Assembly: GCA_902798915.1 (NCBI GenBank)
Contig: CADBYM010000011.1
Span: 1-64,000, forward strand
From: an uncultured Coriobacteriaceae bacterium
GTDB taxonomy: Bacteria; Actinomycetota; Coriobacteriia; Coriobacteriales; Atopobiaceae
DNA length: 64,000 bases
Direction of reading: 5' to 3'
The notes under the pieces are model-generated. The model was not told the DNA's origin and made no database searches. It worked only from the letters and a program-made list of their open reading frames with translations. A program made the position numbers and the translations under genes. This document shows, one piece after another, positions 1-64,000 of the stretch. The stretch's first letter is position 1, and each line of letters starts with the position of its first letter.

Positions 1-252
1 GCGAGGTTCGACGAGGCGGTGAGGGGGGCGGCCGAGGCGGGCGCGAAAAGCGAGGCGGAGGCCGTCGCCGCGGCGGCTGCCGGGCTCGGCTACCGCGTGA
101 CCGTCGCCGACCTCGAGCGCTCGAGCGCGGGCGCCGAGGAGATCGACCTCGACGATCTCGCGGGCGTGGCGGGCGGAGCGGTGTTGATCGACTCAGGTGC
201 CGCACACGGGCACGAAATGTATTGTAGGAAGCTCTCTTTGCTCACATGTTGA
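1..252 (+). CDS. Nif11-type leader RiPP precursor peptide (5' truncated by window edge)
   Basis: The frame is open from base 1, so the true start lies upstream; an internal GTG at 19 is not needed. The readable 83 residues look like the Nif11/nitrile-hydratase-type leader family: an N-terminal ARFDEAV stretch, an alanine-rich helix, the family-typical GLGYRVTVADL segment, then IDLDDLAGVAGG ending in a double glycine at 172-177. Such GG sites are cut by C39 peptidase-containing exporters during maturation. The predicted core is 24 residues with Cys at core positions 16 and 24 enclosing Arg-Lys-Leu-Ser-Leu-Leu-Thr, so Ser/Thr/Cys are available for thioether, azoline or disulfide chemistry. No modifying enzyme or transporter lies inside the window; they would be upstream. 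The leader call is firm; the chemistry is unknown. Confidence 0.72.
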   Translation, partial: ARFDEAVRGAAEAGAKSEAEAVAAAAAGLGYRVTVADLERSSAGAEEIDLDDLAGVAGGAVLIDSGAAHGHEMYCRKLSLLTC

Positions 253-378
253 TAGTCATTGTTTTCCTGGCTGACGGTCCCCGCGACGCCTCGCGGCGCC
301 GCCGGAAAGGGTCTCTTGGGCGGACGGTCACGCCAGCGCCCCGCCGCGGCTTCGCGACGCATTCCCATGACGTTCGTG

Positions 379-412
379 GCGCGGGCCCCGCCCTCAAAGG
401 CGGGGCCCGCGC
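379..412. terminator. perfect 14-bp GC hairpin after the RiPP precursor
   Basis: Inverted repeat 379-392 / 399-412 with a 6-nt loop, followed by a short pyrimidine stretch (ccttctc) instead of a clean T-run. It probably terminates the transcript carrying the Nif11 peptide, about 125 nt after its stop. Bases 253-378 between them hold nothing I can support. Confidence 0.55.
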
Positions 413-513
413 CCTTCTCGGCCGCTCAAACCTTGGCCACCTCCCGACGTGCCCCGCCGCCACTGCGGTGCGGCACGCATCCTTCAGGAACCCGACCGTT
501 TCTCGGGTTGGTT

Positions 514-720
514 GGACCTCGCGCTGGCTTGGCATAACGGCGTTGCGACGAGCCCCGGTGGGCACCCGATCAAGGCGTCACGGCAGGACGAAGTAGTCAG
601 CGCAGGAGCGCACGCCATTCTCAATGCCCGCGCGGATGTCGTCCTCCGTCGCCTCCTCACGACACAGCGCGCGGGTGCCATCCTCGAGCTCCAAGTCGCG
701 GTCGTACCGATACGCCCACG
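514..720. repeat. 207-bp direct repeat, left copy
   Basis: Aligns without gaps, at roughly nine bases in ten, with 2661-2867. The shared stretch covers sequence downstream of the lipoprotein gene at 2725-3384 plus its last ~47 codons. This copy ends where the 63-bp palindrome at 721 begins; the other copy continues into the intact lipoprotein gene. Confidence 0.9.
578..720 (-). pseudogene. orphan 3' end of a lipoprotein gene
   Basis: Reads on the minus strand through YRYDRDLELEDGTRALC and ends in CADYFVLP plus stop, matching the last ~47 residues of the intact lipoprotein at 2725-3384 with scattered substitutions. It has no start, signal peptide or upstream body; its 5' edge is the palindrome at 721-783. 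The differences from the intact copy show the duplication is not very recent. It is best seen as debris left when the AAA/PD-(D/E)XK gene next to it arrived, or by recombination between paralogues. Confidence 0.85.
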
Positions 721-783
721 TGGAACAGTGGACGGGTTTTTCGTTCCACCGATGGTGGAACGAAAAACCCGTCCACTGTTCCA
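721..783. repeat. 63-bp perfect palindrome (30-bp arms, 3-nt loop), left copy
   Basis: Arms 721-750 and 754-783 are exact reverse complements around GAT. The element contains GACGGGTTTTTCGTTCCACC and its complement, so a T-run is read in both directions and it could serve as a bidirectional terminator. A near-identical palindrome lies at 2586-2648. The two bracket the AAA-ATPase gene at 798-2405. Adjacent half-copies (ccagtgttcc at 781; tcccctgttcca at 2649) suggest a repetitive intergenic element. Confidence 0.9.
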
Positions 784-797
784 GTGTTCCAGGACAC

Positions 798-2405
798 TCA
801 CGCCTCCACGATGCGGCAGGTGTGCTCCTTGGTCCTGACGTCGTAGGTGACGGCCGCCACGAGGATCAGCACGCCCAGGTCGCGCAGGACCTGGGGGTAG
901 TCGCGTTCGAACACCTGGTCGACGGCCGCGCGCACAGGCTTATCCCACTTGAGCTCCACGAGCAGTGCCGGCCGGTCCGTGCCCGCCCTCGACAGGTAGG
1001 CCACGTCGGCGAAGCCTCGGCCGGAGGGCAGCTCGTCCACGCACGCCCAGTCGTCGACAGCCGCCACGAGCGCAGCCTTCACGACGGCACGCAGCGCCTG
1101 CTCGTCGTTGTAGTGCAGCGGCGAGCAGGCCACGTCGTGAGCACGCCCGATGGCGGCGGCCACCGCCTCCCCGTCCCCGGCCATCACGTCCTCCACGAGC
1201 CGCATGGAGTCGCGCATGACGCGGGCGAGCCTCGGGTGGCGGCTCTCCTCCGCCGCGCGCCTCAGCTCCCCGCGCACCTCCTCGTTGGGCACGTGAGCAC
1301 GCTTGGCGTCGATGTCGAAGCACAGATAGCCCAGGTGCACAAGCAGGGTGAGCGCGTCGTCGCGGCTGGCCACGGCAGCCATGTCGTTCTGGAACTTGTA
1401 CGGGTCGACGCGCAGCTCCTCTCCGCCGATAGCGCGCAGCACGTCGGCCTGCAGGCCGTCGAAGTCCATATCGATGTAGCGCCGCAGCTCCTCGAAGGTC
1501 TCGGTGGAGGGCCAGTAGGAGCCGGTCCTGCGCCTGGCGCAGGCGCGCATTACCGAGTAGGGGGCGTATGTCGCAACGTGGTCGGGCTCACCAGGCGCAG
1601 GATCGAACGCCGGCAGGTCGTATCCGTCGTACCACCGACGCACGTCGGTCAAATCCAAGCCACGCTTGGCGCAGAGCCGTTCCACCTCGTGCTCGTTGAA
1701 GCCCACGTACGGCACGTACTGGCCGGGGTCGACCATCGTGTACTCGTCGAAGTCCGAGACGGCGCTCTGGTGGGCGTACTTCTTGATGGGTTGGATTCCG
1801 GTCATGTAGGCGCCGGCAACGACCTCGGCGGTGAGATTCGCGTTCTTGAAGATGCTCCGCAGCCAGTCGGCGTAGGCATCCTGCGCGGCGGTGTTCCCCT
1901 GCGCCAGGCGGTAGGGCGCGTCCCACTCGTCGATGACGAAGACGAACTTTCGGTCGGTTGTCTGCACAGTGTCCCAGAGGGCAGAGGCCACCTCGGATTT
2001 CTTGTTCGACGCACCCGACCCGGCACCCGGCGCCAGTTCCCGCAGCTCGGGCAGCACCGCGTGCGCAATAGCAGCAACCGCGTCTGCGCCCTCCGCGGCC
2101 TGCATGATGCCCGCCATGTCGAGGCGCAGCACGTTGAACGCGTTGAGGTTGGCGTCCCACCCCTCTTGCCGCGCAACGTCGCGGCCCTCAAAGAGCACCC
2201 GCGAGTCGCAACCGCAGCTGTAGAACGCTGCGAGCGACTGTGCCGCGTAGCTCTTGCCGAATCGCCTGGGGCGGCTCACCATCACGAGGTTCCTCGGACC
2301 GTTGAGCGTGGAGTCGAAGAGCGAGACGAGCCCCGTCTTGTCCACGTACTCCTCGCCGACTATTCTCGTGAATCCCTCGTTGCCCGGGTTTACGTAGCGC
2401 CCCAT
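798..2405 (-). CDS. AAA-ATPase-like protein with C-terminal PD-(D/E)XK nuclease-like domain
   Basis: A 535-residue protein of the type common in multiple copies in gut anaerobes (AAA-ATPase_like plus PDDEXK_9 architecture). The N-terminus carries an atypical Walker A, SRPRRFGKS, at residues 44-52 and a Walker B-like FVFVIDEWD at 154-162. The C-terminal domain has GFADVAYL followed by LLVELKWDK (E484, K486), matching a PD-(D/E)XK fold. Start at ATG 2405 after GAGGAGGGAA. The cellular role of this family is not established; ATP-driven nuclease or mobile-element functions are guesses. The gene is bounded by palindromes at 721-783 and 2586-2648 and by 207-bp direct repeats, so it looks like a discrete inserted cassette. 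Confidence 0.85.
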   Translation of the reverse strand: MGRYVNPGNEGFTRIVGEEYVDKTGLVSLFDSTLNGPRNLVMVSRPRRFGKSYAAQSLAAFYSCGCDSRVLFEGRDVARQEGWDANLNAFNVLRLDMAGIMQAAEGADAVAAIAHAVLPELRELAPGAGSGASNKKSEVASALWDTVQTTDRKFVFVIDEWDAPYRLAQGNTAAQDAYADWLRSIFKNANLTAEVVAGAYMTGIQPIKKYAHQSAVSDFDEYTMVDPGQYVPYVGFNEHEVERLCAKRGLDLTDVRRWYDGYDLPAFDPAPGEPDHVATYAPYSVMRACARRRTGSYWPSTETFEELRRYIDMDFDGLQADVLRAIGGEELRVDPYKFQNDMAAVASRDDALTLLVHLGYLCFDIDAKRAHVPNEEVRGELRRAAEESRHPRLARVMRDSMRLVEDVMAGDGEAVAAAIGRAHDVACSPLHYNDEQALRAVVKAALVAAVDDWACVDELPSGRGFADVAYLSRAGTDRPALLVELKWDKPVRAAVDQVFERDYPQVLRDLGVLILVAAVTYDVRTKEHTCRIVEA

Positions 2406-2585
2406 GTCGCGTTCCCTCCTCGCCCGCTCAGCCCGCGCACATTATACCTCGTGGCAAGGGACTCCACCGGGGGCTGGCCACCGTACGCAGGGGTGCGCCC
2501 GCCGGCGCGTCCCGTGCCGCTCGCGGGCAGTGGCGGACGGATTGGCGTGAAACGCTGTGCCACCTGCGTGCGAGTGAGTCGATGG

Positions 2586-2648
2586 TGGAACAGGGGACGG
2601 GTTTTTCGTTCCACCGATGGTGGAACGAAAAACCCGTCCCCTGTTCCA
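2586..2648. repeat. 63-bp perfect palindrome (30-bp arms, 3-nt loop), right copy
   Basis: Arms 2586-2615 and 2619-2648 are exact complements around GAT. It differs from the left copy only by a GTGG-to-GGGG change that is compensated in the other arm, so hairpin pairing has been conserved. Apart from this element and the direct repeat starting at 2661, the gap 2406-2724 holds no gene that I can support. Confidence 0.9.
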
Positions 2649-2660
2649 TCCCCTGTTCCA

Positions 2661-2867
2661 GGACCTCGCGCTGGCTTGGCATAACGGCGTTGCGACGAAC
2701 CCCGGTGGGCACCCGATCAAGGCGTCACGGCAGGACGAAGTAGTCAGCGCAGGAGCGCACGCCGGCTTCCATGCCCGCGCGGACGTCGTCCTCCGTCACC
2801 CCCTCGCGACAGAGCGCGCGGGTGCCATCCTCGAACTTCAGGTCGCGGTCGTACCGATACACCCACG
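2661..2867. repeat. 207-bp direct repeat, right copy
   Basis: Partner of 514-720. It begins 12 bases after the palindrome at 2586-2648 and runs into the 3' end of the intact lipoprotein gene at 2725-3384. Confidence 0.9.
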
Positions 2868-3384
2868 CCCCGTCCTTCCACACGGCCTTGACGCCCGCCT
2901 CATAGAAGAGAAGGTCCCCATCCGCATAGTCTCCGATGCGCGTCAGGCCGTAGCAGTTTTCCTCCGTCGTGGGAAGATTGAGATTGTCGGGCGCAATCTC
3001 CTCGCAGCTGCTCACGTCCTCGATCTCGGGGTAGTCCACGTAGCCAGCGATGCCCCCGTTGAGATACGTCACGTCCGCGACGGCCTTGTAGAACTTGCCC
3101 TCCTCCAAGGATTCGTACCACGGGAATTGCACGGTTTGCGGATGCTCGACCGTGATGACCTTATCCTCATAGGGAAAGACGTAGAGCACGGCGCCAGAGA
3201 CACGGTCGTTCCACATCTGGTCGGTGGACGTGTCGTCGATCTCGACGACCTCGACCCCGTCGTCCCCTCCCGTGGATTGTCCGGGAGAAGTGCAGCCTCC
3301 CAAAGCCAGCACCGCCATCAGGAGAACGGCGGCACCAAGCGACAGATGCCTCATGCATTTGGCCGATACGATCATCCGAGTCAT
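2725..3384 (-). CDS. secreted lipoprotein of unknown function
   Basis: A 219-residue exported protein. A basic start, a hydrophobic stretch and a lipobox (LALGGC, Cys31) mark a signal peptidase II substrate anchored by lipid at the cell surface. The mature part has VADVTYLNGGIAGYVDYP, a CEEIAPDNLNLP segment and a YGLTRIGDY motif, all repeated in the truncated paralogue at 3397-3921. No enzymatic motif is visible. ATG 3384 is preferred because AGAGGA lies 7 nt upstream; Met11 is possible. Its last ~47 codons are duplicated at 578-720. Function is not recognised. Confidence 0.8.
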   Translation of the reverse strand: MTRMIVSAKCMRHLSLGAAVLLMAVLALGGCTSPGQSTGGDDGVEVVEIDDTSTDQMWNDRVSGAVLYVFPYEDKVITVEHPQTVQFPWYESLEEGKFYKAVADVTYLNGGIAGYVDYPEIEDVSSCEEIAPDNLNLPTTEENCYGLTRIGDYADGDLLFYEAGVKAVWKDGAWVYRYDRDLKFEDGTRALCREGVTEDDVRAGMEAGVRSCADYFVLP

Positions 3385-3396
3385 GGCTTGTTCCTC

Positions 3397-3921
3397 TCAC
3401 AAATCGTGGACTGAAATCGCGGACTGCGACCGATGCATCACATGCGCTCGTACACCGGTATGGACTCGAGCGGCGCGGCGGCCACGAACTCGGCCGGGCC
3501 CTCCGTCACCGAGCCGTCGCGCAGGTCGCGCCACGTGCCGACGGGCAGGTACACCGTCCGCTCGCGCGCGCCCAGCTCGAGCACCGGCGCCACCAGGTAG
3601 CGCGGCCCAAACAGCGGCAATGCCGAGCTCGTGGAAGAGCAGCTCTCCCTCGGCGTAGTCCCCGATGCGCACGAGCCCATAGCGCGTCTCTTCGAGCGTC
3701 GGCAGATCGAGCTCGTCGGGCGCGACCTCCTCGCAGCTCGCGACCGAGTTGACCTGCGGGTAGTCCACGTAGCCCGCGACGCCGCCGTTGAAGTACGTCA
3801 CGTCCGCGACGACCTCAACGGCCTCGCCGCCTTCGTCGCCCGGCGCGGCGCAACCGCCCAGCGCCAGCCCGACGGACAGAATCGACGCCGCGGCAAGCCT
3901 TGCGATGGATAACGTCTTCAT
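3397..3921 (-). pseudogene. chimeric lipoprotein: truncated paralogue fused out of frame to a GH31 3' end
   Basis: Starts at ATG 3921 with a signal peptide and lipobox (GLALGGC) and follows the lipoprotein at 2725-3384 closely through NGGVAGYVDYP, CEEVAPDELDLP and YGLVRIGDY to GIAAVW. At about 3612-3620 the similarity stops and DNA matching the 3' end of the GH31 gene (9214-9394) begins. The lipoprotein frame enters the GH31 DNA in the wrong frame, giving about 70 low-complexity, Arg/Ala-rich residues to a stop at 3397. A shared GTTTGG/ATGTTTGG at the joint suggests short-homology recombination. The product would be a lipoprotein with a nonsense tail, so I treat it as broken, though it is still an open frame of 174 codons. 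Confidence 0.8.
3438..3611 (-). repeat. duplicated 3' end of the GH31 gene
   Basis: Encodes, in the GH31 frame, FGPRYLVAPVLELGARE onward to IPVYERM plus stop. It matches the final ~57 codons of the glycosidase at 9214-11220 almost base for base, with only a few changes such as GTW for GTW preceded by Val instead of Ala. It lies inside the chimeric frame at 3397-3921 and has no start of its own. Confidence 0.85.
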
Positions 3922-3995
3922 GAGCCCACCCGCCTCACTCGCGCCCGACCAGGCGCAGCCAAAAAACCCTGACTCCATCCTACGTCATCGCAGAG

Positions 3996-4034
3996 AAAAG
4001 TGGCACACTCTCCCGGGGAGAGTGTGCCACTTTT
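3996..4034. terminator. 19-bp perfect stem bidirectional terminator
   Basis: Arms 3996-4014 and 4016-4034 are complementary around base 4015, with four A before and five T after, so it can act in both directions. It lies between the chimeric lipoprotein and the large adhesin gene (both minus strand). Confidence 0.8.
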
Positions 4035-4097
4035 TGCGGGGCGATCAGTTGGAGTACTCCCCTTCTAATCGGTTGGGGGTACTCCCCTTCTGATTAA

Positions 4098-4193
4098 ACG
4101 GGACGCCGCTCCCGGGGAGATTGTCCCGAACGGGACGCCGCTCCCGGGGAGATTGTCCCGAACGGGACGCCGCTCCCGGGGAGCGGCGTCCCG
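4098..4193. repeat. three tandem 32-bp units ending in a terminator hairpin
   Basis: Units start at 4098, 4130 and 4162 with the core GACGCCGCTCCCGGGGAG. The first two continue as ATTGTCCCGA; the third continues as CGGCGTCCCG and so forms a complete 15-bp hairpin (4163-4177 / 4179-4193) directly after the stop of the adhesin gene at 4197. The same hairpin occurs at 9156-9186 after the GH31 gene. The flanking 4043-4097 holds related GGGGGTACTCCCC and GATC-type half palindromes. Confidence 0.85.
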
Positions 4194-4196
4194 CGA

Positions 4197-7100
4197 TCAG
4201 ACGAATGCCTTGGCGTATTGCTGCTTCACGCCCTCGTAGGTGGTGCCGGGGGCCTTGGCGCCCTTGGGGAGAAGGACGATCTGGACGGCCTCCCCGCGCT
4301 TGGCCTGGCCCTCGGTGCCGGCCTTGGCGCCGTTCTTGGCCCACGCCATCCAGCCGTAGGTCTGGGCGTGCACGCGGTAGTAGACGTCGTACTTCTTGGC
4401 CATCTGGCCCGTGAGGCGGACCTGGATGGCCTCGAGGCGCCTGGACTGGCCGGTGGTGCCGCACGTGGCCCCGTCCTTGGCCCAGGCCTTCTCCCAGCCG
4501 TAGGTCTGGACGTGGGCGCGGTACTCGATGCCGCCCGCCACGGGGAAGGACTTCCCCAGCTTGAGCTGGATGGCTTCCAGGCGCAGGCCCTTGCCGGAGG
4601 TTCCGATGACGGCCGAGCCGCCCTTGGCCCAGGCCTGCCAGCCGGTGCCCTGGACGTGCGCGCGGTCGGAGCAGCTCGGCGCCACGACCTTGAAGGTGGT
4701 CTTCACGGTGCCCGCGTAGTTGCCCTTGCCCTTGGCGGTGACCGTGGCGGTGCCGGCCTTGACGTTGTTCTTGTAGGAGTAGGAGAAGTCCGTCCCGGCC
4801 TCGAGCGCCCTCTTGCCGGCCTTCACCGCGGGCTTGGGCTTGATGGCCTTGCCGGTGTAGCCCTGCGCCGCGACCTCGGCGATGCTCGTGATCTCGGCGG
4901 GCGAGATCTGGAAGGTCGTGGAGACGCTGCCCGTGTAGCCGCCCTTGCCCTTCGCCGTCACGGTCGCCGTGCCGGCGTTCACGTTGGCCTTGTAGGAGAG
5001 CGTGTAGTCCGTGCCGGCCTTGAGCGTGGCCTTCCCGGCCTTCACGGCGGGCGTGGGCTTGATGGCCTTGCCGGTGTAGGTCTTCGCCGCGACCTCGGCG
5101 ATGCTCGTGAGCTTCACCTTGGCGGGCGTGGCCTTCGCGATGGTGAACGCCTGCGTGGCCTTCGCGGGGAGCTTGTAGTTCGCGTTGGAGAGCTTGGTGG
5201 CCGTGGCCGTGTGGGAGCCGGCCGCCTTGGCCGCGCCGGTCACCGTCACGGAGCACTTGTCGCCGGCGGCGAGGTTGCCCACGGCGGCCGTCGGCACGTG
5301 GCTCTTGCCGTCGTAGGTGAAGGAGGTGTTCTTCCAGGCGAGCTTGGCCTCGCGCTGGGCGATCGCGAACGCCTGCGTGGCCTTCGCGGGGAGCTTGTAG
5401 TTGGCGTTCCCGAGCTTCGTCGCGGTGGCGGTGTGGGAGCCGGCCGCCTTGGCCGCGCCGGCCACCGTCACGGAGCACTTGTCGCCGGCGGCGAGGTTGG
5501 AGACGGTCGCCGTGGGCGCGTGGCTCTTGCCGTCGTAGGTGAAGCTCGTCCCCTTCCAGGAGAGCTTGGCCTCGCGCGGGGCGACGGTCGTCTTCACCGA
5601 CTTGGCCGCGAGGTCGCCGTGGTTGGCGTCGCCCCTGACCCGGTACCAGACGTGGTAGGTTCCAGCTTTGGTCCCTGTAGGGATGGATGTGGTATAAGGT
5701 TGTGTTGCTTCGGTTGCGGTGCCGAGAGCGTACTGCATCTCGCCGCCGGTTGCTTCGCCGGTAACGGTCACCAGAGGCTTCTCCGTCCCGTCGTAAGTGC
5801 GACTGTTCGCGGTAACCGTAGCAGCGACAGCATTCGCCTTGCCAACCGTCACAGTCACGTCCACGTCGGAAGCGGCATTGTGGTTATCATCTCCGGCGAA
5901 GTTCGCCTTGAAGGTCGCCGCCGGGTCAACGACATTGCCGACGCTCTGCGTGCTGTCTGCCCATGTCCAGCCATCGGGCAGCGTCACGTTTGCCAGCGTT
6001 TGCCCGTAGGTGGCGGTCAGGCCGGTCGGCGCGGTGGGATCGGCCTTGCCAACCGTCACAGTCACGTCCACGTTGGACGCGGCTTTATAGTTATCATTTC
6101 CGGCAAAGTTTGCCTTGAAGGTCGCTGCCGGGTCAACGACATTGCCGACGCTTTGCGTGCTGTCTGCCCATGTCCAACCGGTGGGCAGCGTCACGTCCGC
6201 CAGGGTCTGCCCATAGGTAGCAGTCAAGCCGGTCGGCGTAGTCGGGTCTGCAGCGGAGACCGTCACGCTCACGTCCACGTTGGATGCGGAATTGTAGTTG
6301 TCATTTCCGGCAAAGTCTGCCTTGAATGTGTTGCTGCCAACGTTGCCAACGCTCTGCATGCTGTCAGCCCATGTCCAGCCAGTGGGCAGAGCCACATCGG
6401 ACAGTTTCTGCCCGTAGGTGGCAGTCAGACCCGTCGGTGCGGTGGGATTTGCCTTATTCACCGTCACGTCGCAGCTTGCGCTCTTGTTGGCGTCCGCGTT
6501 GCTGGTGACGGTGACGGTTGCGCTGCCCGCCGCGATGCCCTTGGCGTAGACGGTCAGGGTCTCGGTGGCTGTATCCAACGTGACCTCGTTACCCGCGGTG
6601 CAATCCGCATCGGTGTACAGCGTCACAGCATCCGCGTTCGTTCCGTCAACGCTCCACTTCACCATTTTATCCAGCACGCCGTCGGGCTGGATGGAAGCCG
6701 TGAAGGCAACGACACCGTCAATGTCGATGGTCTGCGCCTCGGACGGATTCAGGGTCACTGCGCTGACGGAAATCAGCTCCGCATTGGGAATGGCGATGCT
6801 CGCATCGTTGTTGGGCGTGCCGCTGACGGTGACCGTCGTCTCATTGGTGCGTGTGGCAGTGACGCCGTTGCTGGTTTTGTTGTTGAACGGCGCGAAGTAG
6901 TAGCCGCTGTTCGCAGTATAGGTCACGGTCTCCATCGCGCCGGTCAGGCCGCGCTGCGTTGTTTTGCCCTCCGGCGTCACCACCGCATTATCGCCGCCCG
7001 TCAGGGTGACGGTGCGCTTGTGCGTGGCGGCGCGGGCGGTGTAGGTCACGTCGTCCGTGGGGGTGCCGCTGATGGTCACCGTCGCCTCGTCCACGCGGGA

Positions 7101-8483
7101 CATGGTGAGGCCGTTCACGCCGATGTCGTTGAACGCCGTAAAGAAGTAGCCGTCGTCAGAATCATTGTTGTTGGCCGTGAAGGTCACGGCGGCAATCGGG
7201 TCGCCCGTGTGGATGAGCTGGAACGCCTCGCCCGCCGTCATCGTCGTGTTCGCACCGGCGGTGAGATTGACCAGCCAGGAGAATTGCAGACACTGGGCGG
7301 TGTAAGTATCGGACGAACTTGCCGCAATCGTGCTGCCGTCGTCACGATTCTTGCCAGGGATGTCGTTCGTCACCGTGCCGGCCACGGCGATGGCGGGTGC
7401 GCCTTCATCGCCCCAATTGCCAGACTCGGCCATCCAATCAGCATACGCATAACCCTCTGCATCATCATATATAACGTGGTCTCCGCCGTCGCCCGCCAAG
7501 CCACCGCTGCCTCCATTGCCGCCGTATACATAGGCGTAACCGTCGCCCACGGTCAGGCTGCCGCAGATCGCCACCTCGCCGCCGCCGCCGTTGGCGCCGT
7601 TGGCGCCGTTGCCGGGATCCTGCGCCTCATAACCATAGCCGCCGTAGCCGCCGTTGCCGCCCCAGCCGCCGTCGCCGCCGTCGCCGCCCCAGCAGTGCAG
7701 GATGCCGCTGTTGACGAGGACGCTGCCCTCGACGCCCGCCGCGCCTTTGCCGCCGGCCCCGCCGTCGCTGCCGTCGTCGCCGTCATAGCCATCCTCGCCC
7801 CAGCCGCCGTCGCCGCCCCTGCCGCCGTGGATCTCCACCTCGGCGCCGTTGACGACCAGCGTGCCATTTGCGCCCATCACGGCGGCGTGGGGGGCGTTGG
7901 TGCCGGGCACGCCATAACCGTCGCCCTCTTCGCCCCCTGCGCCGTTCACGACCAGCTTGCCGCCGCCCTCGACGGTCAGGGTATAGCTGTCAAGGTGAAT
8001 GCCGCCGTTGATGGTGAGCGTCACGCCTTCGCTGATGGTCAGCGTCATGTTGCTGTTGACGGCAAGGCCGTTAATCGTTTGAGTAGCGGAAATCGTTTGA
8101 TCCGAGACCCATGTTGTGGACGGAACAAACGGGCCACTCATCTCACTCATCTTCGGCGCTTCCGTGACGGTCTCCCCTTCGGATTCCTCCTCCAGGACTT
8201 CCTCTGTCACCGACTGCCCCTCGGTGGGCTCCTCAGGCTCCTCCGTGACGGGTTCCTCCGCCGGAGCGGCCTTCTCAGGCTCCTCCGTGACGGGTTCCTC
8301 CGCCGGAGCGGCCTCCTCCGGCTCCTGAATTTCCGCTTCTTCCGTCTGCTGGACGCTCTCCACGTCCGGGGTGTCCTCCGGCTCGATCTCTGCGGCCCAG
8401 CCGGTGGCGCTGAGCATACCCAGCGTCATGGAAAGGGTCAACAGCAGAGCGATGAGCCGTTGTCCGGTGTTGGTTCGTTTCAT
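4197..8483 (-). CDS. large secreted ChW-repeat, Ig-like-repeat surface protein (chimeric)
   Basis: 1428 residues from ATG 8483, chosen because AAAGGAGGT precedes it and a signal peptide (Lys-Arg start, hydrophobic core ALLLTLSMTLGML, AAE cut site) follows. Order: acidic repeats of EEPVTEEPE (~residues 40-110), a glycine-rich collagen-like stretch (~215-310), Firmicute-style repeats with SGTP, three ~66-residue repeats containing GWTWADSTQSVGNV, two MBG-like repeats with TYDGKSH, two repeats with YTGKAIKP, and three C-terminal ChW repeats with GW and RLEAIQ motifs (~1265-1420). ChW repeats are known from clostridial surface proteins; attachment or glycan binding is inferred. There is no LPXTG or TM anchor. 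DNA upstream of ~5640 (coding N-terminal two thirds) is visibly less GC-rich than the C-terminal part, so the gene looks like a fusion of two sources. Confidence 0.85.
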   Translation of the reverse strand: MKRTNTGQRLIALLLTLSMTLGMLSATGWAAEIEPEDTPDVESVQQTEEAEIQEPEEAAPAEEPVTEEPEKAAPAEEPVTEEPEEPTEGQSVTEEVLEEESEGETVTEAPKMSEMSGPFVPSTTWVSDQTISATQTINGLAVNSNMTLTISEGVTLTINGGIHLDSYTLTVEGGGKLVVNGAGGEEGDGYGVPGTNAPHAAVMGANGTLVVNGAEVEIHGGRGGDGGWGEDGYDGDDGSDGGAGGKGAAGVEGSVLVNSGILHCWGGDGGDGGWGGNGGYGGYGYEAQDPGNGANGANGGGGEVAICGSLTVGDGYAYVYGGNGGSGGLAGDGGDHVIYDDAEGYAYADWMAESGNWGDEGAPAIAVAGTVTNDIPGKNRDDGSTIAASSSDTYTAQCLQFSWLVNLTAGANTTMTAGEAFQLIHTGDPIAAVTFTANNNDSDDGYFFTAFNDIGVNGLTMSRVDEATVTISGTPTDDVTYTARAATHKRTVTLTGGDNAVVTPEGKTTQRGLTGAMETVTYTANSGYYFAPFNNKTSNGVTATRTNETTVTVSGTPNNDASIAIPNAELISVSAVTLNPSEAQTIDIDGVVAFTASIQPDGVLDKMVKWSVDGTNADAVTLYTDADCTAGNEVTLDTATETLTVYAKGIAAGSATVTVTSNADANKSASCDVTVNKANPTAPTGLTATYGQKLSDVALPTGWTWADSMQSVGNVGSNTFKADFAGNDNYNSASNVDVSVTVSAADPTTPTGLTATYGQTLADVTLPTGWTWADSTQSVGNVVDPAATFKANFAGNDNYKAASNVDVTVTVGKADPTAPTGLTATYGQTLANVTLPDGWTWADSTQSVGNVVDPAATFKANFAGDDNHNAASDVDVTVTVGKANAVAATVTANSRTYDGTEKPLVTVTGEATGGEMQYALGTATEATQPYTTSIPTGTKAGTYHVWYRVRGDANHGDLAAKSVKTTVAPREAKLSWKGTSFTYDGKSHAPTATVSNLAAGDKCSVTVAGAAKAAGSHTATATKLGNANYKLPAKATQAFAIAQREAKLAWKNTSFTYDGKSHVPTAAVGNLAAGDKCSVTVTGAAKAAGSHTATATKLSNANYKLPAKATQAFTIAKATPAKVKLTSIAEVAAKTYTGKAIKPTPAVKAGKATLKAGTDYTLSYKANVNAGTATVTAKGKGGYTGSVSTTFQISPAEITSIAEVAAQGYTGKAIKPKPAVKAGKRALEAGTDFSYSYKNNVKAGTATVTAKGKGNYAGTVKTTFKVVAPSCSDRAHVQGTGWQAWAKGGSAVIGTSGKGLRLEAIQLKLGKSFPVAGGIEYRAHVQTYGWEKAWAKDGATCGTTGQSRRLEAIQVRLTGQMAKKYDVYYRVHAQTYGWMAWAKNGAKAGTEGQAKRGEAVQIVLLPKGAKAPGTTYEGVKQQYAKAFV
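5830..6446 (-). repeat. three tandem ~200-bp repeats inside the adhesin gene
   Basis: Each unit encodes GLTATYGQ, then L-P-(T/D)-GWTWADS, QSVGNV and an AGNDN-type ending in VDVTVTV. Units two and three are nearly identical at the DNA level, which makes copy-number change by slippage or recombination likely. Confidence 0.85.
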
Positions 8484-8664
8484 GGTTGATCTACCTCCTT
8501 TGATTTTGCGCCGCACAGAGCAGCGTGGTTTATGGTTTGAACGCAAAAACCGCCGAGGCTGGCAAAGGGTGCAATACCCCGTCAAATCCGACGGTTATCC
8601 ATCACGAATGCTGTATGCAGTTTCAAGCGCCCCGCAAGACGCAAAAAGGGCGCAGTTAGCCCAT

Positions 8665-8694
8665 GCTCTGCTCTGCTCTGCTCTGCTCTGCTCT
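8665..8694. repeat. pentanucleotide repeat, six GCTCT units
   Basis: Six uninterrupted copies of GCTCT, about 180 bp upstream of the adhesin start at 8483 and just downstream of the truncated reading frame at 8739-8885. The five-base unit does not fit a codon frame, the hallmark of slippage-prone repeats, although six copies is short. Confidence 0.9.
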
Positions 8695-8738
8695 AAGGAG
8701 CGTCGTTCTATTCCGCATGGCTGTCGAGCTCCTTTCCG

Positions 8739-8885
8739 TCAAAAATCAAGCTCCACGAGCACAACGTCTTCTTCCAGGGCGGCCGCCAACGCGCTCGTCG
8801 GGCACAGCCCCACCGTCATCGTGAGCGACAGCACCATTGCAAGCGCAGTGCTCAGAAGGCTTCCTGTCTTCGTCTTTGTTCTCAT
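8739..8885 (-). pseudogene. severed signal peptide of a lost surface protein
   Basis: A 48-residue frame from ATG 8885, preceded by AAGGAG, encodes MRTKTKTGSLLSTALAMV, a hydrophobic core and an Ala-x-Ala-type site (TSALAAALEE), then stops after VLVELDF. This is a complete Sec signal peptide with almost no mature protein, what remains when the body of a secreted protein gene is replaced. The next gene in the same direction is the chimeric adhesin with its own Firmicute-like signal peptide. Bases 8886-9155 upstream hold no gene I can support. Confidence 0.7.
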
Positions 8886-9155
8886 AGGCCTCTCCTTGCC
8901 TCACTTCCGTGCTCTTCGAGACCTCAAGCCACATACAAAAGAAGTGACCGCTTGGCCCCCGGGGGCGCCATGCCCCATGGTCCGAACGGTCACCCGTCGT
9001 CAAGGTGGTATTTGGTTCCGGCACGGAAGGGATGACAGCCTACGCCGTGACGTGAGCATGGGCGCAACGCTCATGTGTGCCAAGCCCCTTCCGGAAGATG
9101 TTCTTGTGCTGTGGATTCCAATTCATTTATATCACTTTCGCGCACCTCGCACCGC

Positions 9156-9186
9156 CGGGACGCCGCTCCCGGGGAGCGGCGTCCCG
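9156..9186 (-). terminator. 15-bp hairpin after the GH31 gene
   Basis: Arms 9156-9170 and 9172-9186, the same sequence as the hairpin at 4163-4193. A second small palindrome (GATCGG ... GGGGGTGCCCCC ... CCGATC, 9188-9215) overlaps the stop codon. Confidence 0.75.
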
Positions 9187-9213
9187 CGATCGGTCGGGGG
9201 TGCCCCCTTCCGA

Positions 9214-11220
9214 TCACATGCGCTCGTAGACGGGGATGGCGTCGAGCGGCGCGGCGGCCACGAACTCGGCCGGGCCCTCCGTCACCGAGCCGTCGCGCAG
9301 GTCGCGCCACGTGCCGGCGGGCAGGTACACCGTCCGCTCGCGCGCGCCCAGCTCGAGCACCGGCGCCACCAGGTAGCGCGGCCCAAACATGAACTCGTCG
9401 TAGGTCTCCCACGCACGGTCGTCACCCGCGAACTCGTAGAAGAGCGCCCGCAGCAGCGGGCTGCCGTCCGCGCTCGCCTGCTCGTAGAGCGAGGCGATGT
9501 AGGGCCGCAGCTCCTCGCGCAGCGAGAGGTACGCACGCATGATGCGCTCCGCCTCCTCGCCGTACTGCCAGAGCTCGGTGGGCTGACCAGTGAAGAGGTA
9601 GCCACCGCCGAACTCGCGGTCGTCGAGCGGCGGGATGTCGAACGGCCCACGGTTTCCGTGAAGGCGCAGCACCGAGGTGAAGGTGCCGAATTGGAACCAA
9701 CGGATGAGAAGCTCGACGAAGTCCGGGTCGTGCCAGTCGTCGGCCATGAAGCCACCCACGTCGGTGCACCACCACGGGATGCCCGCGAGCCCCATGTTGA
9801 TGCCGCACTGCAGCTGGTCGCGCAAGGCCTCGAAGGTGCCGGGAACGTCGCCCGACCACACCACGTTACCGAAGCGCTGACTGCCCGCCCATGCGCTGCG
9901 CAACAGGTTAACGGGCTTCTCCCACCCCTCGGCGACCTGCGCGTCATACACCACGCGGCTGTACCACTGCGGGTAGATGTTCGAACACGCAAGCGCGGGC
10001 CCCTGCCAGTACCGGTAGTTGTCGAAGTCGTACATGGCGAAGTCCGGCTCGGCGTTGTCGAGCCAGAACATGTCGATGCCGAAGTCCGCGTAGTTCGCGC
10101 GCAGGATGTCCCACAGATACGCCCGCGCCTCGGGGTTGGTGCAGTCAATCTCCAGGCAGTCGCCCTGATAGTCGTAGGTCTGCATCGCCCCGCGCTCCGT
10201 CTGGATGAGGAGCCCGCGCTCAAACATCTCCTTGAAGTGCGTGCTCTTCTTGTCCACGCTCGGCCACACGGAGGCGCACACCTTCACGCCCATCTGGTGT
10301 AACTCGTCGCACATGGCCTTGGGGTCGGGCCAATACGTGCGGTCGAAGCACCAGTCGCCCTGGCGCGGCCAGTGGAAGAAGTCGATGACGATGACGTCGA
10401 TGGGCACGTTGCGGCGCCGGCACTCGCGCGCGACGGCGAGCACCTCCTCCTGCGTGCGGTAGCGAAGCTTGCACTGCCACAGGCCGATGCGGTCGGTCGG
10501 GAAGGCCGGCGCGCGGCCGGTGACGGCGGTGTAGGTGCGCAGGAGGTCACGCGGCTCGTCTCCCACGCACACCCAGTAGTCCAGCCCCTTGGCGCACTCG
10601 GCGATCCACTCCGTGAGGTTCTCGCCGAAGGTCACGCGGCCGACGGCGGGGTTGTTCCACAGGAAGCCGTAGCCCAGGCTCGAGACGCAGAACGGCACGC
10701 TCACCTGCGAGTTTCTCTGCTCGAGGTCGAGGATGCAGCCCTTGAGGTTGGTCTGGGGCTGCTGGTACTGCCCCATGCCAAAGAGCTTCTCGCCGTCGTT
10801 GGCTTCGAAGCGCTGGACGATGCGCCAGTCGCCACCGACATGCGCCTTGTACGTGCGACCCTCCATCCTCATGCAGTGGCTCTCGCGACTGATGGTGCCG
10901 TCGTAGCTGCGGAAGTGCTCGCGCAGGATCAGCTTCCCATCGCGGAAGAACGAGAGCACGCCGCTGACGTTGACCTCGCACGCGACGCGTCCGTTGGTGA
11001 TGCGCCACGCCGTGTGGTCCTCGCCCACGCAGGGGGCCTCGACCTGCTCGACGCTCGCCTCGGTGACGTCCGGGCTCAGGGCGAGCGCCCAATTCTCGTC
11101 GCTGAACTGCGCGTATCGGGTCGTCCGCACGCGCAGGGCGTCGGCACCCCATGCCTCGATGCGCAGCGTCTCTCCGTTGCGACGCCCCACAAACAGGCCG
11201 TCGGTCCTCTCAATAATCAT
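9214..11220 (-). CDS. glycoside hydrolase family 31 alpha-glycosidase
   Basis: 668 residues with GH31 organisation: N-terminal beta-sandwich (1-240), a barrel containing IDVIVIDFFHWP (274-285), the nucleophile motif FWLDNAEPD with Asp388, the acid/base region VVWSGDVP with Asp458, and a C-terminal beta domain (FGPRYLVAPVLELGARE). No signal peptide, so it probably acts in the cytoplasm on imported alpha-linked oligosaccharides. Motifs do not settle between alpha-glucosidase, alpha-xylosidase and sulfoquinovosidase-type specificities. ATG 11220 is chosen over an upstream in-frame codon because GGAGGAGAG lies just before it. The last 57 codons are duplicated at 3438-3611. No transporter is adjacent. 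Confidence 0.9.
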   Translation of the reverse strand: MIIERTDGLFVGRRNGETLRIEAWGADALRVRTTRYAQFSDENWALALSPDVTEASVEQVEAPCVGEDHTAWRITNGRVACEVNVSGVLSFFRDGKLILREHFRSYDGTISRESHCMRMEGRTYKAHVGGDWRIVQRFEANDGEKLFGMGQYQQPQTNLKGCILDLEQRNSQVSVPFCVSSLGYGFLWNNPAVGRVTFGENLTEWIAECAKGLDYWVCVGDEPRDLLRTYTAVTGRAPAFPTDRIGLWQCKLRYRTQEEVLAVARECRRRNVPIDVIVIDFFHWPRQGDWCFDRTYWPDPKAMCDELHQMGVKVCASVWPSVDKKSTHFKEMFERGLLIQTERGAMQTYDYQGDCLEIDCTNPEARAYLWDILRANYADFGIDMFWLDNAEPDFAMYDFDNYRYWQGPALACSNIYPQWYSRVVYDAQVAEGWEKPVNLLRSAWAGSQRFGNVVWSGDVPGTFEALRDQLQCGINMGLAGIPWWCTDVGGFMADDWHDPDFVELLIRWFQFGTFTSVLRLHGNRGPFDIPPLDDREFGGGYLFTGQPTELWQYGEEAERIMRAYLSLREELRPYIASLYEQASADGSPLLRALFYEFAGDDRAWETYDEFMFGPRYLVAPVLELGARERTVYLPAGTWRDLRDGSVTEGPAEFVAAAPLDAIPVYERM

Positions 11221-11330
11221 GGTCTCTCCTCCCCTTTGTGGCCGCACTCGGGAACGGCGCAATGCCAGCCTCAGCACCTCTCAGCTTAGCATCTTGGAGG
11301 TCCGCTCGGGGGTAGCCCCCCCGGCAGGCG

Positions 11331-12578
11331 CTACAGGTGGATGGCGACGCACATCATGTCGTCGGCGACCTGCGCGTCGATGCGCCAACCGTGGAGCTCT
11401 ACGATCTCGCGCGCGAGGGCGAGGCCGATGCCGGTTCCAGCGGTCGAGGTCGTGAAGAAGCGATCGAAGAGGTGCTCGACGTCTTGCGGCGCGGGCAGGT
11501 CCCCGTCGTTCTTCACCACAATCGAGCGACCGTCATAGTCCACGGCCACCACGGATGCGGCATGGCGGAAGGCGTTGGAGAGAACGTTCTCGAGCGCATG
11601 ACCAAGCAGGTCGGGATCGGCGCTCACCGTACCGGTTTCCAAGCAGAGCCTCACGTCGAGCCCGCGCTTACGCACCAGTCCCTCAAACGGCATGAGACAG
11701 TCCTGCACGAGGTCGCCAACCTCTACGGGCACGCGCTCGATGCTCACGGCACCCGCCTCGATGCGCGAGAGGTCCAGCAGCTCGCCCACCATGTCGCTCA
11801 TGCGGCGCGTCTCTCTCATGATGGCTGGGGCCGCGTGTTCTGGCTCCACAACGCCCTCGACCATGCCTTCCGCATATCCGCCAATCGCCGCCAAGGGCGT
11901 CTTGAGCTCGTGCGACACGTTCTGATAGAAGCGCGTACGAGCCGCCTCCACGCCCTCGATGCGCAGGCCGACACGCCGTCCGGCAAAGCCTGCTGCCGTC
12001 GAACCGAGAAGCGCGATGCCCACGAAGACCGCGTTTACCAGCCACACCAATCCCTGTTGTGCCGTCACATCCACATAGGCGACGATCAACCCCCCGCGAC
12101 GTCCCGCATGTGCGACGCTCTCCGAGTGCGTGCCATCTTCCAAGTGTCCGTTGCTCTCCGGCCGTCCGCCTTCCGAGCGTCCGCCACTCTCCGAGCGCGC
12201 ACCCCCAGCTTTGCGCGCGTCAACGGCCGACCGCACATAACAAATCGCATCAGGGAGCGCCGCCCGCTGCGTTTCGCCCAGCACGAGGTTGTCCTTGCAC
12301 CAGTTCGCCAGCTCGTAATCCATCGAGAAGGACCACGGCCGGTCCCCACGGACGATCTGGTAGTCCTCGTCAAGCGTCAGGTACTCGACCGCACGCGAAG
12401 CCAGAGGGCTGTCCCCCTCCTTCCAGCCAAGCGCGGCCTCCAATGACGCCTCGGCCTCCCTGCGGACCTGCCACGCCTCGAACGCGTTGAACGCGAGGAG
12501 CGCCGCAGTCATGGAGAACGCGACGGCGACGGCACCGAGCAGGGCAAGTCTGCGATGAGCCGGCATCTCCGCGCGCAT
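11331..12578 (-). CDS. membrane sensor histidine kinase
   Basis: 415 residues. Two transmembrane segments (about residues 10-32 and 175-200) flank an extracytoplasmic loop containing a Ser/Gly/Glu-rich low-complexity insert (ARSESGGRSEGGRPESNG). The H-box QNVSHELKTPLAAIGGY, N-box NVLSNAFRHA and G-boxes (FDRFFTTSTAGTGIGLALA) are intact, so it should autophosphorylate. The start ATG 12578 overlaps the stop of the response regulator (TGATG), indicating translational coupling; Met5 is an alternative. It forms a two-component pair with 12578-13288, and the exported protein at 13387-14139 lies immediately upstream. A small GC hairpin (CGGGGGTAGCCCCC at ~11307-11320) follows the stop. Confidence 0.92.
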   Translation of the reverse strand: MRAEMPAHRRLALLGAVAVAFSMTAALLAFNAFEAWQVRREAEASLEAALGWKEGDSPLASRAVEYLTLDEDYQIVRGDRPWSFSMDYELANWCKDNLVLGETQRAALPDAICYVRSAVDARKAGGARSESGGRSEGGRPESNGHLEDGTHSESVAHAGRRGGLIVAYVDVTAQQGLVWLVNAVFVGIALLGSTAAGFAGRRVGLRIEGVEAARTRFYQNVSHELKTPLAAIGGYAEGMVEGVVEPEHAAPAIMRETRRMSDMVGELLDLSRIEAGAVSIERVPVEVGDLVQDCLMPFEGLVRKRGLDVRLCLETGTVSADPDLLGHALENVLSNAFRHAASVVAVDYDGRSIVVKNDGDLPAPQDVEHLFDRFFTTSTAGTGIGLALAREIVELHGWRIDAQVADDMMCVAIHL

Positions 12579-13288
12579 CAGGCTGTCCCCGCATCCTCGG
12601 GCTCGCCACCCACCAAGCGATACCCGTACCCCCACACGGCCTTGATGCCCACGCCGCTCGCCATGCCGCGCAGCTTTGCGCGCACGCGCCGGACGCACTC
12701 GTCCACCACGCGCGTCTCGACCTCAACCGTGATGCCCCACACGTCAGAGAGGAGCACATCACGCGAGACGGGCTGCCCGCCCGCGGCAAGCAGGCACCGC
12801 AGCAGCGCGAACTCGTTCATCGTTAACTCGAGCAGGCGCTTGCCCACGCGCACTTCGTGTGCCTCTTCGCTCAACGTGACGTCACCGTATGCAAGCACCT
12901 CGCTCTGGCTGCGCGCCTTGCCCATGCCCACGCGCCTGAGCAGCGCCTTCACCCGCATCACCAGCATGGCGGGCGAGAACGGCTTCGCGATGTAGTCGTC
13001 GCCACCGATGGCCAGCCCTTGCAGGTAGTCCATCTCGGAATCACGGGCGGTGAGAATGACGATGGGGACGTCGGAAATGGCGCGCAGGTTGCGACAGACC
13101 GTCAGACCGTCTGTTCCGGGCATCATAACGTCAAGTACCACAAGGTCAGCTTCGCGCTGGGCGAATGCTTCCATGAGTTCGTCTCCCGTGGGGAAGAGGC
13201 CCACCTCATAGCCGGCCGACTCCAAGAACGCGCCGAACACGTCGAGCAGCGACGGGTCGTCGTCCGCAAGATAGATGAGTTGGGCCAT
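12578..13288 (-). CDS. OmpR/PhoB-family response regulator
   Basis: 236 residues. The receiver domain has the acidic pair (ADDD), the phospho-acceptor Asp in LVVLDVMMPGTDG, Thr in VILTARD and Lys in YIAKPFS. The winged-helix domain ends with the canonical AVWGYGYRL. ATG 13288 is preferred: GAGGAG lies 6-7 nt upstream, whereas the GTG at 13294 would be too close to it. It is co-transcribed with its partner kinase by overlap of 1 nt. Targets are unknown; the neighbouring exported protein is a candidate. Confidence 0.93.
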   Translation of the reverse strand: MAQLIYLADDDPSLLDVFGAFLESAGYEVGLFPTGDELMEAFAQREADLVVLDVMMPGTDGLTVCRNLRAISDVPIVILTARDSEMDYLQGLAIGGDDYIAKPFSPAMLVMRVKALLRRVGMGKARSQSEVLAYGDVTLSEEAHEVRVGKRLLELTMNEFALLRCLLAAGGQPVSRDVLLSDVWGITVEVETRVVDECVRRVRAKLRGMASGVGIKAVWGYGYRLVGGEPEDAGTA

Positions 13289-13316
13289 TGTCACTCCTCG
13301 ACGTCGAGACTAAGGG

Positions 13317-13347
13317 GGGCGGAAGCACGCTCTCCGCGCTTCCGCCC
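13317..13347 (-). terminator. hairpin between exported protein and response regulator
   Basis: Stem 13317-13326 / 13338-13347 with an 11-nt loop, followed by two tandem GCGTGTTGCGCC units up to ~13372. There is no long T-run, so it may attenuate rather than stop transcription between the two genes. Confidence 0.55.
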
Positions 13348-13386
13348 GCGTGTTGCGCCCGCGTGTTGCGCCATGCGTCGTCTAGT

Positions 13387-14139
13387 CTACGCCTTTGCCT
13401 GCGAATCAGACGTGTCGTCCTTGGAAGACGAATCTGTCGAAGAGCCTTGTGAGCTGCTCGAGGCGTCGCCCTTCGACGGCTTGCCCGATCCGCCACGACC
13501 GCCGTGACCACCGCGCTCGCCATGACGACCATGCCTGTCACCATAGACCTTCGACTCGAGCTCGTCGTAGCGCGTCTGCTCCTCGTCCGTCAGGCCTTCG
13601 CTCTCGAGAATCTCGTCGACCTTGTCCTGCGCGGCAGCGTCCTTGTCGTAGAGCTTCTTGAACTCTGTGTACTCGTCCGCCGAGAGGGTCGCTTCCATCT
13701 TTGCCAAGAAGGCCTTCTCTTTGAGCTCCTTCAGGCGGTTCTTGTCTGCGTCGGAGAGGTGTTCGCCCTCGCCAAGCTGTCTGCGCTTCTCGCGCAGGGC
13801 GTTGTATTCTTCGCGCTCGGCGTCAGTGAGTCCCTCGAGATCCTCGTCCTGACGCTTGTTGCCCTTCGACGTCGCGTCGTCGGACTTGGTTGCGGTGTCG
13901 TCGGACTTCGTGGTGTCGTCGCTCTTGGTCGCGGCGTCGTCGGTCTTTGCGGCGGCGTCGGTCTTGGTCGCGGCGTCATCGGTCTTCTGCTCGACCACCG
14001 CCGCCTCCGTTTGCGACTGCTCGACGGCGAGGGCGGGCGTCGCAATCATGATCGCCCCCAATGCAAGGCCCAAGGTGATGCCCACAATCCTCTCTGCGAT
14101 GGTAAAAAGCTTGTTGGTCTTCTCGTTCGTGTATCTCAT
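13387..14139 (-). CDS. exported four-helix-repeat protein, LTxxQ/Spy-like, His/Gly-rich tail
   Basis: 250 residues with a signal peptide or N-terminal membrane anchor ending TPALA. The mature part begins with about seven short repeats of the type TKSDDTATKSDD, continues with four helical repeats opened by LTDAEREEY, LSDADKNRL, LSADEYTEF and LTDEEQTRY, and ends with a HGRHGERGGHGG stretch and a Ser/Asp-rich tail. The L(T/S)-D/E helical repeats recall LTxxQ (Spy/CpxP) and DUF2680-type extracytoplasmic proteins, which often accompany two-component systems; the His-rich stretch could bind metal. ATG 14139 follows AAAGGAGG at 5 nt. A role as signal or chaperone partner of the kinase at 11331-12578 is inference from position. 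Confidence 0.75.
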   Translation of the reverse strand: MRYTNEKTNKLFTIAERIVGITLGLALGAIMIATPALAVEQSQTEAAVVEQKTDDAATKTDAAAKTDDAATKSDDTTKSDDTATKSDDATSKGNKRQDEDLEGLTDAEREEYNALREKRRQLGEGEHLSDADKNRLKELKEKAFLAKMEATLSADEYTEFKKLYDKDAAAQDKVDEILESEGLTDEEQTRYDELESKVYGDRHGRHGERGGHGGRGGSGKPSKGDASSSSQGSSTDSSSKDDTSDSQAKA

Positions 14140-14294
14140 GTAATCCTCCTTTGCTCTGCCTCTGCGTCTTGGGGTTCGCGCCCCGACGAATACCAGCTTA
14201 CGGGCAGACCGCGGAGAATTCCTCCGTGCAACTGCGAGAAGAGTGTCACAAAAGTGTCAAACCGCAGGGGAAAACAGAGGCGCAATCGGCCGAC

Positions 14295-14340
14295 CAAGTC
14301 ACCCAGCAAGTCACCCAGCAAGTCACCGACCAAGTTAGGA
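14295..14340. repeat. 12-bp tandem repeats upstream of a small gene
   Basis: CAAGTCACCCAG twice, then CAAGTCACCGAC and a partial CAAGTTAGGA. They overlap the expected -35 region of the promoter at 14356-14361. Read in frame they also spell DQVTQQVTQQVTDQV before a TAA at 14358, a coil seen near the C-terminus of some AlbA/Fic-type proteins, so they may be a relic of such a gene rather than binding sites. Confidence 0.7.
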
Positions 14341-14355
14341 GTCGTCTCATTTGCG

Positions 14356-14361
14356 TATAAT
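14356..14361 (+). promoter_or_regulatory. consensus -10 element for the small zinc-ribbon gene
   Basis: A perfect TATAAT 27 nt upstream of the ribosome site. No good -35 is present at 17-18 nt, which together with the 12-bp repeats there suggests an activated promoter. Confidence 0.55.
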
Positions 14362-14403
14362 GCACGTAGCGTATTGACAGCCGAATAAGGAGGGGTAGCT
14401 ACG

Positions 14404-14697
14404 ATAAATCGTCGTAACGTAAAAGGTCAAAGATCCAAACGCAACTGCAACTGGTGGCCCACAGGTAGGGGAAAAGGCTACAAGGACAAATTCGTCGCCG
14501 CGGTACTCGTCCGCGACAAGTTCCAGATCAGCATGTGCCTTACCAAGGACCGTTATGCCAGCCAAGAGTCAGCACAGATCACGATTCAAAGACGCGAGAC
14601 GAAGTCAGGAAAGCTACTGAGATCCTACTCCTGCCCATATTGTGGCGGGTATCATCTCACCAAGCGGCCGAAAGCCATGTTGCTGCCGGCGGTGTAA
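14404..14697 (+). CDS. small zinc-ribbon-like protein with apparent AUA start codon
   Basis: 97 residues reading NRRNVKGQRSKRNC early, RYASQESAQ in the middle and a terminal SYSCPYCGGYHLTKRP. The CxxCGGxH ending, preceded by a basic helix, is typical of small proteins of actinobacterial phages and plasmids. AAGGAGGGG (14387-14395) lies 8-10 nt before ATA 14404; an in-frame stop is at 14386, and there is no ATG, GTG or TTG until ATG 14533, which lacks a ribosome site and would remove half the protein. Thus either AUA is used or a start mutation has silenced the gene. It has its own -10 and a strong terminator. Function unknown; nucleic acid binding is plausible. Confidence 0.65.
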   Translation: MNRRNVKGQRSKRNCNWWPTGRGKGYKDKFVAAVLVRDKFQISMCLTKDRYASQESAQITIQRRETKSGKLLRSYSCPYCGGYHLTKRPKAMLLPAV

Positions 14698-14718
14698 GCC
14701 CAAGTCAACACGCGAGTG

Positions 14719-14749
14719 CGGGGTGCCCTGGTAAGGCACCCCGTTTTTT
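14719..14749 (+). terminator. strong rho-independent terminator
   Basis: Stem 14719-14727 / 14735-14743 with a 7-nt loop and six T directly after. It ends the small-gene transcript that starts near 14368. Confidence 0.93.
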
Positions 14750-14799
14750 ATTGCACCATCGCTACTGACGAGATGGGACTTGTAGGGGGCTTTGCCGTT

Positions 14800-17800
<3,001 letters not shown>

Positions 17801-17817
17801 GGTTCGTCCTCCTCGTG

Positions 17818-17830
17818 ATGAGAATCTCAT
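17818..17830. promoter_or_regulatory. 13-bp palindrome, possible operator
   Basis: ATGAGA-A-TCTCAT, a perfect palindrome 18 nt before the start codon and just upstream of the ribosome site. It could be an operator for a dimeric regulator or a small hairpin in the leader. I looked for a SAM riboswitch in 17801-18013 and did not find its conserved segments. Confidence 0.4.
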
Positions 17831-18013
17831 GCAGAAGCAAGTGTAGCGTTTTGCGAAGGTATGACAAGTGGGCGGTCCCCGCCAGACTCCCAATGTGCCG
17901 CACAGAAGAGGTGACCTCGTCTTTGCCAGCCACCGCTGAGGAGTGGCCCGAGGGAGTGGCCCTCCGGGAACCGTCCCCTTTAGGCCCTTGGGCCACCCCG
18001 CTTTGCCCGGTGC

Positions 18014-19975
18014 CTAGACGGCACGGGCGGCGTCGTGCCCTCCCGCCACGGCCTCTTGGATGCGGCCGACCCCACCCGCATCACCAGCCACGATCACGGG
18101 AACGCCCAGCCCCTCCGTCCAAGAGGGCGCGGCCATCGGGCGCATGCCCAAGCTCAGGACCAGGTGATCGAACGGGACCTCGATCCGCTGGCCGTCCTTC
18201 GCCTTAAAGACCGCGACCTTGTCGACAACCTCAAGCAGCTTGTGGCCCGGATGCATGCCGGTATCCGTCTGGTCGAGGCGGCCCATGATGTCGATCATGT
18301 TCTGGAAGAAGATGCCCGGTCCGATCTGGTCCACCATCTCGTAAAGCTCCACATGACAGCCCTGCTTCGAGCTGAGCATCTCTGCGACCTCGATGCCCGT
18401 CATGCCCGAGCCCACGACCACGACGTTCTCGCCCTCGAGCGCGGGCTCCGCCATGATGGCCTCGGGTGGGGTGAGCACGAACTCGCTCTCGAGTCCAGGA
18501 ATCGACGCGGGCTTCACCGGCTCGGACCCTGCCGCCCACACCACGGCGACGGGATTCAGCGCCGCGACCTCCTCGGCCGTCGCCTCGACGCCCGCGCGAA
18601 TCGTCACCGGAAGCTGCGCGAGAACCGTCTGGTAGTACTCGATCAGCCAGTCCAAGCGCCACTTCTTGGGCGGCTTGGCGGCAAAGACGAGCTGGCCACC
18701 CACGCGCTCGGCACGCTCGAGCACGGTGACCTCAAACCCGCGCAGCCCGAGGACCTTGGCGGCCTCGAGGCCGGCAGGACCGGAGCCGACTACGACCACG
18801 GGGCGCCCCGCGCCGTCCTCCTCGAGCGCGGCAAGGTCGCACTCGCGCCCGGCTTCGGGATTCACCGAGCATACCATCGGACTGAAGGGATCCTCGTGGG
18901 CCGCCATCAGGCTCTCGATGCAGCGCATGCAGCTGATGCAGGGACGAATCTCGTTCGCACGCCCGTCACGCACCTTGTTGCCCCACACCGGATCGGCAAA
19001 GAACTGGCGCGCGGACCCCACCATGGCCACGCCCCCATCCACGAGGTCGAGCGCGGTCTGGGGATGGCGCACCACGGAGCATGCGATCACGGGAATGCTC
19101 ACGGCAGCGGCAATGGTCTTGCCATTCTCGCTCTTCCAACCCTCGTCGAACCCCACAGGCTCCCACGCCCAGTTCATGGTCTCGTAGTTGCCCGCGCTCA
19201 CGTCGATGGCGTCGGCCCCCCATGCCTCAAAGAGCCTGCAATACTCCACGGCGAGCGGCAACGTGATGCCGTCGTCGATGCCGACCATGCGCATGTACTC
19301 GTCGGCAGAGAGACGCACAAGAATCGGCCACTCGGGAGACGTGCCCTCGCGGATGCCCTTGATGATGCGGCGCACGATCTCGGCGCGTCCCTCAACGCTC
19401 CCGCCGAACTCGTCCTCGCGATGGTTCGTGTAGGGGCTGAGGAACTGGCACAGCAGGTAGCCGTGAGCGGCGTGCAGCTCGACGGCGTCGGCACCGCTCT
19501 TCCACACGCGGATGCCCGCCTGGATGAAGTCGTCGATTACGGCAAGAACCTCGTCATGCGTAAGCGCGCGGGTCGGCGCGTTGGTCAGCTTGGACGCCTG
19601 GCCCGACGGGCTCACGGTCATGCCATCCACGCAGAGCGGCGGCACACCCTGACAGCCGGGATGATAGATCTCCACGGCGAACTTCGCCCCGGTGGCCTGC
19701 GTGGCCTCGGCCATCTTGCGGAAGCTCGGAATGGCCTCGTCGTTGTCGATGACCAAGTTGCGCGCATCGCCACGACCCGTCATCCGGTTGACCGAACAGA
19801 CCTCGGTGATCACCAACCCGCAACCACCGGCACCGCGTGCGGCGTAGAAGTCGCAGTCGCGCTGGCTTGCGTCGCCGTTGAGCTCGGCGTAGTAGTTGCC
19901 CATTGGCTCAAAGACGAGCCGATTCGGCACCTCCATGCCGTTGATCCTCACCGGTTCAAAGAGCTTCTCGTACAT
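18014..19975 (-). CDS. NADH:flavin oxidoreductase / 2,4-dienoyl-CoA reductase-type flavo-iron-sulfur enzyme
   Basis: 653 residues. The N-terminal old-yellow-enzyme barrel (1-335) contains GADAVELHAAHGYL and NHREDEFGGS. A cluster motif follows with Cys346, Cys349, Cys352 and Cys369, expected to hold 4Fe-4S. The C-terminal half has two Rossmann motifs, VVVVGSGPAGLEAAK and VVVVGSGMTGIEVAE, for FAD and NAD(P)H. This is the architecture of dienoyl-CoA reductases, enoate reductases and bile-acid BaiCD/BaiH enzymes; the substrate cannot be told from the sequence. ATG 19975 follows a GAGGAGAGGAG stretch. It is transcribed away from the NADH oxidase across a shared 230-bp region that has a 12-bp inverted repeat. 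Confidence 0.9.
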   Translation of the reverse strand: MYEKLFEPVRINGMEVPNRLVFEPMGNYYAELNGDASQRDCDFYAARGAGGCGLVITEVCSVNRMTGRGDARNLVIDNDEAIPSFRKMAEATQATGAKFAVEIYHPGCQGVPPLCVDGMTVSPSGQASKLTNAPTRALTHDEVLAVIDDFIQAGIRVWKSGADAVELHAAHGYLLCQFLSPYTNHREDEFGGSVEGRAEIVRRIIKGIREGTSPEWPILVRLSADEYMRMVGIDDGITLPLAVEYCRLFEAWGADAIDVSAGNYETMNWAWEPVGFDEGWKSENGKTIAAAVSIPVIACSVVRHPQTALDLVDGGVAMVGSARQFFADPVWGNKVRDGRANEIRPCISCMRCIESLMAAHEDPFSPMVCSVNPEAGRECDLAALEEDGAGRPVVVVGSGPAGLEAAKVLGLRGFEVTVLERAERVGGQLVFAAKPPKKWRLDWLIEYYQTVLAQLPVTIRAGVEATAEEVAALNPVAVVWAAGSEPVKPASIPGLESEFVLTPPEAIMAEPALEGENVVVVGSGMTGIEVAEMLSSKQGCHVELYEMVDQIGPGIFFQNMIDIMGRLDQTDTGMHPGHKLLEVVDKVAVFKAKDGQRIEVPFDHLVLSLGMRPMAAPSWTEGLGVPVIVAGDAGGVGRIQEAVAGGHDAARAV

Positions 19976-20032
19976 GCGGCACTCCTCTCCTCGTGCTTTT
20001 GCGCTGCCTCACCACCATCATACGATTTCATA

Positions 20033-20088
20033 CGTGGGGGTTACCTCCGCGCAAAGGAGAAGCCTGTTTTGTGGGAGTAACCCCCACG
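20033..20088. promoter_or_regulatory. 12-bp inverted repeat between divergent redox genes
   Basis: CGTGGGGGTTAC at 20033-20044 is exactly repeated in reverse complement at 20077-20088, 32 nt apart. It lies in the gap between the minus-strand flavoenzyme and the plus-strand NADH oxidase, so it may be a shared operator (two half-sites about three helical turns... 44 bp between centres) or a stem-loop in a leader. Confidence 0.45.
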
Positions 20089-20206
20089 CGAAACCCCCCA
20101 TGGCACAAGCAGGCCCTTCGCCCGATATGGCGCATGCGCGACAAGAACTTTCCCGTACTATTGACATATTCGCATCTGTCGGCATCACCCATTAGGAGGC
20201 AAGCCT

Positions 20207-21550
20207 ATGAGCAAGATCGTCGTCGTGGGAGCCAATCACGCCGGAACGGCAACCATCAACACCATCCTCGACAACTACCAGGGCAACGAAGTCGTCGCCT
20301 TTGACGCCAACTCCAACATCAGCTTCCTCGGCTGTGGCATGGCCCTGTGGATTGGCGGGCAGATCAGTGGCCCCGACGGGCTCTTCTATCAGACCAAGGA
20401 GCAGTTCGAAGCCAAGGGTGCCACCATCCACATGGAGACCCCGGTCGACCGCATCGACTTCGACGCCAAGGTGGTCTACGCCACGGGCGCCGACGGCACC
20501 ACCTATGCCGAGCCGTACGACAAGCTCGTCCTGGCCACCGGCTCGCTACCCATCATTCCGCGCTTCGAGGGCGGCGACCTCGACAACATCCAGCAGGTAA
20601 AGCTCTTCCAGAACGCAGCCGAAGTCGTCGAGAAGCTCAAGAACCCCGACATCAAGACCGTCGCCGTGGTGGGCGCGGGCTACATCGGCGTCGAGCTCGC
20701 CGAGGCCTTCCAGCGCAACGGGCGCCACACGCTGCTCGTGGACATGGCCCCCACCTGCATGGCAAACAACTTTGACCCCGAGTTCTCTGAGCTCATGGCA
20801 AAGAACCTCGAGGACAACGGCATCGAGGCGCACTATGGCGAGGGCGTCGACCACTTCGAGGGCGTTGACGGCAAGGTCACGAAGCTCGTCACCGACAAGG
20901 GCGCCTACGACGTGGACATGGTATGCGTGTGCATCGGCTTCCGTCCCAACAACGGGCTCGTGGCAGAGAGCGGTATGAAGCTCCATACCAACGGCGCCAT
21001 CCTAGTCGACCGCCACCAGCAGACGAGCATCCCCGACGTGTACGCCGTCGGCGATTGCGCGACCATCTTCAACAACGGCCTCGACGGCGCGCCGGGCTAC
21101 ATCGCGCTGGCTTCCAACGCAGTGCGCTCGGGCATTGTGGCCGGCCACAACATCTGTGGCACCGCACTCGAGACCCCCGGCGTGCAGGGCTCCAGCGGCA
21201 TTTGCATCTTTGACCTCAAGATGGTCTCGACCGGCCTCACCGAGGCGGCGGCCAAGCGTGCGGGCATCGACGTGAAGACCACCACGGTCACCGGCCCCCA
21301 GAAGGCGCCCTTCGTCGAGCACGACAACCCCGACACCACCATCAAGATCGTCTACGATGCCAAGACGCGCGCGATTCTCGGCGCCCAGCTCGCGAGCACC
21401 TACGACATGAGCGGCAACATCAACATGTTCAGCCTGGCCGTGGAGCGCAAGGTCACCATCGACGAGCTCGCACTGCTCGACATCTTCTTCTTGCCGCACT
21501 TCAACGCACCGTACAACTACATGACGGTGGCGGCACTGCAGGCCGAGTGA
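20207..21550 (+). CDS. nox: NADH oxidase / CoA-disulfide reductase-family flavoprotein, probably water-forming
   Basis: 447 residues of the single-redox-cysteine pyridine nucleotide-disulfide oxidoreductase family. FAD motif VVVGANHAGTA at the N-terminus, redox Cys43 in SFLGCGMALW, NAD motif VAVVGAGYIGVELAE around residue 150, and a C-terminal dimer domain ending NYMTVAALQAE. H2O-forming Nox enzymes of anaerobes and lactic bacteria share the SFLGCG motif and remove oxygen while regenerating NAD+. ATG 20207 follows TTAGGAGG. The divergent neighbour is another NADH-using flavoprotein. Terminated by a strong hairpin at 21589. Confidence 0.92.
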   Translation: MSKIVVVGANHAGTATINTILDNYQGNEVVAFDANSNISFLGCGMALWIGGQISGPDGLFYQTKEQFEAKGATIHMETPVDRIDFDAKVVYATGADGTTYAEPYDKLVLATGSLPIIPRFEGGDLDNIQQVKLFQNAAEVVEKLKNPDIKTVAVVGAGYIGVELAEAFQRNGRHTLLVDMAPTCMANNFDPEFSELMAKNLEDNGIEAHYGEGVDHFEGVDGKVTKLVTDKGAYDVDMVCVCIGFRPNNGLVAESGMKLHTNGAILVDRHQQTSIPDVYAVGDCATIFNNGLDGAPGYIALASNAVRSGIVAGHNICGTALETPGVQGSSGICIFDLKMVSTGLTEAAAKRAGIDVKTTTVTGPQKAPFVEHDNPDTTIKIVYDAKTRAILGAQLASTYDMSGNINMFSLAVERKVTIDELALLDIFFLPHFNAPYNYMTVAALQAE

Positions 21551-21588
21551 CAAAACCTAGCCCATAGGGGTTCACTGGAAACCCACGG

Positions 21589-21634
21589 AAGAACTGCCCC
21601 TTGATGATCGGCTGTCCATCAAGGGGCAGTTCTT
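21589..21634 (+). terminator. 18-bp stem terminator after nox
   Basis: Arms 21589-21606 and 21617-21634 are exact complements with a 10-nt loop. A second partial copy (caaggggtagttct at ~21640-21653) follows. Confidence 0.85.
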
Positions 21635-21663
21635 GTGTGCAAGGGGTAGTTCTCTCGCGGACC

Positions 21664-21747
21664 CTATCCGACGAGGTCGCTGATGGCCTGCACGAGCACG
21701 TCCACCTCATCCTCGGTGTTGTACATACCAAAGCTGATGCGCACCAT
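21664..21747 (-). pseudogene. orphan C-terminus of a cysteine desulfurase / class V aminotransferase
   Basis: The minus strand encodes MVRISFGMYNTEDEVDVLVQ and ends ISDLVG plus stop. VRxSFGxYNTEDEVD is the characteristic C-terminal signature of SufS/NifS-like class V aminotransferases. Upstream on the minus strand (21748-21800) similarity fades and there is no body of the enzyme, so only the last ~27 codons survive. The promoter region of the c-di-GMP gene begins right after. Confidence 0.7.
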
Positions 21748-21864
21748 GATCGTCTCACAGAAACGGCAGAGCCCCTCTCTAATGCCCGTTGTGATATGCT
21801 CACATTGTCAAATGAGATACCATATTTGCGCTGCTAGCCAACTCCCCCGTCGAAGGAGCGCGCC

Positions 21865-24800
21865 ATGTGCGAGCCATGTCCCGTCTCTTTTGAGGACCAC
21901 CTTATACTGAATAGCGAGGCTCTCCCGGGCGGATTTGTCCGCTACTACGCCGACGGAGACGAAGAAATCATCCATGCAAATAGGTATGTAATCGACCTCT
22001 TCGAGTGCGAATCGGCTCAGGACTTCCTCGAACTCACGCAAGGAACCTTCAAGCACTTCGTCTACGACGAGGACCTTGCAGCCGCCGAGGAGAGCATCTG
22101 GAGCCAAGTGCGCAACCGCGACAAGCTCGACCATGTGTACTATCGCATACGGACGAAGTCAGGCGCGCTGGTTACCGTCGTGGAGCACGGCAAGCTGGTG
22201 AGCGATTCCGAGTACGGTCACCCCATTTTCGAGATGTTCGTGAGCCGCGTGTCCCCCACGAGTGCTGTCGACTGGCTCACTGGACTTTCGGCTATGACGC
22301 GCTTCCACGAACTGGCACGCATAGCCACATCCATGTTCGCAGACATCGAGCAGCGAACCGTCGCCATAGCGCTCGACATCACAGGCATGAAGGCGTTCAA
22401 CACGCGCTACGGAAGAGCCGAGGGAGACCGGCTCCTACGCGCCTTCGCCGACGCGTTGCGCACCCAGTTTGGCAGCGAGGCGTGCTCGCGCTTCGGAGAG
22501 GATCACTTCTACGCCTTTGCCCCAGAAAAAAGCGCCGAGAAGAAGGTCACGACGCTGTTTGACGACTTCGCTTCCGCCGACTTCAAACACGTGCCTCCCG
22601 TGCGCGCGGGACTGTATGCGTGCGACGAGCATGACGACATCGTTGACGTCGGATTCGATCGTGCCAAGACTGCCTGCGACCTGGATCGTGCGACATGGCA
22701 ATCGCACCTCACGTGGTTCACGGACCAGATGGGCACGGATGTCCAACTGCACAATCACGTGCTCGAGAGCCTCGACCGTGCCATCGCAGAAGGCTGGATT
22801 CGCCCTTATTACCAACCCGTCGTGCGCTCGTCCACGGGCATGATTTGCGAAGAGGAGGCCTTGGCGCGCTGGATAGACCCAGAGCACGGCTTGCTGCCCC
22901 CCGACAAGTTCATACCGGTGCTCGAGAATGCCTCGCTCCTGCATCGCTTGGACCTGCACATCGTCGACTGCGTGCTGGCGGACTTCGCAAGGAAGCGTGA
23001 GTTGGGGATCTCCATCGTACCCGTCTCGGTAAACATCTCGTACCGAGACCTCGCGTGCTTCGAGGTCGCGCACGAGATTGCCGCTCGCGCGGATGCGCTG
23101 GACGTACCGCGTGACCTGCTGCACGTCGAGTTCACCGAGTCCGCCATCCATTCCGACCCTGAGCTCTTCATGGCGCAGGTAAGGGCACTGCACGATGCGG
23201 GATTCGAGGTGTGGCTCGATGACTTCGGCAGTGGCTACTCCTCGCTCAACGTACTGCAGCGCTATGAGTTTGACGTCGTCAAGCTCGACATGGAGTTCAT
23301 ACGTGGCGCAGCAAAGCACTGGAAGAAGGCCCGCTCGATCGTCGCGGGCATCGTGAGAATGGCGAAGAGGATTGGCCTGCGCTCGCTCGCCGAGGGCGTC
23401 GAGACCAAGGAGCAGGCGTCCTTCCTCGAGAGCATTGGGTGCGACATGCTGCAAGGCTACCTCTTCTCGCCACCGCGCTCGCTCGACCAGATCGCACTCG
23501 CCCTTGGAACTTCGCACGACATCGTCCGTGAGCCTCGCGAGGAAGAGCCCTATTGGAATGCCGTATGCAACCTCAGCCTCACGGACTTCTCGGAATACGA
23601 TGACGGCCAAGGCATCGAGGGCATCTCCATCTCCGAGTTCCCGGCCGGTGTGTTGGAGCTGCGAGGCGACGAGTGGTTCGTCGTGCGCGACAACCGTTCC
23701 TTTGGCGAGTTCTTGGAGCGCAAGGGCCTCGTACGGGAAGGCCATTCCGGCCTACGCATCAATCGCGTGCAGCGCAGTCTCGACGTCGAGTTCTTCGCAG
23801 CTTGCGATCGCAGCGAGGCATCCGGGACGTGGGAACTAATCGCGGGGAGGCTCGAGTACGGGTCCGGCTTCCAGTTCTACACCATGCCCGTCTCGTCCAC
23901 GCGCGACGCAAGCGCCTACGTCGTGGTGGGCGTGCCCACCATGCTCGGTACGGCGTTGGGTTCCTACGGCGACGTGCCCGTCGGCTACGCCGTCTTCCGT
24001 GTGATTCTGAACGAAGACGGCGATGCGGTAATCGACGCGGAATACGTATACGCCAACGATCTCTATCGCACGTGGGCAGGTTTTGGCGACGTAGACCTCA
24101 CGGGACGCTCGTTCCTCGAGACGACCCCGAACGCAAGCAAGATGTGGTTCCCGTACTGCTACCGTGCTGCCGTGCTCGGCGAGGAGATGCACGACACCGT
24201 CTTTAGCCCCGAGACGGGCCACTGGCTGAGCTTTCACATCGCGCCGTCACCCATAGAGGGCTGCTGCGTGTACGCGTTCTCGCAAGCGGACGAGGAACAT
24301 CGCGAACGCGAGGAGATGCAGGTAGGCCTCGACACGTCCGACCTCATCATTCGCATTGCAGACGCGCTCAACGGGGAACCCAGCTACGACGCGGCCATGA
24401 ACCGCATGCTCGAGATTATGAGCGAGGTCATCCATCCCGAACGCCTATACATCTTCGAGTATGGGGAGACAACGGTAAGCAACACCTTCGAGTGGTGCGC
24501 CGAGGGCATCGAGCCACAGATCGATACGCTCCAGGACTTGGACTTCAGTGAGTTCGAGACGTGGGAGCGCATGCTTTCTCGCGAGCCTATCGTGGTGATT
24601 CCCAACGTGGAGGAAGTGAAGCAGACGGACCCGCGCATGTACTGGCAGCTTTCCCGTCAAGGCATCACCCATGTGTTGGCAACCCCCTTCTACGACGGCG
24701 ACCGGCTGCTGGGTTACCTCGGTGCCGACAACTACATGCTGAAGGAGGACCTGGACTCCATACGCGTGCTCAAGACGGTGGCGTCGTTCGTCGGCGGGCG

Positions 24801-25323
24801 CATCGCCAATCGTCGGTTGATGGACAAGGTCGCGCGAATGGCGACACACGACGATCTGACGGGCCTCCCCAACCGCAAGGGCGTGGACATCGCCATTGCC
24901 AAGCGGCTCAATGAAGGCAAAGGCGAGCCCTACGCACTCGCCCTCATGGATATCGATGACTTCAAGATCGCAAACGACGTATGCGGCCATGAGCTTGGCG
25001 ATACTGGCCTGTGCACGATTGCGCGCGAGGCGGAACGCATATTCCCCAAGGGATCGATTATCGGTCGTAATGGCAGCGACGAATTCGTGGTCATGGTGTT
25101 TGGCGACGGCGCGCAGCGCATGGGAGACTGCTTGGACGAACTGATGAGCGTGGACCTCACCTGCGAGCATGCGGGCAAGAGCCACACGTTCGAGCTGTCC
25201 GCGGGCTTTGTCTGCTATCCCGAGCAGGTGGACGACCTGCACGGCGCCTATTCGAAGGCATTTGCAGCCCTGCATGACGTGAAGAGCTCGGGCAAGCACG
25301 GGTACCTGCAGTACTCGGCATGA
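21865..25323 (+). CDS. multidomain c-di-GMP protein: PAS - degenerate GGDEF - EAL - PAS - GAF - GGDEF
   Basis: 1152 residues, cytoplasmic (no TM segment seen). A PAS-like domain (1-130) is followed by a GGDEF-like domain whose signature is RFGEDHF (~208-214), so probably not a cyclase. The EAL domain (~300-550) keeps catalytic features: EEALARW (~331), the metal-ligand motifs VNIS and EFTES, DDFGSGYSSL (~452), KLDMEF, and AEGVET (~509), so phosphodiesterase activity is expected. A PAS-like segment and GAF domain (~820-980) come next, then a second GGDEF domain with RNGSDEF, close to consensus and possibly active. Placing GGDEF C-terminal to EAL is the reverse of the usual order. ATG 21865 follows GAAGGAG. 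It stands alone. Confidence 0.9.
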   Translation: MCEPCPVSFEDHLILNSEALPGGFVRYYADGDEEIIHANRYVIDLFECESAQDFLELTQGTFKHFVYDEDLAAAEESIWSQVRNRDKLDHVYYRIRTKSGALVTVVEHGKLVSDSEYGHPIFEMFVSRVSPTSAVDWLTGLSAMTRFHELARIATSMFADIEQRTVAIALDITGMKAFNTRYGRAEGDRLLRAFADALRTQFGSEACSRFGEDHFYAFAPEKSAEKKVTTLFDDFASADFKHVPPVRAGLYACDEHDDIVDVGFDRAKTACDLDRATWQSHLTWFTDQMGTDVQLHNHVLESLDRAIAEGWIRPYYQPVVRSSTGMICEEEALARWIDPEHGLLPPDKFIPVLENASLLHRLDLHIVDCVLADFARKRELGISIVPVSVNISYRDLACFEVAHEIAARADALDVPRDLLHVEFTESAIHSDPELFMAQVRALHDAGFEVWLDDFGSGYSSLNVLQRYEFDVVKLDMEFIRGAAKHWKKARSIVAGIVRMAKRIGLRSLAEGVETKEQASFLESIGCDMLQGYLFSPPRSLDQIALALGTSHDIVREPREEEPYWNAVCNLSLTDFSEYDDGQGIEGISISEFPAGVLELRGDEWFVVRDNRSFGEFLERKGLVREGHSGLRINRVQRSLDVEFFAACDRSEASGTWELIAGRLEYGSGFQFYTMPVSSTRDASAYVVVGVPTMLGTALGSYGDVPVGYAVFRVILNEDGDAVIDAEYVYANDLYRTWAGFGDVDLTGRSFLETTPNASKMWFPYCYRAAVLGEEMHDTVFSPETGHWLSFHIAPSPIEGCCVYAFSQADEEHREREEMQVGLDTSDLIIRIADALNGEPSYDAAMNRMLEIMSEVIHPERLYIFEYGETTVSNTFEWCAEGIEPQIDTLQDLDFSEFETWERMLSREPIVVIPNVEEVKQTDPRMYWQLSRQGITHVLATPFYDGDRLLGYLGADNYMLKEDLDSIRVLKTVASFVGGRIANRRLMDKVARMATHDDLTGLPNRKGVDIAIAKRLNEGKGEPYALALMDIDDFKIANDVCGHELGDTGLCTIAREAERIFPKGSIIGRNGSDEFVVMVFGDGAQRMGDCLDELMSVDLTCEHAGKSHTFELSAGFVCYPEQVDDLHGAYSKAFAALHDVKSSGKHGYLQYSA

Positions 25324-25390
25324 GGCCGTGGCGCAGGCATGCTGAAGCTGGCGCCCTGCGGAACGGGCAGCGATTCGAACGGCGACAACA

Positions 25391-28300
25391 TCAATCGAGG
25401 TCAAATCCACCAGAGAGGATGAACTCCCGGAGGAGCTTGTCGACCATAATGGACACCTTGAACGGCGGAACTGGCCTGCCGGCGCGCTTGGAGAAGTACG
25501 CCCGAGCGCTCTTGGCATCGACGGTCTTCTTGAGCGCATCAAGTCGACCAAACTCGTTGATGTTGGCTTCGGTCACGTGCTGGGCCATGATTGAGCGCAG
25601 ATTCTCGGCATTGACGCCAAGGGCATTCACCAGCGCCTGAACTTGTCCGGCCTTTCCACGCGCCTGGTATTCATTGATGTAGTCCATGAAGGTCATGTCC
25701 GGCCGTATCACGAGGTCGAAGCCCTGTGCCGCTTGTATGACGAGGTCGGCATACCGCTGCTGCTCCCGGTCAAGCCGAGCGAATGAGCCGTGCAGCTCAT
25801 CGAGTATGGCCTCCAACTCAGCAGCATCCCCACCCGCCGAGAGTCGCTTGAGCCACTTCTCGAAGTTAGCGTTCATGTAAGCGGTGTCGATGTGGCCCGT
25901 GTCGATTTCGGTGAGGTAGCCATGAATGTCGTAGGGCACGTCGGGATTCGCCCCTTCCTCTCCCGGAGTAAACAACTCCTTGTAGCGGAGGGCAAGCACG
26001 AGGTAGTCGTTCTCACCAAAACCGAGCGTGACCTCAGTGCCGTCATCAAGTGTGTAGGAGAGCTCATCCCATGTGAAGCCTTGAATCTTGGCTGCCTCGA
26101 GCGTATCCGCAAGCTCCTTGAAGAGCTTCGCGAACTTTGCCTTAGCAGCATCGGAAGAAGGCAGGCTTTCGAAGTCCTCGACCCCTTCTGCCGCAAAGAG
26201 GCTGCAGATCTGCTCGTACACGTCGTTCGCCCAGCGCAGGTTGGCGTCAAGCTTGCTCGCGAAGAGGCCCATGGGCCTATCCCCAGAGTAAAGACGCACG
26301 GCATCCTCCACGTTTTGCTCCATGGTGTGGGGATAGCGGTAGTAGCGTATCGTCCCGAAGGGCTTATCGGGTCCGAAGAGTCGATTGGTACGGCTGAATG
26401 CTTGGATTAGGTGCTCGTAGGTCAGGACCTTGTCTAGGTACAGGGTGTTCACCCACTTGGAGTCGAACCCCGTGAGCATTTGGTCGACAACTATGAGCAG
26501 GTCAATCTGCTCATCCGGCCTCTTCTCGATACCCGCGTACGGACGCTTGTGGGCGAGCCTTGCGGCCACGTCACGCTTGAAGGCCGCATGGCTCGAGATG
26601 CCGTAGTCTTTGCCATAGAGCTTGTTGTAGCCTTCCAGAAGCTCGAGTAGTCCGTTCTCCTTGTATAGGGCCCCCTCGTTGTTGTCGATGTTTGGATCAA
26701 AGAGGCCTGTCACCTTAAGCTCGGGATGCCCGTCGCGGAATAGCCGGTAGTAGCTGATGGCCTCTGCGATGCTGTTGGTAGCTAGGATGGCATGGAACTT
26801 GCCCGCCTGGCTGAGCGTGGTCCATCCGTCAGCGATATCCTCCACGACCTTCACCAAATGCTCGGGATTGCCGCATCCGTCGGTCCCACGGTACTGGCTG
26901 CCTGGGATGTAGTGCTCTATGCCGTGAACCACGCTGCCATCCACCTCTCGCAGCGTATCGGCCATGGGCAGCCCCATGAAGCGCAGGTACACCTTCTTCT
27001 TCGCAGAATCCGCCATAGCATCGGCAACCGAGCTCGCCCTCGCCTTGTCCAACGCCACCCTCTCGCGCAAGTCCTTGTCACGATACGTGAGCACCTTGTA
27101 CGGGTCGAAGCCGAGCACGTTGCGGTCGCGGATACCGTCGGCGATGCTGTAGCGGTGAAGCTCGTCGCCAAACACATCCACCGTGGTGTTCTGCTTCTTC
27201 TGGTTCTCGTCGTGGATGGGCGTACCCGTAAAGCCAAAGAACATGGCACAGGGGAACGTCTTGCGTATCGTCTGCATCATATCGCCGAAGGTTGAGCGGT
27301 GACACTCATCCACGATGTACACGATGTGCTTGGCCCGGATTCGCTCGAGGTCTCGCGTATTCGTCACATCGTCAGTAATGTTGCTCATCTTTTGGATGGA
27401 CGTGACGATGAGTGTATTGGCCGGGTCGTCGCTCTTAAGCTTCGCTACCAGCACGTCCGTATTCTCCGTCGCTTGAACGCTTTGCGAATCATCGGCAAAG
27501 TTGCGGTACTCGTCGAGTGACTGCGTCCCCAACTCGATGCGGTCCACGAGAAACACAACCTTGTCAGCATCTTTGGAAGTGGCGATGAGCTGCGCGCTCT
27601 TGAAGCTGGTCATCGTCTTTCCGGATCCCGTGGTGTGCCACACATGGCCGCCGTGACTGCTTGCCTTGTCCCACTTCGACTGCCGGACGAGTCCCGAAAT
27701 GCGTGATGCAGCGTAGTATTGGTAGCTGCGCATTACCTTGAGCGTATTGTCCTTGCCGTCGGCAACCGAGTAGAAGCCGATGAGTTGGTGGGCCATGGGG
27801 ATGGAGAGAAGGTCGCGGGCAACGTCCTTCCAATAGTTGACCGGCTCGTTGTCGAAATCTGCCCAGTGAAAGTTGTACGCCTCGAAGTCACCGTTCGCGC
27901 CGGGATTGGCAAAGTAGACGGTATCGTCGGGATTCATGGCTACAAAGACCTGCACGAGCGAAAAGAGCCTCGTGAACACACCCTCATGGGCATACTTGCG
28001 GATCTGGTCGCGGGCTTGGCTAATGGGGACCCCGCTGCGTTTGAGCTCGATGTGGATGAGCGGCATGCCGTTTATCAGAAGCATCACGTCGCCACGACGC
28101 TGTGGCAGCATCTTGCTCTTTGTGGAGAAATGCGGTTGCCTTGCGATTTGGTAGCGGCTGCGTCCGCCTGCGATTTCGGCTCGGTCGTAGATGTGCAGGC
28201 TGACTTGCTTGCCGAAGTGCAACGAGTCGGCTTCGTTATCCCGCGTAATGGTCACCGTCTTGCCATTGATGAAGCCGTTCAGGCGCATGGGAGTTCGCAG

Positions 28301-28525
28301 CTCGACGACCTGCTCGATAATCTGGGCCATCTCGCCATTCGTGAGAGGCTGGCCATTCAGACGGTCGATACCCTTGTTGTTATCGAAGAGTATCTGCGCC
28401 CAATTGTCGAGCAGGTCCTGCTCGGAGGGGTGCACGAGCGTGCCGTTCCTCCACCCGTAGTCCCTTTCGAGCACACCGACCAGCGCGTCCTCGAAAGCCT
28501 GCTCGCTTGTGAACACGTCCGCCAT
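25391..28525 (-). CDS. hsdR: type I restriction enzyme R subunit (HsdR)
   Basis: 1044 residues, full length for the family. The N-terminal PD-(D/E)XK nuclease has Asp146 in RRGDVMLL and Glu160-x-Lys162 in HIELKRSG. The translocase has Walker A TTGSGKT (298-304), DECH box (406-409) and GFTGTPI. It cuts and pumps DNA in complex with HsdM and HsdS. ATG 28525 follows AGGAG. It is the last gene of the locus, separated from hsdS and hsdM by the recombinase on the opposite strand, so it needs its own promoter in 28526-28806. Confidence 0.96.
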   Translation of the reverse strand: MADVFTSEQAFEDALVGVLERDYGWRNGTLVHPSEQDLLDNWAQILFDNNKGIDRLNGQPLTNGEMAQIIEQVVELRTPMRLNGFINGKTVTITRDNEADSLHFGKQVSLHIYDRAEIAGGRSRYQIARQPHFSTKSKMLPQRRGDVMLLINGMPLIHIELKRSGVPISQARDQIRKYAHEGVFTRLFSLVQVFVAMNPDDTVYFANPGANGDFEAYNFHWADFDNEPVNYWKDVARDLLSIPMAHQLIGFYSVADGKDNTLKVMRSYQYYAASRISGLVRQSKWDKASSHGGHVWHTTGSGKTMTSFKSAQLIATSKDADKVVFLVDRIELGTQSLDEYRNFADDSQSVQATENTDVLVAKLKSDDPANTLIVTSIQKMSNITDDVTNTRDLERIRAKHIVYIVDECHRSTFGDMMQTIRKTFPCAMFFGFTGTPIHDENQKKQNTTVDVFGDELHRYSIADGIRDRNVLGFDPYKVLTYRDKDLRERVALDKARASSVADAMADSAKKKVYLRFMGLPMADTLREVDGSVVHGIEHYIPGSQYRGTDGCGNPEHLVKVVEDIADGWTTLSQAGKFHAILATNSIAEAISYYRLFRDGHPELKVTGLFDPNIDNNEGALYKENGLLELLEGYNKLYGKDYGISSHAAFKRDVAARLAHKRPYAGIEKRPDEQIDLLIVVDQMLTGFDSKWVNTLYLDKVLTYEHLIQAFSRTNRLFGPDKPFGTIRYYRYPHTMEQNVEDAVRLYSGDRPMGLFASKLDANLRWANDVYEQICSLFAAEGVEDFESLPSSDAAKAKFAKLFKELADTLEAAKIQGFTWDELSYTLDDGTEVTLGFGENDYLVLALRYKELFTPGEEGANPDVPYDIHGYLTEIDTGHIDTAYMNANFEKWLKRLSAGGDAAELEAILDELHGSFARLDREQQRYADLVIQAAQGFDLVIRPDMTFMDYINEYQARGKAGQVQALVNALGVNAENLRSIMAQHVTEANINEFGRLDALKKTVDAKSARAYFSKRAGRPVPPFKVSIMVDKLLREFILSGGFDLD

Positions 28526-28583
28526 CGCACGCTCCTAGCAGTAGAACCATCCGCCGTTGGACCAGAGGTAGACTCAGCATGAA

Positions 28584-28772
28584 CTATTCAAAAAAGACCC
28601 TGCGACATTGTCGAATCCTCTCATGCATCTTAACAAGTAATGCGGACTTGAGCTCGCACACGACGGTTTTCGGCAGCACTGAAAACTTCAATTCGCGCAT
28701 TGCTCCGATCTTGCTGCAATCCGCACCAGCGTCTTCTTGATGTTGGAGCACCATTGCTGCATCGCCCTTCAT
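28584..28772 (-). pseudogene. possible hsdS 3' remnant upstream of hsdR
   Basis: A 62-codon frame contains CELKSALLVKMHERIRQ, which resembles the C-terminal LKKALLEKMF / LKSSLLAKMFV of HsdS half-repeats in this locus. The truncated spare cassette at 29741-30345 lacks just this tail and lies on the same strand on the other side of the recombinase gene, so the two may be the halves of one hsdS split by the recombinase gene. The match is short and the call is tentative. Confidence 0.35.
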
Positions 28773-28806
28773 CCGGGAGACGCCCGCGACGATGAAAGGA
28801 TTAGCA

Positions 28807-29739
28807 ATGCTGAACGAATTGTCGAAGGATGACCTGTTCTGCGTGTTCTATAAGGAGTGGATCACGGTATACAAGGAAGGCGCGGTCAGACAGGTCACGC
28901 TCAACAAGTACCTGCTGGCGTTATCCTGGCTCGAGAAGCTCGTGCCTGACCTCAAGCTCAGCGACTTGGATCGCATCGCCTACCAGAGCCTGCTCAATCA
29001 TTACGCCAAAGACCACGAGCGGCAGACCACCATGGACTTTCACCACCTCCTCAAGGGCGCGGTTCTCGACGCGGTGGACGAAGGTCTAGTGCCGAGAGAC
29101 CCCACGCGCAAAGCGATTGTCAAAGGCAAGACGCCGCGTCCGAAGAAGACCCGTTATCTGAATCAATTCGAACTGCACAAGCTCCTCGCAAGCCTCGACT
29201 TGGGAGAGATCATCGGTTGGGAGTGGTTCATCCTCCTCGTGGCAAAGACCGGTTTGCGGTTCTCCGAGGCCCTGGCGGTCACACCAGCCGACTTTGACTT
29301 CAATCGACAAACGCTCTCCGTCAGCAAAACGTGGGACTACAAGAATGGTGGCGGCTTCGTACCGACCAAGAATCGTTCGTCGGTACGAAAGGTCCAGATC
29401 GATTGGCAGCTCATCGTACAGTTCTCGGTCCTCATAAAGAACCTCGCCAAGGATGAGCCCATGTTCGTCACCAAGGACAAGAAGGTGTACAACTCGACCG
29501 CAAACGACGTCCTTGCTCGCCTGTGCAAGCGCGCGGGTGTGCCGGTGATCTCGATTCACGGATTGCGCCATACCCACGCCTCGCTCTTGCTATTCGCCGG
29601 CGTCTCCATTGCCAGCGTCGCCAAGCGCCTGGGGCATGCCAGCATGAATACCACGGAAAAGACGTACCTGCACATCATCCAGGAGCTTGAGAACAAAGAC
29701 GTCGATTTGGTAATGCGCTCACTCACGAGCCTCGTATAG
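28807..29739 (+). CDS. tyrosine recombinase / integrase of the hsdS locus
   Basis: 310 residues from ATG 28807 (AAAGGA at 6 nt; an earlier in-frame ATG at 28792 has no such site). A SAM-like core-binding domain (1-110) precedes the catalytic domain with Arg151 in TGLRFSE, a beta-hairpin Lys near 188, His251-x-x-Arg254 in HGLRHTH, His277 in RLGHAS and Tyr287 in TEKTYLH: the full set. Recombinases in this position, convergent with an incomplete hsdS, are known from phase-variable type I systems, where they switch specificity domains. No other phage gene is present. Its 3' end overlaps the 3' end of the spare cassette by about 20 bp. Confidence 0.93.
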   Translation: MLNELSKDDLFCVFYKEWITVYKEGAVRQVTLNKYLLALSWLEKLVPDLKLSDLDRIAYQSLLNHYAKDHERQTTMDFHHLLKGAVLDAVDEGLVPRDPTRKAIVKGKTPRPKKTRYLNQFELHKLLASLDLGEIIGWEWFILLVAKTGLRFSEALAVTPADFDFNRQTLSVSKTWDYKNGGGFVPTKNRSSVRKVQIDWQLIVQFSVLIKNLAKDEPMFVTKDKKVYNSTANDVLARLCKRAGVPVISIHGLRHTHASLLLFAGVSIASVAKRLGHASMNTTEKTYLHIIQELENKDVDLVMRSLTSLV

Positions 29740-30345
29740 TAACGACAGCGTAAGTAATTCGGGCGACTCTCGTAGATGAAGGGTGATGAGGTTGTCGAGG
29801 CGATTAAACAGAGCTCCTATCTCGCGTTGCTCTGCTTTATCGGTTGGTAGCATCAATTCCGTCTCGAAGAAATCCGAAGGAGCGATATTGAGCAGGCCGT
29901 GGTTTCTCGCTCCTTCCGCAGCAATAGCTTGGACCCCCTTGTACCATCGGTCAGTTTCGTAATATGTAACAAGAAACTGAGGGTCGATACCGAGCACCTC
30001 GAAAACGATGTACAGGGTCGATACGCAGCCCTTTTCGTATCTTTCAAGTCTCTTCACTGCACCCCAGGGACTGTCGGCTGACGTGCTCTTGTTGTAGGCA
30101 AACTCACCCCTGTGGAGGAGGTAGTAGCCGCTTAAGTCTGCGCTCGCAACTCGGTTGTTGAAGAACTCCGTCTGGTTCACGAGACCATACTGCGCAGAGA
30201 TAGTGAGCGGTAGCTGCGACTCAAGGTTGTCATTCTTGCGAGTGACACGACGGGTGATCTCCCCCAGCTTACGCTGTTCCCAAGGAAGGGAGTCTTGTGT
30301 TCCATACAGAGTCGATAGCATCCTAACGATGCTTCGGCCAATCAC
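29719..30345 (-). pseudogene. spare hsdS specificity cassette (one TRD, no proper start or tail)
   Basis: About 205 codons carrying one target-recognition domain framed by the same DNA boxes as the active gene: PWEQRKLGE (18-bp box at 30268-30285) at the start and LDNLITLH (16-bp box at 29775-29790) at the end. The N-terminus before PWEQRKL has no match to HsdS and no credible ribosome site; after LITLH it runs into the recombinase 3' end. Its TRD differs from both TRDs of hsdS, so it is a stored third specificity. It is oriented like hsdS, so recombination through these boxes would exchange or delete, not invert. Confidence 0.85.
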
Positions 30346-30385
30346 TTAAGCGCGATGGTCTGGACACCGGGCACTGCAAAGGCAC

Positions 30386-30634
30386 TCAGTTTCTGCCCCA
30401 ATACTCGGGATGCAGTGCAGCATGCTGTCCCGTCTCCATGAGGCAGTCGATGTCGTCATACGCGTTCTCCAAGCGTTCCTGATGATACTGGAAGTACCCG
30501 TCGTAAATCTCCTGCGTCAACCCGCGCTCGTCCCACTCGCGGAGCACCTCGCCGGTGGACCGGGCATTGAACTCGGCATAGTGCTCCAGCAGGTACATGA
30601 AGAACCACATCTCTTCGCTTATCACTTCGGGCAT
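30386..30634 (-). CDS. DUF3791-like small acidic protein, putative antitoxin component
   Basis: 82 residues from ATG 30634, with GAGGTGA 6 nt before it; an overlapping TTG at 30640 is an alternative. It reads EEMWFFMYLLEHYAEF, EVLREWDERGLTQEIYDGY and YDDIDCLM, which fits the DUF3791 pattern (helical, ending in a tyrosine/aspartate motif). DUF3791 genes are typically found beside DUF3990 genes. It is the third gene of a translationally coupled trio that starts at 31355. Role as antitoxin or immunity partner is inferred from this context. Confidence 0.65.
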   Translation of the reverse strand: MPEVISEEMWFFMYLLEHYAEFNARSTGEVLREWDERGLTQEIYDGYFQYHQERLENAYDDIDCLMETGQHAALHPEYWGRN

Positions 30635-30636
30635 CG

Positions 30637-30882
30637 TCAATCACCTCGCAGGTAGACGGAGTTGAGAGGGCTCCCCGTGACGACCTCGCTCTCCCATATG
30701 TCAAACAGTCCAGGTGCGCCGAAGCACTGCAGGCCGTATTCGGTTTGCTCCAGCCAAGCATGCGTCTTCGAGGACACGAACCGACGAAGGGCTTCCATGC
30801 GGTCGAGGTTGTATTTCTCCACGATAAGGTCGGTCACGGCATGGTCGTAGTACCGCAAGGAGGTGGCGCTCACTCTGCTCAT
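30637..30882 (-). CDS. small helical partner protein of the DUF3990-like gene
   Basis: 81 residues: MSRVSATSLRYYDHAV, then IVEKYNLDRMEALRRFVSS, KTHAWLEQTEYGL and FDIWESEVV. The pattern of an Ala/Leu helix followed by (F/Y)xxSxTxxxL and a closing W/E segment matches the second small gene that commonly sits between DUF3990 and DUF3791 genes. ATG 30882 overlaps the stop of the upstream gene (ATGA), and its stop lies 3 nt before the next ATG. Likely antitoxin or chaperone-like partner; function not demonstrated. Confidence 0.6.
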   Translation of the reverse strand: MSRVSATSLRYYDHAVTDLIVEKYNLDRMEALRRFVSSKTHAWLEQTEYGLQCFGAPGLFDIWESEVVTGSPLNSVYLRGD

Positions 30883-31355
30883 GATGCAATCGTCTCCCTA
30901 TGATTCAACGCCTCTATGGCGGCATCGGTCTTCATAGCCCACTGATCCGTGAAGCGCATCGGCAGCAGCAGCTCGAGCGCCATACTTTCTGTGATGGTGC
31001 CCTCGAGGAACAGGTTGATGACGTTCACAGTTCGGTCGTCCGCAACAGGACCAGCCACGACGTCATGCCGGGAATCGTCGGCCTGCAGAGTTCTGGACCG
31101 CACCACGTATTCCAGCCAGTCCTTGCTTGCGCCATCAAATCGGAGGATGGACAGGCGAGACCACGCTTCCTCACTCGTTTCGAACACCGTGATCGTCGGC
31201 TCTCCCCCACGCCACTTCGACACACGCATCGCCCACTTCCTTGCCTGCTCGTAGTCTGTAGTCGTGTAAAACCCAACACCAAAGTCGAGGGCGGCGCGCG
31301 AGCGGGTCAGTACCGGTTCTCGCACCTCCACGTTGCTTCCATGGTAAAGAATCAC
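30879..31355 (-). CDS. DUF3990-like protein, predicted ADP-ribosyltransferase-fold toxin
   Basis: 158 residues. ILYHGSNVEVREPVL opens the protein, then LDFGVGFYTTTDYEQARKWA, and near the C-terminus MALELLLPMRFTDQWAMKT. YHGSN and DFGxGFYxTT are the defining motifs of DUF3990, described as an ART-fold family. It would transfer ADP-ribose from NAD+ to an unknown target. The start is GTG 31355 with AGGAGGT 6 nt before it; this ribosome site overlaps the hsdS stop (TAGGAGG), so translation is tied to hsdS. ATGA overlap links it to the next gene. I infer a toxin with two partners, embedded in the restriction operon. Confidence 0.75.
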   Translation of the reverse strand: MILYHGSNVEVREPVLTRSRAALDFGVGFYTTTDYEQARKWAMRVSKWRGGEPTITVFETSEEAWSRLSILRFDGASKDWLEYVVRSRTLQADDSRHDVVAGPVADDRTVNVINLFLEGTITESMALELLLPMRFTDQWAMKTDAAIEALNHRETIAS

Positions 31356-31366
31356 ACGAACACCTC

Positions 31367-32593
31367 CTATACGAACATCTTTGCCAGCAGCGAAGACTTC
31401 AGATTGCGCAGCGCCTCTAGCTTACGCTGATGAAGGGTGATGAGGGAGTCGAGCCTGAGTAGCACCGAGCCAACTACCTTCTGCTCATCCATTTCAGGCA
31501 TGCGAACGTAAACATCAGAAAGCGTTTCCTGAGAGACGTTGATGTGCTGCGCACCCTGCGCTCTGCATGTTATCTGGCTGCGAACTGATTTGGAGTTGAG
31601 ATGAAACTTGATGAAAACGGGATCATAGTCTGCAACCTTCTTACCTCTGATGACAAACCCTCCAAAGGAAGCAGAAACGAGCTGGTCAAGGTATACGTTC
31701 GAAGTCCCGGCATCCTCGTAATTCTCCGAACTACGTTGGAAGAGAACATCGCCGTACTCGACAGAGAATCGCTTCGTCTCTTCATCGTTCAGACGAGCTT
31801 TTCCCCTCACAGTCTCATGCGTGATGAAACCATCACTAAGTATGTCCATAACACTGATAAGCGGTATTCCGTCTCCGAATGCGTCACGCGAGCCGTTAAA
31901 ACCATTCTGGAAGAAGAGGAGCTCCCCCAACTTACGCTGTTCCCAAGGGTCAGTGAAGCCGGCGAACCGAATTTCGGGCTCGGACGCGCCGTCTCGTGGA
32001 AACATCTTCTCGAGGAGTGCCTTCTTGAGCACCGTGAGTCGATCATACTCACGCTGATGAAGGGTGATGAGGTTGTCGAGGTGGTCGAATTGGGCTCCTA
32101 TGAATCGCTGCTCTTCGACGCCTGGCATCCAGATCTCGCTCAGCAGGAGCTTGTCGAAGAAGAAATAGAGCCTGACTCCTCCCTCCTGCAGCATCTCAAT
32201 CTGCTTCATGAACAACGGTGACTTGAACCAGTGCCAGAGGAATCTGTCGTCGCAGGTTTCGTCTGCCCGGAAGACCTCGTACAGTGAGCTTACGATGACG
32301 TTCTCGCTGGTAGACAGATATCCTATCGAGCCAACGTTGATTCTTGCTGGGTTGTAAGCGAAGGAGCCCGGCTCGACTATCCAATACATGCTTTTATCAG
32401 CATCGCGCATTGTGCCACCGTTCTCGAACTGCTCGTCCTGGGGAACAAAGCCCCTGTCGTTCGAGACCGAATAGCTCTGCAAGGGCAGGCTATCCCTATT
32501 CTTGACGCCTGATGCGAATACGAAATCCGAGAACTTACGCTGTTCCCAAGGGTCAGTGAAGCCGGCGAACCTGATTGGTGGCACGGCGTTCAT
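31367..32593 (-). CDS. hsdS: type I restriction enzyme specificity subunit (HsdS)
   Basis: 408 residues in the normal two-TRD arrangement. Each half starts with IRFAGFTDPWEQRK and ends in LITLHQR plus a coiled helix (LKKALLEKMF; LKSSLLAKMFV). The two TRDs differ in sequence, so they should recognise different half-sites of a split target. The shared DNA boxes at 32534-32551 and 31931-31948 (PWEQRK) and 32056-32071 and 31429-31444 (LITLH) also occur in the spare cassette. ATG 32593 overlaps the hsdM stop (ATGA). Confidence 0.95.
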   Translation of the reverse strand: MNAVPPIRFAGFTDPWEQRKFSDFVFASGVKNRDSLPLQSYSVSNDRGFVPQDEQFENGGTMRDADKSMYWIVEPGSFAYNPARINVGSIGYLSTSENVIVSSLYEVFRADETCDDRFLWHWFKSPLFMKQIEMLQEGGVRLYFFFDKLLLSEIWMPGVEEQRFIGAQFDHLDNLITLHQREYDRLTVLKKALLEKMFPRDGASEPEIRFAGFTDPWEQRKLGELLFFQNGFNGSRDAFGDGIPLISVMDILSDGFITHETVRGKARLNDEETKRFSVEYGDVLFQRSSENYEDAGTSNVYLDQLVSASFGGFVIRGKKVADYDPVFIKFHLNSKSVRSQITCRAQGAQHINVSQETLSDVYVRMPEMDEQKVVGSVLLRLDSLITLHQRKLEALRNLKSSLLAKMFV

Positions 32594-35175
32594 CGGGCCT
32601 CACCGCCGAGAAGGGCGGCAAGCTCCTTGATGCCAGCCATATCGTAATCGTTACCGCAAAGGTTGCCGAGCATCCCCACAAGTTCGGCTTCCGCTTGCCT
32701 GATCTGCTCGTCTATGTCGGCATACGTCGTCGCGTACTTGTTCGAGAGCGCTTGAAGCTCGTCAACCAGGTGACCAAGAATCACATCAGGCATACTGGCA
32801 ATGCGCTCCACCACGGGATCAATCCACTTGACAGAGAGCAGCATGCGTGCCTGATTGTCGTCGAGCCTCTCGATTGCCTCTTTGGTTTGAGCCTCGAGGA
32901 CAGCCCGAGCATCTTTGAGCTGACGCTTTGTCGTCCGCTCCCCTTCAAACAGCTTGACCACGCGATCAAGCCGCGAAGGCAATGAGTCGGGCAAGCGCGC
33001 CTCAGCACCCATATCCGCTCGCAGGCTCCTGATGGTCGCCTTGAGCTTCGAGGCGACGAACGCGTCACCGGCTTCGTTGACTGCCTCTCCCGCGTCGGCC
33101 TTCTCCTCCTCCGTCAATCCCTCCAGAACCCCAGAGACCTCCGCAGCGATGGCGGGCAGCTTTCGTTCAAGCTCACCAACCCGCTCCGACTCGTCGGAGA
33201 GCACTTCTCGTTGCACCAACTCGAAGGGCAGGACATGGCCAATCCAGCCATCCTGAACCTCTACGTCGCGCCCGCGCTGCTTCTTCATGACCAGCCGCGG
33301 ATCCACCCGGCGAACTGCATCGAAGCCCTCGGTTTGCAAGACCTCAAGGTCCTGCGAAATCTGTTGCCACTCGTCATCTAGCGCCTGATAAGCGTCGTAG
33401 CGGTCTACGAGGGGAACGCCCTCGAGCCTCCCAAAGAGGTCCGCAGTAATCTGCGCCTCCTCGTTGTCGCGGGGCACCAACGACGTCTCGTCAACCAGCT
33501 CCTCGTAGAGCCATGGCTCAAAGTCATTGAATCGCGAGGAGAAGTCATTGCACCACTGCCGAACGGCATCGCTCGCCCTCACGGCATCGCCCACGTCATC
33601 GCAAACAAGTCGCATGCTCGCAGGATTCACCTGCGCGAACAGCTCCTCGCGCAAACCGGGGAACGCCTTCCAGTAGCGTTCGAGCGCATCAACCTCGCTC
33701 GTGGGAATCCCGCCGAACATGGTCGCGTAGATGTCCCATCCCTGTACCCGCTCAGACGAGTCCACGTACCGGGGGATGTTCAGGTTGTAGTCGTTGGCGC
33801 GCACCTCATCCTTGCTCACCACACGGCAGAAGCGCTCAATGTCAGCACGCGCCTCATAGGCATCGGCAATCCTTCTGATGTCCGATGCGCGAAGCTTGTT
33901 GTTCTTGCCTTCCTTCACGAAGCCCTTCGACGCATCGATGATGAGGATGTCGTCACGTGTGCGCGACTTGCGCAGCACCATGACGATAGTGGGAATGCCC
34001 GTACCGAAGAAAATGTTGGCAGGCAAACCGATGATGGCATCGATCTTGTCGTTCTCGACAAGATTGCGCCTGATTTGGCCCTCTTCGCCGCCGCGAAAGA
34101 GGACGCCATGGGGCAAGACGATGCACATGATGCCGTCTGGCTGCAGATGGTAAAGATCGTGCAGCAGGAAGGCATAGTCGGCCTTCGACTTGGGCGCGAT
34201 GCCATAGTCGTCGAAGCGCGGATCGGGTCCGTCAGGCGCGTCCCATCGTTGGGAGTATGGGGGATTTGAAACTACGGCGTCCACGAAGAGTGGTTCGTAC
34301 GTCTCAGGGTGGCCTTCCTCGAACCAAGGCCAGTCATCCGCAAGGGTGTCGCCGTTCCGCGTCACGATGTTGGCGGGGTCGATGCCACGCATCACGAGGT
34401 TCATGCGCGTCAGGTTGTAGGTGTTCTCCTTCAGTTCCTGCGCATAGTACTTAATGCGTCCGGCGCTGCCCGTGTGTTGTGCAACGGCCTGTCCAATGTT
34501 GATGAGTAGCGAGCCCGAGCCGCTCGTGGGGTCGTAGATCTGTATTTCGTGGCGGTCCCGCAGGTGAAAGGCCACAATCTCCGACATGAGAACCGACACT
34601 TCGTGCGGCGTGTAGAACTCCCCGGCCTTCTTGCCCGCGTTGGCCGCGAAGTTGCTGATGAGGTACTCGTAGATGTATCCCAGCACATCGTAGCCCTGGC
34701 GACCATCCATCGGAATGTCCCTAATGAGGTGAAGAAGGCCGCTTATTGCCTTGGTGCGTGCACCGGAAGTGTCACCGAGTTTGGAGAGACCAGTCTCAAG
34801 CGTCTCGAAGATACGCTCGAAAACTTGTTTGTGGTGCGGGTCCACCAAACGGCTAAACGCGGAGAGCGCATCGGTCACGTCCGAGACGTCGAAGTCCGTA
34901 CCTTTGGCAAGCCACGTGCTGTATAGGTTTTCGTAAGCAATGAAGTACCCAAGATTAGGACGCACAAACTCGACGACATCGGGACTGTCTTCCGTGATGG
35001 TCGGCATGTCCTCCTCTTCCAGGCCCTTCTCGCGCAACCACGCTTCTTCCTTCTCGGAGAGGAACTTGTAGAAGATAAAGCCAAGGATGTAGTCCTTGTA
35101 CTCGCTCGCATCTATTTTTGAGCGCATCTCGTTCGCGGAGGCCCAAATCCTTGCCGCCAACTGTTGTTTGTTCAT
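32590..35175 (-). CDS. hsdM: type I restriction-modification methyltransferase (HsdM)
   Basis: 861 residues, longer than the common ~500 owing to a C-terminal helical extension of about 350 residues. The N-terminal HsdM_N domain is followed by the SAM-binding DPTSGSGSLL (215-224) and the N6-adenine catalytic NPPY (304-307). It methylates the HsdS-selected adenine and is needed for restriction. ATG 35175 (MNKQQ) is preferred: GGGAGAG lies 4 nt upstream, while the in-frame ATG at 35190 has no ribosome site. It is the first gene of the operon hsdM-hsdS-ART-partner-DUF3791-like. Confidence 0.95.
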   Translation of the reverse strand: MNKQQLAARIWASANEMRSKIDASEYKDYILGFIFYKFLSEKEEAWLREKGLEEEDMPTITEDSPDVVEFVRPNLGYFIAYENLYSTWLAKGTDFDVSDVTDALSAFSRLVDPHHKQVFERIFETLETGLSKLGDTSGARTKAISGLLHLIRDIPMDGRQGYDVLGYIYEYLISNFAANAGKKAGEFYTPHEVSVLMSEIVAFHLRDRHEIQIYDPTSGSGSLLINIGQAVAQHTGSAGRIKYYAQELKENTYNLTRMNLVMRGIDPANIVTRNGDTLADDWPWFEEGHPETYEPLFVDAVVSNPPYSQRWDAPDGPDPRFDDYGIAPKSKADYAFLLHDLYHLQPDGIMCIVLPHGVLFRGGEEGQIRRNLVENDKIDAIIGLPANIFFGTGIPTIVMVLRKSRTRDDILIIDASKGFVKEGKNNKLRASDIRRIADAYEARADIERFCRVVSKDEVRANDYNLNIPRYVDSSERVQGWDIYATMFGGIPTSEVDALERYWKAFPGLREELFAQVNPASMRLVCDDVGDAVRASDAVRQWCNDFSSRFNDFEPWLYEELVDETSLVPRDNEEAQITADLFGRLEGVPLVDRYDAYQALDDEWQQISQDLEVLQTEGFDAVRRVDPRLVMKKQRGRDVEVQDGWIGHVLPFELVQREVLSDESERVGELERKLPAIAAEVSGVLEGLTEEEKADAGEAVNEAGDAFVASKLKATIRSLRADMGAEARLPDSLPSRLDRVVKLFEGERTTKRQLKDARAVLEAQTKEAIERLDDNQARMLLSVKWIDPVVERIASMPDVILGHLVDELQALSNKYATTYADIDEQIRQAEAELVGMLGNLCGNDYDMAGIKELAALLGGEAR

Positions 35176-35265
35176 CGACTCTCCCGCCATCGCTGTAAAT
35201 GAGCGTAAGCCACACCTGCGCTTCAGTATACCCCGGTTCAGATAGAAGAAAGTGACGTAAGAGGA

Positions 35266-35795
35266 CTACAAAGGGGGCTGTCCTCCGCGAGACACCAAGA
35301 GTCGGTTGACCGCGATAACGTCGCGATGCCGCACGTCACGCGGTTCGAAGTGCAAGAGCTGATACACCATCTGCATGACGGCGCCTGCTCCGAAGGCCGA
35401 GAGCAGGGTTCCCACGCCTACCGGCCCTCCGAGCAGCCATCCCGCAACGGTGACCATCGACCACAACGCAATATGGACCACGCCGATGGGCACGCGTGGC
35501 AGGCGTTTGCCGAGTCCGACCAGCAAGGCGTCGCGCGGACCGCAGCATTGGCACGCGCGCATATAGATCCACATGCCCACCGCCATGATGGCAAAACCCA
35601 CGAGCATCATGGCGACTCCGGACAGAACGCCCTCGCACGGCTCGAGCGGACTCACATCGTTGAAGAGCTGCACGAAGTTGCCTGTCAGCAGCGCATCGAT
35701 GATGGTTCAAGAGCCGTAAGATGCACGCCAAAGGAGAATGTCAGCAATCCGAATGCGATCTGCACCCATTCGAGCACGATGCGCGTGTGCGTCAT
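35266..35795 (-). pseudogene. frameshifted YczE/YitT-like membrane protein
   Basis: The 5' frame starts at ATG 35795 with THTRIVLEWVQIAFGLLTF and stops after SFGVHLT plus ten unrelated residues. A second frame resumes as IDALLTGNFVQLFNDVS at ~35700 and continues through four hydrophobic segments with ACQCCGPRDALLVGLGKR to a stop at 35266. Together they form one YczE-type integral membrane protein (DUF6198/YitT-related), interrupted by a frameshift or small deletion around 35700. A functional product is unlikely unless the sequence has an error. Confidence 0.7.
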
Positions 35796-35820
35796 CTGAC
35801 GGGGCGGGTCACTTGTCACG

Positions 35821-36066
35821 CTACGCGACATTGGCCGCCAGATAGGCGATGATGTCATCACTCTCGTACATCGGCTCGCCGTCGATGATGAGGCAGGGCA
35901 CCTGCGCTTTGCCGCCGAGGGCCACGAGCCGCTCCTCGGCACCCTCCTCGGTCTGCAGGCAATGCATCGTCATGGTTATGCCATGCTCCTCCATGTAGTC
36001 GAGAACCTTGCGGCTGTAACCGCAGAAGTTGCGATAGTAGAGCTCGAGGCTGCTCGTGTCACTCAT
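35821..36066 (-). CDS. glutaredoxin-like thiol protein
   Basis: 81 residues from ATG 36066 (GAAGGAG 6 nt upstream). LELYYRNFCGYSRKV carries a one-cysteine CGYS active site, QVPCLIIDG has the cis-proline, and ESDDIIAYLA closes the fold. This is the size and layout of monothiol glutaredoxins and GST N-terminal domains. It may reduce or glutathionylate-type modify protein thiols, or help iron-sulfur handling. The broken membrane gene follows it after 26 bp. Confidence 0.85.
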   Translation of the reverse strand: MSDTSSLELYYRNFCGYSRKVLDYMEEHGITMTMHCLQTEEGAEERLVALGGKAQVPCLIIDGEPMYESDDIIAYLAANVA

Positions 36067-36108
36067 GATTGCTCCTTCGAGTCGAGGGTCGATGTGCACT
36101 GTCCATTG

Positions 36109-36437
36109 TGCACTAAAAACGGAGGTTGTGGCACGCCGGGCCGTCCCTCGGAGTGACGCCCCTTACAGAAACCAAGGTTGTGGCACGCCACGGACGGCGC
36201 CCCTTACAAAAACGGAGCTTGTGGCAGAGCTTCTAACGGAAACGGACCTTGCGGCACGCCACAACCTCGCCTTTCGTTAGATTCTCTGCCACAAGCTCGG
36301 TTTTTGTTGGACCGGCGGGCGGGCTCCTGCCACAAGCTCGATTTCTGTTAGACCGGCGGGCGCGCTCCTGCCTCAAGCTCGATTTCCGTTAGACCGGCGG
36401 GCGGGCTCCTGCCTCAAGCTCGATTTCCGTTAGAGCA
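36109..36437. repeat. intergenic array: four direct then four inverted repeat units
   Basis: Four units on the plus strand (near 36109, 36163, 36205, 36233) share an A-rich lead, CGGAGCTTGTGGCA-like core and CGCC-rich tail. Four units in the opposite orientation follow (near 36268, 36311, 36352, 36393), each GCC(A/T)CAAGCTCGATTT then CCGTTAGACCGGCGGGCG. The last three are spaced 41 bp and nearly identical. The two halves are complementary and could fold into a very long stem. There is no open frame, so this fills most of the 36067-36563 gap. Confidence 0.85.
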
Positions 36438-36563
36438 CCACCCGGTTTCGTCATTCTCACGCTTGACCATCCTTCCCGAGCGAGGACGGTCAAGAGCGAA
36501 GCAGAGGCGGATAATGGCAACGATCATAATGGCACCAACACCATCCATACGAAAGGACCCGCC

Positions 36564-37406
36564 ATGCTTGCCGACTATCACGTTCACTGCATGTTCTCCG
36601 ATGACTCCTGGTACGCCCCAGAGAAGGTCGTCGCCGACGCCTGGAAGCAAAACCTCGACGAGATTTGCTTCACCGACCATGTCGACTACGGCATCAAGCC
36701 CGACTGGGATGACGTGCACTCGGCAAGGGTGCTGGAGGGGCAGCGCCTACTCAACGTGGACTACGCGTCGTACTTCCCCTACATCGCCGACCTGCGCGAG
36801 CAATGGAAGGGACGCATCACGATCAAGAGCGGCCTGGAGCTGGGCGTGCAGACGCACACGATTCCCCAGTTCAACGCCCTGTGGGAGCAGTGGGGCAGCG
36901 AGCTCGACTTTACGCTGCTCTCCGTCCATCAAGTAGGGGACGAAGAGTTCTGGACCGGCGAGTTCCAAGAAGGTCGCGCACAGGAGGAATACAATCGTGC
37001 CTATTATCAGGAACTCTACGACGTGACGACGCGCTTCGAGCACTGGAGCGTCCTCGCGCACCTCGACCTCATCAAGCGCTATGACCCGGCGGGCATCCTC
37101 GACTTCCCCGCCAACCGCGACCTCGTGGCGGCGACGCTCGAGCACGTGATCGCGCAAGGCAAGGGCATCGAGCTCAATACGTCGAGCATTCGCTACGGCC
37201 TTAAGGACAGCCAGCCCGCCGAGGAGATCCTACGCCTGTACCTCGACCTCGGCGGCAGGATCATCACCCTCGGATCCGACAGCCACGCCCCCGAGCACCT
37301 CGGCGCCTACATCCGTCATTTCCAGCACTACCTAGCAAACTTGGGCTTTGAGGGCTTCTGCACCTATGACAAGATGGTGCCCACGTTCCACCCCTTCGAG
37401 GCGTAG
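36564..37406 (+). CDS. PHP-domain phosphatase, histidinol-phosphatase (HisJ/HisK) family
   Basis: 280 residues. Metal-binding PHP motifs are present: DYHVHCMFSDD at the N-terminus, FTDHVDY, a central SGLELG, LLSVHQ, LAHLDLIKRY and LGSDSHAPEHLG. The family removes phosphate from histidinol phosphate in histidine synthesis, but many gut homologues stand alone like this one and may act on other phosphoesters. ATG 36564 follows GAAAGGA at 7 nt. No other his gene is in the window. It starts 126 bp after the repeat array. Confidence 0.87.
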   Translation: MLADYHVHCMFSDDSWYAPEKVVADAWKQNLDEICFTDHVDYGIKPDWDDVHSARVLEGQRLLNVDYASYFPYIADLREQWKGRITIKSGLELGVQTHTIPQFNALWEQWGSELDFTLLSVHQVGDEEFWTGEFQEGRAQEEYNRAYYQELYDVTTRFEHWSVLAHLDLIKRYDPAGILDFPANRDLVAATLEHVIAQGKGIELNTSSIRYGLKDSQPAEEILRLYLDLGGRIITLGSDSHAPEHLGAYIRHFQHYLANLGFEGFCTYDKMVPTFHPFEA

Positions 37407-37456
37407 GAGTCCACCGGAGGGCCACCCCCGGCGGATCCGTCGGAAATGGGAATTGC

Positions 37457-38344
37457 TTACGACCCGGGGGTGAATCCGTTGTCGGTCCACACGCGTATGG
37501 TCACTGGCTCGTCGGGCATGACGAACTCGAACGTGTCGCCGGTGACGAACGCCCCAGCGCCCTCGCTTCCGTTCACCGAGACGTGCAGGTCGACGTCGAG
37601 CACGGGCGGCACGACCACCTGCACGACCTCCCCAGCAGGCGCCGAGGTCGGGCAGCGTTGCACCAGCTCGTCCTCGTCGTCGAGCTCGATTGCGAGCCAG
37701 TCGTCCCCGGCCGACTCCTCGCGAAGGTAATCCTCCTGAAGCTGACGCACGTACTGCCATAAACCGCTGCGGTCCTGCACCGCGTAGTTTTGCCCCCCGC
37801 GCACCAGGACGTCCTCGCCCTCGAAGGCGTACGACGCCTTCGAGCCGTCCTGGAGCTCGAAAAGGACGTAGTGGTAGCTGTCGGTGATGCTCATGTTCGT
37901 CTCGCCTTCGACGAGCATGCGCGCCAGCTTCTTGTACACCTCGCGCATCGTGCGCGCGTCGGTTATGGTCACGCTGGGCCGGGAGCCCATCTGGTCGTAC
38001 AGCACGGTGCACGACGTGGGGGTCCTTCCCGCCTGCATGTCTTCCACCAGTTGGGCCGACGCCGCGTCGTCGTCGAACGTCAGGATGGAGTCATCCGACA
38101 GGTTGATGGATACGCCGATGGGCTTCTCTGCCTGCGCGTCCTTCTCTGCCTGCGCGGGCTTCTCCGTTTGCACGTCGGGAGTCTCGTCGCGCGTGCGGTC
38201 TTCCTTGGCAGGCTCGCGGGAGTCCTCAACAGCCACCTCGCCCTTCGGTTCGTCTAGCGGCACAGGCGCACCGCAGGCGCCCAGGCCCACGCACATCGCC
38301 GCCACCGCCACAGATGTTATCGCTCGCATAAACCCGCATCGCAT
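37457..38344 (-). CDS. secreted lipoprotein with C-terminal InlB-like fold
   Basis: 295 residues from ATG 38344 (GGAGGCAGACC before it). Signal peptide and lipobox GLGACG. A charged linker with repeats of AQAEKDAQAEKP follows, then a domain of ~150 residues (VLYDQMGSRPSVTITDARTM, YHYVLFELQDGSKASYAF) typical of unnamed surface lipoproteins, and a C-terminal segment ending EFVMPDEPVTIRVW, which recalls the tail of InlB/Listeria-type beta repeats. Predicted outer-face protein; no enzyme motif seen. Convergent with the PHP gene. Confidence 0.75.
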   Translation of the reverse strand: MRCGFMRAITSVAVAAMCVGLGACGAPVPLDEPKGEVAVEDSREPAKEDRTRDETPDVQTEKPAQAEKDAQAEKPIGVSINLSDDSILTFDDDAASAQLVEDMQAGRTPTSCTVLYDQMGSRPSVTITDARTMREVYKKLARMLVEGETNMSITDSYHYVLFELQDGSKASYAFEGEDVLVRGGQNYAVQDRSGLWQYVRQLQEDYLREESAGDDWLAIELDDEDELVQRCPTSAPAGEVVQVVVPPVLDVDLHVSVNGSEGAGAFVTGDTFEFVMPDEPVTIRVWTDNGFTPGS

Positions 38345-38677
38345 GGTCTGCCTCCATCCTCGTAGCCGCCACCCCTCATACCATATACGACTCAGCGGGA
38401 CAAAATGTCGTGGAGCGGCGGTCGGATGAAGGGGGTCCGCTCGGGGACTACCCCTAGTGGGCCCCATTGCTGGAATATGCTTCGGGGAGGAATGCGCTGG
38501 GGCGAATCGACGTTGTTGCGGGGAGTAGCGGGGGCAATGGTGCCGGAGCGAAGATGGAGGCCCATGAGAGGGACGCGAACGTTCGGTGCTTGGCCGGGAG
38601 ATCGGGTTGGCGAGAGAGATGCGGATGGCGAAGCAAAGGAATGGGTTCCACCAGGGCCCCAGTGGACCAGTGAAGTA

Positions 38678-38757
38678 CGTGCAGGGGGTACTCCCCGTGC
38701 GGAAAACCGCGTGCAAGCATGGACGGCAAGGCACCATTCCGGTATACCCCCTGCACG
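38678..38757. repeat. 13-bp inverted repeat with 54-nt loop
   Basis: CGTGCAGGGGGTA (38678-38690) and its complement TACCCCCTGCACG (38745-38757). It lies between the lipoprotein start and the ChW remnant, in a stretch (38345-38774) with several other GGGGxTACCCC-type half palindromes and no supported gene. Confidence 0.6.
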
Positions 38758-38774
38758 CACGTGTCGCTACTGCG

Positions 38775-38927
38775 TCACTTCACGAACGCCTTGGCGTTGG
38801 CTTGGGCTGCGTCCTTGCAGTTAGCCGAGGGGGCCTTGGCGCCTTTGGGGACGATCGCGACCTGGACGGCCTCCATGCGCCTGGACTGGCCCTCGGTGCC
38901 AATCTTGGCGCCGTTCTTGGCCTCCAT
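38775..38927 (-). pseudogene. orphan ChW-repeat C-terminus
   Basis: The minus strand encodes EAKNGAKIGTEGQSRRMEAV, then VPKGAKAP, and ends ANAKAFVK plus stop. It parallels the end of the adhesin at 4197-8483 (AKNGAKAGTEGQAKRGEAV, LPKGAKAP, YAKAFV). Only half a ChW repeat and the tail remain. Its 5' edge lies 11 bp from the 3' end of the second AAA/PD-(D/E)XK gene. Confidence 0.85.
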
Positions 38928-38938
38928 GACTCGCGGCA

Positions 38939-40531
38939 CTACACCGTACCCTCGAAGAGCACGGCATCGCCGAACGCGATGCGCTCCACGCCGGGCCTCT
39001 TCGTGCCACGGAAGTCGAACGAAAGCAGGTATCCCACACGAAGGCCGAAGTAGTCGAGGTAGCCCGCGATCTGCCGCTCGCCTTCCACGTGATAGCGCTC
39101 CCCGCGCCAGATCTTCAGCTCGATTACGTAGCGCCTACCCAGCCAGTGGATGACCACGTCCATGCGCCGCTGGTCGCGCGTCTGCCCCTCCATGCTGTAG
39201 GTGCCGGTCCCATTGATGATGGGAGAGAGGTACGTAAGGAACCTCTCGCGGCCCTCTTCCTCGAGGAACCGCTCCCCCGATTCTCCGTGGATGCGGTTGT
39301 GTTCGCGGATGAAGTGCGCCATTATCTTGGGCACGTCGAGTCCTCCGTCCTCGGCGACGAAGGCCGACCGGTCTGCGCCGGCGGCAATCCGCAGGCCGGG
39401 GTCCGCCTCGCTCTCGCCGACGAAGAACACGTACAGGAGCATCTCGAACACACGGTTGGCAATCACCAGCTTGTTGTGCTCCACTCGCACGAAGCCGTAC
39501 ATGAGGAGCTGCTGCTGCTCATTGTCGTAGCTCACGTACGCGACCTGCTCGCCACGCATGAGCAGCGCCCGCAGCTTGCTGCGCAGTTCCGGGTAGTTCT
39601 GCAGCTTTCCCATGAGCGAGTCAAAGAGCGTGTTCGTCTCGGAGAGAAGCCTGCGCACGGCCTCGTCTACGCCGAACTCGGTCCATGCGGCGGCCAGGTC
39701 CTCGAACCCGTGACCCACAAGCCCCTCGTCCACGATCTGGCAGACGCGACTCGCGAGGAAGGGGTAGCCGTGCGTGTAGTCGAAGATCTGCCGGGCGATG
39801 GCGTCGACCTCCATGCCAGTACCGTGGTCTGCCTCGTAGTCCGCCAGCATCTGGGCTATTTCCCCCGGCGAGAAGCCCATCTCGACGCTGAAGGGTGCCG
39901 CGATGTTCCACGGGCTGTTGACCTTGTGTTGGTCCTCGTCGCGAATCTTGGAGCGCAAGTGTCGTACGTCGGTGACGCCGGCGAGGATGACGGACTGGAA
40001 GGCCGGGGCGTCGGGGTCTTTCTCGCGCTCCAGGTACTGCAGGCGCAGCTGCGCGAGGAAGTCGAGGAACACCTGGTTGTTGGCGGCGCTGTCGACCTCG
40101 TCGATGATGAGCACGAGGGGCCTCTCGCTCTCCTCGCACCAGTCCGAGAGAAGGAGGAACAGCTGGTCGAGCTCGGCCTCGCCACCTCCCGTCTGGGCGA
40201 TCTCTCGCACCCGGTCCTGCACCGACGTGGGAATCCCCAGCTTGGCTCGCTTGCGCCACAGGATGCGGCAGAACGCAGCGACGAACTTGCCCTCGGTACT
40301 GTAGCCGGCCGTGCTGATGGCCTGAAAGTCGAGACTCATCACGTCGTAGCTGTCGCGCAGGGCCCCCTCGAGCGCGAAGAGCGTGGTGGTCTTCCCGTAT
40401 TGGCGACCGCGATTGACGCAGAAGTAGTCACCCTCGTCCACCATGGCGCGAATCTGGCGCACGCGCTCGTCGGTGCTCACCATGTAGTGCTTGCGCGGGA
40501 TGCAGAGCCCCGTAGTGTTGAACTTCCTCAT
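38939..40531 (-). CDS. AAA-like ATPase with C-terminal PD-(D/E)XK nuclease-like domain
   Basis: 530 residues from ATG 40531 (GGGGGACGAG upstream). The N-terminal half matches the AAA_35-type domain: NRGRQYGKTTTLFALEG as Walker A and PLVLIIDEVDSA as Walker B. The C-terminus has QRRMDVVIHW, then RYVIELKIWRG (D...ExK), a PD-(D/E)XK arrangement, and IAGYLDYFGL. Built on the same plan as 798-2405 but from a different ATPase family. Biological role unknown. Like the first, its 3' end abuts an orphan 3' fragment of a surface protein gene. Confidence 0.85.
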   Translation of the reverse strand: MRKFNTTGLCIPRKHYMVSTDERVRQIRAMVDEGDYFCVNRGRQYGKTTTLFALEGALRDSYDVMSLDFQAISTAGYSTEGKFVAAFCRILWRKRAKLGIPTSVQDRVREIAQTGGGEAELDQLFLLLSDWCEESERPLVLIIDEVDSAANNQVFLDFLAQLRLQYLEREKDPDAPAFQSVILAGVTDVRHLRSKIRDEDQHKVNSPWNIAAPFSVEMGFSPGEIAQMLADYEADHGTGMEVDAIARQIFDYTHGYPFLASRVCQIVDEGLVGHGFEDLAAAWTEFGVDEAVRRLLSETNTLFDSLMGKLQNYPELRSKLRALLMRGEQVAYVSYDNEQQQLLMYGFVRVEHNKLVIANRVFEMLLYVFFVGESEADPGLRIAAGADRSAFVAEDGGLDVPKIMAHFIREHNRIHGESGERFLEEEGRERFLTYLSPIINGTGTYSMEGQTRDQRRMDVVIHWLGRRYVIELKIWRGERYHVEGERQIAGYLDYFGLRVGYLLSFDFRGTKRPGVERIAFGDAVLFEGTV

Positions 40532-40657
40532 CTCGTCCCCCTGACGTGCGAAGTGCCGGGCCACCACACCATTGTATAGCTCTGGGGGGCTTGAGTTTCG
40601 GGGCGTGCGGCCTGCGAAGCGTCCCGCCGTCGCAATGTCACAGAGCGGCTGCTGGAT

Positions 40658-40690
40658 GGGGTCCACTCACAGCCACCTCTCGTGGACCCC
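40658..40690. terminator. 9-bp hairpin upstream of the ZIP transporter
   Basis: GGGGTCCAC / GTGGACCCC (40658-40666 / 40682-40690). It lies about 50 bp before the ZIP start in the gap between two diverging genes, so it could be an operator or leader hairpin rather than a terminator. Confidence 0.35.
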
Positions 40691-40741
40691 CGCTACGTGC
40701 TAGGATTGAGGGCGGCAGCGAGCACAAGAGAGGACGAGTCC

Positions 40742-41524
40742 ATGCCCATAGCACAGATCGCACCCGGTATCCTGTTACCCTTCCTCGGCACCAGCCTCGG
40801 CGCTGCCATGGTGTTTGTCCTCAAGGGACAGATCTCGCCGAAGGTCCAGAAGCTTCTCACGGGATTCGCCGCAGGCGTCATGGTGGCGGCGTCGTTCTGG
40901 AGTCTGCTGCAGCCGGCGCTCGAGTCGAGCGCACACATGGGCAGCCTCTCCTTCGTCCCGGCCGCCATCGGCTTCATGGTGGGCATCGGCTTCCTGCTGC
41001 TTCTCGACGAGGTGACCCCGCACACGCACATGGATCTGCAGGACGAAGGACCAAAGACGGGCCTGCGGCGCACGACTAAGCTCATCCTCGCAGTCACGCT
41101 GCACAACATCCCCGAGGGGATGGCCGTGGGCGTGGTCTATGCCGGGTGGCTGGCCGACGGAGGGACGGTGAGTTCGACCGCCGCCCTCGCGCTGGCGCTC
41201 GGCATCGCCATCCAGAACTTTCCCGAGGGGGCAATCGTCTCCATGCCACTGCGCGCGGAAGGCATGGACAAGGGCAGGACCTTCTGGTGCGGCGTGCTCT
41301 CGGGCACCGTCGAGCCCATCGCCTCAGTCGTCACCATCCTGGCGTCCCAGCTCGTGGTTCCGCTGCTGCCGTACCTTCTCGCCTTTGCCGCAGGCGCCAT
41401 GATGTACGTGGTGGTTGAGGAGCTCATCCCCGAGATGAGCGAGGGAACGCATTCCAACATCGGCACGATTGCCTTCTCGCTGGGCTTCGTGCTCATGATG
41501 ATCCTAGACGTTGCCCTGGGGTGA
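40742..41524 (+). CDS. ZIP-family divalent metal transporter
   Basis: 260 residues, eight predicted membrane segments. TM4 has LHNIPEGMAVG and TM5 has QNFPEGAIV, the two metal-binding signatures of ZIP proteins (ZupT-like; zinc, iron or manganese import). A His pair (PHTHMD) sits in the loop between TM3 and TM4. ATG 40742 follows GAGAGGACGAG; an upstream in-frame ATG at 40682 would add 20 non-family residues. It is a single gene. Confidence 0.93.
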   Translation: MPIAQIAPGILLPFLGTSLGAAMVFVLKGQISPKVQKLLTGFAAGVMVAASFWSLLQPALESSAHMGSLSFVPAAIGFMVGIGFLLLLDEVTPHTHMDLQDEGPKTGLRRTTKLILAVTLHNIPEGMAVGVVYAGWLADGGTVSSTAALALALGIAIQNFPEGAIVSMPLRAEGMDKGRTFWCGVLSGTVEPIASVVTILASQLVVPLLPYLLAFAAGAMMYVVVEELIPEMSEGTHSNIGTIAFSLGFVLMMILDVALG

Positions 41525-41750
41525 GGCGCACGCCAACGGTATCGCGCCCATGCAGTTGTGCCCGCGCATGTTGCCTCGACTGACGGGACGGCTCGCAGAC
41601 CTCCGAGCACACCGGTAATGCCGAGCATGCAGCCGTGCCGCTCGAATCGTATGCGCCAAAACAACGGGAAGGGGTGCGTTGCCGCGCTTTTTGGTTACTG
41701 GCTGCGTATTCTTGCGCGAATTGCAAGGCTTCCCCGTCCCGCAACCCCAC

Positions 41751-41783
41751 GGGCCGTGGCGGACAGACGGTCCGCCACGGCCC
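41751..41783. terminator. 14-bp perfect hairpin
   Basis: GGGCCGTGGCGGAC (41751-41764) and its complement (41770-41783) with a 5-nt loop and A-rich sequence after. It lies 230 bp after the ZIP stop. The gap 41525-42071 otherwise holds an AT-rich promoter zone and no supported gene. Confidence 0.6.
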
Positions 41784-41857
41784 CACACGCAAAATAGTGA
41801 ACAATAAATCTCGAAACTAATTGCAAAAGCCCAGCTCAGCGCGATATACATTGAATC

Positions 41858-41885
41858 TTGATGTAATCGTTTGCCGGTCTATAAA
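41858..41885 (+). promoter_or_regulatory. sigma70-type promoter for the lipoprotein at 42072
   Basis: TTGATG at 41858, 16-nt spacer, TATAAA at 41880, in an unusually AT-rich stretch. It implies a leader of about 180 nt before the start codon. Confidence 0.5.
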
Positions 41886-42071
41886 ATAGCTACTGTACAA
41901 CGATTGCATCAAGCATTGCACTATCTTCTTGTGAGCTGGGGTTTTGTAGGTATTACGAATAATTATTTGTCACTTTTGTGCCATCGCTTCTCCACACACA
42001 GAGACACGGGCGACACAGCGTCGTACATCATGCAACGTCACGTCTTCCAAGGGAGAAGGGAAGCGAGTGCC

Positions 42072-42776
42072 ATGAAGGCCACAAAGAGGATTTCGGCATG
42101 CCTGGTCAGCGGAGTGCTTGCGCTCACGCTGTGCGTTTACGGGTGCGGCACGGTCGTCGACACGGCGTCCGAGAAGGAGCAGGCGACTGAGCGGACAGAT
42201 GTCCAGGAGATATGCGAGGCACCCAACTACCTTACTGACGAGGAACAGGCAATCTTCGACGCAGCAGTAAAGGGGACCGAGGCCAAGAATCTGAAGCCTA
42301 CGGCCGTTCTTGCCACGCAGGTCGTGGCGGGTCTTAACTATGCGTTCCTCTGTCAGTCGGCTGGTGCGAACCCCGCCTGGCACATCGCCGTCGTGTACCA
42401 AGACCCCCAAGGGGCCTCGACGCTCTCGACTCTGAATGATGTAGACCTTGACGCCTTGCAGGTCTCCGACCAGTCGAGCGAGAGGATGATGGGGGCATGG
42501 GTGGTGTGCGAGCCTGCTACCGCAAGCCTACCCCAAGAGGCGGCAACCGCATTCTCCAACGCCGTTGTCGACTACGAGGGCGTCGAACTCTCCCCCATCG
42601 CACTGCTCTCCACCCAGACGGACGGAGGCACGAACTACCGCGTGCTCTGCGTGGGCTCGACCATCGCCGACGGACCGGTTCGCGGACTCTATGTGGTCGG
42701 CATCCACGAGGATTCCGATGGCCACGCCGAGATAACCTCAGCCGAGCAACTCGCCCTTACCGCCTACGTCGGGTAA
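42072..42776 (+). CDS. secreted lipoprotein with two similar domains
   Basis: 234 residues from ATG 42072. Signal peptide and lipobox (VYGCG). Two ~80-residue halves resemble each other: KGTEAKNLKPTAVLATQVVAGLNY and DYEGVELSPIALLSTQTDGGTNY, each followed by LC(Q/V)-type strands and a second strand with HIAVVYQ or LYVVGIHE. This suggests a duplicated cystatin-like fold. No catalytic motif. The 180-nt leader is long. It is convergent with the fusion gene, sharing a 12-bp hairpin. Confidence 0.78.
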   Translation: MKATKRISACLVSGVLALTLCVYGCGTVVDTASEKEQATERTDVQEICEAPNYLTDEEQAIFDAAVKGTEAKNLKPTAVLATQVVAGLNYAFLCQSAGANPAWHIAVVYQDPQGASTLSTLNDVDLDALQVSDQSSERMMGAWVVCEPATASLPQEAATAFSNAVVDYEGVELSPIALLSTQTDGGTNYRVLCVGSTIADGPVRGLYVVGIHEDSDGHAEITSAEQLALTAYVG

Positions 42777-42790
42777 GGCGTTCTCCGCGA

Positions 42791-42830
42791 GGCGTGACGA
42801 GGATCCGGGCGCTTGCCACCTCGTCACGCC
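42791..42830. terminator. bidirectional terminator between convergent genes
   Basis: GGCGTGACGAGG (42791-42802) pairs with CCTCGTCACGCC (42819-42830). The right arm contains the stop codon of the minus-strand gene. Confidence 0.65.
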
Positions 42831-44251
42831 CGCAGCTCTTGACGGCATCGCGCGAGCATGCCGTCAAGGATGCACCCGTCGTAGTCGCTCACATGAACGA
42901 GCTTTGGCTGCTGGTCTCGGTCAACGTACTTGGCGAGCTCCTCTGCGACCTCCTCCATGTCGGGCAGCAGGTCACAGCGCACCGCAACCACTTCGGGGTC
43001 GAAGGTCGCGCAGTCCATCGCAAGCACCTGCCCCACCACCTCAAGGACGTCGGCGGGATTGAAGGCACTGTAGTGCAGCGGGTTCGAGAAGGAGAACCGG
43101 TTGACGATGAGCCTGACCTCGCCGGCGTTGCCGTGCGCGCCCTCCAACAGCCTTCCACCGACCACGTGGCCTTGGCCACCCATCGCCCAGCCAGTTGCTT
43201 GGGAGTAGAACGTCACGTCCTGATACTCGGGATGTGCCTCTCGCCAACCCAGCGCCGCCGCGTTCGCGTTGTTGCAGAGAAAGACGGGCACGTCGTAGCG
43301 ATGTGCAAGGAAGTCGCCCATGACGAATCCGTCCGTTCCGTTCGTCAGGTCGACCTCTCTGGTCACCCTGATCAGAACGCGCCCGTCATGCACGGCACCC
43401 GGAAGGGCAACGCCCACGGCATCAACCTTCCCGCCCGCCCTACACGCGCATCGCTGCGTGTCGATTACGTCGGTTATGTCGGCAAGCGTCAGGCGGCGCT
43501 TGATGACGCGCCCCTCCGCGGAAACGGCCCCGTGATCGTAGACACGATGATGAATGGTCACCTCACCGGAAGCCGCATGCACCGCGATGACGAGAATCCG
43601 TCCGTCGCCTTCCGTCTGCATGGAGGCCGCCTCATTCGCATGTTCGGCTGCTTCTCGCGCACGCGAGGCGAGCTCGTCGCGCACCCACTCCAAGCAGCCG
43701 GCCGCGTCGTAGGCAGCAAACATTGCCGTGGGAATCGGGAGCACCGGCACGTCGCTCATGACCTGCTGCACCCGCTTGACCTGATATCCGATTTGCGGAG
43801 CGACGAGGATGGCGGCTTTGTCGCGACCGTGCTCGTATGCCTCAGTGACACTCACAGCCGAGAAGTCCCAGTCAAGGCCCATGGCCTCAGCCACTTGGTT
43901 GAGCCGCTGAGCAAAGAAGGACGTGGTCATCCCCGCCGTACAGCATAGGAGCACCTCAGTTCGCTGATGGCCACGAATCGCGAGAAGCGCCTGGACCATC
44001 TCGCCAAAGAGCTGGATGGAGTGGTCCCGGTCCACGGGATGGAAGTGCAGAAAGAACTTGGCCTCACCGGTAACTTTCTCTTCGATATGCAGCTCGACAA
44101 TCTCTGGATCAGGTGCCATGTCGTAGAAGTTGACCATCGCCGTGGCAAAGTCGGTCTCGAGCACGAAGTGGTCGTCATCTTCGAGGTTGGCAAGGTATCC
44201 CTTGTGGGGCTGCTCGCGAATCCAGCTGCGAAGGTCAAAGGTCTGCGCCAT
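42824..44251 (-). CDS. PTS IIB-like / ROK kinase-like fusion protein
   Basis: 475 residues from ATG 44251 (GAGAGGAGCGAG). Residues ~85-190 resemble a lactose/cellobiose-type PTS IIB domain: LLCCTAGMTTSFFAQRLN, with a cysteine at the phospho-acceptor position, and ILVAPQIGYQVKRVQQ. Residues ~225-475 resemble the ROK/ASKHA fold: AVGVALPGAV, FLCNNANAAALGWRE, and GGRLLEGAHGNAGEV. An N-terminal ~85 residues has no clear match. ROK proteins include beta-glucoside kinases and sugar-responsive repressors, but no DNA-binding domain is present. Being next to a GH1 gene in the same direction, it may couple beta-glucoside transport state to kinase or sensor activity. This is inference. Confidence 0.75.
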   Translation of the reverse strand: MAQTFDLRSWIREQPHKGYLANLEDDDHFVLETDFATAMVNFYDMAPDPEIVELHIEEKVTGEAKFFLHFHPVDRDHSIQLFGEMVQALLAIRGHQRTEVLLCCTAGMTTSFFAQRLNQVAEAMGLDWDFSAVSVTEAYEHGRDKAAILVAPQIGYQVKRVQQVMSDVPVLPIPTAMFAAYDAAGCLEWVRDELASRAREAAEHANEAASMQTEGDGRILVIAVHAASGEVTIHHRVYDHGAVSAEGRVIKRRLTLADITDVIDTQRCACRAGGKVDAVGVALPGAVHDGRVLIRVTREVDLTNGTDGFVMGDFLAHRYDVPVFLCNNANAAALGWREAHPEYQDVTFYSQATGWAMGGQGHVVGGRLLEGAHGNAGEVRLIVNRFSFSNPLHYSAFNPADVLEVVGQVLAMDCATFDPEVVAVRCDLLPDMEEVAEELAKYVDRDQQPKLVHVSDYDGCILDGMLARCRQELRA

Positions 44252-44364
44252 CTCTCGCTCCTCTCCCGTGAGCTCGTCCATTCCTTGTAGCGTTGGTAGC
44301 GGGTGACCGTTGGTAACGGGTGACGACGGAGAGCGCGTGACGACACCCTCCGTCCCCGTTGTCG

Positions 44365-45885
<1,521 letters not shown>

Positions 45886-45947
45886 TCAGAGCAAAGGTCA
45901 GGAACCGTACGCGGACAACCCGCCGAGACCGGCGACACTCAATCGAC

Positions 45948-47228
45948 CTATCGCGGGAAGCGCACGGTAAAGCGCGTCCCTACGCCCTCGCGCGAGAGAA
46001 CGTCGATGCTGCCTCCGTGTGCATCCACAATCCACTTGGCGATGGAGAGACCAAGTCCGGTACCCCCCTCTCGCCGGTCGCGCGCCTCATCGGCACGATA
46101 GAAGCGCTCGAAGATGCGCGCGGCATCCTCCTCAGAGATGCCAATGCCCTCATCCTGCACCCTCAGTGCCACCCCCGCATCGTCAGCGCGCACGGAGAGA
46201 GCGATCTGCGTTCCCTCGGGAGCATAGGCGGCCGCGTTCTGCACGAGGATGCGCGCAACCTGCTTGATCATCCCGGAGTCACCCGCCAGCTCGAAAACCG
46301 GGTCGCTCGCGTCGCTGCCAGGCACGTCGTAGGTATAGACGTGCGCATCGTCTATCATGCGCGACTCCTCCCACACCTCCTGCATCGCCTCAGCCAGATT
46401 GAATCGCTCGCGCTGCAAGGTATTGCGCCCCGAGTCGCCCCGTGCAAGGAAGAGGAGCTGCTCCACGAGCTCCTGCATGTGCTCCGACTCGGTCTTGAGC
46501 GCGGCAATCGACTCGTCCAAGACCTCCTCGTCGGTCTTTCCCCAACGGTCAAGCATCTGCACGTAACCCTGTATCACGGCAATGGGCGTGCGCAGCTCGT
46601 GGCTCGCATCCGAGACGAACCGCATCTGTTGCAGCTTCGCCTCTTGCATCTGCTTGAGAAGACCGTTGAGGGCGACCTCGATGGACTGAAGGTCCTTGTC
46701 GCCGGTCGAGACGAAGGGCTGATCGACGCTGGCGGAGTGAATGGCCTGCTCCAAGCTGCTGATTTGGTCCTGGCCGAGCTCGCCCGGCGCCTCCATGCCT
46801 CGGCTGGCAGCGTTGCCAAGCTCCTCAGCCACAAGCGCGAGCTCGTTGAGCGGTTGCAACTTGCGTCGCACACGACGCGTCGAGAAGGGCAGTGCCACGA
46901 GGCTCACCACTTCACCCGCGATGATAATGACAAACAGCGGCCAAACCTCACTTATATATGCGGATAAGCGAAGGGTGAGGTGCTCGCCGTTGCGCTGGGG
47001 GACCTCGTACGTGATGCGATCAAGCGGACGAGTGGCCTTGCGCACCACGAGGTTGCCTGCGGGCAAACCCTGCTCTGCTGCCCATGACGCACCCCTAAAC
47101 GCAAAGCAACCCACAAGGGCACCAAGGAACAACACGTCAACGAGAACGAAGGCCAAAAAACGGTGCCACCAGTAGCTCCAGACGATGCTGCGTGCGAGCG
47201 AGGTGGTGCGTGCGCTGCGAGCCATCAT
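45948..47228 (-). CDS. membrane sensor histidine kinase
   Basis: 426 residues. Two TM segments (about 24-46 and 92-113) flank a ~45-residue external loop, then a HAMP-like linker. H-box [20 protein letters not shown]-box VQNAAAYAP, and G-boxes [14 protein letters not shown] and [10 protein letters not shown] are intact. The start ATG 47228 overlaps the response regulator stop (ATGA). Partner of 47225-47911; third gene of a unit led by the DUF4342 protein. Signal unknown. Confidence 0.93.
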
Positions 47229-47911
47229 CGACCCCCGCGGATGACGTAGCCCACGCCACGCACGGTGGTGATGAGCGGTATGCCGAAGTGATTGTCAATC
47301 TTCTCGCGCAGGTGTCGCACGTGCACGTCGACCGCGTTGGAAGTTCCCACGTAGTCGTATCCCAAGGCGAGCTGGGCGAGGCGGTCGCGGCTCATCACGA
47401 TGTTCTCGTTCTGCATGAGCGCGCGCAAGAGCTCGAACTCCCGCTGCGTGAGGACAACCTCCTCTCCGTCGACGCTCACCTGGCGGCGATCGGAGTCGAG
47501 CGTGACCCCGCGCACCACGAGGGCGTTGCTCGCCGTGGCGGCAGCGCGTACCTCGTGGTGCTTGAGTGCCAGGCGAATCCGTGCCAGCAGCTCCTCGATG
47601 GCGAACGGCTTGGTGACGTAGTCGTCTGCGCCTGCGTCGAGTCCCGAGACCTTGTCCATCACCGCGTCACGCGCCGTGAGCACGATGATGGGCACGTCCT
47701 TCTGGCGCCGCACGCGACGTAACACCTCCATGCCCGAGAGCTGGGGGAGCATGAGGTCGAGCAGGATGAGGTCGAAGTCGTCTTCGAGTGCGCGCTGTGC
47801 GCCCGTCCGGCCGTCAAAGGCCTTCTCGACCTCGTAACCCTCGTGGGTGAGTTCAAGCTCCACGAAGCGCGCGATCTTTGCCTCGTCCTCGATGACCAGT
47901 ATCCTGCTCAT
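47225..47911 (-). CDS. OmpR-family response regulator
   Basis: 228 residues. Phospho-acceptor Asp in LILLDLMLPQLSG, Thr in VLTARDA, Lys in YVTKPFA. The winged-helix half ends with ITTVRGVGYVIRG. ATG 47911 is preceded by GGAGG. It probably controls the unit it lies in and other unknown genes. Confidence 0.94.
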   Translation of the reverse strand: MSRILVIEDEAKIARFVELELTHEGYEVEKAFDGRTGAQRALEDDFDLILLDLMLPQLSGMEVLRRVRRQKDVPIIVLTARDAVMDKVSGLDAGADDYVTKPFAIEELLARIRLALKHHEVRAAATASNALVVRGVTLDSDRRQVSVDGEEVVLTQREFELLRALMQNENIVMSRDRLAQLALGYDYVGTSNAVDVHVRHLREKIDNHFGIPLITTVRGVGYVIRGGR

Positions 47912-47937
47912 GAATCCTCCCGAAATTGCGTCGTGCG

Positions 47938-48486
47938 CTATTCGTTCCCCATCACGTTGTTCTTGATCGACTCAGCACCGTCTGCGGCACGGTCCATTAT
48001 GTCGTTGACGTTGATGGAGGCGTCGCCCACACCGTCGAAGTGATACCTAAACCCAAAGAAGAGTCCCACGATGATTAGCGGGATGGTTGCCGGGAAGAGG
48101 AAGAGGATAAGGATCGCGAGGATAAGCAAAGGGATGGTGAGGACCTGTGCCCCATTGCGCTCCACCACGAACGAGACCTCGAGCCCACGTGCGCACAGGC
48201 GCTTGAGCGACTCCATCAGACGAGCGAATACCTCGCTGAAGCCGGTGCGCCTGCTCGAGCGCTCGTAAGCCTGCTGGGCCTCCACCATCTCGGATGAGAG
48301 AGTCGGCTCCTCCGCGGTTGTCGTGTGGTGTGCGGTACGCGTCTGCGTTTGTGCCTTGTCCTGCTGCTCAAGCAGCACGATGGCATCGAGTACGTCGTAG
48401 TCGGTCTGCTCGAGTGCGCTGCGAGCATCCTCGTAGGTGGCGCCCGTCTTCTGGCGTACGATTTCGACCTTGTCCAGCTTTTCCAT
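47938..48486 (-). CDS. UBA/NAC-like plus DUF4342 membrane protein
   Basis: 182 residues. An N-terminal UBA-like helix triplet (KVEIVRQKTGATYEDARSAL, VLDAIVLLEQ) is followed by a linker, then VVERNGAQVLTIPLLILAIL with a hydrophobic double segment ending LIIVGLFFGFRYHF. This is the DUF4342 arrangement, often next to two-component genes. It leads the DUF4342-regulator-kinase unit with a 26-bp gap. A role in envelope stress sensing has been suggested for similar contexts but is not shown here. Confidence 0.8.
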   Translation of the reverse strand: MEKLDKVEIVRQKTGATYEDARSALEQTDYDVLDAIVLLEQQDKAQTQTRTAHHTTTAEEPTLSSEMVEAQQAYERSSRRTGFSEVFARLMESLKRLCARGLEVSFVVERNGAQVLTIPLLILAILILFLFPATIPLIIVGLFFGFRYHFDGVGDASINVNDIMDRAADGAESIKNNVMGNE

Positions 48487-48631
48487 GATCGCCTCCGCGT
48501 CCGTGTTCCAACTTGAGTATAGGATGCCCGAGCGAGATTAGCCTCCCCGTCACCAAAGATTATGTTTGGATTAAGATTCTGTGGGACGAGAGCGTGGCGA
48601 CACCCTCCATCCCCGTCGTCACGTTGTCCCA

Positions 48632-48640
48632 TGATAGAAT
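48632..48640 (+). promoter_or_regulatory. extended -10 promoter, probably leaderless
   Basis: TGATAGAAT matches TGnTATAAT and ends 6 nt before the acyltransferase ATG at 48647. There is no ribosome site between them, so transcription should begin at or next to the A of the start codon. Confidence 0.55.
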
Positions 48641-48646
48641 TCGCCT

Positions 48647-49639
48647 ATGCATGATCGGGATTATCGCATCGACAACCTGCGCTGCCTGCTCATTGTGCTG
48701 GTGGTGTTTTGCCATCTCCTCGTGGTGATGAGCACGGGGCCGCTTACTGGTGTGCTCTACCAAGTCATCTATGTGTTCCATATGCCCGTGTTCGTCTTCG
48801 TTACGGGCTACTTCGCGCGGTGGCGGCCGCAGCGCATCGCCTGCGGACTGCTCCTCCCCTATGTAGAGTTTCAGCTCCTTGCCTGCCTGTGGGGCAACTT
48901 CCTCATGGGTCGCGTCTGGTGGTGGGGCTTCACGCTCCTCCAACCCAGCTGGACGCTGTGGTATCTGCTCACGTGCGTCTTTTGGTACGCGACGACTCCC
49001 CTACTCACGGAAGTGCGAACGCCCCGTGCGCGCCTCGCCGTTGTCGCAGCTGCGTTCGCCGCTTCCATTGCCATCGGTTGGGTTCCCTGGGCGGCGGACG
49101 CCTATGACTTATCCCGCATGGTGGTGCTGTATCCGTTCTTCTGCGCCGGATTCTTCGCCGGCAAAATGGGACTTTCTGCCCGCATCGACGCGCTTGGTTC
49201 TGGGCGTCGTGTACGTCTGTGTACGGTCTTCGCCGCACTTGTCGCCGTACTCATGGTGTTGCACTATGCGCACGGCCCCTGCCCCAAGGAGGTGCTTTAT
49301 CGCAACACCCCCTATGCCAACTCATGGGAATGCGAGGCGCGCGTCATCGTACAGCTCGCCGCCGGCGCATGGTGCGCCTTGCTGGTTGTGATGACGCCCG
49401 GGCGACACCTGTCCCCCGCCTCGATGGTGGGCCGTAACTCCATAAGCGTGTATCTGCTACACCCTTGGTGCATCCGCATCCTGAGGTTTGCGCCGCCTTT
49501 GCCTGGAGGAGAACTCGTGCAGGTGCCCGCCGCATTGGCGCTCGCCGTCGTGCTCGCGCTCGCGCTGGGCAACGATCGCGTCTGCAAGGTCTTCCGACAC
49601 GTATTCTGTGGTGGCTGGCTCAAGCTGCGCGCAGAATAG
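48647..49639 (+). CDS. acyltransferase-3 family membrane protein
   Basis: 330 residues with about ten membrane segments. The opening RDYRIDNLRCLLIVLVVFCH is the N-terminal signature of acyltransferase-3 proteins (active His in the first helix), and SIAIGWVPW and NSISVYLLHP follow the family pattern. These enzymes O-acetylate or succinylate surface sugars. Substrate unknown. It appears to be translated from a leaderless transcript. Confidence 0.88.
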   Translation: MHDRDYRIDNLRCLLIVLVVFCHLLVVMSTGPLTGVLYQVIYVFHMPVFVFVTGYFARWRPQRIACGLLLPYVEFQLLACLWGNFLMGRVWWWGFTLLQPSWTLWYLLTCVFWYATTPLLTEVRTPRARLAVVAAAFAASIAIGWVPWAADAYDLSRMVVLYPFFCAGFFAGKMGLSARIDALGSGRRVRLCTVFAALVAVLMVLHYAHGPCPKEVLYRNTPYANSWECEARVIVQLAAGAWCALLVVMTPGRHLSPASMVGRNSISVYLLHPWCIRILRFAPPLPGGELVQVPAALALAVVLALALGNDRVCKVFRHVFCGGWLKLRAE

Positions 49640-49651
49640 AATGAGGCCGCG

Positions 49652-51544
49652 TCAACCCAGGTACTTGTGCGCAAACTCCTCCATGGCAATCGGCCTCGAG
49701 AAGAGGTATCCCTGTAGGTAGTCGCAACCGATCTCCGTCACGGCATCGGCCATCTCCTCCGTCTCGATGCCCTCGGCCGTCACGGTATACCCCGTCTCCT
49801 TGAAGCCCTTTACCACCAGGGGCACAAGAATGTCGCGGTCGCGCAGCCAGTCGCGCACGACCTCCATGTCGAGCTTGACGTTCTCGAAGGGATACCGCTT
49901 GACGCGCGTGAGGTTAGAATGGCCGGTGCCGTAATCATCGAGCACAAAGACAAAGCCAGCGTCGCGCAGCGCCAGCACCTGCCTGCTAAAGAGCGCGTAA
50001 TCCACGATGGACTGCTCCGTAATCTCCAGGTGAATCTGCTCGGGCCGCACGTCATAGGCGCGGAGAATCACCTTAAAGCGATCGACAAGGCTTTGTTGCA
50101 AGCACTGGATGGGCGAGACGTTCACGTTGATCCATTCCAGCCCCATGGCCTGTGTGTCGTGTTCTGCGATGAAGGCGCAGGCCTTCTCAAAGACGATCTC
50201 GCCCAATTGGTCGATGTACCCACTCTTCTCGGCCATGGCGATGAACTGCGCGGGAGCGAGTATGCCGCCCTCGCCATCGTAGATGCGCGCAAGTGCCTCG
50301 GCCGCAACGAGCTTCCTCGTCTTGCTGTCAACAAGCGGCTGTAGGTATACCTCCACTTCGTGGTTGCGGACCGCGTGCTCGAGTTTGCGCAGTATGCTGA
50401 CTTGCTTGTCAACCTCTCGGATGCTGTGCGGGTCAATCGCGTCATCGCGCACCACGCTGAGGTCCTGCTGCGCGGTATCGAGCGCAATGGTGAGGTTGTT
50501 ACTGATTTGGTCAGCGGAGGTGAGGCCCGACTCGGCACTCACGTAGGCAAACGCCACGCTGAACTGCAGCGCTCCATACTCCGTGGACCACGCTTCCTCA
50601 AAGCGTTCGTCAATGCGACGGCTTACGTCTGCCCAGTCACTGCGCTCCCCGCCCACGAGCATGAATCGGCCGGCACCCAAATAGCATACGGAGGTCTGGG
50701 GAAAGCTCGTAAGGAGCCATTCGTTGATGCATGTGATTGCCTCGTCCATCTGCTGCCCACCGAGCATGCCGCGCACGTGGTAGTAGTTTTGCAAGACGAT
50801 GCCCAGCACATGATAATCGTCACGTGTCGATGCTTGCGCAAGCAGCAGCCTGAAGCCGTCCTTGCTGAATGCCAGTCCTCGCTCCGTCGTGAACAGATCG
50901 GGATTAAGAAAGCCCAAGAATGCGATGTTGATGGCCATCACGCAGAAGAGGTCCATGATCAGCATGTTCGGCAGGAGGTACCGTACGGAATTGCCTGCAA
51001 TGAGCAAGACGTTAAAGGCGAGCGCCGTATCGAACTCATAACGATTCAGCTTCTTTGAATGGCGCACGAGAAGCACTATCGAAAGCAAGGTATAACCCAC
51101 AAAGTAGACATAGATGCCGTTATACCATGGGCCGCTCGCATAACCCATGTCTGTGATGGAAAAGACCGCACCGGTCCAGTAGCTCGAGATGGCTATGAGC
51201 TCACCGACCGCGAACGGCAGGGCACAAGCTCGCTCGAACAGGCGATTCGGCGTCGAACCAATGTGTACGATATCGAGGGTCAGGCGATAGAACCAGTAGG
51301 CGCGCGCGAGGTACAAGACGAAGAACGCACCATTCGCAAGGTAGAGCGCTTCGACGGAATACGACGAGAAGCTCTCGTCCATCTTCGTCGAGCCAACACC
51401 GACTATCATGCAAAGCATCTGCAGAATGATGAGGCCCATGAAGGTGCGGTTGGCGCGTATGGGCAGGCGCGGCTTGTTGAAGTAGTACACCAACGTGGTG
51501 AGAAGCAAGAGCGCGCACGGCAACACAAAGTCATAATTCCACAT
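49652..51544 (-). CDS. membrane-bound EAL-domain c-di-GMP phosphodiesterase
   Basis: 630 residues from ATG 51544 (GGAGGT at 6 nt; an earlier ATG at 51589 lacks such a site). About seven TM helices (1-225) form an MHYT/7TM-like sensor. A linker with GGDEF-like remnants (YLGAGRFMLVGG) follows. The EAL domain (~385-625) has all key residues: AAEALARI, NVNVSP, EITEQ, DDYGTGHSN, KLDMEVV, AEGIETEE and LQGYLFSRP. It should hydrolyse c-di-GMP at the membrane in response to an external cue. Convergent with the acyltransferase (12-bp gap). Confidence 0.92.
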   Translation of the reverse strand: MWNYDFVLPCALLLLTTLVYYFNKPRLPIRANRTFMGLIILQMLCMIVGVGSTKMDESFSSYSVEALYLANGAFFVLYLARAYWFYRLTLDIVHIGSTPNRLFERACALPFAVGELIAISSYWTGAVFSITDMGYASGPWYNGIYVYFVGYTLLSIVLLVRHSKKLNRYEFDTALAFNVLLIAGNSVRYLLPNMLIMDLFCVMAINIAFLGFLNPDLFTTERGLAFSKDGFRLLLAQASTRDDYHVLGIVLQNYYHVRGMLGGQQMDEAITCINEWLLTSFPQTSVCYLGAGRFMLVGGERSDWADVSRRIDERFEEAWSTEYGALQFSVAFAYVSAESGLTSADQISNNLTIALDTAQQDLSVVRDDAIDPHSIREVDKQVSILRKLEHAVRNHEVEVYLQPLVDSKTRKLVAAEALARIYDGEGGILAPAQFIAMAEKSGYIDQLGEIVFEKACAFIAEHDTQAMGLEWINVNVSPIQCLQQSLVDRFKVILRAYDVRPEQIHLEITEQSIVDYALFSRQVLALRDAGFVFVLDDYGTGHSNLTRVKRYPFENVKLDMEVVRDWLRDRDILVPLVVKGFKETGYTVTAEGIETEEMADAVTEIGCDYLQGYLFSRPIAMEEFAHKYLG

Positions 51545-51638
51545 ACATGCACCTCCGCCCGGCTCGCACCTAAATATACCATTATTCAATTTTGCGCGAA
51601 GATGTCAGCTGAAAGACCACTCCGTCTGCTCTTGAACG

Positions 51639-51672
51639 GTCGGCCGCTGGAGATCTTCCTCCCGCGGCCGAC
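51639..51672 (-). terminator. 9-bp hairpin after the giant surface protein
   Basis: GTCGGCCGC (51639-51647) pairs with GCGGCCGAC (51664-51672); no T-run follows. The 51590-51716 gap holds no gene. Confidence 0.4.
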
Positions 51673-51716
51673 ACTCGATGCTTCGTACCCAGCAGGTACA
51701 ATCCCTCTCCCGCTGG

Positions 51717-54700
51717 TTAGGTTGCTTCGACCTCCCGCGAGAGCGGAGCCGTTGCGTCATCGGATAGATAGCCCACTCCGTCTTCGTTCACCGTAACGAT
51801 GAAGTACTTGCCGCTTGGAATCGTATAGCCATCCGGTGCCTTCGTCTCCTCTATGTAGTACGTCCCGTAGTTCAGCTCGCCCACATAGAACACGCCGCTA
51901 TCGCCACTGACAAACTCGGTCTTTGTGTCACCGTGTATGTCCTTGCCCTCGACGAGCGCACCGCTTGCGCTCCCGCGATGAATCTTGAACTTGCCGCCCG
52001 CCAGCGACTCATAGGTACCCTTCGCCACCTTACGGAGAATGGCTTTGCGCGAGCCCGCAACTTCGTTGGTCAAGGAAAGCGTCTTCGTCGTGTATACACT
52101 CAGCTGTTGGCTTACACCATCAATGATGAGACGTGTGTTTCCCTGCGTGTGTGGGTCGTCATCGATAAACTCAATCAAGTCGAATTTCACGTTCGTATTG
52201 CGGCTGTGCTGGCTATAGTTCGGGGCACCAGTCGGCTTGTTCTTGTTGCCGAGCTCGTTGTACGTCAGGATGCCGTAGGCAAAGTTGCACATCGAAGTAT
52301 CGGTGTGCAAATGTATGCCAGACCGATCAGCATTCGCAAGCAGCTGAATCTTTGCGGTGTCAATATTCTTTGGCAGCCTAACCTTTACGTAGAAGTATTC
52401 GTTTCCTTCACCTTGCTTCTCTGCAAGGTATGCCCTGTTCAGCTTTTCGCCCGTGTCGCCAAAATCGGTGGACGAGCAGTACAGCTTTCCGTTCTTGGTA
52501 TCCACAAAATAGAAGTCCATTTTGTGCACGTTCTGGTACCTAGTCGTGTTTGTCGCATTTACGTCCGTATTGCTGGCATGCATCATAACGTAATAGTCTT
52601 TGTAGTTTTCGCCGTCAGAGTCAGTGTGCCAATTCTCCCGGCTTGCGGGTTTGTTGTCCTCGAAAGCGGCCGTCCAACGCCACGCGTTCTCCTCGTCTTC
52701 GATTTCAGAGATCTCATACGCATCGAATGCAACTCCGGCAGCACTGAACTTCGGGACATAGACCAGCTCCCGCCACGTAGACTCACTCTTCTCGCCGTCT
52801 ATCTTGGTAACCTTCTGCGAATTCGGCCAATTGCCAACGTAGCAGTTAACCTTCACTTTGGTCGGGCTATCTCCCGTGGCTCCAAGGATGCCATACACCT
52901 CGAACCCAACCGCCTTCCTCTGATCTTCAGGGATGCCGTCATCCCAAATCTTCTTTATCTCGATAGGAATCAGCGTATTTGAATTCGTGACAACAACACT
53001 ATTGTTTTTGACATCGGTAACCTCGTCTATAGGAATGGCGCTGACTGAGTTGGTCGAATACGTCGCCGAGTAAACGGTATCCGCGACGCTCGTTCCACCG
53101 ATCTTCGTCTCTTCCAATACGTAAATCTCGCCCGGCCTCAGCCTCTTGCTGGTCTTTGTCCAACCCTCCTCTTGAGTGATTTGCAGGGTTTCCACGTTGT
53201 CGAGCCTTTGATCGGCTTCATTGACACGCTTGATTTGAACCGTCACATTCGTTGGCGTCTCGCCATAATCCTCTATGGTTATCCATTCCTTGGTGACCGG
53301 AATGGTGCTGTACACCCAACAAATCTTCCCCTCGTTGTCAGGATCTGCAACACCGTACAAGTCGGTATCCAAGTCATCGACAAAGGCGTTCAGCCCCGTA
53401 GCGTTGGTGTGGCTTCCAAACAACTCGCCGACAGTACGATGATTCTCTGTGGCCGTCGCATCGTACACGCCAATCTTTGCATTCTCACCGAGCGCGTCAT
53501 CGACATTAATGACGACGTTGTCATCCACACTCAGCACGACGTTCTTCTGAGCACCTTCCTGACCAAGGTTGTCATAGACGACGGGAGAACCCGAGAAGAA
53601 TAGCTTCGCATTCGCTCCGCCAACATCTACCGCACCGCCTTCCGTTGACGAGTTCCCGCTCATGGTGCCTCCCGTCATGCTTGCGACGCCTCCATCGGCA
53701 ACGTGAAGAGCGCCTCCCCTATTTGCCTGGCAGTTGGTGATGGACGTTCCATCGCCGATCGCAAGCGTTCCGGAGCCCACATAGATGGCGCCACCATTAC
53801 CGGTTGCGTTCACATCATGGATGGTCACACCGCTGAAGGTGGCTGTGGCCACTCCCGCGATATTGAACGCTCCACCGTTAATGCTCGGCGCAGTCACCAT
53901 GCTCGTGCTCCCGCCGTCGAAGATGAGGTCACTCACCGTAAAGTTGGAAGCGGTATTCACCCCAAACATGGAGCTGGTAGACTGATTCCTTGCGAGGGTA
54001 GCCTTGGTCAGGCTTTCGCTGCCCTCTTCCGCAGCTTCGGACGGCGTATAGATAAACACATCGCCGTTCTTGCTCATCGTTGAGGAGATGTCGGTCTCTG
54101 CCGTGGTGAAGGTCAAATCCTTCGCATTGCTGTACGTGATGTTGGCCTCATTGCTACCAAGCGAATAGTCTTGCAGCATCTTGAGCTTAAGCGCCCCGGT
54201 GTACTCAACATACGCCGAACCAGACTTGCGATACAGGGTATTTCCGGTCGCGGTGAATCCGTCTTTGACCGTCATGTATACCGCTGGTCCAAAGATCGTT
54301 GTCCCCGTGCCATTTACTGTCTTGATCTCGTACAGAAGGGCATCGTCACTCGCCGTGAGTTTGCAGACAACACCAAGCCAGTAGACAGTATCGTCCGTAT
54401 CGATGTTTTCGTAGTCAGGAACGCCGTACAGACCAAGGTTGCGGTCATTCACGAAGTACTTTGCGTTTTCTCGTGTTGCCAGGGTGTCATCCCCTTGGCC
54501 AAATGTTCCGAACGGCTTGCTGTATATGCCGTGTTCCTGGTAAATCGTGCTCGCACCCGCTTGCGCGTCTATCGCATACACACCGATGGTGCCGCCGGTC
54601 AGACCGGTTTCACCCGTATTGATCACACCGTTCTCATCCTCGCTGAGCACCACGTTCTTTTGTGCGGTGGTTGCCGCACTGGCGGGGTTGTTGAAGATGA

Positions 54701-57700
54701 CCGGGCTGCCGGAGAAGCTCAGCTTCGCATTCTTGCCGCCTACGTTGACGGCACCGCCGTCTTTCGCCGTAGCGCGGTTCAGCTTGATGCTGCCGCCAGA
54801 CATGGTCATCTGCGCATAATCCGCCGCATACACAGCGCCGCCCAAGCCGGTTGCTCGGTTGTTGGTCAGGTTGCCAGACGAAATGCTGAATGTCGCGCGG
54901 CTGCTCTCGCTGCTGCCCGCCAGATACACGCCCGCACCGTTCACGGCTGAATTCTTGTAGGATGCCGTGGTGCCACCGATGGTGCCGCCAGTCATGGTGA
55001 GATTTGCGGCTTCGCTCACATACACGCCACCGCCAAAGCCGCCGCTACCACCAACAGCTTCGGCATTGTTGGTGCGGACGTTGCCCTTCTTGAGCTCAAG
55101 CGTTGCAGCGTCCACGTATACACCGCCGCCGTAGCACGCACCGTTGCTGATGACGTTGGTACCCGATAGCGTTGCATCCACCGCTGTGTACAAGCCACCG
55201 CCGTTGGAAACCGCGCTGTTGTACGCGATGGTGCCACCTGTGAAGGTGGAGGCTCCGGAGTCTGCCGCCAGATAGACGCCGGCACCGTTAGCTGCGTTGT
55301 TGGCATTGCCAGAAGTACCGATGTTACCACCCGATACCTTAATCAGGCCATTCGTACCCACATACACGCCACCGCCACCGTTGGCAGCGCTATTGCTCGA
55401 GATGGATACGCCGCTCAGGTTAGTCTGACCTTCCGTGTACACGCCGCCACCGTCTCTGATCGCGGCGTTGTACGAGATTGTGCCTCCGGAGAAGCCGCCC
55501 GTTCCCTGCAGGTACACGCCCGCACCGTAGGCCGCAGTGTTGCCGTTGCCGCTTGTTCCGATTTTTCCTCCAGACATGGTGAGGGTGCCGCCTGCGGCAA
55601 TACATATGCCGCCACCACGGCCTCCTTCGCCGCCCTCGCTAACATTAGCGCTATTGGACGTGATCGTGGTACCCGTGAGGTTAACCGCACCCCGCGCGTA
55701 CAGCGCCCCGCCGTCTGCCGCGACGTTCTCGAGAATGCTACCGGCACTTAAGGTAACGGTCGTGTCCTCGCCAGCATAGATGGCGCCACCATTGCCGCTG
55801 ACCTTCGCATGCTGCAGCGTCGCACCTGCGCTCACCATGAGCTGCGCATATTCGCCCTCAGTGCGCACGATGCCGCCGTTGCCTTCGGCATCAACTCCCG
55901 CTCCATCGAGCGTGATGTTCGTCAGAGTGAAGTTATACTTGTCAACAAACATGCTGCCGGCTACGGTTTCGCCGCGCGTGATGGTGCACACCGTTGACAG
56001 GTCACCCGGCACGAACGGCCCTGGATATCCGTCTGTATCGCTGACTTCCGCTGTAGTCAGGATTGCCGTCTTAGGACGCGCCAGTTCGACGGCCGTGCTC
56101 ATCTCGTAGGACTCGACGAGCATCTTGATCTTTCGCTGCGTGGCGTTGTCGTCGCTCGTTGCCGTAGATGTGAAGCTCGCCTCATTGAAGTCGACGAAGG
56201 CATCCCTAAGCGTGGTGTAGACTGCCGGGCTACCGTTCACGTAGAGCAGGTTGTCGTCGCGGTCGGTAATCTTGCATATCACGGGCTCCCACTGGGCGTA
56301 GAGCGACAGGTTATCGTCATTCGTGTGGCGGAAGAACTCGTACGTGTCGCCTCTTCTGTACGCAGTGCCGGGGTTCTGCTCGCTGGGATTCTCTAACGTG
56401 TTCCAGCAGACGAACCCGTATCCCGGCCGTGTGGGATTGGCCTCTTCGATGGTATAGACGTGGCTGGTCTCGCTGACACCGAAATTGACGTCATCCTGCC
56501 GCCTCACCGTACCATCCGACAATTTGGCACCGTCACCGTTGACGTCGAAGATGACCTTTGGCTCAGCATCGTTATACACCGTGAAGACCGCGCCGATTGA
56601 GGCAGCCTCGGGTCCAGCGATGCTCAGCGTGCGGTTCTGCTGGCCTTCAGTTGCCGTAGTCGTCCACGTCACCGAATTGTCCCGGCCAATCGTGTTGGTC
56701 CAAGACCCCGCCGGACGCACGTAATCATCGTTAGCCGCTGTCTCGCGTAGCACATAGGTGCTATCGGCCGCAAAGCTTGCCACGTTGCCGTCTTTGGACT
56801 CCATGGCGCCCCATGGTACGGACAGCTTGCCGTCGGCGTCGCTCGTACCGGTCCAGACTTGCACATCATCACTTGCATCGTCAGTGCCTTGCGTATTCGT
56901 AAGCGAGAAGGAGGTGTGCGGGATGACCGTTGGCTCGCCAGAATCCTTCGTGACGTAGTCGCACACCACGAGGTTCAGCGCCTTGCCGACCCAGATGATG
57001 TAGTTGCCGCCATCGACCGCCACTCCCGGTACACCATGAAGGGCAGGGTCGCAATCATTCCTGAACCCGTTTAGGTTGGCAGTAAGTGGCGACGTACCAG
57101 CATAGGTACCGAAGTTCCTCGCCGAGATGCCATGGTCGTAGTATATGGACGTATCGTCATCGTTCTTCACATACACGCCGATGTTGGCATTCATGCCGAG
57201 ACCGGTTGAGTTGATGATTGCGTTGCTGTCATAGGCCAGATACACGTTCATTACGGTGGTACCTGCCGAATTGCCATTGCCTGCAACCACGGCGTCACCC
57301 GAGAAATGCAGAATGGCGTCGGAACCCGTACTGATGGCGCCCTGCTTCGAATTGTTCTCCGTGATGCTCCCGCCCGACATGCTGAAGGTCTTCCCATCGG
57401 CCACGTAGACCGCTCCGCCATTCTGGGAGGCGGTATTCTCCTTCATGCTGCCAGAAGAGAAGGTCACGTTTGCCTGATCAAATATCGCGCCGCCGTTACG
57501 CGCCTGATTGCCGGTAAAGGCCGCGTTGGAGATGCTCGCCGACGCATCCGGCATGGTGTAAAGCGCACCACCGTTACTAGCAGTGTTGCGCGTGAACGAG
57601 CCGCCCGTGATGGTTGTGGTGGACTGCACGTAGAGTGCACCCCCGTTTGTGCCCTCGTTGCCGATGAAGCTTCCGTCACTCATGGTGAAGCTTGTACCCG

Positions 57701-60700
57701 ACGTGAGGTAGATTGCGCCACCATCACCAGACGCTCTGTTTCCTTCGCCATCATTCGCGCCGCCGAACGTGGCACCGCTCACCACGACATTCTCGTTAGC
57801 GTATATCGCACCACCGTCGTGCGTAGCGGTATTGCCCGTAAACGTCGAACCGGAGTTGGCCATGACCACGCGACCAGAGCCGGCATAGATGCCACCGCCA
57901 TCGTTTGCTTGGCAATTCGTAATGGTGCCACCAATCGTCAGGGCGCCACTGCCATCCTCGGCATAGATGCCACCACCGTTGTTGGTCTGACAATTCTCGA
58001 TTGTTCCATTCATTGTGAGGGCTGCACCACTCCCCAACCATATGGCGCCACCCGCGTTGTTGTCTGTACCGTCCCCCGAAGCGGGAGCATTCTTCACTTG
58101 GGAGTCGCGCAACGTCGCGCCGGCATTGATGGTGAGTTCCTCGGAGCTCTCCACTCGAATGATGCCGCCCTTGGCATTGGAGCTATAGGAGGTCTGGCCC
58201 TCTTCTGTGGTATATCCACCATCTAGGGTAATCTCGTCGAGCGTCAAGATGCCGTTGTCCACGATCATGCTTCCACCGTCAAATCGGCGATTAATCGTGG
58301 CCGCCACTCCCGGATCACCTTGATAGGGATACATGTCGTCGTTGGTAAGTGCCGTCGAGAGAGTAACGATCTTTCCCTCTGCCAACCTGGCCGTTCCCGT
58401 CATATCGTAATTCGGAACCACCATCTCAACGCGCAACATCGTCTCGGCAGTAGAGCCATTCTTGGTTTGCAGGTGGATGCCATCACTAATAAGTGCGAAG
58501 GCGTCCTCCAGCGTTTCGAATATGGCCGGTGTTGGCACGCCGTCCCTTATGTAATACAACTGGTCGCGGCTGTCATTGTCGTTGACGATCTTGCACACCA
58601 CGCCATAGCGCTCATTCTTGAACACGATGTTGGCATCCTCACCAACGACACCCTGCGCGAAGGATGAGTACCTCTCGTCCTCGTCACCCACCTTTACATA
58701 GGGGCGGAAGTAATCCTTCTGCGACTGGGTGAGCTCCTCTGTCACAGTAAAGCCCAAATCTGTGGGCAGCTCCTTAACCGTGAAGGATTGGCCATCCCTC
58801 AGGGTGAATTCACCCATACCTTCGGTTATGGCAATCACGCTTGTGGACTGCTCGCCACTTGCGTCTGTTACAATCACATCGTAATGCTTGTTGGTTATCG
58901 TTTCGTCATCCAGCTGGAGTGTGAAGTCAAAGTTCTCTGAGGAATCACCTTCGATTGCCTTTGTCACGTTCTTGGATATAGTCACATCTGCTTTGGCGCG
59001 TGTATTGATGAAGGTCACATAAGAATAGCCGGAGGAATCCTCACCCTCTCTCATGTTCTCGCCAAAGCTGCCGTCGACACGATCTCCGGTACCTTGCACA
59101 TCCTCGCCGCGTACGACGCGCACGTTAGATGTACTGAAGTCTTCTTTCTCCTCCGTCGTCAGGATCTCTTCGACGGTATAGGTCACGCCGTCGTTGACGA
59201 ACCTTTCGGGCAGGCCGGTAGCCATCTTCACATTTGCTTCCCCGCCGTTCAGTGTGAACGTAGCTACACCATTCACGAACTGCATGTCCCCGTAGTCTCC
59301 GGAGAAGGTGAGATCACTCAGCGTCACCTTGAAATTGAATTCCCGATTGGAATCATCGGCCAAATCGCTCACCACGGTCTTGGTAACTTGCAAGACTGGG
59401 CTCGGCTTCCAATAGATCAGCAAATCCTCCACGTTGGACGCGTTCCGAAGTCCATGCAAATTGGTATGCCGGTCGTTGACAAACGAATACAGATTTGTGC
59501 TGTCCTGCCACGTACCAAAGGTCAATTCTTGCTTTCCATGTCTGTTATACGGATTCCCATCCGTAGCATAGACGCCAATCTCCGACTGCGAATTGAGCAC
59601 TCCGGCATTGATGACAGCGTTGCTGTCTTGATTCAGCTCGACATTGTTGCGAACTTCATTGCCACCCTTAGTAGCCGTATTGTCAATCACCTTCACAATG
59701 CCCGAGAAGGTAAGCCGAGCGTTGCTGCTCCCCACGGTGATAGCACCACCCTGAGAGGTCGCACTACAGTCGGCAATCGTGCCGCCGGACATATTGAGTT
59801 TGCCACTTGCATTGACGCACACCGCGCCACCCGAGGCGGCAGAACAGTCCTTTATGATTCCGCCGGACATATTGAAGGTGCCGTTTGCGACGACATACAC
59901 TGCGCCACCACGTTTACCCGTTGCCGAGCAGCTCTCTATCGTGCCATCTTCCATGTTAAGCACGCTAGCGTCGTTGTACAGCGCAATGGCACCGCCGCCA
60001 TTGGCGGAGGTACTGCTGTTCTTGAGCGTTGCGTTTCTCTCAATGGTCACCGTGCCACTATCCTTAACGGCCACGATGCCACCTTGTTCCGTCGCCCTCT
60101 TGTTATCGGCATCCATCGTGATGTTCTTGAATGTGAGGTTGCCACGGTTCGTGATCCATGAGTTGCCCCATGTGCCGCCCCTTTTGACAGTCGCAAACTC
60201 TGCCTCTCCGTTATAGAAGAACCCACATTCATCCTTGTCTTTGGAGGCCGTGGTAAGGGTCACCGTTTTGCCGGCACTGAGTCCAATACGGGTACCGCAT
60301 GTGTAATCATCCACCAGCATCTCTATGATGTAAGCGCTGCCGTAGGACTCAGCCACGCCGGTTTCGGCATTCTTACGATAGAGCGCCGCACCGCTCTCGA
60401 TGTAGCCGAAGGCGTTGTCTGTGACGGCGCCACCGCCGTTATCTAACTTGGTAAACACCGCCGGTTTCTTACAAGCCGAATCGGTGTACAAGAGATGAGT
60501 GCCATCGGTAATCTTGCAGACATAGGGCTGCCAAATGACAAGGCTCCCGGATCCTTGCGCACCAGAGTAGGGATACCGGTCATTAGAATAGCGCTTCAAG
60601 TTGTTCGTGCTGGTACGCGTGGCAAAGGGCATCCCCGATAGCCCATGGTAGTTCTCCCACTCGTCTGTCACATAGACACCGATATAGGCATCATCGTGAA

Positions 60701-63700
60701 GGGAGCCATTGTTGATTACGTCGTTCCTGTTCCGGTCCAGATACACATTGCACTCGACGTTATCGTCCCCCATGGTGTTGTGCTGCACTATGCTCTTGTT
60801 TGTAAAGGTGAGCTTTGCGTTATCGCCGCCCACGGCAATGCCGCCACCCCCAATACGAGCGTGGTTATGGGTAATCGTGGGGCTAAGAGTATCCAAATTG
60901 GAATTGTTGAAGCTCACCTTCGCACCATCGGCTACGAACACGCCCGCGCCGTAATCGGCGGTATTCGCTTCGGTGGCCTCAGCGCCGCCAATTACGCCAC
61001 CAGCGACGGTCAAGGTACCGCCTGCTTGATAGATACCACCACCCTGATGAGCGGCATCGCAACGGGTAATGTTACCCGACTTGTCGGTATCGCCACCGTT
61101 GTTGTACGTCCCACCCGCATGGTATACGCCGCCGCCGTCATAAGCTAAGCAGTGATCAATCTTGCCATCGCTGCCGGCATAGAAGTTGAGGGTGCCGCCC
61201 GCCTGATAAACGCCGCCACCTTTGTTATCGGCGGTAAACGTATAGGACTTCGCTCCTCCTTCGCCGACCTCGGCCAGCCCAGCCGCACAGTCTTTGATTT
61301 GGCCCTCACCGTAGATGGTGAACGTGCCCGCGCGGAGATAGACACCGCCACCCGCGACTTGGGCCTCGCAGCCCTCAATCGCCGAAGTGTTACGCAGGAC
61401 AGTTACGATATCAGTGCCGGTATTATATATGTAGACTCCGCCGCCGTACTCGGAAGCCATGCAGTTGGAAATGGTGCCTCGAGTCCCCTGCTCTTTCTCA
61501 CCCATGTTCAAGGCACCCTGCTCCATATAGATGCCGCCACCGCTCTTTGCCGAGCAGCCCTCAATCGAGGACTCTGCATCAACGGGAGCATAGTAGTTGA
61601 CGCCACCAGTGCGGTTGCAAATGCCACCACCGTTCTCGGAGGCATCGCAATTCTTAATGCTTCCCCCGTTCATGGTCAGGGTACCGCTGTACTTGTAGAG
61701 TCCGCCGCCGTATGCAGCGTCACATTCCTCGATAGAACCGCTGTTGAAGTTCACGGTGCCGTTTGCCTGATAAACGCCGCCGCCCTTGTTCGCTTCACAA
61801 TTCTCTATGGTTCCATCCGAGAGGATGAGCGTGCCTTCCGCAAAGTGAATTGCGCCGCCGGTGCCACTGCTGTCGCGAACGGAGTTCGCATCAAAGTCGC
61901 ATCCGCCAATGGTTACCGTACCCTTCGTATACAATCCGCCGCCTTGGGATTGGCTCAGGCAATTGTCGAAGGAACCGCCCGTAATACTCACCGTGCTACT
62001 GATAAGATATGCGCCACCGCCAGCCTGGCCACTTGTGCAGCCGTCGAAGACAACATTCGTAAGCACATCGGATGTGGCGGCATGGTACACTGCGCCACCG
62101 TTTTTGGTGCCCGTGCATCCCACGAAGGTAGAGTCGCTCAGGGTTAGATTCTTTGCGATTGTGTAGATTGCTCCTGCTTCGCTGTTGGTCGAAGAGCAGT
62201 TTGTGAAGGTCGTGTTGCGCACCGTGGCGGATGAGCCTGCGCTGTCCCGGTTTTGGTTTACCGCACCGTAGAGCGGAGAGGTGCATTGCTCGAAGCAAGA
62301 CTCCCCCGTAACCGTCTGTTCCGCCGCTGTCCCCTCGTTCAGGGTATAGGTGTTGCCAATTGTTAATGTCTTCGCAGGAGTATAGACAGCCCCAGCCTTT
62401 GCTCTGCCGGTGCAATTCTTAAACGTGGTCGCTTGAATATCCAGCGTGGAATCGTTTGCGCCCATTCTGATCGCGCCGCCATTGTCTGAGCTGCAATTCT
62501 CGAAGTCGCAGCCCCAAATGCGGACCGTCTGGGTATTCGAAGCCTGAATCGCACCGCCGCAAGATCCCGCCTTCTGAGTCTGGCAATTCTTGAACGTACA
62601 ACCAACGACTTCCAGCAAACTGCCGGACAACGCAGTGTATACACCTGATGAAACATAAGCGTTATTGTGCAAGGCATTTAGCACACCACCGTTGGCGCTA
62701 GCCTTGTTTGAGTAGCTCCCGTCAAAAGTGCAGTTTGTCAAGTATATCTTGAGCGAATCCGACTCAATGGTTCCGCCAGAACCACCCTCGGCATAGCAGT
62801 TGGAGAAGTCGCAGTTCTCTACGACCGTCTTTGTGCCTTTATAGTAATTGGCGGGGTACACCGCATAACCAGTCGCACCGTCGTATACGGGTTTTTTCTC
62901 CTGCTGAATGTTATGGAAAATCGCGCCGGCCTGAGATTTGCCAGATTCGCACGCACAGTGATCGAAGCTGCTGTTCTTGACCGTCAACACCTCTGCAGTT
63001 GACCAAATTGCCCCGCCGCCAGTCTTGTCACTTGTATCGCCGGTAACGCAATTGGAGAAGTTGCATCCATCGACAGTCAAACCACCCCACATGACAAACA
63101 CGGCACCACCACGCTGGGCCTGGTAGCCCTTGAAATCGCAGTTGGTGAGGGTGACCACATTGTTTATTGCGCTGACGGCACCGCCGTTGCCCTTCTTTGC
63201 CAACGCCTTGCCATCAAAGGTAATGTTGTCTACGGTGATGTATGAGGTGCATGCATCCGCCAAAACCACAGATGCCTTATCCGCCTCGGCAATGATAGCC
63301 GCCCCGGCGTTGTCCGAATCACGGCTGATGGTTGCGCGAGTAATGGGTTCACCCTCCACGTCGACACCGCCATGGTAATTCAGCTCACCCTCACCTGCCT
63401 CAGCAGTCGTCAGCTCTATGTAGTATCCCTTGGGAATGTTCAAAACGTCGTTCAGTGGCTGCAGGTAATCCAGCAGCATCTCGATCTTGCCACCGGGAAC
63501 GGTCTTTTCTTCGGCCGTACCGTCTGACTTGGTATAGGTAAAGCTTGTGGTCAGGCCGTTATCCTTGATGTAATTCCACGCCGCGTTAAGCGTTGGGAAA
63601 GGCCTGTCCCCCACCTTGCAGATGTTGATGGGATCGCCAAACAGTATCTCGTACGTTCCACCGGCAGTCCCATCCGTCGTCGCAGAATGGGAGACCCCTC

Positions 63701-64000
63701 CATTCGCGTCCGTTGATCCAGAACTCGGCGTACCGCCATGAGTACGATCCAACGTATAGGTGTACGGCGTATTAGCTACGGGGTTGCCGTCTGCATCGGT
63801 GAAGACGCCCGTAAGCGACCACGCCTTCTTTACCGCGCCAGGGAACAGGAGCTTGACCGACTCGCCGTCCTTCAGCACGAGCTTGCCGTCCGCATTCAGC
63901 AGGTTACTGGTATCTTGGAGAGGCAGGAGCGTTTCTTGGGTGATGTAATTCACTGCAGTGACATAACCATAACCCGTGGTTACCGCATCTTTGTTCAGTA
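51717..64000 (-). CDS. giant secreted beta-helix / Cna-B surface protein (5' end beyond window)
   Basis: Open for more than 4090 codons and still open at base 64000; the GTG at 63953 is internal. An Ig-like segment (TGVFTDADGNPVANTPYTY) is followed by five modules, each with a CK-header, LTTA segment, GGAI/GGGVY beta-helix repeats and a FVNDR-GV closing block. Between them are two DUF7601/Cna-B-like domains (~59390-58790) and an InlB-type repeat (CWNTLENPS, ~56400). The C-terminus has two Cna-B-like domains (~53310-52590), an unassigned domain and a SpaA-type domain (GKFKIHRGSAS, YGTYYIEETKAPDGY). It ends SREVEAT with no LPXTG or TM helix. GC is clearly lower than in neighbours, suggesting horizontal origin. 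Adhesin role is inferred. Confidence 0.88.
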   Translation of the reverse strand, partial: LNKDAVTTGYGYVTAVNYITQETLLPLQDTSNLLNADGKLVLKDGESVKLLFPGAVKKAWSLTGVFTDADGNPVANTPYTYTLDRTHGGTPSSGSTDANGGVSHSATTDGTAGGTYEILFGDPINICKVGDRPFPTLNAAWNYIKDNGLTTSFTYTKSDGTAEEKTVPGGKIEMLLDYLQPLNDVLNIPKGYYIELTTAEAGEGELNYHGGVDVEGEPITRATISRDSDNAGAAIIAEADKASVVLADACTSYITVDNITFDGKALAKKGNGGAVSAINNVVTLTNCDFKGYQAQRGGAVFVMWGGLTVDGCNFSNCVTGDTSDKTGGGAIWSTAEVLTVKNSSFDHCACESGKSQAGAIFHNIQQEKKPVYDGATGYAVYPANYYKGTKTVVENCDFSNCYAEGGSGGTIESDSLKIYLTNCTFDGSYSNKASANGGVLNALHNNAYVSSGVYTALSGSLLEVVGCTFKNCQTQKAGSCGGAIQASNTQTVRIWGCDFENCSSDNGGAIRMGANDSTLDIQATTFKNCTGRAKAGAVYTPAKTLTIGNTYTLNEGTAAEQTVTGESCFEQCTSPLYGAVNQNRDSAGSSATVRNTTFTNCSSTNSEAGAIYTIAKNLTLSDSTFVGCTGTKNGGAVYHAATSDVLTNVVFDGCTSGQAGGGAYLISSTVSITGGSFDNCLSQSQGGGLYTKGTVTIGGCDFDANSVRDSSGTGGAIHFAEGTLILSDGTIENCEANKGGGVYQANGTVNFNSGSIEECDAAYGGGLYKYSGTLTMNGGSIKNCDASENGGGICNRTGGVNYYAPVDAESSIEGCSAKSGGGIYMEQGALNMGEKEQGTRGTISNCMASEYGGGVYIYNTGTDIVTVLRNTSAIEGCEAQVAGGGVYLRAGTFTIYGEGQIKDCAAGLAEVGEGGAKSYTFTADNKGGGVYQAGGTLNFYAGSDGKIDHCLAYDGGGVYHAGGTYNNGGDTDKSGNITRCDAAHQGGGIYQAGGTLTVAGGVIGGAEATEANTADYGAGVFVADGAKVSFNNSNLDTLSPTITHNHARIGGGGIAVGGDNAKLTFTNKSIVQHNTMGDDNVECNVYLDRNRNDVINNGSLHDDAYIGVYVTDEWENYHGLSGMPFATRTSTNNLKRYSNDRYPYSGAQGSGSLVIWQPYVCKITDGTHLLYTDSACKKPAVFTKLDNGGGAVTDNAFGYIESGAALYRKNAETGVAESYGSAYIIEMLVDDYTCGTRIGLSAGKTVTLTTASKDKDECGFFYNGEAEFATVKRGGTWGNSWITNRGNLTFKNITMDADNKRATEQGGIVAVKDSGTVTIERNATLKNSSTSANGGGAIALYNDASVLNMEDGTIESCSATGKRGGAVYVVANGTFNMSGGIIKDCSAASGGAVCVNASGKLNMSGGTIADCSATSQGGAITVGSSNARLTFSGIVKVIDNTATKGGNEVRNNVELNQDSNAVINAGVLNSQSEIGVYATDGNPYNRHGKQELTFGTWQDSTNLYSFVNDRHTNLHGLRNASNVEDLLIYWKPSPVLQVTKTVVSDLADDSNREFNFKVTLSDLTFSGDYGDMQFVNGVATFTLNGGEANVKMATGLPERFVNDGVTYTVEEILTTEEKEDFSTSNVRVVRGEDVQGTGDRVDGSFGENMREGEDSSGYSYVTFINTRAKADVTISKNVTKAIEGDSSENFDFTLQLDDETITNKHYDVIVTDASGEQSTSVIAITEGMGEFTLRDGQSFTVKELPTDLGFTVTEELTQSQKDYFRPYVKVGDEDERYSSFAQGVVGEDANIVFKNERYGVVCKIVNDNDSRDQLYYIRDGVPTPAIFETLEDAFALISDGIHLQTKNGSTAETMLRVEMVVPNYDMTGTARLAEGKIVTLSTALTNDDMYPYQGDPGVAATINRRFDGGSMIVDNGILTLDEITLDGGYTTEEGQTSYSSNAKGGIIRVESSEELTINAGATLRDSQVKNAPASGDGTDNNAGGAIWLGSGAALTMNGTIENCQTNNGGGIYAEDGSGALTIGGTITNCQANDGGGIYAGSGRVVMANSGSTFTGNTATHDGGAIYANENVVVSGATFGGANDGEGNRASGDGGAIYLTSGTSFTMSDGSFIGNEGTNGGALYVQSTTTITGGSFTRNTASNGGALYTMPDASASISNAAFTGNQARNGGAIFDQANVTFSSGSMKENTASQNGGAVYVADGKTFSMSGGSITENNSKQGAISTGSDAILHFSGDAVVAGNGNSAGTTVMNVYLAYDSNAIINSTGLGMNANIGVYVKNDDDTSIYYDHGISARNFGTYAGTSPLTANLNGFRNDCDPALHGVPGVAVDGGNYIIWVGKALNLVVCDYVTKDSGEPTVIPHTSFSLTNTQGTDDASDDVQVWTGTSDADGKLSVPWGAMESKDGNVASFAADSTYVLRETAANDDYVRPAGSWTNTIGRDNSVTWTTTATEGQQNRTLSIAGPEAASIGAVFTVYNDAEPKVIFDVNGDGAKLSDGTVRRQDDVNFGVSETSHVYTIEEANPTRPGYGFVCWNTLENPSEQNPGTAYRRGDTYEFFRHTNDDNLSLYAQWEPVICKITDRDDNLLYVNGSPAVYTTLRDAFVDFNEASFTSTATSDDNATQRKIKMLVESYEMSTAVELARPKTAILTTAEVSDTDGYPGPFVPGDLSTVCTITRGETVAGSMFVDKYNFTLTNITLDGAGVDAEGNGGIVRTEGEYAQLMVSAGATLQHAKVSGNGGAIYAGEDTTVTLSAGSILENVAADGGALYARGAVNLTGTTITSNSANVSEGGEGGRGGGICIAAGGTLTMSGGKIGTSGNGNTAAYGAGVYLQGTGGFSGGTISYNAAIRDGGGVYTEGQTNLSGVSISSNSAANGGGGVYVGTNGLIKVSGGNIGTSGNANNAANGAGVYLAADSGASTFTGGTIAYNSAVSNGGGLYTAVDATLSGTNVISNGACYGGGVYVDAATLELKKGNVRTNNAEAVGGSGGFGGGVYVSEAANLTMTGGTIGGTTASYKNSAVNGAGVYLAGSSESSRATFSISSGNLTNNRATGLGGAVYAADYAQMTMSGGSIKLNRATAKDGGAVNVGGKNAKLSFSGSPVIFNNPASAATTAQKNVVLSEDENGVINTGETGLTGGTIGVYAIDAQAGASTIYQEHGIYSKPFGTFGQGDDTLATRENAKYFVNDRNLGLYGVPDYENIDTDDTVYWLGVVCKLTASDDALLYEIKTVNGTGTTIFGPAVYMTVKDGFTATGNTLYRKSGSAYVEYTGALKLKMLQDYSLGSNEANITYSNAKDLTFTTAETDISSTMSKNGDVFIYTPSEAAEEGSESLTKATLARNQSTSSMFGVNTASNFTVSDLIFDGGSTSMVTAPSINGGAFNIAGVATATFSGVTIHDVNATGNGGAIYVGSGTLAIGDGTSITNCQANRGGALHVADGGVASMTGGTMSGNSSTEGGAVDVGGANAKLFFSGSPVVYDNLGQEGAQKNVVLSVDDNVVINVDDALGENAKIGVYDATATENHRTVGELFGSHTNATGLNAFVDDLDTDLYGVADPDNEGKICWVYSTIPVTKEWITIEDYGETPTNVTVQIKRVNEADQRLDNVETLQITQEEGWTKTSKRLRPGEIYVLEETKIGGTSVADTVYSATYSTNSVSAIPIDEVTDVKNNSVVVTNSNTLIPIEIKKIWDDGIPEDQRKAVGFEVYGILGATGDSPTKVKVNCYVGNWPNSQKVTKIDGEKSESTWRELVYVPKFSAAGVAFDAYEISEIEDEENAWRWTAAFEDNKPASRENWHTDSDGENYKDYYVMMHASNTDVNATNTTRYQNVHKMDFYFVDTKNGKLYCSSTDFGDTGEKLNRAYLAEKQGEGNEYFYVKVRLPKNIDTAKIQLLANADRSGIHLHTDTSMCNFAYGILTYNELGNKNKPTGAPNYSQHSRNTNVKFDLIEFIDDDPHTQGNTRLIIDGVSQQLSVYTTKTLSLTNEVAGSRKAILRKVAKGTYESLAGGKFKIHRGSASGALVEGKDIHGDTKTEFVSGDSGVFYVGELNYGTYYIEETKAPDGYTIPSGKYFIVTVNEDGVGYLSDDATAPLSREVEAT
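53310..63635 (-). repeat. five-fold modular super-repeat within the giant protein
   Basis: Headers with ICK or VCK lie near 63625, 60525, 58600, 56275 and 54370. Modules close with VIN...IGVY, a loop and FVNDR/FRNDC...GV blocks near 60715-60550, 59610-59400, 57220-56980, 54630-54400 and 53525-53340. Inside each, many ~20-residue strands with GG(A/G)(I/V)Y build a right-handed beta-helix of varying length. Confidence 0.8.

Follow-up and report, generated by a model that had tools for sequence, protein, structure and literature searches.

A PF09820 gene block bounded by REPIN-like palindromes has probably moved as a unit in a Coriobacteriales genus

The window analyzed in this work, 64 kb of contig C11 of genome G000 (GCA_902798915.1), carries a PF09820 gene enclosed by two palindromes, and the explanation that we favor, and judge to be reasonably probable as a whole, is that the palindromes belong to a REPIN/RAYT family and bound a gene block that moved as one unit. 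We observed a family of such repeats in G000, a single transposase gene with arms of this family on both sides, a nearly identical block in another context in the sister genome G014, and further junctions flush with REPINs.

The original prediction described two nearly identical 63-bp palindromes that differ by a compensatory change, and this was confirmed. P1 (positions 721 to 783) and P2 (2586 to 2648), neither assigned to a strand, each consist of two inverted 30-nt arms that are 100% complementary and a 3-nt GAT loop; they are 97% alike, and their sole difference is one paired change, G/C to T/A, which gives GTGGAC/GTCCAC in P1 and GGGGAC/GTCCCC in P2. No other perfect palindrome with arms of at least 20 nt and a loop of at most 10 nt occurs in the window, and no arm-like site appeared in 20 Markov-randomized windows. 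The energies calculated for the P1 and P2 DNA hairpins were -38.7 and -39.4 kcal/mol (z about -13), and both elements have the inverted REP arms and short spacer, able to fold as a hairpin, of a REPIN. The GTAG at the stem foot that characterizes GTAG-type REPs was absent from the arm sequence, and an Rfam search of the first 5 kb of the window returned no known RNA elements. A 12-nt partial arm (TCCCCTGTTCCA, 2649 to 2660, no strand assigned), seen directly in the sequence, follows P2.

A genome search located the palindrome family on many contigs of G000 (54 matches, both strands counted), with 25 exact arm matches against none for the reversed control. The copies are scattered across the genome, beside or within many unrelated genes, as a dispersed multicopy population above chance, and 11 of the 24 palindrome clusters in the loci retrieved are a simple inverted pair of arms. 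Of 16 genomes of the genus, 12 carried the arm motif, none of the 84 further genomes searched had it, and the controls gave almost no matches; the family is restricted to the genus. G000 has exactly one Y1 transposase gene (Pfam PF01797, scoring above its own cut-off), whose match to NF047646, REP_Tyr_transpos (E=5e-15, 55.7 bits), lies under the curated cut-off of 80. In G000, G014, and G003, arms of the family enclose this single-copy gene as arm>-RAYT-<arm, and a RAYT remnant was also found in contig C108. A candidate HUH motif (DNHFHLLV) and a candidate tyrosine motif (YAGYFNRVHRHDG) were recognized by eye in the RAYT-like protein, and a sequence search against the PDB gave no match. The majority of arm copies are in genomes that possess a close RAYT. 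G014 (52 arm copies) and G003 (31 copies), which have more arms than G000 (25 copies), hold the closest relatives of its transposase (96 and 87% amino acid identity, respectively), and G013 has 8 copies and a relative at 64%; G006 contains 16 arm copies, yet its RAYT is present only as a distant copy and a fragment. These sequence features make it highly probable that the palindromes are REPINs of a RAYT (REP-associated tyrosine transposase). The AAA_14/DUF4143 gene that adjoins the RAYT gene (contig C2, L008 10401 to 11741), which PADLOC calls PDC-S01, is about 99% identical to its G014 counterpart, the surroundings being 87 to 95% identical.

The interval between P1 and P2 holds one gene (798 to 2405, minus strand), bracketed by both palindromes and by both 207-bp repeats as proposed at the outset, that codes for a 535-aa protein. 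An ATPase combined with a nuclease-like fold had been predicted for this protein. The ATPase is well supported by an N-terminal match to PF09820, AAA-ATPase_like (E=8e-22, 78.4 bits against a cut-off of 26.1), and by Walker A (RPRRFGKS) and Walker B (FVIDEWD) motifs. The C-terminal region had no Pfam match even at E<=10, but residues D467 and E484-x-K486 are invariant across 12 homologues, the predicted model of the domain (pLDDT 69, medium confidence) shows the alpha-beta-beta-beta-alpha-beta order expected for PD-(D/E)XK, and weak fold matches, none below E=0.001, were obtained to PD-(D/E)XK proteins such as Wolbachia Cin/Cid and Holliday-junction resolvases. Therefore, a protein made of a PF09820 ATPase and a C-terminal PD-(D/E)XK nuclease-like domain is the likely reading. 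Relatives of the 535-aa protein score PF08011. PADLOC gave no defence-system match for the protein, and it had no match in the PDB by sequence.

Window positions 754 to 2648 align with G014 contig C88 (L088, 134 to 2004) with 98.9% of the aligned bases identical, whereas the other 500-bp windows aligned between these genomes show 92.8% identity at the median and 98.4% at the 95th percentile; between 0 and 4% of these background windows reach the identity of the block's windows, and the value of 98.9% is high, not unique. The homology ends exactly at the outer edge of P2, the sequence beyond being unrelated (gene Y in the window and another PF09820 gene in G014), and REPIN arms lie on both sides of the 535-aa protein gene in both genomes. 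On the P1 side the window has the repeat R1, and the G014 contig ends inside an array of at least five arms. The place of the block in G014 is syntenic with contig C1 of G000, where a REPIN is present and neither PF09820 gene is. The occurrence of a 98.9% identical block at a non-orthologous place, against a median of 92.8%, suggests that the REPIN-gene-REPIN block changed place, and probably species, as one unit. The earlier idea of a cassette moving with its hairpin ends is thus upheld in that the gene and both hairpins behave as one block stopping flush at P2, and stays incomplete at the P1 edge, where the boundary is only partly visible. No empty site for the block was found, the syntenic G014 contig C20 ending at about window position 4855, and plasmid or phage carriage found no match in either annotated collection and none in viral contigs. 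The loop of P1 and P2 is GAT, whereas, with the gene in the same orientation, that of the palindrome at 1943 to 2003 of L088 in G014 is ATC, the reverse complement, as an inversion of the gene between the REPINs would produce.

Comparison of G000 with G014 revealed flush junctions and presence/absence differences at other REPINs. In contig C28 of G000 a REPIN cuts off an RpiR regulator whose G014 counterpart retains the SIS domain, a GH1 gene stops short at a REPIN, at the 3' end in G000 and, further, at the 5' end in G014, and in contig C45 of G000 the sequence common to G014 ends flush at a REPIN. In G014 contig C17 two REPINs enclose an operon of three genes, one of them for a flavodoxin, and the matching site in contig C14 of G000 has a REPIN and 208 bp in their stead, the outer flanks being conserved on both sides; judged by their sequences, the two sites would form an occupied/empty-like pair, and no clean single-REPIN empty site was found in this comparison. 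From the truncations, the flush stops, and the differences in gene presence, it follows that REPIN edges are recurrent breakpoints between the two genomes.

A possible, if somewhat unlikely, history is a passive one, in which REPINs, whose usual sites are gene 3' ends and intergenic gaps, would have inserted independently on each side of an ordinary gene, the block would have been exchanged later between species by ordinary homologous recombination or within a larger transferred fragment, and the REPINs would mark the breakpoints. The many unrelated genes with REPINs alongside are in line with such a history, as is the fact that a REPIN was found beside the homologue of the 535-aa protein gene at none of 14 other loci of the genus, within the stretch retrieved; nevertheless, it does not readily account for the end of homology precisely at the outer border of P2, for arms on both sides of the gene in both genomes, or for several further junctions that are also flush with REPINs. 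A 16-kb island of G000 missing from the corresponding G014 site (contig C14, 10322 to 26582; L005, L159), which contains type I restriction genes and two PF09820 genes, has a REPIN at its left edge only, and this too would fit passive exchange.

The palindromes had been expected beside other PF09820-type genes, and the search for them there showed that they lie mostly elsewhere. Only 2 of the 23 PF09820 matches in G000 have REPINs nearby, both on two sides (contigs C11 and C14, the latter being gene PF09820a). In G014 such contacts were found in contigs C88 (two genes), C139 (two sides), and C132 (one side), and in G003 in contig C35; gene PF09820c is bracketed by REPINs in C139 of G014 and its 88% counterpart in G000 has none. 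The chance expectation is below one contact, a rough estimate that takes about one gene per kb and two genes touched by each cluster. These data suggest some enrichment of REPINs by PF09820 genes, although the two may just occur in the same variable regions. The majority of REPIN clusters adjoin other genes, many of them unrelated, and most PF09820 genes lack REPINs, and the reading of the palindromes as dedicated hairpin ends of this gene family was dropped.

The two 207-bp direct repeats of the original prediction are present, in the same orientation and 93% identical. R1 (514 to 720, plus strand) holds a 3'-terminal piece of a lipoprotein-type gene that P1 cuts off flush, the repeat ending exactly at the P1 start; R2 (2661 to 2867, plus strand) starts where the P2 side ends, directly after P2 and the 12-nt partial arm, and comprises the 3'-terminal part of gene Y and the 64 bp that follow it. 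Gene Y (2725 to 3384, minus strand, 219 aa) has no Pfam match and an apparent lipoprotein signal recognized by eye, and R1 corresponds to the R2 stretch without the remainder of this gene. A composite transposon with a 207-bp target duplication, as was proposed earlier, would explain why R1 ends and R2 starts where the palindromes do, and in the same orientation, but we consider it very improbable. A duplication made on insertion should diverge equally along its length and be no older than the block, whereas R1 and R2 are a mosaic with 1 mismatch in 103 positions of the first part (which includes non-coding sequence) and 14 in 104 of the last, at all codon positions, and they differ by 7%, against 1% for the block between genomes; R1 and R2 look older than the block. 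R1 and R2 therefore do not behave as direct repeats of equal age at an insertion point, and the uneven divergence led us to reject the duplication. Moreover, the same place already holds Z, a partial paralogue in tandem with gene Y (3607 to 3912, minus strand; about 73 to 75% nucleotide identity over 188 to 209 bp), with a GH31 fragment next to it (3437 to 3613), and a block lying between the remains of two tandem paralogues means that P1 and P2 limit the shared length of R1 and R2 automatically. Single-strand HUH transposition is not known to generate target duplications, which also counts against this proposal. R1 and R2 would thus be, from their alignment, a mosaic of 3'-terminal sequence from a lipoprotein-type gene with a tandem paralogue, and a 75-bp remnant of a gene Y-type 3' end lies near the block in G014 as well. 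Because Z and a copied GH31 fragment adjoin gene Y, fragment duplication is common here. The GH31 piece is a 177-bp C-terminal end that occurs twice in the window (3437 to 3613 and 9213 to 9389, 96.6% identical), the copy beside Z being apparently fused to it.

An assembly artefact, with contigs misjoined through the 63-bp palindromes (which are probably shorter than the reads), is very improbable, even though the main weakness of the case is that these are draft assemblies, whose breaks at repeats may be errors, every junction lies at repeats, and contig ends are near the block in both genomes (C88 of G014 and C11 of G000), because the P1 variant differs from P2, the layout with arms on both sides is found independently in two assemblies, and similar brackets surround other genes.

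According to the REPIN/RAYT explanation that we favor, P1 and P2 would be REPIN-like elements served by the single RAYT-like Y1 transposase of the genome, and REPINs would insert in and beside genes, including around the PF09820 gene. Short-homology recombination between REPINs could then delete, swap, or relocate the intervening DNA or, alternatively, the RAYT could act on the outermost arms, arm> ... <arm, a layout like that of arm>-RAYT-<arm; RAYT activity, which way the block was transferred, and the precise course of the recombination are our inferences. R1 and R2 would be leftovers of a tandem lipoprotein-type gene family where the block settled, the rest of the R1 copy having been lost up to P1. 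The anatomy of the block, with arm> on the left and <arm on the right like the RAYT gene, would allow composite transposition, but the stronger proposal, that the RAYT mobilizes host genes as composite REPIN-gene-REPIN cassettes and so drives the spread and reshuffling of PF09820 ATPase/nuclease genes between species of the genus, is unlikely.

Inverted REP arms in one hairpin, many copies, a single Y1 transposase flanked by the same arms, and additional tandem or single arms are features shared with described REPIN/RAYT systems (Bertels and Rainey 2011, PMC3116915; TnpA-REP, PMC8266576), from which the present family differs in arms without GTAG, in only about 25 copies, in its Coriobacteriales host, and in the bracketing of whole genes. 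Similarly, GTAG/CGTC REPs and TIR-flanked RAYTs (TIRtrons; PMC3733652) include a RAYT-like gene between inverted repeats and repeats sometimes within genes, but the GTAG end tag is absent from the arms here; in that work one gene cluster flanked by repeat arrays, the EPS genes of Thauera, was reported, and an effect on expression, not mobility, was proposed. According to PMC8049555, nothing points to significant horizontal movement of REPINs at the species level, whereas here one REPIN-bracketed block is common to two species at high identity. The DUF1703 family, proteins with PF09820 and PF08011, is expanded in Cardinium cCpun (PMC6387759) and resembles the present case in its two-domain architecture, many divergent paralogues per genome, and signs of transfer and recombination; the C terminus of the window protein lies below Pfam detection, and REPIN brackets are not described for Cardinium in the sections consulted.

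REPINs are viewed as elements tied to their host, passed on vertically, and copying nothing but themselves. In composite transposons and MITE-flanked cassettes, copies of a small mobile element lie on either side of a gene with the outermost ends inverted, as in the window block; by contrast, this block is a putative unit, and no target duplication can be attributed to it. If our explanation is correct, REPIN pairs that bound an interspecies block of 99% identity, together with the flush junctions, would make REPINs agents of gene exchange and loss, and REPIN blocks would be a route for the spread of a large, unexplained PF09820/PD-(D/E)XK family of gut bacteria. REPINs may therefore help whole genes to move or to be reshuffled, and the 207-bp repeats are not a simple insertion scar.

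Further features were noticed around the block. A homologue search with the left flank (1 to 513) retrieved only a paralogue of the truncated gene at the contig edge (1 to 177), which is 95% identical at contig C34 of G000 (35669 to 35845) and has weaker paralogues in the same contig. A second family of short palindromes with 32-bp tandem units (GGGACGCCGCTCCCGGGGAG...) occupies positions 3996 to 4034, 4097 to 4193, and 9156 to 9191, with an identical 36-bp copy near 9156. Finally, a very large predicted protein (4197 to 8585, minus strand) has a C-terminal repeat region (window positions about 4200 to 5100) with dozens of related copies in the genomes of the genus.
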